Assembly (NCBI GenBank): GCA_950295325.1
Contig: OX485803.1
Coordinates: 71,253,554 to 71,317,553, forward strand
Reading direction: 5' to 3'
Length of the DNA: 64,000 bases
From: Polytrichum commune
Taxonomy: Eukaryota > Streptophyta > Polytrichopsida > Polytrichales > Polytrichaceae
Below are positions 1-64,000 of this stretch, piece after piece. Each line of letters opens with the position of its first letter. The stretch's first letter is position 1. Below the pieces are notes generated by a model. It had not been told where the DNA came from, did no database searches, and worked only from the letters and a program-made list of their open reading frames with translations. A program made the translations under genes and the position numbers.

Positions 1-102
1 GGTTGTGGGAATTGTACGAACTAAGGAGCCTGCCGGTTGTGGGACTGTCGCGAACTAAGGAGCCTGCTGGTTGTGGGAATTGTGCGAACTAAGGAGGGGA
101 AA
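1..102. repeat. 34-bp tandem repeat, 3 copies
   Basis: Copies begin at 1, 35 and 69 with GGTTGTGGGA and run into GAACTAAGGAG. They differ at only a few positions. The array may continue to the left of the window. Confidence 0.85.
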
Positions 103-470
103 CTTAGTAGTGTGAGCGGAGAGCGGTGATTGGAGAGCGGAAAATTTAGATTTTATTGGGTAATTTTAGGAGAAGCAGTGCCTATTTCCATGGATTTAGG
201 GGTAGTTTGAATTCAATTTGTTGGAAAGGCACCCCATTCCCATGGACATAAGAACCATGAATTGTTCGAGAAACCAACGGATCCTATAGGCGTGGAAGAT
301 TCCATTTGTTCTCAAACATCCTATAGTCTAGGTTTCAAATGTTTCATATTAAATTAGGGCTGACGTCACCAATTGAAATCAAACATTAACATATGATGAA
401 CAACTTAAGTGTACATAAATGATTTCCACAAAGTGATAAATTGCGCCAAATAGGTAGGGTACTATTTCCA
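97..470. repeat. Left copy of a dispersed direct repeat (right copy about 1914-2230)
   Basis: Both copies open with GGGGAAA followed by TTAGTA and a GAGCGGAGAGCGGTGA tract. Both later contain a block with GACGTCACCA and a run of similar AT-rich sequence. The two copies flank the small F-box-like reading frame and the 85-bp tandem repeats. They may be ends of a mobile unit or a segmental duplication. No terminal CA or target duplication was found, so an LTR call is not made. Confidence 0.45.
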
Positions 471-603
471 AGTACGATTAGATTTCAATAATTACCATAC
501 ACAAAATATTTGATTGGCCGAGAAAATGTTCATGAAGTTAGGTGCCAAACTCAAGACTTACAAAAATGTGTATTCAGTTCAAGTAGCTATATACAACCAT
601 CAT

Positions 604-1119
604 CTACTTTAGTTCCATCTGCACCCTATCGGCCGGGCATGTCCAATATGGGTAAAAGGATTCAAAGATCATGCCATAGAACTCCTCCGCACACCAGCAG
701 CTCTCCAATTCATCCCTTAGCTTAGCCAATGAACGCAATGACAAATCCCCCAAGTCCGACATAAGAATCCTCCGCGAAATTTTTGAGCTGACGTGGCGGC
801 TATGAGAGAACCACATCATGTTCATTTGAAATTGTGTGATGAGGTTATGTTCGCGTGGCAAACACACCCTTAAGTCTACATTGGGACCCATGGCGTATTC
901 ATATTGAGCCAAACGAAGAGCATTGTACTCCACACTTTTATCCACAACATTTTTCCATGATTTGCAACATAGCCTCAAATCGTGGATTAGCGACAAACAA
1001 CTTTGGGTGTCCAATACCGTCTCCCGGCCCGTATCCACATTTGTAGCACCCACCAATAAGTTGGGAACTAAGACTGACAATTGTACATCTAGGTCCAAAT
1101 GCAATACGAGTGGCTCCAT
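604..1119 (-). CDS. Hypothetical protein with an F-box-like helix
   Basis: An open frame of 171 residues from ATG at 1119. About residues 45-75 read LRLCCKSWKNVVD followed by NALRLAQYEYA. This resembles the conserved C-terminal helix of plant F-box domains (the CKSW..L pattern). No complete F-box, kelch or LRR domain follows. The overlapping frame further upstream also looks coding-like around 1050-1230, so the true gene may be spliced or frame-broken. The position between direct repeats and the lack of a full domain suggest a gene fragment captured in repeat DNA. A chance open frame cannot be excluded. Confidence 0.35.
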   Translation of the reverse strand: MEPLVLHLDLDVQLSVLVPNLLVGATNVDTGRETVLDTQSCLSLIHDLRLCCKSWKNVVDKSVEYNALRLAQYEYAMGPNVDLRVCLPREHNLITQFQMNMMWFSHSRHVSSKISRRILMSDLGDLSLRSLAKLRDELESCWCAEEFYGMIFESFYPYWTCPADRVQMELK

Positions 1120-1197
1120 TACGTGCAATTAGAGCGATCTTCCACAACTTGATGAACAAATGATGAGGTACACAAATGAACTCAAAAATCAAGTAAA

Positions 1198-1458
1198 TTT
1201 TGGCCAAGAACTTAACCTCAACCCAAAGACTCAAGAATGCTTAAAATTCACAAGAGCCTTAACCTCACACACAAGAGCATACAATCTGAAATTTTTGGCC
1301 AAGGCCTTAACCTCACACACAAATGAACTCAAAAATTAAGTGAATTTTGGCCAAGGCCTTAACCTCAACCCAAAGACTCAACAATGCTTAAAAATTGGCC
1401 AAGGCCTTAACATCAAACACAACATACTAGAATCTCAAATTTGGCCAAGGCCTTAACT
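1198..1458. repeat. Irregular repeats of GGCCAAGGCCTTAACC
   Basis: The phrase TTGGCCAAGGCCTTAACCTCA recurs four or five times with variable spacers, some containing CCCAAAGACTCAA. The core GGCCAAGGCC is nearly palindromic. Confidence 0.7.
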
Positions 1459-1489
1459 GGGCAAACTTAGTAGTATGAGCGTAACCGTT

Positions 1490-1914
1490 ACAAAACAAGA
1501 TGAGAATCTGGTGTGAGGGGCCGAAACCTCAAGCCCATTCGAATTACACCCATTGATTACACAAATTGTTAAACACAAAACAAGAGGAGAATCTGGTGTG
1601 AGGGGCCGAAACCTCAAGCCCATTAGAATTTGACACTTAGATTGCACACATTGTCAAACACAAAACACGAGGAGAATCTGGTGTGAGGGGCCGAAACCTC
1701 AAGCCCATTAGAATTTGACACTTAGATTGCACACATTGTCAAACACAAAACAAGAGGAGAATCTGGTGTGAGGGGCCGAAACCTCAAGCCCATTAGAATT
1801 TGACACTTAGATTGCACACATTGTCAAACACAAAACAAGAGGAGAATCTGGTGTGAGGGGCCGAAACCTCAAGCCCGTTAGAATTTGACACTTAGATTGC
1901 ACACATTGTCAAAG
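1490..1914. repeat. 85-bp tandem repeat, 5 copies
   Basis: AATCTGGTGTGAG recurs at 1505, 1590, 1675, 1760 and 1845, an exact 85-bp period. The last four copies are almost identical, so the array expanded recently. It ends where the right copy of the dispersed direct repeat begins. Confidence 0.95.
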
Positions 1915-2230
1915 GGGAAAGTTAGTATGCGAGCGGAGAGCGGTGAGCAGAGAGTGGTGAGCGAAGAGCGGAGAGCGGAGAACTCGATTTGAGACATGAA
2001 ATGAGAGGAAAAATGCACCTATAACCGCGGGAATGAATGAAAAACATCTAACTATTTTTAGAAAATTTTAATGGTTAGGTAGTCTATTACCATGGAAATA
2101 GGCCAACATTTTAATAAAATACAACATTAGGGCTTACATCAGTATGACGTCACCAGTTCAATATCCAAACACATATACTATAGTACATATTACTGTAAAT
2201 TAAAAACATGTACTATTTGAAGTAAACACG

Positions 2231-2752
2231 AAGGAGGTCTCTTAATAAAATTTCTCCACATACATTACACCCTCTATAAGTGTGAAGTTAAACACTTAGC
2301 CTACCCAAACAAACAAGGATTTTGCCTTTTGACCAATAAACTCAATGAAAAAAAATCATTGCAGGGGGGTGCCTGCAACGGCACCCCATTCCAGGTTGCC
2401 CTTCATGTATAATCTGCCACCCTAACCTAACCTGCCTAAGGGCCACTAAATCATAAGCCCAGAAATCAAATTAAACACATAGCATACCCAAACAAACACA
2501 AATTCAACCGTATGACCAATGTGCAGATATCTAAGTTACCACCCGGATTAGCAAACATTGGCAGTGTACTTTACCGATTTCACCTCTAGAATTTCAGTCG
2601 TATAGTATGATCCTATTCAAAGTTGTGTTTGTAGACCATTGTGTAATATAGATGTGCACCTCATATCATTGTTGAACATACTCATGCAGAGATATTAGTA
2701 AAGACACTTGAATGCCATGTTTCAAAGAATGATAGTCAATAGAATGAAAAAC
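2231..2752. other. No gene seen; carries a relative of the 51.5-kb transposon interior
   Basis: No convincing reading frame. Positions 2631-2720 closely match the interior of the TIR element at 51456-52259, but without the nested 319-bp MITE, so this is a related empty site. A short hairpin lies near 2365-2385, with GGGGTGCC and GGCACCCC as its arms. Confidence 0.6.
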
Positions 2753-5700
2753 TCAGCTCCCATCCGAGGAGTCTTCACGATCAGACTCTAGAGCTTCAAT
2801 ATCACAGAACTCAATACATCTACCTGGATAAGATTTAGGAATAATAGTACGATAAACTCCACTAGCTAGTTCAATTGCAGTGTCATTTGCGTAGGAAGGG
2901 AGTTCCCAAGTCTTTGGAGGACTTGGATAAAACGTAGGGTCACAAAAGAAAGGGCGGTGACTAGGATAGCTCATTGGTCCAAATCTGCAAATTCCAAAAG
3001 CACCATGGTTAGGGATCCATATTAATCACAACGACGCTCAAAAATTTAAAAAATGTATGAGAAAATGTTCAACAAACTCACTTACTGAATCGAGACTTCT
3101 TCACAATTCTCGGGACCACAAGTACATCACCCTCCGGGTCTTCAGTACTTGCCGTTGCTACAGAAATGACCTCATGAGCAACACTCGAACGAATCAAGGG
3201 TTGTAGTACAGCATGGAAAATGGCCTCATCAGCCTCTAATGCCACAATGTGACGCTCGACGTTGCGGCACGCATGGATGGAAGATCCTACAATAAAAAGA
3301 ATGACAACAAAATTAGTGTGATTTCTCTGGAAATAACAGGGAATAGTTTAGGTGTGAGTTGGCAGATTGAATCAACATACCCGTAGCAGCAGTGCAGTCT
3401 AAAACAACATCCCCAGGGGAGGTACAACTCTGAATTAACATCTGCATTAAAAGAGTAGACTTCTCTCTTGGACCACGCCACGGGGTGGGTCCATTCATGA
3501 GCTGATCCTCACGAGAGACAAGGTTCTGTAGAATACCATCTCTTGATACATCTACCCCGTGTCGGTCAAGAGCGGGAACAGGCTGAAATGAGAATTTGGA
3601 AGCAGGTTTGCCAGGCATGGTCCTCACGACCAATGTAATCCCGAAACGCATAGTCTGCCATGGTCCAAAATAAGTGAACTGAGAACAATGAACAAAAAAT
3701 ATGATGAAATCAATATGTAGCATTCGTGTCAAACAAAAATTTAAAATTTCACAAAAAATGAAGAGTAAATTAAATTAGTGAATGAACTTACAGTGACACT
3801 CTGATTAATCGGGGACATCAGATGAAGGCGGTTCATACCCCACCACTCCTTCCGAACTTGAAAATCGAAACACTCACAATATCCAAGAATCATGGCTTTT
3901 GTAGTCATTCGAAAAGGGTGAAATAAAATGATGGCCCCGTCATCATGCAAGTGGTTATCGGCAAAATCAAAGATTGGCTGAAGCCACTCGTGAGTCTCTT
4001 GATTCCAGGCAGGAATCGACGTTGGTGGGTTGGATATCCCCGGAACGGGCAAGCCCTCTGGGATATCTGCAAGTATGAAGTCCAGACAGGGCTGGACACC
4101 GGTAGTCCCCTTGTAGAATCGAACTTTGCTTTTGGAATGCTGTTCAATAAACAAGCACACCCAGAAATTAGTACATCTCCACATAAATATGGGCTTTCAA
4201 ATGGACAAACATATCTAACCATAAAACACACAAACTAACCTTACATCAGATTAGCCTTAAAACACACAAACTAACCATATAAGAAACCTATGTAACCTTA
4301 TATCAGAATAACCTATTACCTTACAGTTCAAACCAACTTTATATGGGATTACCCATAAAAGAACCTATGTAACCTTATATCAGAGTAACCTATTACATCA
4401 AAGTTCAGATTAGCCTAATAGGTAGCCAATCTAACCTTATATCAGATTACCCTTATATGAAGCCTATCTAACCTCGTACCAGATTATCCTGATAACACTC
4501 AATTTAACCTAAGCTTATATCATAATTCACTAACACACAGGTCTAACCTCAATTCCAATTACACTTATAATTTCAGAAATTTCTAACAATCTTTCATCTT
4601 ATTACCCTTATACCCAACATTGCTAACTAACCATATATCAGATTACATTTGTGACCCACATATGTAACCTCATATCAGATTACTCTTGTGACCCACATAT
4701 ATAACCTCATATCAGATTACACTTGTATCAAGCACATCTAGATATCAATATCAACTATGATTGTGACAGTAGAGGTTGAATACCAGAAAATCTGTCTCGG
4801 GACCGAGAAACTCAAACTCGGCCCTGGAATTTCAGAAACTTCTAATCTTTCATCTCATTACCCTTATACCCAACAATGCTAACTAACCATATATCAGATT
4901 ACACGTGTGACCCACATATGTAACCTCATATCAGATTACACTTATATTAAACAGTAGAGTTTGAATACCAAAAAATTAAATAGCTGATAATCCAATACCA
5001 GCAAATCTAAATCTAGAAAATATGGCTCGGGAAGAGACACCGAAACTCGACACTAACTAAACTTATAACAGATTTAAGTAAGTAAGCTTATATCAGACTA
5101 CACTAACTAAGATTATATCAGATGTCACTAAGTAAGCGTATATCAGATTACCCTAATACCCAACATTGCAAACTAACCCGATATCAAAAAACACCTGTTA
5201 CACACATATATAACCTCATAAAGTATAGCCTTAGAACATATTAAAACTTATAATAAGCATATCCGTCACATCAGATTAGTCATGTATGAAGCCTATCTAT
5301 CCATATATCAGATTGTCCTTATTGCACTCAAATATAGCCTTACATCAGATTACACTTATAGCTTTATATCAGATTAACCTTATGTCAGACTAATCAACTA
5401 TAAGGTTACAACGATAATGTTGGCGTAAGAGGCAAAAGAAGAATACCTTAATCATGAAGCTTTTCAAGTCCTTGTAATAAGAGGTGTAGTCATCAGAGCT
5501 ACCGCCAAGGACTTCGTTCATGGACGCATTGAGAATGAGCTCGTCAATGTTGCTATCGTTATCCTCTCCCAAATTAAAAACTGGACTCAACTGGTCATAT
5601 GATGAATCCCGTTTTGTACCTCGGGAAAAAGTATGAGCTTGTGATCCTGAATCAGTAGTGGGGGTTGGGGAAACAATAGTTTTACCTTCTAGCTCAGAAT

Positions 5701-6134
5701 GGGGGTTCATCTTCTTTTTCCCCTTCATGGTAGTCTTCTCCAGAGATTTTTGAAGTTTTTCCATCTCTTTCTGTGCCGCTTTCTCCTCTGCTTCCTTTAC
5801 TCTAAGCGCCTTCCTCCTATCCTCTTCTAGACGACGGGATAGGGCCTTTGGCCTCTCATGCTCGTCTTCAATGCCCTGTAAGTCAATCATTTCAACACCC
5901 GATTCTCCAACTGCCTCCCTTGATTTCCTAAGTTCAGTTTCAAAGGAAGGAGTGAAACTAGGAGCACAGTCAAGGTACCAACCACCTCCTGTGAGATGTG
6001 ATGTGGACCATGTACGCTGTTGATTTGCAGAGAACATGCACGTGGAGTTAGACCGGTCAAGCCATGCAGAGAGGAATATAGGGAGATCTTCTTTTGTTAT
6101 TGCTCCTTTTGCAAGGAGCTCGTACTTGAAATAC
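2753..6134 (-). CDS. Beta-class amino DNA methyltransferase-like protein (5' end not found)
   Basis: Five exons chain in consistent phase: 6134-5447, 4139-3792, 3678-3381, 3286-3082 and 2984-2753, giving at least 589 residues. Donors are GTATTC, GTAAGT, GTATGT and GTGAGT. Order: a charged coiled-coil-like segment rich in E and K, then a motif IV-like segment FILADIPEG. After it come a hydrophobic strand IILFHPF and, last, a motif I-like segment VVLDCTAATGSSIHACR with an acidic residue after VALEA. Motif IV before motif I is the permuted order of beta-class N4-cytosine/N6-adenine methyltransferases. DIPE replaces the usual DPPY or SPPY, losing the aromatic residue, so activity is doubtful. The C-terminus is acidic. 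The upstream exon is missing, perhaps beyond or destroyed by the sequence from 6942. The family call is inference from motif order. Confidence 0.6.
4190..5430. repeat. Degenerate repeats filling the 1.3-kb intron
   Basis: Dozens of variants of ACCTCATATCAGATTACAC occur, often followed by TTGTGACCCACATAT. A longer block at about 4736-4830 contains TGTCTCGGGACCGAG and CTCGGCCCTGGAATTTCAG. The same block appears twice in the next intron upstream. Confidence 0.85.
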
Positions 6135-6249
6135 CTACGGGAAAGACACAACTCAATATAAAATATAGCTGCCATATAAAGAACCAAAACACTAAGCCAA
6201 ATATAAGATCTCTTGTAGGCAAAGGAGAGGAAGTTAACTCTTCGCACAA

Positions 6250-6941
6250 TAATGCAAGTACCATTAATTGTAACTTAATATCAGATTACCCTTAGAACAA
6301 GCCTATGTAACCCAATACCAGATTATCCTCACAACACCTCATATCATATTACACTTCACACCCACATATATAACATCATATCAGATTACACTTGAGACCC
6401 ACATAAATGACCTCATATCATATAACACTTGTATAAAGCATATCTAGATATCAAAATCAACTATGATTGTGACAGTATAGTTTGAATACCATCGAATTTG
6501 TCTCGGGACCGAGACACTCATCTCGGCCCTGGAATTTCAGAAATATCCAACCTTATATCACATTACCCTAACTCTGATTGTATCACATTTCACTAACTTA
6601 GCTTAGATCAGATTACACTACAACCCAACATTGCTAACTTAACCTATATCAGATTACACTTGTGACCCACATATATAACCTCATATCATATTACACTTCA
6701 CACCCACATATATATCCTCATATCAGATTACACTTGTGACCCACATATATAACCTCATATCAGATAACAATTGTATAAAGCATATCTAGATATCAAAATC
6801 AACTATGATTGTGACAGTATATTTTGAATACCAGCTAAACTGTCTCGGGACCGAGACACTCATATCGGCCCTGGAATTTTAGAAATATCTAACCTTATAG
6901 CACATTACCCTAACTCTGATTGTATCACATTTCACTAACTT
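6250..6941. repeat. Same repeat family upstream of exon 6134; about 342-bp higher-order unit
   Basis: TATCTAGATATCAAAATCAA occurs at 6441 and 6783, giving a 342-bp period. Each is followed by the CTCGGGACCGAG block. The array stops abruptly at 6942 inside a copy of CACATTTCACTAACTTAG, where unrelated sequence starting TGTGAACCC begins. Confidence 0.85.
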
Positions 6942-9690
6942 AGTGTGAACCCTTTGAGTGGTCCACCACTCTGAGGGATCACCTTTAGTTAGAATGTTAG
7001 CATTAAAAGTTAGAATTGATAGGGAATTTAGGAAAAATTAGTTCATTTAGCATTTAGCCTAGAAGAAGGAAGGTCAAAATGAAACTAAGTAGTGCTAGAA
7101 GATAGCAAAGTAGAAAAAATGTGCTAGCTAGTAAAAACAACTAGCTAAGCAAATATTAGTAGATGCTAGCTATTAAGCAAATGTTAGTAAATGCTAGCTA
7201 AGCAAAGTGTTAGTTTATTAGTTAGTGTGAGGCACACAAGACTATTAGAGGTGGTTTAGGTAAGAAGATAAAATCGGCTTGAAGACTTTTGAAGACAAAA
7301 AAGAAAGAGAGCAAGGGGGATACTTGCCCACTTGCCCCCTTGCCAACTCGATGGCGGAAAAATTAGAAAGATTTCTAAAGGTTTTTTGTCGGAGCCACCT
7401 CGGCGAGAGGGTGGCAACCTCAACCGGGAAAACCCCCGAGCCAAAATTTCGGGAAAGGGTTTGAAAAATGGATCCGGTGGAGGAGGGGTCCAACCCTTTT
7501 GTGAGAGGGTTTAAAAACCCCTCCTTCCACCTTGTAGCACTCTCTCTTTCTCTAGTTTTTGGGCGAAGCCCTGCTTCAATGTAGTTAGGAAAAAATCCTT
7601 TAGCATGTATTCTCAATGGTCTAAAAGAAAGGCTTGAGAACCTCCTCTACTCTCTCTCTCTCCTAGTTAGGTTGTGTGTTTATTAACACACCAACAAAAT
7701 TATTCCTTCTTTTGTAGAGGTAGGTTGGATGGTAGAGTTTTGAGTAGAGGCATTATAGACCTCATCTGCCAATGCCCTGAAGGCTTAGTTCAAAAGCTAG
7801 AACAAGATACTTATCATTTTTCTCTTAGAGAGATTTCATATAGCCATCCATAGCCGTTTCCCATTTGTGATTTGGTTGAGATGACAATTAGTTATGGATT
7901 TTCAAAGATGGAGTAGAAAAAACTGGGTGGTCTTGTGGGTAGCGGCTGCTGGATCAGACCTGCGAGCCAAATAGGAATTTTAATTCCAAGAAATTATATT
8001 TTTCCCAAGTAGAACTTTTGTGTAGCTTTCCAAAATGGCTTAGAACATTTGATTTGAGCATGATTTGAATTAGATATGAATTGTGCAAGATGGGACACAT
8101 AGTTTGAGAACTTTTGGTTGACTGCTTCATTACAGAGGACCTGCTGGGTTCACTTCGGCTTACCTTTCTAATCACATATTTTTATCAAATACATATTTTT
8201 AATATCTCTCCAGGGTCATATAGAACGTTTGATTTGACTAAGATTTGAATTAGATATGAATTGTTGAAGGCGAGATACATAGTTTAAGCCTTCTTGATTG
8301 ACTGCTGTGTTACAAGGAGTCCGCTGAATTTCTATTAGCTTAACCTGCTGATGTCATAATTTTTCTAGTTAGAGCTTGTTCATAGCTTTCCAATGGTATA
8401 AGGAAAGCCTAGATCCAAGTAGTAAGGAATGTGCTATGAATTTTTGAAGTTAGAAGGTAGATAGGTGGGTTGGAAGGGTCGGTTGAATCGACCTCACACT
8501 TCCAACCCTCATAACTTTTGCATTTCTTATCCGATTAGAGTGATTTTTAGATCATTGGAAAGATAATTTGGTGCACTAAGTATAAATATTATGCTTAGGA
8601 TTAAATTACAGGGCAGAATAACACTTTATATTTTAATTGTTAACTAAGGTACGCTTACTACCAAACTAGTTACAAAGAAGGAGGCAAGGTCGACGCTCGG
8701 AAAGTGGAGCAAGGAAGGAGGTAGCGGCTCGGCCTACATCAAGCCCAAATCAACCGAGGAAAATTGAGGTAAATTAACTAACCTTAAGCCTTCTATTTAG
8801 GGTCGGAGGGAGCACGGCTAAGGTACGCATCTCTAAACCCACTCACCTATCTCGTAAGGTCAAGTGGCTTGACCACTTGACCGCCAAGGGAGTACCCAAT
8901 TCCATTGTTTTCGGGGCCCTTGGTATGTTTTGTGGTAGTAGCTTCATTTATTAGCAAGTTTCGTGTGTGGTAAGTCGGATTAATCACCGACACGACCACT
9001 CTGAATGTTGTTGGTGGAAAGGTGGGGTTAATGACCCGCGAATCCACTATTATGTTGTTGGCCCCATAGATTGGGAGTAATGGCCCCAATTTATGAAGAT
9101 TGCGCAACAGGTTGAACCTACAGGTCGCCCGTCACCCTGGTCCCATTGAGTTGCATTTCGTGGTCTATCCAGTGTAAACACATTTAACAATCAAAACATA
9201 CCAAATAAATCGTAAACCCTTGTTGGCAAGAGACCCGAGGTAAGGGGTGATGCCTAATATGTTAATGTAGTAAGTTAGGACGTGCAAACAAAAGTAAGTA
9301 ATTAAGAAAAAATTTGTGTGAAGGGTGGGACTTAGGCCAAATTCCCCCGCTTAGAAAACTAAATAGAACTAAATAAAGAAATAGGAAGAATTGAATGGTC
9401 CATCAAATTGTCGTTATTCCGTTCGTTGAGTTAGGGTGGTATGAGTCACACCCGGTTGGGTGTATCAGAACCATCCCAATTCACAAATTAGGATTGCCTT
9501 GGTTTCAAGGCTGGTGCGTCTGCGCGTAGAATAGGTTGTAGGTTAAGGTTAGAACTAGATATGAAATTGGTTGGTGGAGTTTAAAGCCACACTAGTAAAA
9601 AACTAAGGCCTAACCTCCGGAGGTACTACGACGCATATTTAATCTCCCTTAAAAATCTAACTACTCACGTTATACACCTATCATCCGGGT
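6942..9690. other. Unassigned, retroelement-like non-coding DNA
   Basis: No reliable coding region. The segment begins with TGTGAACCC exactly where the intron repeats break off. It contains a GC-rich block at 7330-7530 followed by TTTAAAAACCCC and CT-rich tracts. The phrasing resembles plant LTR or untranslated leader sequence. No second LTR, terminal CA with target duplication, primer-binding site or polymerase gene was found, so the nature is unresolved. CTAAGGTACGC occurs at 8646 and 8819. Confidence 0.35.
8041..8345. repeat. Imperfect tandem duplication, about 180-bp offset
   Basis: ATTTGAATTAGATATGAATT occurs at about 8066 and 8245. Both copies continue through a similar TTGACTGCT segment and a CTGCTGG/CCGCTGA segment. 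The divergence is substantial, so it is an old duplication. Confidence 0.6.
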
Positions 9691-9791
9691 TCGGCTTGGG
9701 CGCCTGCAAATGCAGGCCACCTTCACCGAAGGGCTTGTGTGATACTTTTAGGCTCCCTCGAAAGGGGGTGGCCCAAAAGTACCACAAGACT

Positions 9792-12679
9792 ATGCATGCT
9801 GTCTACCCGGCGTTCGAGCTCCGGATGGACTTTTATATTGGAGTCTTGAAGGCTTTGACTGTCATGAGTGAGACAGTTTACAACGTCTTCGGAGGCACCA
9901 AGTTTGTTTATGCAACATTGGTGAGTATTTATTTGTCCTTACATCCAGTTGTCTTTTGCATGTTTAATTTATGGACGCGCGTCCGTAAAACAAGCCAGTC
10001 TCAATTGCATTGTAATTTACGACCGTGCGTCCGTAAATGTGTCCAACATCTTATGATTGGTGATTTTACGAACGCACGTCCGTATAATGTGTTGATATGT
10101 AGCCCCATTTATATGCCATCATCACAATTGTTCCTATCTAATTTTCTTGTTATGGTGCAGATGCTTGGGTTGCAGGTGAATTCTTTTGTGGAGGATGCCG
10201 ACTACGATGACGCCTATACTCACAGGGTTATTGCCTCCAAAATGGATATCCAGGACATCATGGACGTCCTTACGCCCCATCCTGTGGTGCCTCTTGCTTC
10301 TAGAGAAGAGGCAATGCCTGAGATGGAGACAGACCCTGAAGAGGACCATGATCCCAGTTCCCCCAGAGCGCAGCCAACCACACAGGAGCCTTTACACGGG
10401 CTTGTTCGCGACCCTATTAATCCAAGTATTTTCCTGCTTGGAGCGGACAACATAGATCCGCAAGAGACGCATGTGAACGTCACTCCCATAAGAATCCAAC
10501 ATACCCCTATTCTGTCACCTTTTGGGATTCCCACCTCTCGAGTTGGCTTTCCTTCCACTGCTGGTCCATCTCGTGCTGCAGGTGTTATGGCGGAGAAGGA
10601 GGTGGACCTTGCGGCAGAAGCTGGATGCACCGCTTCATCTGGAGGGGGATCTCAACATTCAGACCTACCCCCTATGGAGGGGAGGGACGTGCTGGAGTTG
10701 ATATTGAGGCCCGATATCTCTCTATATCGCGAGAGTCGACGAAAGAGGAACAAGACGCCATACAACGAATACCCTGAAGGCGCGGTCTTGGAGCTCTCCG
10801 ATGAAGACGAGGATGAGATTAGGATTCACAATGCCATCTCTGCCTTGCCTACGGAACCTGGCAAGGTGAAGAAAGAGCCGATGTCGGTGTCCGAATTGGA
10901 CGAGAAGATGGAGAAGCGAATGAAGGAAGAGCTTGACCAACGGCTTCGAGAACTAACGAGGAGCACGCCAAAAAGATGGCCGCCATCCAAGCTGAGATGG
11001 AGCAAGCTAGGTTGGAGTCTGCTCGAAGGCACGCCGATCTCATGGCCCAAAATCAACAGTTCTTGGCCCAAAGCCAATAATTTATGAGCCTGATGCAGAG
11101 CTTGCAGGCAAGACCCCCTGTAGTCTATACAGCTCCCGATGCCGTCATGTCTATGCCCCCCACTCTCATGCGGCCTCCGTCTAGTAGCCATGCGGTGTAT
11201 ATACTCGAGCATGCTTATCCAGCCCCCGCGTTGATTGCCCCGCCCTCTCCCTATGTTGCTCCCCCTCCAGCGCCCTCCTCTAATCCTACAGGAGTGGAGG
11301 AGATACCGGCACGTGACACGGCAGGCTCCGTCGAGAGTGACGTCAATGAAGGCAACGCCCCCGTCGGTGATGAAGATGTACATATGCGGGGCAGCCAAGA
11401 CTCAACAGATGAGGGCCATCCTTACGTGGACACTCAAGGGTCGCAAGCGGCTGGAGACACGTTGTTGGTGGTCGAAGATCTGGACAATTTTGCGGACGCG
11501 CGTCCGGAACCTTTGCCCTTGGTGGGGCCTAGTGAGGGAGGCACTGCTGGCGCGAACCTCGCCGCTGAAGAGGTAATCCACCTTTGAGCATGCCTCCCAC
11601 GTTACGGACGCGCGTCCGTATCTTCCTTGTCTACCTCCTTCGTGGCGTGTGTATATTATCGAGTTCAATCCTCGACTTCGCCCAGCGGGTGGATACAATT
11701 TTGTTAGTATAGATTCCATTAACTTCAGCACAGATTTTTTGACAATGTATATTATTTACGAAATGTATATCATCAATTACATTAATACCAAATTTTGGAA
11801 CTGGACGGTTCGGATTATTTTGGCCTTATATTTCTTTGTTGAGTTTATCCATGCTTGTCAATTGGTTTTCATGGGTAGTACCATTCACCTAGATAGTATT
11901 TTCCATCACAGGGTCCGTCGGAGATATGTCGCAACCCCGCTGAAAGACCAAGCCGGCCCATGAGGAAACCGTTCATAATATTTGACCTCAATGGGGTGCT
12001 TTGTCATTCCATGCATATCTCCAATAGTGCGTCGAAGGGTCCCTTCCGTAGTCCACAAGACATGGATTACGGCGGACAGTTCGATACTCTCATTAACAAG
12101 AAGGTTGTACGGGCCCGGCCGGGGTTGAGGTGCTTCCTTCGTGATGTCCTTGGCTTGGCCCATGTCATCATCTGGAGCTCTATGCTCATGGACAACACGA
12201 AGGCCATCGTCGGTTTCCTTTTCCGAGAACTCGCAATGCCATGCTTGCTTCTCGGTCAAGAACATTGCGATGACCTTTATGACCGTAATGGCAACATTAT
12301 ACCCAAGGTCGGAGGAGGCCGAGGGCCTCAATTCCTAAAGGTACTGAGGAAGAACCTTTGGGTGGGCGTCCCTATGTTGGAGGGGGTTCCCCACGGTTGT
12401 TGGCCCACCCCGGAGAACACGTTCCTCATTGACGACAGCCCGGCAAAGAGTATTCTCAATCCCCCGGGCAGTTGCATATTCCCGGATCCTTGGGAGAGTG
12501 ATAGAAATGACAACTTTCTAGAGAATGAACTAGGACCCTACATTAGGAGGCTTGCCTATCACCCCGGAAGTGTCGTGGATTTTGTCCTCTCCAACCCCAT
12601 TGGCAATAGGCCTCTAGGCCCAAGAGATGAGGAATTTAGGAGGTTGTACGGCTATGCCAACCTCAATAAATTAATATGA
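9792..12679 (+). pseudogene. FCP1/NIF-type HAD phosphatase-like gene, frame-broken
   Basis: Exons 9792-9920, 10161-11572 and 11912-12679 join in phase 0 (donors GTGAGT and GTAATC, acceptors GTGCAG and TCACAG). The last exon has the FCP1-like HAD fold: FDLNGVLC (motif I), VIIWSSML (motif II) and FLIDDSPAKS (the terminal Asp-Asp motif). The second Asp of DxDx(T/V) is Asn, so phosphatase activity is uncertain. The long middle exon is acidic and proline-rich, with a Glu/Lys/Ala/Gln-rich coiled-coil-like stretch. That stretch is split by a 1-nt shift near 10950 and by an in-frame TAA at 11078, where CAA would be expected. A correct protein therefore cannot be made from this copy unless splicing avoids the region. 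The start at 9792 is the first good ATG; earlier exons are possible. Confidence 0.6.
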
Positions 12680-13262
12680 GAACTGCTTTTTGGGTTTGTA
12701 CTTGGACTCTCCATGTTTATATCTAACATTTCTCCCCGTATTTTGTAAATGTATTTTTGTGTCTTAGTTGCCTCACCAAGCATCCCAAAGTCTCGTCCAT
12801 GGCATGTGTGCATCTAAACCGGGCCCCAGCTCCCCTTCCATTGGTGTGACCGACATTTCAATGCCTTCACTATTTCAATTTTCAGCCGTCGATGCCGCCT
12901 CTGCTGTTGATTACTCCAAAGACTCGGGGTTTGAAGACGGAGTTGTCGATAGCCCTCCTCCAAAGGTTGCAAAACTCAATTACGCTCCATCTCCATCTCC
13001 ATCTCCATCTCCTCTCCGCAATGAGAGGCACGTTCGAAACCCGCGGTCGACCAGACGCCTTTGTATGGATGAACCCCAAATTGATGTCCCGGCGTTTACG
13101 AGCGTCCCTGTTGTGCTTGTGGCCCCCCTCGATGTCCCAGAAGCTCAAACCACCGCCCCGCACGCCAAGGTGCCCAATTATTGGCATTCTCAAGTTTTTC
13201 CTTCATGATTTCCGTGCATTAGTGCATTTCATATTCTTGGGTTTTTCGGACTTCCATCCGTA
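9970..13262. repeat. Dispersed 18-bp palindrome TACGGACGCGCGTCCGTA
   Basis: A perfect copy lies at 11603-11620. Variants lie at 9970-9987, 10018-10035, 10067-10084, 11491-11508 and 13245-13262. Three are in intron 1, one in the next intron, one in the coding exon and one in the intron of the following gene model. The flanking sequences differ, so this is not a simple tandem array. Confidence 0.85.
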
Positions 13263-13620
13263 AACTTATACTAACCCACGTCATTATATGTATTTATGGT
13301 CATTGTTTCAGACCCCAATACACATGAATGTGGGCCGTTCATCCTCAACTTCGTCATTGGATAGGCGAACACTGAAGACTGTTTCTTGCGAGTCTGATCG
13401 TTGTTTGGCCCTACGGAAGAGTGAAAGACGTTCGGTTTCCCAAACGCATTCGTATTCCACTTATTCGGTAGGGGGTCGGGAAATATGGGCAAATGGCACA
13501 TATTCGGGGTCGACAAATAGACAAGGTTACAGCCGCGGACCCGAGATCTTTAGAGCCATGGAGGCCATGAAAGCAAAAGACCGTGAAACGGCAGTAAATG
13601 CTAATAATAGTATTGCATAA
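12768..13620 (+). CDS. Two-exon continuation or separate hypothetical protein
   Basis: Exons 12768-13169 and 13312-13620 join in phase 0 and give 236 residues and a TAA stop. The acceptor at 12767 has a strong pyrimidine tract and TTAG; the second acceptor is TTTCAG. The first exon has SPSPSPSPSP from a CCATCT microsatellite at about 12990-13015. The second is Ser/Arg/Thr-rich with GSTNRQGYSRGPEIF. No domain was recognised. It may be the 3' end of the HAD gene just upstream, but no donor was found that bypasses the stop at 12677. Confidence 0.4.
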
Positions 13621-14649
13621 ACAAAAGTACTGAGTCGTAATCATGATCCGAACGTATAGGCTATATTAACATACATGTAGTTGTGGAATTATGTTTCTAG
13701 GACTTTCGCCTAATATTGGATATTCCACTTGCATTTTGTACTTCAACCCCTATTCAATAAATATGATATTGATTTTCCATATGCAAATGTTTTCATATAT
13801 CCCATTTTCTTATTTTTATGTGTAGTTCCATGCATTTGAGTCTCTTATTTGTTTCCAAAATTGGGAACATAGCATATTTTTAGTGTTTTCCTTCCTACAA
13901 ATGTGAAAGCCACGTCCTTAAATAGTCTCAAAATCAACAAAAAGTGTTCATATATTACCGAATATAGTGTTCATACCTTGACAGAGGGAATGGATACATG
14001 TGGTATTCCATTGACGCAAAAAAATGGTACATTTTTTTACAATGTTGGAGTTAAGAATAAATAAATAAATAAAAACCATTGAGGAAGAATTTGGGAAGTA
14101 TGTACAATTTTGATCAAAAGAGGTCAAAAACATGTCTACGCCAAAATTCCATATGAGCATTAATAGTGAAGAAGGCAACAATTACGCCAAATCAATGTTG
14201 GGCCCCAAAAGAGTAACTGTGTACGTGATTGGAGTGTGTACAACCACCATCGTTGTTTATAGGAGCTTCAAGAGCTAACGTGTACCACATAGTTAGTAAG
14301 AATATTCTTCTTCAAAACTCTAATGTATGCCATACTATACTCAAAGATAACAACTAAGCTTTCCTTTTCATAAATGACGATATATTTCTTGATCCAACAA
14401 CCTACTTTAGATCATTAGAGTGGGTATTTTTGACGTATATATGTATATGTATATGTGTGTGTTTTATGTTTTTGATGACACTAATATAAGATGTTTTTGT
14501 ACCCACAATGTGAGTTAGTAGTAGGTCACACGAGTGATACTATAAATCAATGTAAATGATGGATAAGTATTTGTCAACAAGCATTACGGCCTAGAGAATT
14601 TGTAAAATAGGAGAATTAAGCTAGAACATCCCCAAAATTCAAGATCCCT
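13621..14649. other. AT-rich intergenic DNA, nothing recognised
   Basis: No coding frame, terminal inverted repeat or tandem array is evident beyond short TATATG/TGTGTG runs near 14440-14465. The LRR array begins at its right-hand edge. Confidence 0.6.
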
Positions 14650-15361
14650 CAAAGAAACGAGTTTTCGAAGTCCCTCGGGTATTGTTGTCAAGCTTCAAGA
14701 ATACAAAAATTCAAGCGTTGTCAAAGATAAGAGGTTTCCAAGTCCCTTAGATATTGTTGTCAAGCTTGAACAACTTGACAAATGTAGCTTGATGAAAGAA
14801 GTGAGGTCTCCAAGTCCCTCGGGAAATGTTGTCAAGCTCCAACACATTGACAAATAAAACTCCCTCAAAGAAATGAAATTTGCAGATCCTTTGGGTAATG
14901 TTGTCAAGCTTGAACAATATGACAACTCAAGCTAGATCAAAGAAATGAGGTTTCCAAGTCCTTCGGGTAATGTTGTCAAGCTTGAGCATCCTTCCAAATG
15001 AAGCTTTGTCAAAGAAGTGAGGTTTCCAAGTCCCTCGGGTAATGTTGTCAAGCTTGAGCATCCTCTTAAATCAAGCTCCCTCAAAGAAGTGAGGTTTCCA
15101 AGTCCCTCGGGTAATGTTGTCAAACTTGAGCATCCTCCCAAATAGAGCTCCGTCAAAGAAGTGAGGTTTCCAAGTCCCTCGGGTAATGTTGTCAAGCTTG
15201 AGCATATTCCCAAATAGAGCTCCGTCAAAGAAGTGAGGTTTCCAAGTCCCTCGGGTAATGTTGTCAAGCTTGAGGATATTCTCAAACGAAGCTTTGTCAA
15301 AGAAGTGAGGTTTCCAAGTCCCTCGGGTAATGTAGTCAAGCTTGAGCATCTCCCAAATCGA

Positions 15362-16796
15362 GCTCCATCAAAGAAGTGAGGTTTCCAAGTCCCTCGGGTA
15401 ATGTTGTCAAGCTTGAACAATATGACAAATTAAGCTTGGTAAAAGAAGTGAGGTTTCCAAGTCCCTCGGGTAATGTAGTCAAGCTTGAGCATCGTTCCAA
15501 ATCAAGCTTTGTCAAAGAAGTGAGGTTTCCAAGTCCCTCGGGTAATGTAGTCAAGCTGGACCATTCTTCCAAATTGAGCTCCGTCAAAGAAGTGAGGTTT
15601 CCAAGTCCCTCGGGTAATGTTGTCAAGCTTGAGCATCCTTCCAAATGAAGCTTTGTCAAAGAAGTGAGGTTTCCAAGTCCCTCGGGTAATGTTGTCAAGC
15701 TTGAGCATCCTCTTAAATCAAGCTCCCTCAAAGAAGTGAGGTTTCCAAGTCCCTCGGGTAATGTTGTCAAGCTTGAACAATATGACAAATAGAGCTCCGT
15801 CAAAGAAGTGAGGTTTCCAAGTCCCTCGGGTAATGTAGTCAAGCTTGAGGATATTCTCAAACGAAGCTTTGTCAAAGAAGTGAGGTTTCCAAGTCCCTCG
15901 GGTAATGTTGTCAAGCTTGAGCATCCTCCCAAATAGAGCTCCGTCAAAGAAGTGAGGTTTCCAAGTCCCTCGGGTAATGTTGTCAAGCTTGAACAATATG
16001 ACAAATTAAGCTTGGTAAAAGAAGTGAGGTTTCCAAGTCCCTCGGGTAATGTAGTCAAGCTTGAGGATATTCTCAAACGAAGCTTTGTCAAAGAAGTGAG
16101 GTTTCCAAGTCCCTCGGGTAATGTTGTCAAGCTTGAGCATCCTCCCAAATAGAGCTCCGTCAAAGAAGTGAGGTTTCCAAGTCCCTCGGGTAATGTTGTC
16201 AAGCTTGAACAATATGACAAATTAAGCTTGGTAAAAGAAGTGAGGTTTCCAAGTCCCTCGGGTAATGTAGTCAAGCTTGAGCATCGTTCCAAATCAAGCT
16301 TTGTCAAAGAAGTGAGGTTTCCAAGTCCCTCGGGTAATGTAGTCAAGCTGGACCATTCTTCCAAATTGAGCTCCGTCAAAGAAGTGAGGTTTCCAAGTCC
16401 CTCGGGTAATGTTGTCAAGCTTGAGCATCCTTCCAAATGAAGCTTTGTCAAAGAAGTGAGGTTTCCAAGTCCCTCGGGTAATGTTGTCAAGCTTGAGCAT
16501 CCTCTTAAATCAAGCTCCCTCAAAGAAGTGAGGTTTCCAAGTCCCTCGGGTAATGTTGTCAAGCTTGAACAATATGACAAATAGAGCTCCGTCAAAGAAG
16601 TGAGGTTTCCAAGTCCCTCGGGTAATGTAGTCAAGCTTGAGGATATTCTCAAACGAAGCTTTGTCAAAGAAGTGAGGTTTCCAAGTCCCTCGGGTAATGT
16701 TGTCAAGCTTGAGCATCCTCCCAAATAGAGCTCCGTCAAAGAAGTGAGGTTTCCAAGTCCCTCGGGTAATGTTGTCAAGCTTGAACAATATGACAA
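15362..16796 (-). repeat. Higher-order duplication: 11 units (792 bp), two copies
   Basis: The unit order in 15362-16004 recurs in 16154-16796 at an offset of 792 bp. It includes the rare AAGCTGGACCATTC unit and the GATATTCTC unit. No differences were noticed on reading. Confidence 0.85.
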
Positions 16797-19405
16797 ATTA
16801 AGCTCCGTCAAAGAAGTGAGGTTTCCAAGTCCCTCGGGTAATGTTGTCAAGCTTGAACAATATGACAAATAGAGCTCCGTCAAAGAAGTGAGGTTTCCAA
16901 GTCCCTCGGGTAATGTAGTCAAGCTTGAGCATCGTTCCAAATCAAGCTTTGTCAAAGAAGTGAGGTTTCCAAGTCCCTCGGGTAATGTTGTCAAGCTTGA
17001 GCATCCTCTTAAATCAAGCTCCGTCAAAGAAGTGAGGTTTCCAAGTCCCTCGGGTAATGTTGTCAAGCTTGAACAATATGACAAATTAAGCTCCGTCAAA
17101 GAAGTGAGGTTTCCAAGTCCCTCGGGTAATGTTGTCAAGCTTGAACAATATGACAAATTAAGCTTGGTAAAAGAAGTGAGGTTTCCAAGTCCCTCGGGTA
17201 ATGTAGTCAAGCTTGAGCATCGTTCCAAATCAAGCTTTGTCAAAGAAGTGAGGTTTCCAAGTCCCTCGGGTAATGTAGTCAAGCTGGACCATTCTTCCAA
17301 ATTGAGCTCCGTCAAAGAAGTGAGGTTTCCAAGTCCCTCGGGTAATGTAGTCAAGCTTGAGCATCGTTCCAAATCAAGCTTTGTCAAAGAAGTGAGGTTT
17401 CCAAGTCCCTCGGGTAATGTTGTCAAGCTTGAGCATCCTCTTAAATCAAGCTCCGTCAAAGAAGTGAGGTTTCCAAGTCCCTCGGGTAATGTTGTCAAGC
17501 TTGAGCATCCTCCCAAATAGAGCTCCGTCAAAGAAGTGAGGTTTCCAAGTCCCTCGGGTAATGTTGTCAAGCTTGAACAATATGACAAATTAAGCTCCGT
17601 CAAAGAAGTGAGGTTTCCAAGTCCCTCGGGTAATGTTGTCAAGCTTGAGGATATTCTCAAACGAAGCTTTGTCAAAGAAGTGAGGTTTCCAAGTCCCTCG
17701 GGTAATGTAGTCAAGCTTGAGCATCTCCCAAATCGAGCTCCATCAAAGAAGTGAGGTTTCCAAGTCCCTCGGGTAATGTTGTCAAGCTTGAACAATATGA
17801 CAAATTAAGCTTGGTAAAAGAAGTGAGGTTTCCAAGTCCCTCGGGTAATGTAGTCAAGCTTGAGCATCCTCCCGAATAGAGCTCCGTCAAAGAAGTGAGG
17901 TTTCCAAGTCCCTCGGGTAATGTTGTCAACCTTGAACAATATGACAAATAGAGCTCCGTCAAAGAAGTGAGGTTTCCAAGTCCCTCGGGTAATGTTGTCA
18001 AGCTTGAACAATATGACAAATTAAGCTCCGTCAAAGAAGTGAGGTTTCCAAGTCCCTCGGGTAATGTAGTCAAGCTTGAGGATATTCTCAAACGAAGCTT
18101 TGTCAAAGAAGTGAGGTTTCCAAATCCCTCGGGTAATGTAGTCAAGCTTGAGCATCCTCCCGAATAGAGCTCCGTCAAAGAAGTGAGGTTTCCAAGTCCC
18201 TCGGGTAATGTTGTCAACCTTGAACAATATGACAAATTGAGCTCCGTCAAAGAAGTGAGGTTTCCAAGTCCCTCGGGTAATGTTGTCAAGCTTGAACAAT
18301 ATGACAAATTAAGCTTGGTAAAAGAAGTGAGGTTTCCAAGTCCCTCGGGTAATGTAGTCAAGCTTGAGCATCGTTCCAAATCAAGCTTTGTCAAAGAAGT
18401 GAGGTTTCCAAGTCCCTCGGGTAATGTAGTCAAGCTGGACCATTCTTCCAAATTGAGCTCCGTCAAAGAAGTGAGGTTTCCAAGTCCCTCGGGTAATGTT
18501 GTCAAGCTTGAACAATATGACAAATTAAGCTCCGTCAAAGAAGTGAGGTTTCCAAGTCCCTCGGGTAATGTTGTCAAGCTTGAACAATATGACAAATAGA
18601 GCTCCGTCAAAGAAGTGAGGTTTCCAAGTCCCTCGGGTAATGTTGTCAAGCTTGAACAATATGACAAATAGAGCTCCGTCAAAGAAGTGAGGTTTCCAAA
18701 TCCCTCGGGTAATGTTGTCAAGCTTGAGCATCCTCCCAAATAGAGCTCCGTCAAAGAAGTGAGGTTTCCAAGTCCCTCGGGTAATGTTGTCAACCTTGAA
18801 CAATATGACAAATTGGGCTCCGTCAAAGAAGTGAGGTTTCCAAGTCCCTCGGGTAATGTTGTCAAGCTTGAACAATATGACAAATCAAGCTCCGTCAAAG
18901 AAGTGAGGTTTCCAAGTCCCTCGGGTAATGTAGTCAAGCTTGAGCATCGTTCCAAATCAAGCTTTGTCAAAGAAGTGAGGTTTCCAAGTCCCTCGGGTAA
19001 TGTTGTCAAGCTTGAGCATCCTCTTAAATCAAGCTCCGTCAAAGAAGTGAGGTTTCCAAGTCCCTCGGGTAATGTTGTCAAGCTTGAGCATCCTCTTAAA
19101 TCAAGCTCCCTCAAAGAAGTGAGGTTTCCAAGTCCCTCGGGTAATGTTGTCAAGCTTGAGGATATTCTCAAACGAAGCTTTGTCAAAGAAGTGAGGTTTC
19201 CAAGTCCCTCGGGTAATGTAGTCAAGCTTGAGCATCTCCCAAATCGAGCTCCATCAAAGAAGTGAGGTTTCCAAGTCCCTCGGGTAATGTTGTCAAGCTT
19301 GAACAATATGACAAATTAAGCTTGGTAAAAGAAGTGAGGTTTCCAAGTCCCTCGGGTAATGTAGTCAAGCTTGAGCATCCTCCCGAATAGAGCTCCGTCA
19401 AAGAA

Positions 19406-20614
19406 GTGAGGTTTCCAAGTCCCTCGGGTAATGTTGTCAACCTTGAACAATATGACAAATTGGGCTCCGTCAAAGAAGTGAGGTTTCCAAGTCCCTCGGG
19501 TAATGTTGTCAAGCTTGAACAATATGACAAATCAAGCTCCGTCAAAGAAGTGAGGTTTCCAAGTCCCTCGGGTAATGTAGTCAAGCTTGAGCATCGTTCC
19601 AAATCAAGCTTTGTCAAAGAAGTGAGGTTTCCAAGTCCCTCGGGTAATGTTGTCAAGCTTGAGCATCCTCTTAAATCAAGCTCCGTCAAAGAAGTGAGGT
19701 TTCCAAGTCCCTCGGGTAATGTTGTCAAGCTTGAGCATCCTCTTAAATCAAGCTCCGTCAAAGAAGTGAGGTTTCCAAGTCCCTCGGGTAATGTTGTCAA
19801 GCTTGAACAATATGACAAATTAAGCTCCGTCAAAGAAGTGAGGTTTCCAAGTCCCTCGGGTAATGTTGTCAAGCTTGAACAATATGACAAATAGAGCTCC
19901 GTCAAAGAAGTGAGGTTTCCAAATCCCTCGGGTAATGTTGTCAAGCTTGAACAATATGACAAATAGAGCTCCGTCAAAGAAGTGAGGTTTCCAAATCCCT
20001 CGGGTAATGTTGTCAAGCTTGAACAATATGACAAATAGAGCTCCGTCAAAGAAGTGAGGTTTCCAAATCCCTCAGGTAATGTTGTCAAGCTTGAGCATCC
20101 TCCCAAATAGAGCTCCGTCAAAGAAGTGAGGTTTCCAAGTCCCTCGGGTAATGTTGTCAACCTTGAACAATATGACAAATTGGGCTCCGTCAAAGAAGTG
20201 AGGTTTCCAAGTCCCTCGGGTAATGTTGTCAAGCTTGAACAATATGACAAATCAAGCTCCGTCAAAGAAGTGAGGTTTCCAAGTCCCTCGGGTAATGTAG
20301 TCAAGCTTGAGCATCGTTCCAAATCAAGCTTTGTCAAAGAAGTGAGGTTTCCAAGTCCCTCGGGTAATGTTGTCAAGCTTGAGCATCCTCTTAAATCAAG
20401 CTCCGTCAAAGAAGTGAGGTTTCCAAGTCCCTCGGGTAATGTTGTCAAGCTTGAGCATCCTCTTAAATCAAGCTCCGTCAAAGAAGTGAGGTTTCCAAGT
20501 CCCTCGGGTAATGTTGTCAAGCTTGAACAATATGACAAATTAAGCTCCGTCAAAGAAGTGAGGTTTCCAAGTCCCTCGGGTAATGTTGTCAAGCTTGAAC
20601 AATATGACAAATAG
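19406..20614 (-). repeat. Higher-order duplication: 10 units (720 bp), two copies
   Basis: The block 19406-19894 and the block 20126-20614 have the same unit order, beginning with the rare AAATTGGGCTCC variant. Related starts at 18759 and 21277 show wider shuffling of the same segment. Confidence 0.85.
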
Positions 20615-23600
20615 AGCTCCGTCAAAGAAGTGAGGTTTCCAAATCCCTCGGGTAATGTTGTCAAGCTTGAACAATATGACAAATAGAGCTCCGTCAAAGA
20701 AGTGAGGTTTCCAAGTCCCTCGGGTAATGTTGTCAAGCTTGAACAATATGACAAATAGAGCTCCGTCAAAGAAGTGAGGTTTCCAAGTCCCTCGGGTAAT
20801 GTAGTCAAGCTTGAGCATCGTTCCAAATCAAGCTTTGTCAAAGAAGTGAGGTTTCCAAGTCCCTCGGGTAATGTTGTCAAGCTTGAGCATCCTCTTAAAT
20901 CAAGCTCCGTCAAAGAAGTGAGGTTTCCAAGTCCCTCGGGTAATGTTGTCAAGCTTGAGCATCCTCTTAAATCAAGCTCCGTCAAAGAAGTGAGGTTTCC
21001 AAGTCCCTCGGGTAATGTTGTCAAGCTTGAGGATATTCTCAAACGAAGCTTTGTCAAAGAAGTGAGGTTTCCAAGTCCCTCGGGTAATGTAGTCAAGCTT
21101 GAGCATCTCCCAAATCGAGCTCCATCAAAGAAGTGAGGTTTCCAAGTCCCTCGGGTAATGTTGTCAAGCTTGAACAATATGACAAATTAAGCTTGGTAAA
21201 AGAAGTGAGGTTTCCAAGTCCCTCGGGTAATGTAGTCAAGCTTGAGCATCCTCCCGAATAGAGCTCCGTCAAAGAAGTGAGGTTTCCAAGTCCCTCGGGT
21301 AATGTTGTCAACCTTGAACAATATGACAAATTGGGCTCCGTCAAAGAAGTGAGGTTTCCAAGTCCCTCGGGTAATGTTGTCAAGCTTGAACAATATGACA
21401 AATCAAGCTCCGTCAAAGAAGTGAGGTTTCCAAGTCCCTCGGGTAATGTAGTCAAGCTTGAGCATCGTTCCAAATCAAGCTTTGTCAAAGAAGTGAGGTT
21501 TCCAAGTCCCTCGGGTAATGTTGTCAAGCTTGAGCATCCTTTTAAATCAAGCTCCGTCAAAGAAGTGAGGTTTCCAAGTCCCTCGGGTAATGTTGTCAAG
21601 CTTGAGCATCCTCTTAAATCAAGCTTCGTCAAAGAAGTGAGGTTTCCAAGTCCCTCGGGTAATGTTGTCAAGCTTGAGGATATTCTCAAACGAAGCTTTG
21701 TCAAAGAAGTGAGGTTTCCAAGTCCCTCGGGTAATGTAGTCAAGCTTGAGCATCTCCCAAATCGAGCTCCATCAAAGAAGTGAGGTTTCCAAGTCCCTCG
21801 GGTAATGTTGTTAAGCTTGAACAATATGACAAATTAAGCTTGGTAAAAGAAGTGAGGTTTCCAAGTCCCTCGGGTAATGTAGTCAAGCTTGAGCATCGTT
21901 CCAAATCAAGCTTTGTCAAAGAAGTGAGGTTTCCAAGTCCCTCGGGTAATGTTGTCAAGCTTGAGCATCCTCTTAAATCAAGCTCCGTCAAAGAAGTGAG
22001 GTTTCCAAGTCCCTCGGGTAATGTTGTCAAGCTTGAGCATCCTCTTAAATCAAGCTCCGTCAAAGAAGTGAGGTTTCCAAGTCCCTCGGGTAATGTTGTC
22101 AAGCTTGAGGATATTCTCAAACGAAGCTTTGTCAAAGAAGTGAGGTTTCCAAGTCCCTCGGGTAATGTAGTCAAGCTTGAGCATCTCCCAAATCGAGCTC
22201 CATCAAAGAAGTGAGGTTTCCAAGTCCCTCGGGTAATGTTGTCAAGCTTGAACAATATGACAAATTAAGCTTGGTAAAAGAAGTGAGGTTTCCAAGTCCC
22301 TCGGGTAATGTAGTCAAGCTTGAGCATCGTTCCAAATCAAGCTTTGTCAAAGAAGTGAGGTTTCCAAGTCCCTCGGGTAATGTTGTCAAGCTTGAGCATC
22401 CTCTTAAATCAAGCTCCGTCAAAGAAGTGAGGTTTCCAAGTCCCTCGGGTAATATTGTCAAGCTTGAACAATATGACAAATTAAGCTCCGTCAAAAAAGT
22501 GAGGTTTCCAAGTCCCTCGGGTAATGTAGTCAAGCTTGAGGATATTCTCAAACGAAGCTTTGTCAAAGAAGTGAGGTTTCCAAGTCCCTCGGGTAATGTA
22601 GTCAAGCTTGAGCATCCTCCCGAATAGAGCTCCGTCAAAGAAGTGAGGTTTCCAAGTCCCTCGGGTAATGTTGTCAACCTTGAACAATATGACAAATTGA
22701 GCTCCGTCAAAGAAGTGAGGTTTCCAAGTCCCTCGGGTAATGTTGTCAAGCTTGAACAATATGACAAATTAAGCTCCGTCAAAGAAGTGAGGTTTCCAAG
22801 TCCCTCGGGTAATGTAGTCAAGCTTGAGCATCGTTCCAAATCAAGCTTTGTCAAAGAAGTGAGGTTTCCAAGTCCCTCGGGTAATGTTGTCAAGCTAGAG
22901 CATCCTCTTAAATCAAGCTCCGTCAAAGAAGTGAGGTTTCCAAGTCCCTCGGGTAATGTTGTCAAGCTTGAACAATATGACAAATTAAGCTCCGTCAAAG
23001 AAGTGAGGTTTCCAAGTCCCTCGGGTAATGTAGTCAAGCTTGAGCATCGTTCCAAATCAAGCTTTGTCAAAGAAGTGAGGTTTCCAAGTCCCTCGGGTAA
23101 TGTTGTCAAACTTGAGCATCCTCCCAAATAGAGCTCCGTCAAAGAAGTGAGGTTTCCAAGTCCCTCGGGTAATGTTGTCAAGCTTGAGCATATTCCCAAA
23201 TAGAGCTCCGTCAAAGAAGTGAGGTTTCCAAGTCCCTCGGGTAATGTTGTCAAGCTTGAGGATATTCTCAAACGAAGCTTTGTCAAAGAAGTGAGGTTTC
23301 CAAGTCCCTCGGGTAATGTAGTCAAGCTTGAGCATCTCCCAAATCGAGCTCCATCAAAGAAGTGAGGTTTCCAAGTCCCTCGGGTAATGTTGTCAAGCTT
23401 GAACAATATGACAAATTAAGCTTGGTAAAAGAAGTGAGGTTTCCAAGTCCCTCGGGTAATGTAGTCAAGCTTGAGCATCGTTCCAAATCAAGCTTTGTCA
23501 AAGAAGTGAGGTTTCCAAGTCCCTCGGGTAATGTTGTCAAGCTTGAGCATCCTCCCAAATAGAGCTCCGTCAAAGAAGTGAGGTTTCCAAGTCCCTCGGG

Positions 23601-23929
23601 TAATATTGTCAAGCTTGAACAATATGACAAATTAAGCTCCGTCAAAGAAGTGAGGTTTCCAAGTCCCTCGGGTAATGTTGTCAAGCTTGAACAATATGAC
23701 AAATAGAGCTCCGGCAAAGAAGTGAGGTTTCCAAATCCCTCGGGTAATGTTGTCAACCTTGAACAATATGACAAATTAAGCTCCGTCAAAGAAGTGAGGT
23801 TTCCAAGTCCCTCGGGTAATGTAGTCAAGCTTGAGGATATTCTCAAACGAAGCTTTGTCAAAGAAGTGAGGTTTCCAAATCCCTCGGGTAATGTAGTCAA
23901 GCTTGAGCATCCTCCCGAATAGAGCTCCG

Positions 23930-26900
23930 TCAAAGAAGTGAGGTTTCCAAGTCCCTCAAGCTTGAACAATATGACAAATTAAGCTTGGTAAAAGAAGTAA
24001 GGTTTCCAAGTCCCTCGGGTAATGTAGTCAAGCTTGAGCATCGTTCCAAATCAAGCTTTGTCAAAGAAGTGAGGTTTCCAAGTCCCTCGGGTAATGTTGT
24101 CAAGCTTGAGCATCCTCTTAAATCAAGCTCCGTCAAAGAAGTGAGGTTTCCAAGTCCCTCGGGTAATGTTGTCAAGCTTGAGCATCCTCTTAAATCAAGC
24201 TCCCTCAAAGAAGTGAGGTTTCCAAGTCCCTCGGGTAATGTTGTCAAGCTTGAACAATATGACAAATTAAGCTCCGTCAAAGAAGTGAGGTTTCCAAGTC
24301 CCTCGGGTAATGTAGTCAAGCTTGAGGATATTCTCAAACGAAGCTTTGTCAAAGAAGTGAGGTTTCCAAGTCCCTCGGGTAATGTTGTCAAGCTTGAGCA
24401 TCCTCCCAAATAGAGCTCCGTCAAAGAAGTGAGGTTTCCAAGTCCCTCGGGTAATGTTGTCAAGCTTGAACAATATGACAAATCAAGCTCCGTCAAAGAA
24501 GTGAGGTTTCCAAGTCCCTCGGGTAATGTAGTCAAGCTTGAGCATCGTTCCAAATCAAGCTTTGTCAAAGAAGTGAGGTTTCCAAGTCCCTCGGGTAATG
24601 TTGTCAAGCTTGAGCATCCTCTTAAATCAAGCTCCCTCAAAGAAGTGAGGTTTCCAAGTCCCTCGGGTAATGTTGTCAAGCTTGAACAATATGACAAATA
24701 GAGCTCCGTCAAAGAAGTGAGGTTTCCAAGTCCCTCGGGTAATGTTGTCAAGCTTGAGCATCGTCCCAAATAGAGCTCCGTCAAAGAAGTGAGGTTTCCA
24801 AGTCCCTCGGGTAATGTTGTCAACCTTGAACAATATGACAAATTAAGCTCCGTCAAAGAAGTGAGGTTTCCAAGTCCCTCGGGTAATGTAGTCAAGCTGG
24901 ACCATTCTTCCAAATTGAGCTCCGTCAAAGAAGTGAGGTTTCCAAGTCCCTCGGGTAATGTTGTCAAGCTTGAACAATATGACAAATTAAGCTCCGTCAA
25001 AGAAGTGAGGTTTCCAAGTCCCTCGGGTAATGTTGTCAAGCTTGAACAATATGACAAATTAAGCTCCGTCAAAGAAGTGAGGTTTCCAAGTCCCTCGGGT
25101 AATGTTGTCAAGCTTGAACAATATGACAAATAGAGCTCCGTCAAAGAAGTGAGGTTTCCAAGTCCCTCGGGTAATGTAGTCAAGCTGGACCATTCTTCCA
25201 AATTGAGCTCCGTCAAAGAAGTGAGGTTTCCAAGTCCCTCGGGTAATGTTGTCAACCTTGAACAATATGACAAATTGAGCTCCGTCAAAGAAGTGAGGTT
25301 TCCAAGTCCCTCGGGTAATGTTGTCAAGCTTGAACAATATGACAAATTAAGCTCCGTCAAAGAAGTGAGGTTTCCAAGTCCCTCGGGTAATGTAGTCAAG
25401 CTTGAGCATCCTCCCGAATAGAGCTCCGTCAAAGAAGTGAGGTTTCCAAGTCCCTCGGGTAATGTTGTCAACCTTGAACAATATGACAAATTGAGCTCCG
25501 TCAAAGAAGTGAGGTTTCCAAGTCCCTCGGGTAATGTTGTCAAGCTTGAACAATATGACAAATAGAGCTCCGTCAAAGAAGTGAGGTTTCCAAATCCCTC
25601 GGGTAATGTTGTCAAGCTTGAGCATCCTCCCAAATAGAGCTCCGTCAAAGAAGTGAGGTTTCCAAGTCCCTCGGGTAATGTTGTCAACCTTGAACATCTC
25701 TCAAGATGAAGTGTCGTCAAGGAAGTCAAGTTTCCAAGTCCCTCATCCAATGCTTCAAGCATTTTGAGTCCCTCTAAATCGAAGGTTTCCAATGAACGCA
25801 ATTCCCATAGTTGCTGAGGCAATTGTTGAGAGATACCATTGATAAATATGGCCTTCAATTGACATGAATGTTCTTGAACTTGTGAAAGAAGAACTTTGAA
25901 TAATTGGAAGTCGGTTGATGCATTGGTCACATGATCATGAATTGACAATAGTCGAAGGTTGCTTAGATCCAAATCTAAATAATAATCTAGATGACACCGT
26001 GATCTTTTATATAATATACCTTCCACTTTATTGGTTCCCTGCTTTGCAAGATGTACAAATCATATCAAAACGTAAAGATTATTAATAAAGTCATTGCAAA
26101 ATGATGGAATAAAGTATGCCATTGCAAAGACTAAAGAAGAATCTAAATTAATTATGAATATCTTGACCGTCATAAACATGAAATTAACCGTCAAATAAAA
26201 TCTAAATCAAATTGCACATTTGGTTTGTATAAACTTTACAAAGGTTACGTGGAACAAGCATTGTCATACAAATCGTTCGTATCAATTCATACCTTGCTTG
26301 TAGATTGAGTTGAAGGAATTGAGTCAACACTCCAAACTCGAGTGCCCAAGTAGTCTTCATCCCTTTCCACAATCATTCGTCCCATGTCACGTAGTTGGTC
26401 GTGCATTTCTATGTTATTATCTCTATCAACATTTACCAATGATCCCTCTATCAACACTTTGAACGATTCTATTTGCGGGATACCTTTAATGGTCCACACG
26501 TGCAAGGCTCTACCTATTGACATGCCTTCAGGGCAAATGTCCTTGCAAAAGAAGCACGCTATGTCCAAAAACATATTTTTTTCATGCATTCCCAATCCAT
26601 CAAAGCTTATTCTCAATGTGCTCCAAAGTTTCGTGTCTTCAAATTCTTCTTTGTCACCATCCAAACATCTTCCCCTATTAATTCTTTGTAATGCTCGCTC
26701 CCAGCTTCGCAACCTCCATTTATCCCGCAAAAATGCACCCAATACTCTTAGGCTTAAAGGCAAACCAGTGCAAGCATTCACTATTCTTCCTCCTATATCA
26801 CAAAATTCAACTGGTAAAGAACCTCTGATCCCACATGAATGATGGATAAAAAGCTCCTTTGCTGCATTTTCATCCAATGTGTCCACGTCAATTTTGCCCT

Positions 26901-29192
26901 TCTCTTCGACACGGTCTTTAATCTTGTCCCAATTGCGGGTTGTTATAATCAATGTGATGCCCGCATTGTCACTCAAAATATCCCGATGAAGAAGAGTATC
27001 TAGTTGACCTTGATCCTTGATATCATCCAATATTATGAGAACCTTCTTACCAACCATAAATTGCTTCAACATGGTTTGGGCATCCACCAAATTTGTTGGG
27101 AGGCTTTCACGATCTTCTCCAAAGTCTATTAACATGTCACATAAAATCTCAAGGGAATGACTCTTATTCTTCAAGTCTTTGGCAAAACATGATGCATTGT
27201 ATGAAAACTTCAATTCATCAAATACGGCATTTGCCAATGTAGTCTTCCCAATTCCACCCATGCCAATGAGACCCAAAATCCTCACTTCCTTGAGGCGATC
27301 CTTGACTTTTGTAAGGCTTCGTTGACGACCAACCACCATGTTGTTCATTTGCTTTGTTGTTTCCTTCACCTACATAAACAATGCATGCAATTAGAACCTA
27401 CTTTTGATTCAAATTACATCCTCAACGACCTACATTTTAATCCAAATAAATAGAAATGACAAACTATCCATATGAAAATAGTTTTTATTAGGCATTTGAA
27501 CACCAAAACGGTTCGCACCTCTATGATAGGTTTCTCTTTGACCTCCTTTGCCTTCTCAACTCTTGAGTTCCTTTGGAGCAAGGCTCCATCCTTTTCGAAC
27601 TTGGGACATAGGGTTGCCGAGTATGTTCCTCTCAAAAACATTTTCTTCAAAGCTATCAATTTTTCACAAATTTCAAAAAATGTCGGCCTTTGTAAAGGAT
27701 CCTCCACCCAACATTCCTCAATCAACCTCGTAAGCTCTTCACAATTCATTGGCAATTCTGGCCTCTCAAATTTCTCAACTTTTCCCAAAACGTGATTGCG
27801 GTTCACGGGATTGCTCCCAAACGGAGCAGTTTGTGACAAGATCTCTGAACATGTCATAGCAAAGGACCATACATCAGCATGAAATAGACTTGCATGAGAT
27901 TCAAGGTTTTTTTGGATTATCTCCGGTGCCATATACTTAATTGTACCAACACGATCGCAAGTTTGTTTCTTGAGAATTTTGCTTTGAACCTCAGTTTTGG
28001 AAGTGCCATAGTCAGCCAACTTGACCAAAAATTGGCTAAAATTCAAATTTCCTCCTTTAATGGAATCGGATTTCATGAGCACATTGTCCGGCTTTAAATC
28101 AAGATGGGCAACATGCATGTCATGAAGATAACACATGCCACATGCAATTTGATGCATGATATCAATTGCAACAAGATATGATAACGGTTTAGATCGCTTC
28201 TTCAACATGCCACTCAAGCTCATGTCCATGAACTCCATCACCAAATACAAATTTTCAAGATTTTGGCCATTTCCTCCTTTGCATTTCCGTAAAACTTTGA
28301 GAGGCCAAGAACATAACTCGTCTATGCTCCCACCCACTCCACAATAAATGAATTTGATGAGATTTGGATGGCTCAAGCCTGCTAGAATACCGATCTCTTT
28401 GCGACAATTTGGCTCTTGCAAAATCTTTGTTGCACATTGAAAGCCGAACCATAATGATTCATAGACCGCACCACATGCTCCTTTCCCAATCATTTTAAGA
28501 AGCTTTGGTTTCAATGAATCAATGACATTCGGAACCTCCACACTATCGAGCTCTCCACCTTCTAGTTGCGAGTCCCGCAATCTTCGCTGTAAATATCCTC
28601 TCAATTCATCGTTGCTATCATCCTTAAGAGTTTCTTGAAGAACCTTTTCATCGTGCTCAATCTCTTTCAAGGTGGGCATGTCAAGTTTAATGGTAAACCT
28701 CGAAGGATGCAACCCTGGATGGCTTGCTGAATGCATCTCATATATCACATCCCAACACCACCTCAAATCGGACACAAGTTCTCGAAAAGCCTCTTTGTTA
28801 TTTATTTGCAATGCAATTGCTCGACACCGATTTTGATTCCCGCATTCACGCACCACAACTCCCATTCTTTGTGTAATGCGACATAGCTCCTCAAGTGCAA
28901 CACCAAGCTCTTGCACCTCACTACTCAATGTGACAATCTCACCAACACATTCTACAACTTTGTTAAGCTGGGTGAGAAGATTTTTACATTGCTTCTTATT
29001 CAATACTTCATTTCCATTCAAAATCTCTTCAAGTGTACGTATTTCTTCCTTTTGCCATTGCAATAAACCTCCAATGTCATATTCGTAAATGGATCCTCTT
29101 TGTCGATATGTCCAAAACATCATAAAGCAAGTGCCAATAAAATCCCAAAACCTTGATAGTTGCTCAAAAAACAATTGTAAAAGCTTCGCCAT
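23930..29192 (-). CDS. Kinase-NB-ARC-LRR immune receptor (PNL class)
   Basis: Three exons join in phase 0 and give 1,619 residues: 29192-27519, 27369-26293 and 26038-23930 (donors GTGCGA and GTATGA). Residues 1-200 are a helical N-terminal region. The kinase lies at about 230-520: glycine loop IGKGACGAVY (235), Lys256, HLDLKPDN (363-370), DYG (394-396) and MAPE (421). It lacks the Arg before the catalytic Asp (non-RD) and has DYG for DFG. NB-ARC spans 559-917: P-loop GMGGIGKTT, LIILDD, TGLPLSL, MFLDIACFF (TIR-receptor-like) and MHD at 880. A linker leads to 25 LRRs of 24 residues. A 13-bp deletion at about 23957 then produces LRDLETSLL and stop. The expected role is intracellular pathogen sensing with kinase output. 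Nearly all variation between LRRs lies in the exposed segment. Function is inferred from family. Confidence 0.9.
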
Positions 29193-31780
29193 GATGAAAT
29201 ATTTGCTAGACAACGAAATTGTCTAGATCGCCAACAAATGTCCAAAGAGAGGGTAATCTTTGTACTTCCAAGCATATAAAAGTGGTCACTCCATCTGCAA
29301 ACATCCATGTAACATCAAGTCATAGTAACAACCACCTAAAATATCCACAACTATGATAATACATGAAAACAACTACATACAAATTGTCATGAAAGTAATC
29401 AATAAGAGATGGATGCATATAATTTTACTTAGTCTTGGCCCCAAGTGCACTCTTATTACGAATATATGAAACATGCCAAGGTCATCCTCACTTATGTTCC
29501 GTATGCACATGTTTTTTTTTTGGTATTTAGTTGGGAGCTATCATGCTTATTTCATGATTTTTCCAACATACTCTCCAATCTCTAAAAATGTGACATTCAA
29601 TACCATTCCCAGGGTACAAATGCAATACACCTAACACTACATGAGTGTCATTCGTAACACAAGTGAGTCCACTTTATGAAAACTAGACCCTGCTCCGCTG
29701 AAATAAGACTTGGAGTTCTAGTTTAAATACAAGAATACAAATTCTATTTTATGATATTTATACTTAATGAAAACTAAAGCAAGGTTATCCACTCAACGTA
29801 ACTCGTCAGTTCCTAGCATCAATATATAAGCCACTTGGGGCTAAAAGTGGGTGGTCACCCAAACGCAAGTCATCAAGTGTAAGAAAGCAACACTTCATTC
29901 AATGTCCCTTACAAAAACTTAAAGCAACCTCTTGCAAGTTACAATTCTCATAATGCAGACTCATAATTTTAGTTAATAATTATACTCCTATTTTTGTCAT
30001 GTTCATCAACCCCATATCAACATCCTTGTGTTGAGTTCAATAGGGATTGACAATGGATGCAGTGAAGATGAATGATATGAAATTACCTAGAAAGTCATCT
30101 AAATTTGAAGATCACAACAATTTAAGGATTAAATAAAGGTGCATATTCAAGTTGATAAAGCTTTCAATTGCATACCTTCCATTCATTAGTTGCCAAAGAT
30201 AAATTCTTTTAAAACCATAAAAGGAAAAAAATCAAGTTCACATTGTCAGTAAATCGTAGTGCCAAATTTGTTTATCATCATATAAATATGTAAATTATTT
30301 GATTTCAAAAGACCATTAAAGAATTCAAATTCTAATCAACGCATAACACTAGCCGCTACTCCAATCAAGACTGTCAATATGGTGCATGTTACAAGGCCAA
30401 CAAGTTTATGTATCAAATGCAGAATGAAGAATCTTCACTCTATTTTCGTAGGCTCAATGAAATTACCTAACACATCTTTGTAGAAGAGAAAAACAATCCT
30501 GAGAGGAAGAGAAAAACTTCTTCAATGTATTCTTGCTTATTTAGAAATGCATCAAATGACACCCGTACCAAAGCTACAACAAAGTTTGACCAATGTTTCC
30601 TTCGTTGATAAGAACAATGCCTACAAACATGAGATGTCAGCCAACTGACAAAAACTTCTTACTTCGTGCTCCAAAGAAAGGTTCATCTATTGCAAACACC
30701 CTAGTTCATAGCTAATCGGACATCATGCTCCACATTTGCAATACATATGGTGACATGTAGGTGTTTATGTGCTAAAAAACAATTCCAAATGAATTCTTGC
30801 AATGGCTTCAACATGAGATGTCCAACAAAGTGCATGATTGTCACTTTCTAAGGCTCTCTACTCTAATCGGAATTAAGATAGGGTTCATAAATTGCAAATG
30901 AACCCAAATAATATCTCAACCAAGATCACACTTTATGCAGTGTAAAAACCAATTAAATCTTTATGTGCAGATCTTCTTCCATTGAGTACTTATATTTGAT
31001 GTCTCTCACATCAAACTCCAGCTTGGTCTCATGCAAATATGGTTTAGTTACTTAATGTTGAATCAAAAAACTTCCGAGACTCATTGCCAAACTCAACACT
31101 TGAGAAAGAAAGGACTCTTACGGTCCTTATTCTAGAGGGAGCTCTTCTATTTTCCTCCTTTCTAACTTTACCAACAACTAAAGAACAACCACTTGGTCCT
31201 TGCACTTCAAATTAACATCAAGGTTTGAGCTACTTTAAAACGCCTTGCAACTACTATAGTACCATGGAAGATCAAACACTAATTCATTGAATTTGCCTTG
31301 GTGACAATGACAGTGCAATGGTGTGATAAAACCATTAATGAAAGCAATGACAATGTTGACATCGCACATGTTTGAAATTCGAAGTTATTGAAATTTGAAA
31401 CTGCCATGAAACTACGGGATATAAGTGATGTGTTGTTTAAAACATGCAATAACCACTTCGCCTTCAATCCCGATCACTTCCTAAACTTCCCGATGACAAG
31501 TCGAACAGAAGCCAATCAGAAACCAAACAGCGACCGCACATAGAAGGAATAAGCTCAAACCTGACCAATCTTGTTCTGTACACGCCCACCGACAACCTCT
31601 CAAAGAAAAAGCGTGACAGGCCCAAGCTTGATTATTAGAGAAACTTCGCCTACTCAACACAACCCCCTCCTTTCGCACACAAAAGCTCACACCACCTGCC
31701 TTGTGGTAATTGCAACAACGTTCCTGCACTCCCAACACACGGTGGCACCTCTCTCCCCTGCTCTGTCCTCTCGCAATAAT
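29193..31780. other. Upstream region of the PNL gene and intergenic DNA
   Basis: No coding frame above background, no tandem repeat and no clear inverted terminal repeats. The first few hundred bases should hold the promoter and leader of the minus-strand receptor gene. No specific promoter element can be assigned confidently. A T-run lies near 29512. Confidence 0.5.
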
Positions 31781-31789
31781 ACAGCGCGA

Positions 31790-32030
31790 AGCAAACCCTA
31801 GCCGTGAAGAAACCCTAGACCATAACCATCATCCTCGTGCCGTCCCTGTCATCCATAATCATTTCGGACAAAAAATGAATAGTGTTTGCATCCAACTTTC
31901 CACACAAAATTACCACATCTAAAATTTTTGTCTAAGAGGAGTATTAGCAAATCCTAGCAACCACATTCAAGCATGGATGGTAAACCCTAAATTCCAACCC
32001 TAAACCATGTAAATGAAACCCTATATTTCA
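31790..32030. promoter_or_regulatory. Cluster of telo-box motifs (AAACCCTA)
   Basis: AAACCCTAG occurs at about 31793 and 31813. TAAACCCTAAA and CCCTAAACC occur near 31981-32005, and AAACCCTATA at about 32017. In plants such telo-boxes are common close to transcription starts of translation-related genes. No gene could be attached here, so this may be an orphan promoter or a short interstitial telomere-like tract. Confidence 0.45.
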
Positions 32031-32033
32031 TTG

Positions 32034-32394
32034 GTGTTGGACTGGTATAACCTTTGCATGATACAACACGGATATATGTAATGGGGAATTCACATTTTTT
32101 TTAAACTAGGCTACAGTTACATGACAATATATTTGATTTGGATACCATTTGGGTTTGTATACCATCCAAAGACCTTCGTACCAAGGTAAAACTACCCTAC
32201 TATCTATATGGTATTCGGATTGTATTGAACCAAATAATGACTCGAGTATACAAAGATTATCTCATCTTGTGATACCCACCAAGTATCAATATCTAATTCA
32301 ATTATAATTTTGATACCGGTTTGATAGGTCTTTTGATACTGTTGTTCAAATTCTATATTGATAACACGCATTCACCTAGATACCAGTCCAACAC
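32034..32394. mobile_element. Small TIR element (MITE), about 361 bp
   Basis: The left end GTGTTGGACTGGTAT is matched by the right end ATACCAGTCCAACAC, a perfect 15-bp inverted repeat. The interior is AT-rich and non-coding. A target duplication is not clear. Confidence 0.65.
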
Positions 32395-32934
32395 TAGTTT
32401 AAATCCTAGAGCACTCTTCTATGTACACAGTCAAGAAAGTAAACAAACACGTTAATGAAATCCACACAAATTCAAAGGAGTCATCGACGGATTAATACCT
32501 GTAAGATTGGCTCCAACATCTGCCAACAATATCCACAACTGGCCAGGTGAGAAAAAACTGCAAAATTCACATGTGTATAGACAATGCGTTTACGTGAGAC
32601 AACATATCTGTTACTATTTACAGTGCAAGAAACTCTAATTTATGATGAATTTCCAATATTATGCATAACTAAGGAGTCATATGCAAACTCAATTGCTTTG
32701 TATACACCAGCACTGAAGCCATGACTTTAAATTGGCACAAGACTGTATAAGAGCCCATGTTCATTTATCCTCGGACCTATGAGCTTGAGTTGCGGCATAA
32801 TGCCTTTGCGAAACGCCACTTGGATTTTGGAACACTTTACGGACACCGAAGAGATTAAGAAACCGACAACGTTGCACCACCGATCAAAGCAAAAGACAAA
32901 TTCCTGCCACACCACATCCAGACCAATTTATGAA

Positions 32935-33510
32935 GTCCCAATTGCACTAATAAGGGTGCTAGTTTGAAATCCCAATTGCACTAAGAAGGGTGTTGGTTTG
33001 AAATTTATATTGATTATGTAATGGGCCCCACCTGAAGCCAGGGCTATGGTAAAGGTCACTATAATATACTCTATATCATAAAGATCCGCCCACCGTCACC
33101 TAGGGCGATGTTCCAAACCTCTGGTCCAATGTACTCCAAATTCTAATTCTTCATTCATGTCTCTTCTCAGCTCAATTGCCGGTAACGTGCCAATAACTGA
33201 CCTACCCCATTCCTGTCCTCTTTACAACTACCACAATGCCCTAAACTTTGAACTCTTGCGCTATACCATACTCCTCATCGGAATTGTCCAATTTCAACTA
33301 AGACGATTTATGAAGTCCCAATTGCACTAATAAGGGTGCTGGTTTGAAATTTGTTTTGATTATGTAATGGGCCCCACCCCAAGCCAGGGCTATGGTAAAG
33401 CTCGCTAAAAAATACTCGTTATCAGAAAGATCCATCCACCTTCGACTAAGGCGATGTTGCAAACCTCTAGTCCAATGTACTCCAGACTTTGATTCCTCAT
33501 TCATGTATCT
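32935..33510. repeat. Duplicated segment of about 200 bp, offset about 370 bp
   Basis: TTTATGAAGTCCCAATTGCA begins both copies (about 32928 and 33308). Both continue through GTAATGGGCCCCACC, CAGGGCTATGGTAAAG and CCAATGTACTCCA. Copies are about 85-90% alike by eye. The first copy has an extra partial duplication of its opening. Confidence 0.8.
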
Positions 33511-33762
33511 AGCATTCTTGCAAATTGGGGATAAGGGCCTACATCAAAGAACACAAGATACTAGGAATTATAGGCTAATGAACCTGTGACTTGCGTCTGA
33601 ATTTGTGGGTGACACTAAGATGTGCCATGGCTAGAGTTGAAAATATAGGTCGAGTTGAGAAAATCAACAAAGATTTACAAAATTGGGATTTTTAAATCGA
33701 GATGCACACTGGAACTCCTGAGCAACTAGAACTCTAGAGCACAAAAAAATCTAGAACAAGAG

Positions 33763-34890
33763 CTCGCCCTACATGTTAACACATGGCTCGAAATCATACT
33801 ACTCATAATATTAATAGTCATGCACCTGCCATGCATACAACTCTCTAAACTTATTATGTTGTTTCCAATGCTCCTCAAAAATTGTGGAACCGTAGATTAC
33901 TCTCACAATCGCTTTTCTGTTGCAATTTGTGCTCCGCTGCCATAAATTTGCGGGTGCTTCTATCTGCACGCATAAGAATCTCCAAACTACGCACGATTCT
34001 TTGAATTTTTTACAAAGAGCCTTGCAAGATGTGTCAAGAAATTCTTAGGCTCTGAACATCAAAAGCTCAATTTTCCAAAACCCGTGAAGACTAAGAGTAA
34101 GCAATCAACTAAGGCCACGACTAATAACAGAAGACTCTTCTCTAACTCTGGTAACTCATAGTTTGTACAATACTTGATCACATCATAACTACCTATCTAA
34201 AAATGAGAAGGAGAGTGATTGTTTCGTTCCGCTTGCCACAATCTGTTGTTCGGCTCCGAGCAACCGGAAGAGCAGTGACAGGTTCACTTTGTTGGGACAG
34301 GCAACAGTGGCCGCAGCGTGCAAGTGAACGGAAGCAAAGAAAAAGTCCAAAGAAAGGAAGAGCTCGCCTTACATGTTAACACAGGGTTGGAAAGCATACT
34401 ACTCAGAATATTAATAGTCATGCACTTGCCATGCATACAACTCTCTAAACTTATTATGTTGTTTCCAATGCTCCTCAAAAGCTGTGGAACCGTAAATTAC
34501 TCTAACAATCGCTTCTCTATTGCAATTTGTGCTCCGATGCCATACATCTGCGGATGCTTCTGTCCGCAGTTGTAAGAGTCTCCAAACTATGTGCGACTCT
34601 TTGAATCTTTTTCCAAAGTGCCTTGCAGGATGTGACAAATTCTTAGGCTCTAAACATCAAAAGCTCAAATTTACGGAACCAGTGAAGACTAAGAGCAACC
34701 AATCAACTTAAGCCAAGACTAATAACAGAAAACTCTTCTCTAACTCTGGTAACTCATAGTTTGTACAATACTTGATCACATCGTAATTACCTGTTTGAGA
34801 ATGAGGAGAGTAATCGTTTCGTTCCGTTTGGGTTGATTTGTTGATCGCCTCCGAGCAACCGGAAGAGCAGCGATAGGTTCACTACGTTGG
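33763..34890. repeat. 600-bp direct tandem duplication
   Basis: CTCTCTAAACTTATTATG is at 33841 and 34441, an offset of exactly 600 bp. Similarity runs from GAGCTCGCC to AGGTTCACT in both copies with scattered substitutions. About 70 bp lie between the copies, too little for an LTR pair with an internal region. No gene was recognised in either. Confidence 0.9.
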
Positions 34891-34999
34891 TTAGTTGAAC
34901 TTAGTTTAGACTTAGTTAGTTACGTAGTTGACTTTAGAAACTAAGACATCATAGAATGAAAAATCTTGCATTCTATTAGGGCAAAGTAACTCACTAAAA

Positions 35000-35898
35000 A
35001 TGTGGTGCACGCAGTTGGAGTCCAGCTGCAACTCCTCATCAAGATTTAGCTCTAGCTCCTGCAGCAATTCAAGATACCTGGTAAGTCACATTATTATGTT
35101 TTTTTCCTTTTTTTGTTTGCTTTGTTACCCTTGTTTATTTATTTTGTTCATGCTCCAAAAAAAATGGCCTATGGCAATTAGTCTTGGTTTCAAACTGCAG
35201 AGAGGGAGAGCCATCAAGCCAATTCATTGACTTGGTATACCACAATCTAGAGCCATGAGAGTGCAAAAAATAATCACCTTGAGTATCTTTCGGAGGAATG
35301 GATTCGTCTCCATGAAGCGTATTTTGCTGCTTTATACTTGAAAGATAAAAAGATGGGCATGTCTACTCAGGATACTGAAGATTTGGAGAGAAGCGCATCA
35401 TTTTGGCACTTTTTCCAAGAAATGGAGAATGAAGTCATACTTGAAGGGAATCCTGCAATCAAAAACATTATATCAAATTTGGTTAGAAGAAAAAATATTC
35501 AAAGAGGCATCACATGCACTGAGGCAGACCTGAATAAGATAACAGCACATCCAACTATGAGGATGTTTACTGCAGCAGACCTAAGACTGGAATTTGAGCT
35601 AAGAGCAACCCCATTTTGGAGGGAGTGGGATGTTTTTGAGAACCTCATCAAGAATGCACCCATTGGTGCAGCATACATTCATTTAGCCAACACCATCCTG
35701 TCAACACATGACAAGGAAGGTTTGGACATGATTCAAGAGTTAGAAGACCTATTCAAGGAGAATCCCAACAGTAAACAGGCATGCAACAAAATCAAGGTCA
35801 AATTCACACATTCAACAGTACACTTGCACTACAGTACCTACAATTCTATATCACTTCCCAAACATCTCTCCACACTCCAGCAAGCAAATTCCATATAA
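35000..35898 (+). CDS. Hypothetical two-exon protein
   Basis: Exon 1 (35000-35080) starts at ATG, encodes a Ser/Cys-rich segment and ends at CTG|GTAAGT. Exon 2 from 35251 (acceptor AATCTAG) joins in phase 0 and is open for 216 codons to TAA at 35896. Exon 2 is hydrophilic, with helix-like segments such as EEWIRLHEAYFAALYLKD and MRMFTAADLRLEFELRA. No family was recognised. The base composition and length favour a real exon over chance. The last 30 or so residues (after CNKIK, a possible GTCAAA donor) look less protein-like and may be intron. Confidence 0.4.
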
Positions 35899-36195
35899 GG
35901 TAGGCGTGTGTTAATACTCTGGACACCTATATTTGTGTGGTATGCGGTTAGGTGCAGAGCTCAAAATGGACACCAAAAGACATATGCTTGATGACTACCT
36001 ATGTGCTCAAGATATGCTAATCCTTTTTAGGTTCACTAGTTAACATGATTGCATGGACCTATGTGACCACTTAATGAGCACAAGAATCTTCACTTTGATA
36101 ATGAATAAGATATTCAAATGAGCTCCAAAAATTATGAGGCAAATGGCTACATGCATGGTTTCTGTTTGCTAATCATCTCGCACTATTTGTACATT

Positions 36196-36983
36196 TCATA
36201 TCCTACGAGAAGCGGGTGCAGAGAGGAAAGCATCCGAGTAACATACATCTGCCTTATACACCAGAAACTCCAAGTGAAATGACATCATATATACATGACT
36301 GATTAAACATTCAAGGACACCATCACTTGTTTCCACAAATAACACAAAATCATTGCAGTCACTGCAAATCATTGTAATGTTAGATACCAAAGACACATGT
36401 GGCTGGAGAGTTGTGGTTACAACATGCAGTGGGAAGGATAAGCTTTGCACAACTTACTCTTCCTGTTCTTTGTCAGGGCTCCCCTCATGTGTTTTCTTTG
36501 CAGCCTTACAGTGACTTGGCCAGTCTTGTTCAAGTAGACAAAGACATTCCTCCAGTGCAAATTGCCTGAACAAGCACATTCAAAACCCAGCATTAATATT
36601 ACATTGTCATGAACTCCCCAGAAGAACTTTAGCAAGTTGCAATGAACAGGAACTGAAACATCAAAATCGGAATAACCTACAGTTTGAGAATAGGTAAGGT
36701 TCTCCAAAAACCGAACACTTGAGTAAGCGTGTATGTTAAGCGTCTTACCATTTCTTGAGCGCTTCAGAAATTCACAACCTCTTGAAAGAATGTCTTGGCA
36801 GTTATACTCAGCTTCACTTTCTTCTGCTTCGGTATCTTGGCCACTGAACGATATGGAGGGGCAACTGGTCGCCCTCTCATAAGGTGTAACTGCAGCTAAG
36901 CTCCGAGCCTCTTTTATCCTTCGCGCCCTCAACGTTGCAGCTCCCCTCAGTGCTGATGATGGAGGCAAGGCAGTCCAGTCAGT
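36196..36983 (-). pseudogene. VAN3-binding/FORKED-like fragment (DUF828 end plus PH_2 start)
   Basis: The segment 36983-36749 encodes ALRGAATLRARRIKEA and later GCEFLKRSRNG. A GTAAGA donor and TTCAG acceptor join it to 36565-36458, which reads NLHWRNVFVYLNKTGQV and then KHMRGALTK. The joined order is that of plant VAN3-binding/FORKED-like proteins, which bind phosphoinositides and act in trans-Golgi traffic and vein patterning. A strong GTAAGT donor follows. The next expected PH segment is only faintly recognisable, around ETSDGVLEC near 36310. The N-terminal half was not found upstream to 38.9 kb. It is most likely a truncated, decaying copy. Confidence 0.55.
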
Positions 36984-39900
36984 TGCGCAATGGTAGTCAC
37001 CAGAGCCGATATATACTCCTCATGTGAGATAGGGGCTATTTACATGAGGGCAGGAGAAGCAGAGACAAATAAACAATCTTCTATTGGTCTTCAGCTCATT
37101 TAACCATGTGAATTACAGGGAGGAAGCACCACTTGCAGGTAACCTTGTAACAGCATGTGGATGGCTGCCTGTATCAAGTAAGGAAATTGGACTACATAAC
37201 AGGCGAGAGGAGTGGATGACGAGCTGAGATAGCAAGGAGACATTCATCAACTCTCGCCTGTTATGATACATAATCGGTCTACCCATGGATGTGAACTATA
37301 GATTGTGAATAATATGCCCTCTATGTGGACACTTTACAGATACAGGAAACCAGGAAACCATAGAACACTAAAAATGAGAGATGGTTAACTCGAAGATTCT
37401 AGGGTTACATACTCGATACAGAGCAATCGGAAACTAGAATAACAAGAAACCGAATGACACATGCGGTGATAGCCGAATGGTGGCAAGCCAATTGCCCAGG
37501 GGCCAAAGATAACGGGAAGACTCGAGCAATGTTATAAACACACGTTACACCACTCATAACCCCCAAAAGATAATGACAGAACAAGTTGCAGTGGCATAAG
37601 ATTTTGATTTCCATACTCTATAAACCTGAACCTGTTTGCTACAAGCACCTTCAACCAAGTTGCCTTGATCTTACTTCACGACAAAGTAGGATTACAAGAT
37701 GGAGCTTCATACATGAATGAAGGAGACATTCCAATCCAACAACGAAGGGAGAAAAAATAGAACCGTCCGTTGGCACAACAAAAAGAAAGGAATAGTTTAT
37801 GTCCAACTCATCAACCACAATGTCCACCTGTTCAGTAAGAACAGTTAAGATACAGTGACAAAATCTATAAATCTTGCTAACGTAAGCATCATAATTGTGG
37901 AAACTCTGGCAGGCAATGATACCGTTTCCACTTGAAAGCACATCACCATAACATCACCATCACCAAGTCAACTTCACCAGACCAGTTGTCACCATATCAA
38001 AGAAGAATGCTAGAAGTGTGAAGTAAGGTTAGAAGCCTGCTTTCTAGATCTGTCAGAATAAAAATATCGCAGCAATCTGTGCAACATCGTAACCTACACA
38101 TTTAACATGGAGCAAGAATGCCGTAATTCACAAAACACTCCACGACATGACGCACGAGTTCACTGCTGTACCAGAGGCCGACCTCCGACAACCCCGCTCT
38201 CCACAAAACATAGATTAAATTAAGGAATTTCTATAAAGTACCTCTTAGTATCCACTTGACATTATCAAACCGTGCGTTGCTCTGATGTTGCTCCAGACGA
38301 ATCGTGCGCAGGCTTAAGAAAATCAACAACCTCTCCCAGACACACAAGAACAACGCCTCGAGAAACGCGCGCACGATCGAAAAGGCCTCCAAGCTCACCA
38401 CGCAACAAAGAATTGGCCGGATTCTGCCAAACCAGGGCTCTACAACAAGATTTTTCGACAGAGCTCGCGCTCCGACACTCGCACTGACAGGCCACAACCA
38501 AAGAGATCCTTAAGGACCTCCTTTCTCAAGCTCCAAAACCAAATCCGCCACAAGCCACCACGAGATCAGCCCCCGATTCACAGCCACGATACCACAAAAG
38601 CCTCCTTGTGCCGTCCGCTGCAAAACCTGGCCCCCTGCACGCGATGAGACCTCAATTCCGGACCGAAACCTCGCCAGCACCAAGCGCCAGCGCACAGCAC
38701 ATCAACTCCTTCACTACAGCCAAAAAGGAACACCGCGACACAACGCGAGACAAGCAGTGCGCTCTCTCTCTCTCCCTTCCCTAAGTAGCCACACTTGCAG
38801 TCAGTGCACGACGCGCATGAACATCTCCTCCTCCGCGGGCACGCAGAGAAGAGGAGAAAGGGAAGGGTAGGGTAACGTGGTAGGCGAGAGTGGGATCAAG
38901 TGCGAAAGCCTGGAGCCTCCTTCGTTGCGGACTCCCTGACTTTTTCCTTCACCTAGACCCCAGCTTTCCATTTCCACATTTTCCGTTTCCTTTCCGTTCT
39001 CTTTCCGTTCGTTAGCCTACCTTGGTCACCAAGTCTACATTTACCTCGCTACCCAACCCCCCATCTTCCGCATCTACACCCCCGCTCCATCCTATTCCAC
39101 CGTGTATACACCCATGTATCAACCTATACATGAGCATATATACAATCCTGTATATCATCCAGTGTAGTATCCAGGCCTAACCTTTCCTTTCCATTTTCTT
39201 TCCGTGCATTACCCCAATTTGCCATCTAACTGTACCAGACCACCCTACCCTGCCCCCTGAGCTTCCGGTTTTAAACCACGGCTGTTAACCGCCTGTGTAT
39301 AGATACGTGTAACATCGACCTGTCCATCTCAGGTTATCAACCCCTTTCGTAGCCTGACCTTCAATTTTCTTTCCATTTTCTTTCCGACCCTTGGCCTACT
39401 TGGTCTCTTATTTAGGTTTCCACCCCACCCCCTATGGAATGCCAAAAGGGCCATGTTCTTTTGTTCTGTAAAACAGGTTACCGGGGAAGATGCCCGGTGC
39501 CCCGGGAAAGCTTGTACCCCGAGCTCGACCCAGTACACTTGGCGGATATAAATAGGTATGTTTTGAGTCTGTATACCTACACATATTCGTACGTATACAG
39601 GTTTTATTAATACGAAAATACTTCTTGGTCTGCCCAAAGACCGTCCACGTGGCTTAGAGCATTTAGGAAACTCGCGGCAGGGAAGATTGTCTCTTGCTTC
39701 GAGCTCAAGAACGTTTGAGGTTTCAGATTCGCGACTGATGCTGGTGAATGTACGTGTAAGGTGACTAGGAATCTTCGCCTTCGGGTTGGCCTTTATGAGG
39801 TAATTGAAGCGTCCAAGGAATTTTGTTGCACTTCGTTCTTTGTTCAATTTGGTTTATTCTGTTGAAGAATGATGTGAGCAAATTGGTGGCTGCCTTTTCT

Positions 39901-40373
39901 CAAGAACTTGTACTCGTCTTGCGGTATTGTAACCTTAGAGCATTCAGGAAATTTGCATCAGGGAAGATTGTAAGATTGTAAGATTGTAAGCTTCTGTTAT
40001 TTGAAGTTCAGCAACAAACATGCTCAACAAAAGGGTTGAAGTATTCTAAACAGTAGAGTGTCTTGAGATTGCAGAGTTTTTATGAAGGTCCTAGGTTGCA
40101 AGTATTTGGGGTTTGGTTAGTAGGGTTAGGGTTATGTTGCTAGCGTTTGAGCTTGTGTCAAGGTGCGTTGTGGAGGAAAGTTTAGAGAAAAACTTTGAGA
40201 GTGGACAAGAGGTATCTAAACAACAAGGAGGTCCCATTGTCTCCCTTAGTTCTCTCAGCTTTTTCAAGGGGATTCTGCTGTTCAGATATACCTAAAATGA
40301 TGCAGAGTACACATTCAGATTTGTGACCCGTTCAAGTGGTAGATTTTACTTGCTAGGTGTCAGCAAGGTGCAG
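36984..40373. other. Intergenic; GC-rich island and pyrimidine-rich tracts, no gene assigned
   Basis: The part 38130-38960 is richer in GC, with overlapping open frames on both strands that match nothing and are probably composition effects. A CT run lies at about 38761-38778. From 38960 to 39470 the plus strand is pyrimidine-rich with repeated CTTTCCGTT-like words and a TATACA-rich patch near 39105-39165. A similar phrase, TTAGAGCATT(T/C)AGGAAA, occurs near 39653 and 39933. Confidence 0.5.
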
Positions 40374-41406
40374 GACAAGGGTAAAATTGCTTCCATGGAG
40401 ATCAACCACAAAGTGGTGGATACTGCCAAGAAAGGACAAACTGTTGCCATGAAGGTGCTCTTCACATTCCACTACTCTCCAGTTGAAATTTGCAATCCTA
40501 GTAAATTTTTTCGAAAGTAAGTGTTTTAAGTTAGTGTGGATGATACTCTTCTATGTACCTCATTTTGTAGGACCCCAGTAGGTTTTCTTGAACTTGACCA
40601 AATCATCCACAAGTATATGTTTATTCTAATTGAGGATATGGTGGTGATGGACAGATTGTGGGTACCAATGCTGATGAGATGCAGAAGATGTTTGGTCGTC
40701 ATTTTGATATGGAAGATGAGCTCGTGAGCAAAATAACCAGGCGGTCTATTGATCTCCTGAAGGAGAACTATCGGGTTAGATTCTACTCTGAGATTTCTTC
40801 TGTTTTCTCAATAATTTTATGCTTTATCAAACAGACATCACCTGTACAGGCATCCTCTATAAAAGTTTAATATTATTTAGTTACACGTCATGTAAATATT
40901 TTGTTGTGTTGGGCTTGGAGATATTTATTAATCGCACTGCCCACTCTTTTTGCAGTCTCATAAATTTTAATTATGATATGAACTGTGTGCATTGTGTGAA
41001 ACTACTGTGTCTATTTATCCCTGGTATTTGATACTTCAAATGCACAATGCTGTAGAAAATGTACCTACTTTTGATGGGTAAATGGACAACTATACACTTG
41101 AAACAGCTACTTAATAGTATTATCCTAAGGACTGAAATCACAGCTCATTGGTTTTCAGCATTGACTTTTAGCCATGCCTATAATACCATTGAAGGTCATT
41201 GAGCATCTTGGCTATGAAATTTTATATCTTAGCCACACATGTTTATTATAAGCATGTGAATTTCCCAAAAGTGACCATTTAAGCATTGCAAATGTTGTCC
41301 TCCGCATAGATTTGATGCTTTGATATTGACATCCATGCAGGATGACCTGACGATGGAGGAGTGGAGACTGGTGGTGAAACTGAAGAAACTGTTTGAAATT
41401 CCCTGA
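40374..41406 (+). pseudogene. 3'-terminal exons of eIF5B
   Basis: Three exons in phase 0 (40374-40454, 40655-40774, 41341-41406) encode 88 residues ending at TGA. They read GKIASMEINHKVVDTAKKG, then MFGRHFDMEDELVS and RRSIDLLKENYR, then DLTMEEWRLVVKLKKLFEIP. This is the conserved C-terminal domain of the translation initiation GTPase eIF5B, which binds eIF1A during subunit joining. The GTPase domain and other upstream exons (a full protein is over 1,000 residues) were not found in the preceding sequence. Because introns are kept, this is a DNA-level partial duplication rather than a retrocopy. A residual transcript from a local promoter is possible, but no eIF5B function is expected without the GTPase. 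Confidence 0.8.
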
Positions 41407-44400
41407 GAGCTGTCTGTGTTTTGAACGATTGAGATGTGCGTTGTAGAATGAGAGGCAGGTCCCCTTGAAGCATCGTATTTGATGATGCTTCAAGGTTGCA
41501 GCGGTAGCACCTCAAGGTGCTCACCTCCAGTATGTACATTGCAGGTATTGCCCTCACTGGGTTCCTGTGAAGAGGACTTTTTCGGGCATAGATAGGATAG
41601 TCAAATAGAGAAAAAGTGAGTTACATGTTCTCTGTTTGTTCAAGAATCATGCTGCAAAGATACATCTGGAAATGGTAGGGTTCTGGATGGATCGTGGATA
41701 TGCCTCTCCCTCAAACTAGCACTTACTCTCAGAATCTCATGTGCATGTGGTGCTTTTGTTCAATGCATAAGATTGCACGGGCTTCCAAGTTAAATATCTG
41801 ACTCTTTTCACAGGCTACCCTATGACGGAATCGGATGATGAATCCTTCCAGAAGGGAGTTTTTGTAAGCTCGCTAAGTATGTCCAATCATGGTGTGTGTA
41901 ATAGGCATATACCCAAGGAGAAACCTTGCTTAGTGTATGCACAAATCTGCAGGAATGTTTTAGTCCTGCTGTGCACTTTGCCAGCTGGAGGAGCAAAGAT
42001 TCTGGGTTGGTTAAATAGTTGTGGAGCTTTATAGTAAGCATCTTGTGTAATAAAGCTTCTTCCATTTTCTTCTCATGTCAAAGCTCACTGAGTTTTTCAT
42101 ATCAGCCCACCCTCTACTTTGGCTCAGAATATCTGAATGCTAACATCAATGAACATGCCACTACACCTGGCAATTCCTTAAACTTATTATGGAGGCTCAT
42201 TTATGTAACTGTCAACTGCTACTAGATTATGGATAGCTTTCTCTGTGATGTATGCATGCAAATATATTGAGCTTTCAGATATACTTTGAAGGGACAATGT
42301 CTTATTCTTATTTCTGCTCTACATATTATAACAGTCATGTTGGTTGCAGGAGCCCAAGGGCACTTGGTAATCTATAGATCACTTGGGCCAGGAAGGGCAA
42401 GCACCGCGTCAACTGCAAAGAGTGTTTTAAATGAATAATGTGAGTTGGCCTGACGGTACTCGAGGTGCGTTTGCACACAACCACCGTTGTGGTGGTTGAT
42501 GGTTGTAGTGTACTTTCTTTAGTTCTATTTTGAGGGATAAGAGGTGCAAGGTGCATTGATGTCAACCATCACAACTACAACTACTGTTATGTGCCCAACA
42601 ACGATTCAATGTGTTGTGGGGAGTTGTTGCGATGATGGTTGTAGTTTACTTTCTTTGGCTCTATTTTCTTTGGAGTTAAGGTATGTGGCCGGTGTTTGTT
42701 TCGTTCTTTTTGTTCTCCAATTTCTATTGTTTAGACTTGCACAACAAAAATTGTGTTGCATTAGCAAATGTACAAATGAAAATTGGACCTTCCCTTCTTT
42801 AGTTATGGTTATTGGAAGTGCATGTTTGTTGATTCCTTAAATGAAGGCATAGTTCCCCCCATTTGCGTTCACTCTTGAGTGTGGAGAAGCTAAAAAAATT
42901 TGAAGATGTAGGCCAGTTTCTTCTCAACATGCGTCTTTATGGAGTTTGTTCTTTGATCCTTGCCCAACCACGCACCAATCAAATATAGGTGTTCAATTAA
43001 GAAAAGTGACCGAATAACACCCACATTTTTAGGGGGACTGTGAGCTTCAAGGCCAAAGCATGGAGAAGAATGAGTAGGAGGCAATAACTCTTAGACAACC
43101 TTTGCATTGGAATCCGTAAACTGCTCATCTGCACTTCAAGGATTGCACCAGTAGGATTGGCAATCATTGAGGTGAAATTTGCTATTCAACTACAAGAGTA
43201 GTTCTGTGGAAACGAACGAAAGTCATAGTTGTGGTTGAAGGTGGGCCAGAACCGCAACTCAACCATCATGGGGTGCGTGTATAAACCTTCAATTGTGGAA
43301 GTTAAGCTAGGGCTCAAGTTGAATTTTGTTTCTAGCAGCTTTGAGGAAACACTTGTTGTGGACTGATCTATCTTTGCATCTCATCTGTGCAAGCTCAGTG
43401 ACATGTTGCATTGCCATGTCTTGCTACAATTGCCTTCATCTGTCTGCAACTAATTTGGCCTTCAAAAATCAAGAATCCTTCCGCCATCAGTACTTGATAT
43501 GCAGAGATTGTTAAGAGCTAAAATTTGATGTACTCTTTATATTCCTTTCATTTTATTCTCCACATCAGAATAGAGTTATCCGTGAAGTCCCTCAAAGAAG
43601 GACGACATTGTGGGTTTGATCCTTCTGTGAGAATTTCTTTTATAAAGTGCTTGGTAGCTCATCGCGTTTTGGTGCTTGTTTTGAAAGTTGGGTGCAAATT
43701 TTGGGACCTCCTCTTTCCACCTCTCAAACTTTGTGAGAAGTTTATGATTAGAAAAGGGACCCGTTGTCCTAAATCCTTGATTGGCCTATGCAAGACTAGC
43801 TTGGCCCACCCATCCTAGTATGACAAATCAGAAAGATGGTTTCCAATAGCTTGACATCACTCTTTGTGGATGATAATTTAAGCATTGAGAAAGCTTAGGT
43901 GACTTTTTGTTAATTCTCATAAACTCAATGTTTGGAACTAAACCCATGGTTTCATCCACTTTACTTTATGAATAACTCTACTATCTGTTAGCTCTTGTAT
44001 CTGTAGTTTTGAGGGACGAGTCTGTTATTGCTTTTCGCTTTTAGGTACATCATGGTGCAATGCACTCTTGAGCTGGGAAGAAATCTCCATGTACAATTGG
44101 AAAAGGTCAATCCAAGTCCTTGGGACGATAAATCTTTTGAAGCTTGTACCAACATTGGATTGTCGATACGCTTTGAGAAGCTCATAAGTTATCGCCAACC
44201 CTTAATTGTTTGTTTTCGGAAAAGTAGTAGATTTGGCTACAAGCCGAGCTCAGAAGTAGTCAAGGTGATGAGTTTGAGGATATTTTGTGGAGTTTAGGGT
44301 GATTACATATAGATGAATGAAAGGGAATATTTGGTGTATGCATAGAACCTATGTGTCGGTGGCGACTTCTCATTGTACAAGGAAGAAACCGAGGTTACAT

Positions 44401-46123
44401 GTATGCTTTGATAAGGTGAACAATGGCCCCACATATAAAATAGTAAGTGAGTAAGTGGCCCCACATTTATGTTTGTAGTCTAGATGTGGCCACGCATACT
44501 ATAAACTGAGGGGGAAGTTATCTATAGAATTGAAATTGAGCAAGCTCATTGAAATTGGTTGCACAAAAAATAAAATTGCACTAGCCCTTTAAATTGCCAG
44601 AGGCTTCCAACTTCAACTAGTTTGCAAATGTAGGAGAGGATCAACATGCACATATCATACATTGCAAGCACTTGGCAACATATGACGCCAACAAGTGTTG
44701 TACCAACCTTCTAAAACATCAAATTGTCCTTGTTTGCACATACAAGAGGATCAAATTTGAAACATCATATATTGGAAGCACCTAATGCATTTCTACACCC
44801 AACAAGATTGGACCTTGTCCACTTAGACAAGAGAATACACCCAAAATGAACATCCTTGCTAAAAAGACCAATCATATAATCACACATATAAGTACAAATA
44901 GGTAGGGAGGGAGGTTGGCCTTTGCATTACCAATTATAGGGTAGGTTGGACGACGTACAAATGACAATCTATCTACACTAAGTTCTAACATGAGCACTAC
45001 AAAAGCAAAGATACAAGAATAAGGTACAAGTTGAGGGAACAAGAGGGTGGCGACAAAGGGGTGGAGAATGGAGGAGAAAGTGGCCACACCACTCACCCCA
45101 CTCAACTAAATTCTAGACGACATGAGCCTTTGGATGTGAGGATGGGCTCCATCCATGGCTTACAATGGAGTTCATTGGCCACCCCCAATAATGAAGCTAA
45201 GTGGCGGGTCCTAATTTTTAGGCGACTTCACTCCACCCATGTGAAGCTAGTCGATGCCACCTCTTACCCACAAAGAATAGAGGTGGCAACTTACAAGGCA
45301 AAAATCCATTTAAAGAAAACAAAACATGTATGTGTAAATCAATTCACTTCACTTTAGCAAAGTGGTTACCAGTAGCCGGAAAAAATGGGTTGATTATCGC
45401 GCTAACATGTATGAAATCAAAACATCGATAAGTTTATATGTAGTGAAAAATTGCTTGTTACCCAAAAAAAGAAGAGGAATTTTGATCTCGCAGGACTCTA
45501 TTGTGCAAAATCTTATCGTGTCACCGATCACTTAAGAGATTGTGCACCATATCTGGAGAAGTATAAGGTGGTGCAAAAAAATTCCCGTGTAGGAGGATAG
45601 AAATAGGGAGGGAGGATTGCAATTTTTTTTTGGTAATTTTATTCCTCAAATTGAAATTAAAGTGAATTTTTGAAGCCAAAAGTTGGCATGAACACAGGTA
45701 CTATCGATTCCCTAGTGATGCCACAACCGAAGTTGGAGACTTAGGGTTACTTTCCATGCAAGCCGCTTCACCCAGTAGATGCCAGTGAAAATGTGGATCC
45801 CACTTGGTGGAATCTACATTTCTACTAGAATCTAGTGGGTGAGTGACCTACATGAAAACTTATCCTTAGAAACAATGAGACATGGAACCTTATTTTAACC
45901 ATCCACGAAAAGAAATCACCAAAATCAATCCCATCCTAATCGAAATTAGGGCACCCTATAAATTTGGTCCCGATTGAAAATAGGTGGTTTTACTCTACAA
46001 TATTTCCCACTCTCCGCAAACTGACCCCATGGGAATATGGTCAAACATTTTGTATATTCAAATACAAGCTTTGTACACAACCCATACGCAACTCACCAAA
46101 CACCCGCATGCATCACAATGGCT
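41407..46123. other. AT-rich intergenic DNA, no gene recognised
   Basis: Scattered short open frames match no family and lack splice-site support. The longest that looks protein-like is 44028-44297 (plus), 89 residues, unrecognised. No tandem array or clear inverted-repeat element was found. Confidence 0.5.
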
Positions 46124-46175
46124 ACACACACACACACACACACACATACATACATATATACATACATACATACAC
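46124..46175. repeat. Microsatellite (AC)n then (ACAT)n
   Basis: About 11 AC dinucleotides are followed by CATA tetranucleotides with one TATATA interruption. Confidence 0.95.
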
Positions 46176-46962
46176 GACATGAAGTCAGTGTTTACAAAGA
46201 TTTTTTAGCATACTCGGTCGAGATCCTAGTGTTTCCAAGTCCAATTGGCTACAAAAATTGTGATCTTTCGGTTTTTCTTCATTAATTTGGGGTATATTCC
46301 ATAGATTCCTCTAAATTGATGGGTAAACTTCCTGAAGTCTTGAACTTCAATCGATTATTTCTCAAACTCAACCGGTTCATCGTCTGGAGTTGCTGAAGGC
46401 CGTCCTCTTCAAATCTGGATGCAAAATTCAACCAAAAAACGCGTGCTATGAAAAATCTGACAATCTTTGGCTGGTGGGGTGTAGTAATAACTTCCATATG
46501 CTTGCACGTGGCTAGGAAGAGTTTTTCAAAGCCAATGCAAGCGTCCCTTTTCCTTGACATTATTACATGAAGGCTTTGGCTCCAAACCGGCAACATGGAA
46601 TTTGCAACACCCCGGTCCCAACCCACGATAAGGTGGACCAAAATTGTGTCACGTGAAACCCTTTTTGGCCTAGTCTTTGACACTCCCTTTGATTATCATG
46701 CTTTTATTTTGAACTTCACTTAGGTTTATAGTGAAGACATGGCGTGATTTTAGATATTGTCATTATAATTTTGTTAATGGTTTGTTTTTTTAATACATAA
46801 CATTGTCTCTAATACGAGCTGTTATGAAATGTAAAGAATCTTGTTATGTTTAGGCTTTAGGCTTTGGTGGTGCACCTTATCATGGTTGGATCCTTCTCCA
46901 CTGTCAACAACCAATCACTCACCAGTGAATGAATCCAAAACAACTAGTAGATGTCTTTTTTC

Positions 46963-47347
46963 CACTGGTAGAAAACATGGTGCCAAACAACATGGGTCCA
47001 AAGAATTACTTTGTTAGATTGAGGTGCCCAATCTAGACTCCTCATAGATGGATTGTGCCAATTTCATAAGCATTTTGTTGGGAATGGTGTTGTTTGGGAT
47101 CACGTGTTCTACTACACCGTTCATGATATTTAGTGTCACCGATGTTCAAAGCTATGCACTACTATTACTACTTTTGCTAAGAAGGTAAGATTTTGACCAG
47201 TAGTGTTATTTATATTGTGTCATGTCCATACAAACTATGTAATCTTTGTTGATAAAATAAAACTAAAAATGAACTCTATAGTAAGCAATTATAGAAATGC
47301 GCAATTCCAAATAGTACGTGACACTAAATATCATATACGGTGTAGTG
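46963..47347. mobile_element. CACTA-type MITE carrying a nested MITE
   Basis: The left end CACTGGTAGAAAACATGG pairs with the right end CACGTGTTCTACTAGTG, which is complete only after the inner element (47115-47342) is removed. The 3-bp target duplication TTC is at 46960-46962 and 47348-47350, the expected length for CACTA elements. The core is about 155 bp without coding capacity. Confidence 0.8.
47115..47342. mobile_element. 228-bp MITE with TA target, nested
   Basis: TIRs of about 25 bp: CACCGTTCATGATATTTAGT at the left and the complementary ACTAAATATCATATACGGTG at the right, with two mismatches. TA dinucleotides at 47113 and 47343 are the likely target duplication, which suggests Tc1/mariner-like mobilisation. 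Confidence 0.8.
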
Positions 47348-47823
47348 TTCTCACAATGAGGTTACATGAAAAAAAATACAAGGTACCTTTAATTCAATAG
47401 AGCAAAAATTTATCCAAATTTTGGAATTATTGTAGCTTGGATGAAATGATCCATACATTATTATATATAAAATGGAGTAGGTGAAAAATATAGGTAATAT
47501 TTGATATGTCTTTGGATTGGATGAGAAATTGTCTTAATTGACTAAATGCAATGAATTTAGATGTTGGCTATGGATGAGTCTTAGATGTATTGAAGGTTGA
47601 AATAATTGGCTTCAAGGGAAAGTCACCTTGTGACAAATCTGACATCGGGTGACCGATGAGGTTGGGACCCCCCAACTTTTTATTCATGTTCTCATTATTC
47701 ATAATATTTTATATATTCTAATATTTTATGATAAGGACAACGTACATGGGAACTTAGGGTAGGGTATACTTACTGGGGTTTGAAGGACCGCGAGGGGGCT
47801 ACTTGTCAAAGACTTGAAGAATG

Positions 47824-47825
<2 letters not shown>

Positions 47826-47891
<66 letters not shown>
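47826..47891. repeat. Perfect (AG)33 microsatellite
   Basis: An uninterrupted AG run of 66 bp. The minus-strand reading frame full of alternating Ser-Leu codons over this run is an artefact. Confidence 0.98.
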
Positions 47892-47894
<3 letters not shown>

Positions 47895-48993
47895 CCGAGC
47901 AAATAGTAATTGGAAGCACTAACTCGGTGATGATTTGGTCTTGTGTGCAGGCTCGGGGCGGTCACTGAGAGTTTCAAGATAGTGTTACAACCAGGTTCCA
48001 TTCAATATTATTTGCATGTACCGTTAATGTATTATAGTTGTTTTGTGATGGATTTATGTCAATTTTTGTCAAAATCCCAAGATTTTGATAAATGACTCAA
48101 TTTACAAACAAAATGGAGTCTATAAAATACAATCGTGGGATGCAAGCACGGTAAAGTGGACAACTCTTGATCCTTGGACATGCATAAGTGAAAGTGATCT
48201 AAAAAAAATACCGACTTTGAATTTTGTGAGAAAAAATCATAAACATTCAAAAAATATTGATCTACAAAGCCAAGTAATTTATGTTGAGAAACAAAAATCT
48301 CAAAAAAAGTCTACATATTCTAGAAGACGGTGCAAGTGGTCATATTGAACAAGTACTTATCAATTTTTGGTTTAAAATATGATAAATTTACATTGGATTA
48401 ATGATTTTCTACAAAAAATTTGATGATGACTTCAAGTGATAATGAATTCAAAGAACATGAAGAGAAAAAATAACGTTCAAAATAGTTAAGGTCATGAAAT
48501 TTATGTCCAAAACTAGATCTACTCATTTGCTTTTGAGCATTACTTTTGATTATAAGGTTTGAAGATCTCATCTTGGTATTCTACATTTTAGTACTTAACA
48601 CAAAAATAGAGGTCACCATGAAAAAAATCAACTCAAACAACAATTTGCTACTACTTTTAGGCATTTAACCAAAAAAAACTATGGTTTTAAGACACCCGAG
48701 CACTTTTTTGGTCCAATTTACCATGCTTGCACTCCATGGTTCTATATTTACCTATAGGATCTTGAAAAAAAGATTCTCAAAGTATTTATTTATTTATTAA
48801 CAAGGTGCCAATTATTCAAAAAGAAGAAGATAATTTGCCCATCTTTAATCAACCCCCGACCACACATGAGTTACAAAGGTATATAGCTTGTGATCACCTT
48901 GAGAGTTCTTATGCCTTCATGTAAATTCTCAACTTGATGTACACACATAACACGTTGTTAACATCTAACAACAATACTAGGAAAGTGTCAATA

Positions 48994-49117
48994 CACTAGT
49001 AAAAAACATGGTCCCAAATAACATGGCTGCAAATTGACCTATGATGGGTCTAGATTGGGCATGGTGATTTAAGAAGTTTTGAAACTGTGTTGTTTAGGAC
49101 CATGTTTTCTACAAGTG
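48994..49117. mobile_element. CACTA-type MITE, 124 bp
   Basis: Ends CACTAGTAAAAAACATGG and CCATGTTTTCTACAAGTG are inverted repeats with few mismatches, related to the element at 46963-47347. The flanking trinucleotides ATA and ACA are an imperfect target duplication. Confidence 0.65.
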
Positions 49118-49609
49118 ACAACAACCAAATGTCCTTGAACTCTATGTGAGGAAGGGTGCATTGTATAAAGTATAACATTGTTCATTCATCATCCAAAATT
49201 TTGAAAATGTCGCGACACTCGCAATTGTTTTTGCAATTAGCCTACCTAATTGTACTCTTTAGAGTACATAGGATGCACACATGCCTGCCTCCTTGGCTTG
49301 AGCATCTCATTGACCACGTAAACTTGTCCATTGTGGATGAAGGGGTTCTAGTGAAACGACGTCCCTTATAGGTTCGGGTCATTGATTCATTCCAATTGTG
49401 AATCTCAATTCCAATGAATGAGAGCAAATTGAGGCTGTAATGTTAATTTTGGGATCAAACAAGATCTATGAAGTCAATGATTGAAGTATATAATAGCTCT
49501 TAACATGTGTGGAAATACCTTTCATTAATTAACGAAAACACTAAAGAACCTTATGTAGTTTCTTAGATGATTTCACTAGAGGTAACATTCAAGGGCCCTA
49601 ATTAAATTA

Positions 49610-50560
49610 CAACATTTGTGGTATTTAGTGTCATTTGCGTAATATTGTCACTAACCTATTATGAGGTCCTAGCATTAGCCAACAACTTGATCATTAGTGT
49701 AGCCTCATGACACTTGGCACTAGTGTGCTGCTAGTATCTTGGCATGAGCATTGCCAATAACATTAGGAGGTCTATGCCTAGGCTACACAATGGACTAGTG
49801 GTTAACAAGTTGACCTCAAGTGTAAACACATGACACTTGGCATTAGTATGTTCAATAATATTCTTGCATATTGCAATGTAAAACTATCATCTCAAGCACT
49901 ACAACGTGCTACACTAAATCACATACTGTAAATAGTTGGGCATTTCGAAAAGTTATTTATGTTGGCAACTAGTGTCATATTGACCATTAGCAAATGTGAC
50001 ACTACTAAACCTCTAGGCATCTAGTTAGACTATTCACCTTTAGTGTCACATGCGTAATAATGTTACTTTTCCATTTTGAGGCATATGCTAGATTACACTA
50101 ATGATCAACAACTTCACCATAGGTGTCACCTCATGACAATTGGCGTTGAAGTGCACTTAGTAACATCTTGGCATGCATATGTTCAATTCCGTTATGAGTT
50201 GTATGCCTATGTTACAAAATGGTTTACAAGTTGACTGAAAGTGTACACAAATGGCACTTGACATTAGTATGCTCAAGAATAACTTCCTCCTGCACACTAA
50301 AATGTAAACACATGACTATTGCCATTAGTATGCTTGATGATATTTTCCCTGTGCATACTAAACACAAAATTATGATCTCAAGTATCCCAATGTGCTATGC
50401 TAAATGTCCTAAAGTAAATAACTTTTCACTTGAAAAGTTACTTATGATAACAAATAATATCATATTGACAATTAGCAGACATGACACTTGGAGACCTCTT
50501 AGCATCCAGTTTAGACCCTTTCGCAAATAGTGTATATAATGCTAACTACCATAAATGGTG
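49610..50560. mobile_element. TIR element with internal duplication, about 950 bp
   Basis: The left end ATTTGTGGTATTTAGTGTCA and the right end containing CTACCATAAATGGTG are imperfect inverted repeats. Two internal blocks (about 49634-49860 and 50044-50270) share words such as CACCTCATGACA and TTGGCATG. The interior is related to the element at 51456-52259. No transposase is encoded. Confidence 0.5.
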
Positions 50561-51244
50561 TGATGGGATCTTAACGAAATCCAATTGAGATAGATAAACC
50601 ACAAAATTGTTTACGAGATGTGTATTTTTAACTTGGATGGATATGAAGGCAACTTGTTGCAATAACATAGACCTCATGTCATCGAATCAACTGAGATAAT
50701 TAGGAAAACTGAAAGAATATAAATAGCATAGCATAAATGAAGACTCCTTGATCTTAAGTTGTATGTATGTGATCATAATTGGGTACATCGAAACTTAATA
50801 ACCAACCTGATTTCTTTGACGAAGGTAGGTGCACCTATTTTGATTTGTGAGCTATTCGAAGACCTAAAATTAAGGGTATAGTAAGCATAAACCAAATGCA
50901 ACATGATTTCCAAGAAATTGAAACATGATTGATCACCTAACACACCGTTACATAACAAGTAAATGGAGGCTGTAATTATGGGTAGGGTTATAGATTTGTC
51001 AATTCTACGTTGTAAATGAACTACATAGAAGACATTGAGAAGACACTATAAGTGCGACATATCATTTGTGGTTTCATCTTCTCACAATTATAAGAAGATC
51101 ATAATGTGAGCGGGTTTCAAATTGTTATCTTTTGCTCTCACCGGCTTCTCCTAGGATAAAACCGGATTGGTATGACGTGACTAGCAAATTCAAATCGAGG
51201 CCATAGCCATTTTCTTCATGATGTTTGGAACATATTTGCTAGCT

Positions 51245-51430
51245 ACAGATGAACCGGTTGGGTTTGAGAAAATCCGGTTGAAGTTCACGACTTCACGAAA
51301 AAATGATCGATCATCTTAGAAGAATTTATAGAATATACCTAATTTAATAAAGGAATGTCGAGAGATGTCCAACATGAAACCGGTTGGTCTTGGAAACAAT
51401 AGGACCTCGACCGACTATGCCCAAAAATCT
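51245..51430. repeat. Dispersed repeat, second copy at 61260-61448
   Basis: Both copies start with AGATGAACC, contain TTTGAGAAA, and end with TATGCCCAAAAATCTCCC. Divergence is moderate. The copies lie in the same orientation about 10 kb apart, each a few hundred bases before a TIR element. Confidence 0.7.
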
Positions 51431-51455
51431 CCCTGGACACTGATGCACATTATTG

Positions 51456-52259
51456 CATCGTTTATGGTATTTAGTGTCACGTACTCTATTGGCGAAGGGC
51501 CTAAACTAGATGCCTAGAGGTCTCAACGCCTGCTATTTGCCAATATGATTCCATTTGTCAACATAAGTAACTTCTTTAAGTGAAATAAATACCTATATTA
51601 TGACACTTGGAATAGCACATTGGGATACATTAGATGATAGTCTTGTGTTTTAATATGCAAAGGGAAAGATATTCTTGAGCATACTAATGGCAAGTGCCAT
51701 TTGTGTGCACTATAGTCAACTTGTAAACCATTGTGCAACATTGCCATGCACCTCATAACACTACACAAAATATGATATTTAGTGTTTGGTTATATTTAGT
51801 GTTGTTACCACCCTACCATGCTCAATACTAATTTTCAATTCTTTGACAATTAGTGTTAGACATAAATGTGCCGCTACCTTCCCTACTGCCACCTCCCTTA
51901 TTATATCCTTTTTCTTCATATCCTTACTAACACTAAATTCAAACATGTAACTTCCACACATTACCATAGTTGATATTTAGTATTTGAGTTTACATTTAAT
52001 GTTACTTACTTTCAAAGGGTTATTGATGCTTAGTGTATGCATTCGTATTTACTGTACCAAACACTAAATATCATGTTTTGTGTATTGAACATACTCATGC
52101 GAAGATATTAGTAAGCGCACTTGAATGCCAAGTGTCATGAGGTGACAACAACTACGCTGAAGTTGTTAATCATCAATGTGACCTAGCATATATACGCCTC
52201 AAAATAATGGGGGTAAGTGGCACGATTACACATGTGACACTAAACACCATAAAACGGTG
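51456..52259. mobile_element. TIR element of the TTTAGTGTCAC family, with nested MITE
   Basis: Left CATCGTTTATGGTATTTAGT and right ACCATAAAACGGTG are inverted repeats of the same type as the 228-bp MITE at 47115. The interior matches 2631-2720. The nested 319-bp element at 51764-52082 interrupts it. Confidence 0.65.
51764..52082. mobile_element. 319-bp MITE with TA target (copy 1 of 3)
   Basis: TIRs: CACAAAATATGATATTTAGT at the left and ACTAAATATCATGTTTTGTG at the right. TA flanks lie at 51762 and 52083. The uninterrupted flank CACCTCATA...TTGAACATACTC exists at 2656-2690, supporting insertion at a TA. The interior is AT-rich and non-coding. Confidence 0.9.
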
Positions 52260-52324
52260 TAGCTTATTTGAGGTTATTTGTCATTACCTTGCTTTTGGAA
52301 TTTCTTGGGATGCCACAATGCTGA

Positions 52325-52855
52325 TGGGGCATTCCCACCTGACATTAGTTAGAAGTAGTTTTAGTCTAAAAGCGGTTTTAGTTATCTAGGGTTCACACAT
52401 ACGGCTCTTTTTAGTGCCAAGCCTAGGTGGCAAATGATGTGGCATGGCTTAAAAGTGGAGGTTTTAAGCCTCAACCACCGACCCTCCCATCGGTACCTAA
52501 ACATGAGGCAAGAATATAGGAACTTTAAAAGTGTTGCCTCCCACCCTTGTGATTGGTTGCTTTTTAGTCTTAGCTATGAGGGCACGAGGAGCTTCATTAA
52601 CAAAAACCGATGGTAAGATAGGTGAGTAGTAAGGCATTCGGGGATGGGACAAAAACTACCCAACATTCATTGCTTGGTAGATAAAACCATGAACATGTGT
52701 GAAAGCTACTTAACTAAAACCTACTTGAAAATCTCCGGAGCAAGTTCTTGTAGGTGCATTGGGATAGTCGGATGCCTCCGCTATAACCGAGGGAGCTTTA
52801 CCCGGTTTTTAGAAAATACTTTGGGTCTTAACTAAAGTCAGGTGGGAATGCCCCA
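52325..52855. mobile_element. Harbinger-like TIR element, 531 bp
   Basis: The left end TGGGGCATTCCCACCTGACA is mirrored by the right end AGTCAGGTGGGAATGCCCCA, with about 26 of 27 positions matching. TGA trinucleotides flank both ends. A 3-bp target duplication fits PIF/Harbinger, although TAA or TTA is more usual. No transposase. Confidence 0.75.
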
Positions 52856-52934
52856 TGAGTCTGCTACAACTGTTTTTAGGGTTTATTTGGGTGTCATGAT
52901 ATGAGCTATATATGGCAGCCGGCATGACAACATT

Positions 52935-53552
52935 TTTTTATTTTTTTATTTTTTTATTTTTTTTTGAGACAGAAGGCCAAACGGCCAACGCCAAAATGGA
53001 TACCACAAAAGAAAAAAACAACACGCGCCCTCACAGAGGGGAGGCGGGCCCCTCGGGCGCGTGAACACCGCCACGTAAAAGAGAACTAACCGACCACAGC
53101 CAAGGACAACCCCCGGACCACCCAAGCCAAGGACCACCCCCACCCCACCAACCAAGGACAACCCCCAACCCACCAAGACCCCCGGGACCCAGACAAGGGT
53201 CGCCATCCTACCTACGATGTCTCTTCCAATTCCAGTTCATGTGCAAATCCTGTCGCCTACAGAGGACCCCCCGCGCTCCCCACGTCTTGTCAAAGCCGCG
53301 CACCAAGGCCTCTTTGGAGAAGCTACTAATCTTAATGTGTTCCAACACCCTCTTCCAAGCCATCTTAGCATAGATGATCAAAGCATCCCAAATTTGTTGC
53401 TTAACCTTAGCTTCATGCCATTGTGTCTGGTTAAACACCTTGTCATTCCGTTCAATCCAGATGGTCCAAAGGGTAATGCCCCTAAGAAGGTGCCAGATTT
53501 TAACCACTTTCCCGTATCTTTTGGGGATTCTTTCCCCGAACATCACTTGCTT
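52935..53552 (-). mobile_element. 5'-truncated LINE (non-LTR retrotransposon) fragment
   Basis: The minus-strand frame ending at 53208 reads LLRGITLWTIWIERNDKVFN. This is characteristic of the C-terminal tail of plant LINE reverse-transcriptase proteins, next to the zf-RVT region. A GC-rich 3' untranslated region follows. It ends in an A-rich tail, seen on the plus strand as T-runs interrupted by A at 52935-52966. The insertion is bracketed by identical 16-bp copies of CCGGCATGACAACATT at 52919-52934 and 53553-53568. Only about 620 bp of the element was inserted, as is typical of incomplete target-primed reverse transcription. Confidence 0.9.
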
Positions 53553-53926
53553 CCGGCATGACAACATTCAGATACTATATAGCGGTTCATCATCATGTTC
53601 CATTCGCATTCATTTATGATACTTTACTTACTAGTATTACAAAAACATTTCCAATGTTCCTTGGCCATCGTGGCGAGAGTGTGCACACTATGTTGACATG
53701 ATGTCATCATGGTGGCCTTTATAGTAGAGGCGCCTATTCCCGATCATGATCTCATCGGCAATCTACAAGGTACCGGAATTTCGATAACGTTGGGACTGAA
53801 TTTCAGTAAGTCTGGAACTGAAATTCGATCAAGTCAAAACGAATGATGCCATGACGCATGTCATGGTTTTGAGTGTTAAAGTGAGGAGGAATGAGTGGTT
53901 ATAACAGACTCTAGACATTGGTCATA

Positions 53927-54823
53927 CACTCTAAACTCCGTAGTATCACACCTGTGGCAACCAAAGTGCACGTGATATTACGGAGTTTTGTACAGTTAAC
54001 ATGGATGTGTGAGTCTATAGAATTGGTGTAGCAGGTGACACTATGGAGTAACGCAAAGTGCAACATTATAATGTTGTGGTGTGGTCCACTCCACTTGGCC
54101 TTCCCGGGCGATGTGGCATATGCATGCACCGACATATAACAAGTGGCATAAGAAGGTGAAGAATAAGAATAAGAACGTGACACTCCACATATTGACACAT
54201 GGGGCAATGTGAGGGTGTGGGTTGACCACGGGGAGGTCACTCCATTATAAAGTTGAACAACCATGTGCGAACACTTGACATGTAAAAAATCCTACTTTTG
54301 ATATAAAGCATCACTAAAATGAGTCAAAATTTTATCAAAATTTTTATGAGTAGATATACACAGTACCTATTACATAGTAAAAAATGATGACTAAATTTGA
54401 TGAATTGTTTTCTTTAATTTATAAAACATACCGTTTCTAACTAGAATGACACAGAATTGAACTATAAAAAATTACTATAAAAAATGAAGATGACTAAAAA
54501 TTTCAAAAAAATAATAATACAAAAGATACTATCAATGATTATGTATATGTAGAAAAAATATCAAAAAATTTAAAATTATCTATGGCATGTAATATAGGGG
54601 TAGCAAACTTTGTTTACACGTGGTGTTCAACTTGACAATGGAGTGACCTCCCCGTGGGGTTGACTTCTTTGGTGGTTTGCATTAATGACAAAATTCGTGA
54701 TATAAGGGAGAAAAATGTGACAATAAGGAGTGAGATTTGAACTATGCACATCCGTTCCCTAGGGTTTCGAGATATTAGAGAGTGAGTGACATTATGGAGG
54801 TTGATATTACAGAGCTTAGGGTG
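53927..54823. mobile_element. TA-target TIR element carrying a nested hAT-like MITE (copy A)
   Basis: Left CACTCTAAACTCCGTAGTAT and right ATATTACAGAGCTTAGGGTG are imperfect inverted repeats, flanked by TA at 53925 and 54824. Without the inner element and one target copy the length is about 459 bp. Copy B at 63108-63591 is related, in inverse orientation. Confidence 0.8.
54227..54656. mobile_element. hAT-like MITE, 430 bp, with 8-bp target duplication
   Basis: Left CACGGGGAGGTCACTCCATT and right AATGGAGTGACCTCCCCGTG are perfect inverted repeats for 20 bp and continue imperfectly. The octamer GGGTTGAC is duplicated at 54219-54226 and 54657-54664. Copy B of the host element has the site once, near 63266. 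Eight-bp duplications are typical of hAT elements. The interior is AT-rich, without coding capacity. Confidence 0.92.
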
Positions 54824-55706
54824 TACTCCTTTGGTAAGACAACTTCACAAAAGCGTAAACTAGACATCCATGAAGGTTCCAAGCTAGTTCATGAACCTTC
54901 CAACCAATGATACCATGGTGTTCTACCAATCTCACGAACCTTTTAAATGAGTTCATGATTGTTTTAAGCTGATTTGACATGTGGCACACCTCAATTTCAT
55001 GATAGTGGACTTTTACTTCTACCAACTTCATACATCTTCCAAACTATTTTCATGCATCTTTTTGCACTATGTGGTTTTCATACTCTCAACTTCTCGCCTC
55101 CTCGTTTGACATTCTTTGCCTTCTCGTTGCTTGTGGGTTCCTCCTTTGTTTTGTGTTTACCTGGAAGCCTCTATCCTTGACATCGATTTTTCTTTGGCCT
55201 TCATTATAAGACCTCAAAGCCAAAGGCAAACAGTGTTGGTTCATTCTCTAGTCTTTGATTATTGTACATCAAAACAAGCAACACAAACCCAATGTACGTG
55301 GAATGCGCATCTCGTGGATTTGAGAGTGTATAGTGATTAGGAATTATACATGATGTACTGTTCTTTGTGAAATAAATTTCCACAATTCATGACATTAACT
55401 TTGTGAAGTTGTGAATACGGACACCAAATCATGAAATTGTTCACAGCATGTAGTGAAATTGGTTGAAAATTCAAGTGAATTTGGTTGTTTCTACAATAAA
55501 CTTGGTTCATGATTCCATTGAAATCGATAGAACCTATTGCTAAATCGGTTTGGAAAATCATGAAAGTGAGTTTGCACTTGCGTGAATTCATCCTACCAAA
55601 GGAGTATTTGAAGAGATTTGCAGGCCCAGGTTTGACCTTTGGAAGCACACTCCTTCTTTACGTAGAATTAGCAAACAAGATATTCATTGACATCTTCACC
55701 AAACCA

Positions 55707-56054
55707 CACTAAATATTGTCACTAATTCTATTTGTCTTGCTCAATATGAATTGTAAACCACTTGTGTAATGTCACCAACATGGCATTATTGGTCATTTCT
55801 TGTAGAAGAATTTGGACATTATAGATTTACATTGTTACAATTGTTGTCACTCTCTAAGTGTTTTTTCATCCATATTTCAATCATCCATGACAATATTTCA
55901 TTACAAAAATGTTAGGATGCATAATATACCAAAAGTAGATGAACTAAAATTAGGTTAGGGTGACATTATTTGTAAACTTATGCATAAGAAGTGTCATTAG
56001 AAAGGTACCACACTTATATAAAATACCATATGACACTAAATACAATATTTAATG
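55707..56054. mobile_element. Probable TIR element of the ACTAAAT-type family
   Basis: Left CACTAAATATTGT and right ACAATATTTAATG are a near-perfect 13-bp inverted repeat. The right end also carries TGACACTAAAT as in the neighbouring families. Target duplication is unclear. Confidence 0.4.
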
Positions 56055-56084
56055 TAGTAAGTCTAAGGTATGTGGTAGTGTATA

Positions 56085-56380
56085 TAGGGGAGCCCTATGT
56101 GTAGGGATTCTTGGTGTCTACGTAAACTCATCCATTAGCAAGGTGGAATTGCAATGAACTATTTTATAGTCCAAAGAAATCTATTTTAAGACCATTTGAC
56201 CCCACAAATGGCATCAAAGATCTTGAATTAATCTATTGACTTCAATTAGAACGAATAATCCTCAACCTTGCAGGGGGATTTGTTTTTTTTACTAAAGCCC
56301 CTTCATCGACGATGGATGAGTTTACATAGATGCCACAAAACCCCAAGCCGAGCCCTATGGAACCCCTATAGTTGATTGGT
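56085..56380. mobile_element. Probable TIR element, about 300 bp
   Basis: A left block containing GAGCCCTATG and CTACGTAAACTCATCC is mirrored by a right block containing GGATGAGTTTACATAG and CATAGGG-related sequence, as imperfect inverted repeats of about 50 bp. Similar words recur at 61750-61790 and 61955-62000. Confidence 0.45.
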
Positions 56381-58150
56381 GTGTGGCTGAGTGAGGATCC
56401 AAGAACAAACGCCATAAAGACACAGGTTTAAAAGAGATTGGACTATGTTTTCAAGTGTTATTAACTACTCCACACTCAATAATGAACATAATTGGGAGGA
56501 CATGTATTCAATTTAGGAATCAACAGACGTGCAAGTCTTTCGATAACCATAACTTAATAAGGGGAGGTTTGATTTCAATTTGGTTTTAGTTGATTTTTCA
56601 TCACAAACATGCTAGTGTAACACAAATTTGAAAACATAAATTTTTTTAATAGAAGATGGAGAACAAGGAAAATAAACCAAATAACAACCACATGCCTTAG
56701 CAACTTCTAGATTTGAAACAAATTCTCACAATTCCATCAAACAATAATGCAGCCTGATCAAAGTTCACATCACAAGTCTAGCTCTGAAGGTCAAATTGTT
56801 GAATGGCAACTTACGTTGCACATGAAAAGAACAATCAAGCCTCCCATATAAAGATATACCCAAATCCAACACATGACCTAAGACCAACACCTAGAAATCT
56901 TGTACAATAAGTACGTATGGCTTTTGAAGATGTACATTCTATGAAAATCTTAGGTCGCCTACGAATGAAACTTTAAACCCATATAACTTTTTCATATGGT
57001 AATCAAACAATATAATCTTTAGTGCGTTGGAATCTCTTCATCTTGCAAAGAAGAAAATATACAATTTTGTTAGTTTTAGTAATAGAAATAGGCCAGGCGC
57101 TTACCAATGCTGACGGTTTCAGGTATACCTACCTAAGCAAACATGCCCTTATATAACAATACTCAATTAATGAGTCGTGTTCATGGGTCCCGTAGTAGAT
57201 TTGAAAATAAAACCTCCGGATGTTGGAATCCGAGTACTTTAGACTGAATCTAAAGTTAGGGCAGGTGAGTGATGTTATGGAAGTTGACATCTTCACCTAA
57301 TCTGAAGCAGCTTGTGACTTTGACATTCAACATGCAACAGTCATCAATCACTAAAATCGCACAGACAAGTCAAACAATCGTGCAGATCAGAACTTGCACC
57401 ACATTGATCACAACTCTAGCTTTGAAGCTTGATTTCCATCAAATTCTTGTTGACTAGACAGAATGTAGAAACAGAGATTCGGAATCATATTTGCTTGGCA
57501 ATAGTCACTCAAGATACCATGGAGAAAGTAATGGGGTGATGTACTTAGCCAATTCTACAATCTGGTGGGAAGATGCAAGCTGCCCCAGGGCCATGTTTGA
57601 GTGACTCTGATGATTGATGTACTTGCAAAGGTCACGCGGAACACACCTCTCATCTTCACCTTCATTACCGTAACGTCGACACAAAATATTCATTTTCTGA
57701 AGGGGGAACAATCCACGTCTCGCTCTCACATTGGTGAAGACCGTGGTGGATCCCACGTGGAGATCACCTTTCGTCACTCTCATGTGTAGAACAAGCAATC
57801 CTCTACGGTATATGTTGCATTAGTGAGCCCTCAGATTAATTTAGTCACGGCCATGCCATGGACCCACAGATCATTGCAAGATCGAAGACCGATTCTTGAG
57901 GAATAATCACTACGTTCCTGGATGAGTGGCTCGCACGTCACAACCCAATTTAGTATCCTGTTGTCTGTGAAATGTGGATGATTTTGATTACTTGAGAGCA
58001 CACCGACCAAGCATCTTGCTTGCACGAATTTCCTTGATAATTTCGTACAATTCGGTAGCTACGGTTCTTGGACACATTTTTTTGTGATTGGTTGATTGAT
58101 TGTTTCACGAAAACGGTAAGGTTTGGGTCCGAATGATCGCTATAACGGAG
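56381..58150. other. Intergenic, nothing recognised
   Basis: Short open frames only, none with a recognisable domain. The minus frame 57505-57798 is open for 97 codons but matches no family known to me. Confidence 0.5.
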
Positions 58151-58154
58151 TTTG

Positions 58155-58800
58155 ATCAAACAATCAAAATTGTGATCTATCAAAACTGTCAATGTCTCTC
58201 TCTCCAACCTCGTCTCAGCCTCAAGAAAGTTTCTATCAAGGTTTCTTTCATCCTCTGAGGATTGTTTCAACTTAGCAATAATTATAAAGAGATGTGTCGA
58301 TATGAACAAAGCTGCCAGGGATGGATAATTGTGCTGCTCAAGGGCTTGTGTATGTAAAACCTAGCCTCGAACACAAAACCCAAGGCTTGAGTACGCTGAC
58401 AATTACTACATCTCAATGGGGATATTTTTGAGTATTAGGGTGTAGGAGACCATCACACAGGATGGGTGTTTTCCAAGTTTGGAACCATGGCCAAAAAGAA
58501 GAGTACTGTAATCATCAAAGAATTTGGTCGATGGACCTATGTTAACAACCTCGGAATTAGACATTATGATCAAAGGATCAATAGTTGTATTGTATCAGAA
58601 CTGTCAAGGTCTTCCCCTCCAACCTCGTCTCAATCTAAGTCTTACTGACTGCCGGGTTTAGGTATCCATCCTCGATCGAATGAGGATATTAATCAAACCT
58701 TCTTTCCATCCTTGTACCATAGTCTTGGATACAGATTGGCGAATTTAAACTAAGTAATAATTACAAAGACATGTGTCGATCGATATGAAACAAAGCTGCG
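58155..58800. repeat. Imperfect duplication downstream of the F-box gene
   Basis: Copy 1 (about 58180-58325) and copy 2 (about 58595-58815) share AACTGTCAA, CCAACCTCGTCTCA, TAATAATTA, ATGTGTCGAT and AACAAAGCTGC in the same order. Copy 2 has an extra internal insertion. Confidence 0.65.
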
Positions 58801-58835
58801 AACGACGGATGGATGATTGTCTTTCTCTATCCTCA

Positions 58836-60215
58836 TCAAGGGCGAGTATCAAACCTCGGCTTAAACACGAAGCCGCCTAAGATATCCTCTACATCACCGA
58901 AACTCGCACTGATCCTCGGCAAAACACTCCACTTCTGCGACGACTTTTCATACATCACCAGCTGATGCGGCTCCAGATCCTCCCACTGCGGTGCGAAGTG
59001 CAACGGCTCGGTCCCAAGCAACAATACAACCTCCTCTGTCAGAAACAAGGAGGTTTTCTCATACATCCTTAAGACCTTAGGAAACGCACAAACCTTACAC
59101 CACTCCACCTCCAGCCGCTGCCATATCCCTTCCTTCCTCGGCGCATTACAGCACATGAACAAGCTCCCTTTGCTCTCCATAATCCAGCACTTATCCCCCT
59201 CACACAACTGCTCCAAGCACGACCTCGGTTGCAGCGCCGGCGGGTACATCAACCTCCGGATGCGGTTCGTGTTCGTGTCTATGGTGGCTAACCCTTTGTA
59301 ATCCTCGCCCTCGAACAGCTGGTAGTAAGAAAACAGCTGCGGAGGTTTCTCCGCCTGGACCCACGTATCGCTCCCGGAATCGTAGACCTCGATCACCAAA
59401 CCTCCGTCGGATGTTTCCGACCTCCCTACCAATGTGATGCAATACCTCGATGTTGACTTCGCCGAAGCAGCTTCCACCGTCACCATCGCCATGTGCACGA
59501 GGTCGGGGAACTCGCATAAGGTTAAAGTTGGAGGAAGCTGCCGCCATGTCTGCGTCATAGGGTTGCATATGAGAAGCTCCAGGCGAGAATCAGGAGCTTG
59601 ATTAGGATCTTTAGCGTAGCAGAGTAATCCTCCTGCGGTTGCGAACGGGCCTCGAAGCTCGAGGACATCATCACGTGAGCAGTTTGATGATGTTGATGAT
59701 GATGAGCTTGGAAATGGCCAAGTTGATCCAATGTGGAACTTACACCATTCGTGTGTGCGAGAGTCTAGTAACCAAACCTCCTGCTGCGAGAAAGGGATCT
59801 CGGGGTTGTGATGACGTTTCTTCTTCACCAGAGCGAACTGTGAAGCTCCCTGGTGTGTTGTGTTGTTGGAGAGGAAGTCTGTGCAGTTCCAGTGTTTGTT
59901 GAGTGAGCGCAGGCGAATGGTGCTCTTGATTGGTAACCTGGAGAAGATGAGATGGAGCACGCTCTCAGGCATCTCGCTCCAAATGACAGGGTTAAGACGC
60001 TCCGATTCTTCTTCTTCATCGTCTGCATCATCTTCTTCTTCATCGCCATATTGAGGATAAAAGGAATTGTATCCTTGGTTGTTGGATGTAGAGGGCAGCT
60101 GGTTACCATGTACTGCTGCGATGGTTGGATCAACTCCTTCCGGAAATATATTCCGAAAGTTCTGTTGCAAGTGTGCCAACGGAGTCGGCATGGCGCCTCT
60201 CATCCTAACTTCCAT
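58836..60215 (-). CDS. F-box protein (FBX6/kelch-type), single exon
   Basis: A single exon of 459 residues from ATG at 60215, with an in-frame stop upstream. Residues 58-71 are an acidic run. The F-box spans about 75-112: NPVIWSEMPESVLHLIFSRL, then RLRSLNKHWN. The C-terminal part has beta-propeller-like segments: EVWLLDSRTHEWCKF, LLICNPMTQTWRQLP, IEVYDSGSDTWVQ and LVMYEKSSQKWSVLP. The spacing suits a kelch-like substrate domain. It should act as an SCF E3 ligase adaptor that docks to SKP1 and presents a substrate for ubiquitination; the substrate is unknown. The architecture resembles the plant FBX6/LCR group, but orthology was not established. No frame damage is seen, so it is probably functional. 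Confidence 0.85.
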   Translation of the reverse strand: MEVRMRGAMPTPLAHLQQNFRNIFPEGVDPTIAAVHGNQLPSTSNNQGYNSFYPQYGDEEEDDADDEEEESERLNPVIWSEMPESVLHLIFSRLPIKSTIRLRSLNKHWNCTDFLSNNTTHQGASQFALVKKKRHHNPEIPFSQQEVWLLDSRTHEWCKFHIGSTWPFPSSSSSTSSNCSRDDVLELRGPFATAGGLLCYAKDPNQAPDSRLELLICNPMTQTWRQLPPTLTLCEFPDLVHMAMVTVEAASAKSTSRYCITLVGRSETSDGGLVIEVYDSGSDTWVQAEKPPQLFSYYQLFEGEDYKGLATIDTNTNRIRRLMYPPALQPRSCLEQLCEGDKCWIMESKGSLFMCCNAPRKEGIWQRLEVEWCKVCAFPKVLRMYEKTSLFLTEEVVLLLGTEPLHFAPQWEDLEPHQLVMYEKSSQKWSVLPRISASFGDVEDILGGFVFKPRFDTRP

Positions 60216-60242
60216 CCTCTCACTCAAGCGCTCTCTGTCTTA

Positions 60243-60590
60243 ACCTCTCTGCTGCGGTTTTTGTAACCTCAACAACAAGCTTCACCTCCAGCTTGTTAAT
60301 GCCATGAGCCAATTTGTCTGAGCACCAGCCACCGAAATCAAAACTCCTAACCTCGCATCGATCAACTCCCTCCCCCTCCTCTGCACTTCTATCAACGTCG
60401 CTGCCTTCCGCACTGCACTACCTCTAACTCAATCTTTCTCCGTAACCTCTCTGCTGCAGTTTCTCTAACCTCAACACAACCTTCAGCTCCAGCTTGCCAA
60501 TGCTCTATATGAACCAAGCAATCTAACCTCCTCCCTGCACCGAAACCCAAAACTCCTGACCTCGTATCAATACCTCCCTCCACACATCAG
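60243..60590. repeat. Duplicated leader/promoter segment of the F-box gene
   Basis: AACCTCTCTGCTGC starts copies at about 60242 and 60446, an offset of 204 bp. Both continue with TAACCTCAAC, CTCCAGCTTG, AATGC and AAAACTCCT. The segment lies just upstream of the ATG, so it probably belongs to the 5' leader. A CT-rich tract at 60910-60955 lies further upstream. Confidence 0.75.
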
Positions 60591-60909
60591 CCGGTGAACA
60601 CCTCCTACTATCAAACCAACCTTGTAAATGATCCTACAGAGAAAATGTGGACATTAACCTAGCTGCAACTAGCTGAAGATCAGATGATGTTGAACAAGAT
60701 CAGAACTTAAGTGCAGGCAAACAACTGAAGCTCCTCCAACACATAATCACAAACAGCAGCAGGAAGCCTCTGTGCTCACATGCTAAATTAAACTCTTAGT
60801 CCAGGTTGAACACACGTGTGTGGGAGTTATGGAGTTATGGATCTGCTGCTCTTTGTGTGGAGATCGAGTAGTTAGCATGCAGCAGAAGAGTTTTTTTTAT
60901 TGCAATTAG

Positions 60910-60970
60910 CATCCCTCCCTCCCTCTCCCTCTCTCTCCCTCTCTCTCATCAACATCATCATGCACTCATG
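60910..60970. promoter_or_regulatory. Pyrimidine-rich CT tract in the F-box upstream region
   Basis: CCCTCC and CTCTCT runs are followed by CATCAACATCATCATG. Read on the minus strand this is a GA-rich tract, common near plant transcription starts. A regulatory role is inference. Confidence 0.4.
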
Positions 60971-61469
60971 ATCAATCTGTTGAAACAACAATTCATTCTG
61001 CCTGTGTCTAGAGAGAGTGGAGTAGGAGGAGAAGACGAAGTTATTAAGCTCGATCTAAGTTATTACTGTTCCGTAAGTAAGTCATGATTGGAATGCTGAC
61101 TAGAGCTAGGAAATCGGTGTGGTTGTGTGACGATCAACTATAACTTACCTAGTCAAGGGAAATTTGAAAGCTGTGTTTCTCGGATCGTGTGTCATCTGCA
61201 AAAGGCAATTCTGGAGGCATCCGATGAATGGGGAGAACTGACCGTAAGTTAGTTACAGTAGATGAACCAGTAGAGTTTGAGAAATAACTGGTGGAGGTCC
61301 CAGACATGAGGAGAATTACCGATCATTTTAGAGGAATCTATGGAATATGCCTCAAATTATTAACCCAAAACCAAAAGATGTCAACATGTAACCGCATGGA
61401 CTTGGAAACACTAGGATCTCGACCACTTATGCCCAAAAATCTCCCCAAAGGCATTTTCAAATGGGCCAT

Positions 61470-62255
61470 GGGTAGAGAGAGAGAGGGAATTATCATATAC
61501 GTGTGTACCTCTCATTCATCCAACATAAAAAGTTTTGAAATAGTGTGTGGTCGGGAGGTCATTTTTTTTAAAGTTGATTCGACACTAGAATTAGTTTTAA
61601 AGATTCCGAATTAGTGTACACAAGGTCATTTGAGATGAATCAGCAACACACCTATAGGGGGGTTAAGTTTTCCAATGTTGGATGGATGAGAGGTACCCTA
61701 GTACACGATATATTCCCCTCTCCAGTGTAAACAGTCCAGGTGGGCTTGGGATTCGTGTGTATCCATGTAAACTCAACCGTGGATCAAGGGACTCTAGTAA
61801 AAACGAGTTCCATATAAGATTGAGGGCCAATTCATTCCAACTGGCCTCCCTAGACTAATTTGGGGTCTTTCATGCTATTTTCAAAGTCGTTTTACTATCT
61901 AAAACTAGTCATTTACAAAGTATAATATAATTCACTATGTTTTCAACTTTGCAGCAGATGAGTTTACGTAGACACCATGAATCCATGGCCGTCCCAAGTG
62001 GATTGGTTACATGGGAAAGTGGTAGTTATCACATATGAGCAACCCTCTATAGGTTTGTTGCCATTCATCTCAAACGACCTCAAGTACACTAATTTGGGGT
62101 CTTTTAAACTAACTCCAATGTGAAATCAACTTTAAAAAAAGAAGATTATCACTAAAGTTAAAATAAAAACTCCAAACTACATAGTGTTTCAAGACTTTTA
62201 TATTGGATGAATGAGAGATACACTCGTATTCAATAATTCCCTCTCTCCAGTTATG
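61470..62255. mobile_element. Long-TIR (foldback-like) element, about 785 bp
   Basis: The left arm (61470-61660) and the right arm (62036-62255) are long imperfect inverted repeats. Paired words include GAGAGGGAATTAT with ATAATTCCCTCTC, CTCTCATTCATCCAA with TTGGATGAATGAGAG, and TTTAAAGTTGATT with AATCAACTTTAAA. ATGGGTA flanks both ends in the same orientation and may be a 7-bp target duplication. No coding capacity. Confidence 0.65.
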
Positions 62256-62644
62256 GGTACTAATTAAAGACTCAGTGTTTACTTCTTGTTTCTAAATTAC
62301 TGTGGAATATTGATGCAACGATGTACACACATATGAGCACATTGAAGACAACCTCAAAAAGTCAGTGAGAAAGTGATGCCGGTCTTTTTTCTTTCTTTTT
62401 GAAACTGTTTCGTTTTAGTGGAGGGCTCTTGGAGTCTTGGACTATGTTGTCGGAGTCCATATATAGTAGGCTAGCTCTCAGTTTCATGGGACTTTGGATG
62501 TATGACGAATGTTGTCTAGATTGAGGAGGAGAAACTCATAGATTTGTATGTTGGACGATTGTGAGCTGACAATTGTCAAATTCTGGCTGCTTTACTATTT
62601 GGGGGATATAGTATGACATACGCTCATTACAAAATGACATGCTA

Positions 62645-62963
62645 CACAAAATATGATACTTAGTGTTTGATTATATTTAGTGTTGTTACCACCTTACCAT
62701 GTTCAACACTAATTTTCAATTATTTGACAATTAGTGTTAGACATAAATGTGCCGCTACCTTCCTTACTGCCACCTTTCTTATTATATCCTTTTTTTTCAT
62801 ATCCTTACTAACACTAAATTCAAACATGTAACTTTCACACATTACCATAGTTGATATTTAGTGTTTGAGTTTACATTTAATGTTACTTACTTTCATAGGG
62901 TTATTAATATTTAGTGTATGCGTTCGTATTTAGTGTATCAAACACTACATATCATATTTTGTG
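62645..62963. mobile_element. 319-bp MITE with TA target (copy 2)
   Basis: The same length as the copy at 51764-52082 and roughly 94% alike by eye, in the same orientation, flanked by TA at 62643 and 62964. Both ends are intact. Confidence 0.92.
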
Positions 62964-63107
62964 TAGTTGTTATGGGTTGTAGTTGTTATGGGTTGTGGTT
63001 GTTTGTGTGCTTCACAAATTTTTTTAAATCACATCACTTTTGACATATTGATTTGACGAGCTGCAAGCTTTCTTTAGATTTTATAAATTTTAATCCAAGA
63101 CAATCTA

Positions 63108-63591
63108 CACCCTAAACTCCGTAATATCAACCTCCATAATGTCACACACTCTCTAATATCCCGAAACCCTAGGGAATGGATGTGCGTAGTTCAAATCTCA
63201 CTCCTTATTGTCACATTTCTCTCCCTAATATCACAAACTTTGTCATTAATGCATTCCACCCAAGAAGTTAACCGACACCTTCGGATTGCGCCTTGTTTCA
63301 ACATGTGGAGTGTCACATTCTTATTCTTATTCTCCTTCTTCTTATGCCACTTGTTGAATGTTGGGGCATGCGTTTGCCACATTGCCCAGGAAGGCCAAGT
63401 GGAGTGGACCACACTAGCGTAGGTGATGGGAGAACAAATTCAAATTTCCCTCACATCTCCTTTGTGTTATTCCATAATGTCACTTGCTACATTATTTCTT
63501 TAATATCACTCATCCATGTTAACACTACCAAACTCTATAATATCACGTGCACTTTGGTTGCCACAGGCGTGATACTACCAAGTTTAGGATG
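63108..63591. mobile_element. TA-target TIR element (copy B)
   Basis: Left CACCCTAAACTCCGTAATAT, right ATACTACCAAGTTTAGGATG; TA flanks at 63106 and 63592. It is inverted relative to copy A (53927-54823) and lacks the nested hAT-like insertion, so it shows the empty site. Confidence 0.8.
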
Positions 63592-63920
63592 TACAAGAAC
63601 ATGCTATGTGAGTAATTGACTTGCATCATTGGAAACTTATCCTACATCACTTGAAGTCTACAAATGTACCATATTGTTCTTTCATAGACGTAGGATGATT
63701 GCTTAGCCTGGCTCATATCATATGATGGTAGTGATGGTGTGAGTATTACTGATTTTTAATCCATGTATATAGATTACTTTCATTTGGGGATACTTCGATT
63801 TAGCTTCTGGAATCATTGTTATGAGAGATTACTTTATAAAATAGCATGTTTTATCATTACATTAGTCAAACTAGTTTTATCTAGTTTGAGAACTAGTGTA
63901 GCACTTGGTAAATCACACTA

Positions 63921-64000
63921 CACTAAATATGATATTTAGTGTTTGATACACTAAATACGAACGCATACACTAAATATCACTAACCCTATGAAAATAAGTA
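63921..64000. mobile_element. 319-bp MITE family (copy 3), cut by the window end
   Basis: Begins after TA at 63919 with CACTAAATATGATATTTAGT and continues as the reverse complement of the right end of copies 1 and 2. Confidence 0.85.

Follow-up and report, generated by a model that had tools for sequence, protein, structure and literature searches.

A predicted PNL-class NLR gene of Polytrichum commune with its leucine-rich repeats in a long minisatellite, part in frame and part beyond the stop

We identified, in a 64,000-nucleotide stretch of the Polytrichum commune genome (the window), a predicted kinase-NB-ARC-LRR gene of the PNL class whose leucine-rich repeats (LRRs) belong to one tandem array of 72-bp units that continues far past the stop codon of the gene. 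The anatomy of this array, its internal churning, the polarity of decay along it and its relatives, a pool of units common to the in-frame head and the silent tail, and relatives having the same head with different arrays are all direct observations. The interpretation that we consider probable is that of an NLR with a coding minisatellite, the proximal part of which is kept in frame while a distal break turns the remainder into a drifting tail; the break in the window copy would be recent and its tail an incidental, short-lived donor of LRRs.

The predicted gene and its repeat array

The gene (29192-23930, minus strand, predicted 1619 amino acids) was modelled as 558+359+702 codons with two GT-AG phase-0 introns and a single terminal stop (Table 1), and in this predicted splice model the head is free of stops and frameshifts. 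Pfam matches were obtained to Pkinase (1.1e-39, on 27556-29192), to NB-ARC and WHD_ROQ1 (8.7e-29 and 1.6e-09, on 26293-27366) and to LRR_14 (8.2e-84). P-loop, kinase-2, GLPL and MHD patterns were found in predicted exon 2, and all eight of the kinase and NB-ARC motif patterns, which were written from recall and are strict, are kept in the window. The original prediction of an intact immune-receptor head starting at an ATG at 29192 agrees with these domains and motifs and with the gene model, and the gene is presumably expressed and functions as a receptor.

A single 72-bp tandem array was detected at 14631-25744 with TRF (score up to 15,699). The unit parse resolved it into 154 unit anchors, every one on the minus strand, with spacings of 72 bp (144 cases), 71 bp (seven), 59 bp (one) and 144 bp (one), the last of which conceals a degenerate unit. 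The LRR exon stays open through unit 25, which has lost 13 bp, resulting in the stop at 23930; beyond this stop lie 129 anchored units and the one hidden unit, all on the same strand. The first description of the locus, of about 150 LRR units in one orientation with 25 in frame and 125-130 beyond the stop, is borne out by these counts. The frame is changed by eight units, the 59-bp unit and seven copies of one 71-bp unit, and together they divide the array into nine LRR-framed blocks, of which the first is the head and the remaining eight make up the tail. Within these blocks the LRR frame of the tail units stays open over long distances (ORFs of 171-819 amino acids). The degenerate distal end of the array, with stops at anchors 151 and 153, is a terminus common to the related loci L003, L008 and L009. 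The 3′ flank gave zero matches of at least 100 bp to L001, although the head of L001 is the closest relative of the window head (97.4 % identical).

Table 1 Features of the predicted gene and the repeat array in the window
Feature	Position	Strand	Basis
Predicted exon 1, 558 codons, N-terminal region and protein kinase domain	27519..29192	-	Pfam, motif patterns, splice model
Predicted intron 1, 149 bp, GT-AG, phase 0	27370..27518	-	Splice model
Predicted exon 2, 359 codons, NB-ARC and ROQ1-like winged helix	26293..27369	-	Pfam, motif patterns, splice model
Predicted intron 2, 254 bp, GT-AG, phase 0	26039..26292	-	Splice model
Predicted exon 3, 702 codons and stop, pre-LRR region and in-frame head of 25 LRR units	23930..26038	-	ORF, Pfam LRR families, units
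Unit 25, 59 bp, 13-bp deletion ending the LRR frame	23958..24016	-	Unit parse
Silent tail, units 26-150, conserved LRR units past the stop, blocks parted by 71-bp units	14965..23957	-	ORFs, unit parse
First of seven identical 71-bp frameshift units	23311..23381	-	Unit parse
Six further 71-bp frameshift units	begin at 22230, 21799, 21152, 19281, 17770, 15395	-	Unit parse
Five degenerate distal units with two stops	14605..14964	-	93 % nucleotide identity to L009 over 396 bp
3′ flank of the array	13972..14604	-	Common to L003 (two pieces), L008, L009

The units of the window differ at a mean of 8.2 positions per 72 bp (145 units), an identity within the gene of more than about 80 %. Entropy, computed over 827 pre-break units of 21 arrays, peaked at unit positions 11, 13, 15 and 16, and the head and tail of the window have one common variation profile with maxima at 13, 15 and 16. 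The LRR exon, modelled with AlphaFold2 from its single sequence, formed a regular solenoid (mean pLDDT 84.3) with strands covering unit positions 11-15, thus placing the variation between units on or next to the strand. The strand side is the concave face in LRR proteins generally, and from this geometry the variation would be confined to a few positions that are probably exposed; by analogy with other plant NLRs, this variable face may bind a ligand. Foldseek and sequence searches of the PDB matched many LRR proteins of varied kinds, including, by sequence, the NLRs RPP1 and ROQ1, and identified no special relative.

Turnover within the array and between related loci

The longest exact multi-unit repeats in the window array (645, 609 and 559 bp) are all between tail units, and the nearest neighbours of its units fall in the same locus at a frequency of 0.97 versus 0.12 by chance. 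Exact tracts reach 150 bp or more in 0/276 head-head, 77/3000 head-tail and 287/7750 tail-tail unit pairs, counts that are descriptive since unit pairs are not independent. Tracts of at least 300 bp were restricted to tail-tail pairs (69/7750; head-tail 0/3000, head-head 0), so the newest copying bypassed the head; it is the tail that carries the newest duplications, and less has happened in the head. Each of the seven 71-bp units has the same sequence, precedes one and the same type of 72-bp unit and agrees with the others over the next 100 bp. The tail therefore went on duplicating after frame loss, and a single deletion spread by block duplication is the likeliest origin of the seven.

An exact tail copy exists for 22 of the 24 full head units, and head and tail show almost no differentiation (Fst-like index 0.002, rank 42 among 119 contiguous blocks). 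Core-leucine violations did not differ significantly between them (1/24 in the head vs 10/121 in the tail, p = 0.69). In the 17 other broken arrays exact head-tail sharing amounted to 10/544 units, eight of the ten in L009, and their tails are more decayed than that of the window (66/285 vs 10/121 core-leucine violations, p = 2.7e-4). The simplest reading is that the break in the window array is recent, and recency would give rise to the sharing of units between head and tail.

For the NB-ARC exon of the window, the genome contains eleven close relatives with an amino-acid identity of 80-93 %, among them L010, which has a stop inside the exon, and at least 22 further full-length relatives at 76-79 % among the matches listed. 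The LRR side was taken for all eleven close relatives and ten of the 22, with L019 left out as the 8 kb taken contained no array. A total of 21 arrays of 20 to 212 units were compared (window included), each read until a gap exceeded 400 bp. Within this one genome the arrays differ between related loci.

Two of these loci, L008 and L009, agree at every one of 3011 bp covering the kinase, the intron and the NB-ARC, an identity that extends 439 bp upstream and downstream through LRR units 1-9. After unit 9 their arrays diverge, except for a shifted 12-unit identical block and a few single units, and their flanks are about 98 % identical on both sides. The pattern resembles a recent tract of conversion or exchange, about 4.7 kb long (summed) and ending inside the LRRs, and the combination of identical heads with different arrays establishes that recombination inside such arrays is real. 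Over the 578-585 bp before the array for which the next two pairs were compared upstream, L037 and L039 show zero mismatches (585 bp), with a first mismatch at unit 7 and a 23-unit identical block at shifted positions after the divergence, and L042 and L043 are likewise identical, with a first mismatch at unit 4. L040 and L041 were rejected as an identical-head pair because of seven mismatches before the array. The identical-head, different-array pattern is not repeated by L038 and L039, where 54 of the 56 L038 units are exactly in place and three mismatches occur over 4614 aligned bp before the two part. Only six exact tracts of at least 140 bp were shared across loci among the 21 arrays, which leaves wide inter-locus exchange unsupported except between L008 and L009 and between L013 and L014, and none of the six (0/6) links a silent tail to an in-frame stretch.

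Polarity of breaks, decay of tails and competing explanations

At least one frameshift or stop was present in 18 of the 21 arrays. The first break lies at a mean relative position of 0.64 versus 0.22 expected (18 broken arrays; 0/20,000 simulations), and at 0.67 versus 0.23 without the window (n = 17); the distal polarity also persists when the window, L009 and L010 are left out. Of the breaks in the 21 arrays, one lies among the ten most proximal units and 51 among the ten most distal, with 210 units in each class. We infer that selection causes this polarity, which could in part reflect recombination differing along the arrays rather than selection.

Outside the window, core-leucine violations numbered 36/803 before the break and 66/285 after it (p = 7e-18), and singleton replacement:silent counts outside the variable codons were 142:82 and 237:78 respectively (p = 0.004), approximately 2.6:1 being expected if all changes are equally likely. 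In both tests units of unbroken arrays were classed as pre-break, and the p-values are rough as units within an array are not independent. The proximal LRRs look kept and the distal LRRs look released. This suggests that broken tails are mostly dead, decaying leftovers of fast-changing arrays and not kept reservoirs, the tails of related loci decaying with a neutral-looking ratio; the singletons of the window tail, with the degenerate distal units included, are too few to bear on this (12 replacement, 2 silent). Clear purifying selection on the heads was sought by dN/dS between the window and its relatives and was not obtained (0.48-1.11), the values for L002 and L003 being doubtful because exon 1 is shorter or broken there. 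Exon 1 is broken or shortened in four of 13 heads (L002, L003, L010 and L016), and all eight motif patterns, in their strict form, were matched in three of 13 (the window, L006 and L011). Together these results indicate that constraint on the kinase and NB-ARC is weak, masked or lost in some copies, and weak-looking constraint may be masked by diversification.

In the explanation that we favour, out-of-register exchange between near-identical 72-bp units would duplicate, delete and reorder units, and this turnover would alter a receptor surface whose variation is concentrated at four positions per unit, located on the strand or adjacent to it. Only the proximal part of the array would be held in frame by selection; after a distal frameshift the gene would work on with fewer LRRs and the remainder would become a drifting non-coding tail. 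A recent break in the window copy would have left its tail almost intact and still churning, one 71-bp frameshift unit having been copied to seven places in the process. Since exchange would be in unit register, recombination between head and tail would at once add in-frame LRRs, and in this way the tail can be an incidental and short-lived donor.

The capacity for such donation is present. Under the rule that an exchange in unit register preserves the LRR frame, which then stays open as far as the next frame-changing unit, the 77 possible head-tail joins with at least 150 bp of exact homology give 10-51 in-frame LRRs (median 27). The broken tail of the window appears to be unusually fresh and may still trade repeats with the head, and transfer from the silent tail into its own head after the frameshift is possible. 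That the tail could donate LRRs by exchange had been part of the original prediction, and it gains from the multi-unit duplication, the single unit pool, the joinable pairs and the relatives with the same head and different arrays; its further suggestion of a possible reservoir is not supported in the sense of a tail that is kept as one, given the decay of other tails, the rarity of head-tail sharing in them and the lack of silent-to-live tracts among the six across loci. A stronger version, in which the fresh tail is in active use as a donor, blocks of its LRRs being moved time and again into the live head by in-register exchange, with the repeated 71-bp unit as a built-in modular stop, would let one locus yield receptors of 10-51 LRRs and new concave surfaces every few generations, and we hold it to be a long shot.

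Were selection to maintain the tail as a silent supply of LRR cassettes, delivered by conversion or crossing-over as in antigenic variation, one would look for exact tail copies of head units, for exact tracts of at least 150 bp between head and tail where there are none within the head, and for a tail less decayed than others, all of which the window has. However, the sharing is accounted for by the recency of the break, the tracts of at least 300 bp indicate that the newest copying missed the head, the other 17 broken arrays share few tail units with their heads and their tails decay as a group, and no exact tract leads from silent to live sequence across the 21 arrays. The decay of the related tails and the scarcity of sharing rule out a maintained reservoir as the main reading, and it appears improbable. 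It is also unlikely that the entire locus is a dying pseudogene with a head that is intact through youth alone; the dN/dS values and the damaged or shortened exon 1 of four heads are consistent with such a fate, but the window keeps all eight kinase and NB-ARC patterns tested in a head lacking stops and frameshifts, and proximal LRRs are protected family-wide.

Repeats that are near-identical over 11 kb are difficult to assemble, and the array length or the frameshifts could in principle be consensus errors. Seven 71-bp units that are identical, following context included, are unlike random errors and rule out assembly noise as the main reading; the 408-Mb genome moreover comprises 64 contigs, the breaks show polarity along the arrays and a longer array elsewhere is evenly spaced at 72 bp across 212 units, so that an artefact seems very unlikely. 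Least credible of all is a decoded tail, where frameshifting or splicing would skip the broken units to produce a giant LRR protein. The long open LRR-frame blocks and a related locus that is open for 212 units favour it, but eight separate frame corrections would be required, distal units contain stops and the window-tail singletons run at 12:2 replacement to silent; the frame changes and this ratio exclude it as the main reading. A coding minisatellite with a recent distal break remains the explanation that we prefer.

Comparison with known systems and a longer relative

Unequal exchange duplicates LRRs in NLRs of angiosperms, flax L/M and RPP5 among them. These resemble the window gene in that intragenic recombination changes LRR number; they have a few large repeats, whereas the window has a 154-unit minisatellite. 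Lamprey VLRs and silent-cassette antigenic variation are similar in that a stock of variant modules could supply the copy that is expressed. The likeness to VLRs is loose, there being no sign of somatic assembly at a locus known here from genome sequence alone, nor does the window show any sign of a dedicated donor-acceptor mechanism. Germline unequal exchange suffices for the window array.

The moss PNL (PK-NBS-LRR) class has the order kinase-NB-ARC-LRR and forms a large family in its genome, and phase-0 introns separate the kinase from the NBS and the NBS from the LRR (Xue et al. 2012, PMC3352924). The predicted window gene is alike in its N-terminal kinase, in the NB-ARC and LRR that follow, in both phase-0 introns and in belonging to a large family, whereas neither LRR minisatellites of 20-212 near-identical units nor tails out of frame appear in the passages of that paper on the class. 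In Nicotiana benthamiana, a kinase domain from Physcomitrium elicited a response that was modest and varied (PMC11218826). Closest in mechanism, going by the passages on them in the papers cited here, are the HNWD/NWD NLRs of the fungus Podospora anserina, in which near-identical tandem sensor repeats with high internal conservation undergo unequal exchange and conversion and some repeats contain stops or frameshifts (PMC12222747, PMC2873952, PMC4986451). HNWD proteins are fungal and carry WD40 repeats, unlike the window gene, a plant kinase-NLR with LRRs, and the het-e alleles quoted in those passages have 10-12 HIC repeats, as against 25 in-frame units and a long out-of-frame tail in the window and as many as 212 units in a relative. 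High internal conservation is given there as rare in Viridiplantae (0.4 %) for ANK, TPR and WD repeats, a count that does not include LRRs (PMC4986451). Among the open-access literature matches listed, judged by title and opening of the abstract and with subscription journals mostly outside that set, we found no report of such LRR arrays in a moss NLR. The window family would be a plant counterpart of the fungal NLRs with high internal conservation, its recognition surface encoded by a minisatellite in which near-identical LRRs number from tens to hundreds and live stretches adjoin dead ones in one array. This makes testable the pace at which plant NLR surfaces change by recombination, the number of LRRs needed and the reuse of dead repeats.

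The longest array of the set belongs to a locus on contig C3 with an NB-ARC 78 % identical to that of the window. Its 212 units are all spaced at 72 bp, with a frame open for 5224 amino acids and exact internal repeats of up to 2186 bp, and one in-frame stop interrupts its kinase exon. If this is a working gene, its 212 open units exceed, to our knowledge, the repeat domain of any known NLR.

Shared tracts among related loci

Comparison of the related loci L008 and L009 (with L030/L031 and L035/L036) identified a tract of ~4.7 kb, free of mismatches, that covers the head (the kinase and NB-ARC part of the gene), ends within the LRR array and is flanked by sequence of about 98% identity. This tract looks like a conversion or exchange of recent date. 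The 585 bp preceding the array are the same in all three related copies on contig C6 (L037, L038 and L039). The inner array of L037 is unlike that of L039, yet a 23-unit block is common to both at a shifted position.

Coordinates of the related copies and of additional features within the window
Feature	Location	Strand
L037, L038, L039	contig C6, 6.27-6.42 Mb	
Giant relative (L022 and L016)	G000 C3:12189900-12207899	minus
85-bp tandem repeat	window 1490-1913	
239-aa ORF	window 11960-12679	plus
ORFs antisense to array	window 16888-17520, 18759-19265 and others	plus
463-aa ORF	window 58836-60227	minus

A giant relative on contig C3

The LRR exon of this relative of the window gene holds 212 evenly spaced LRR units of 72 bp and has a reading frame open over 5224 aa; its kinase exon contains one in-frame stop.

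Other features of the window

The long ORFs antisense to the LRR array are probably a side effect of the codon composition of the repeat and were not accepted as genes. The 239-aa ORF has a match at 1e-11 to the Pfam family NIF (NLI interacting factor-like phosphatase), and the 463-aa ORF contains an F-box together with a sub-threshold match to the KIB1-4 beta-propeller. The tandem repeat comprises five near-perfect copies of its unit (96% matches).
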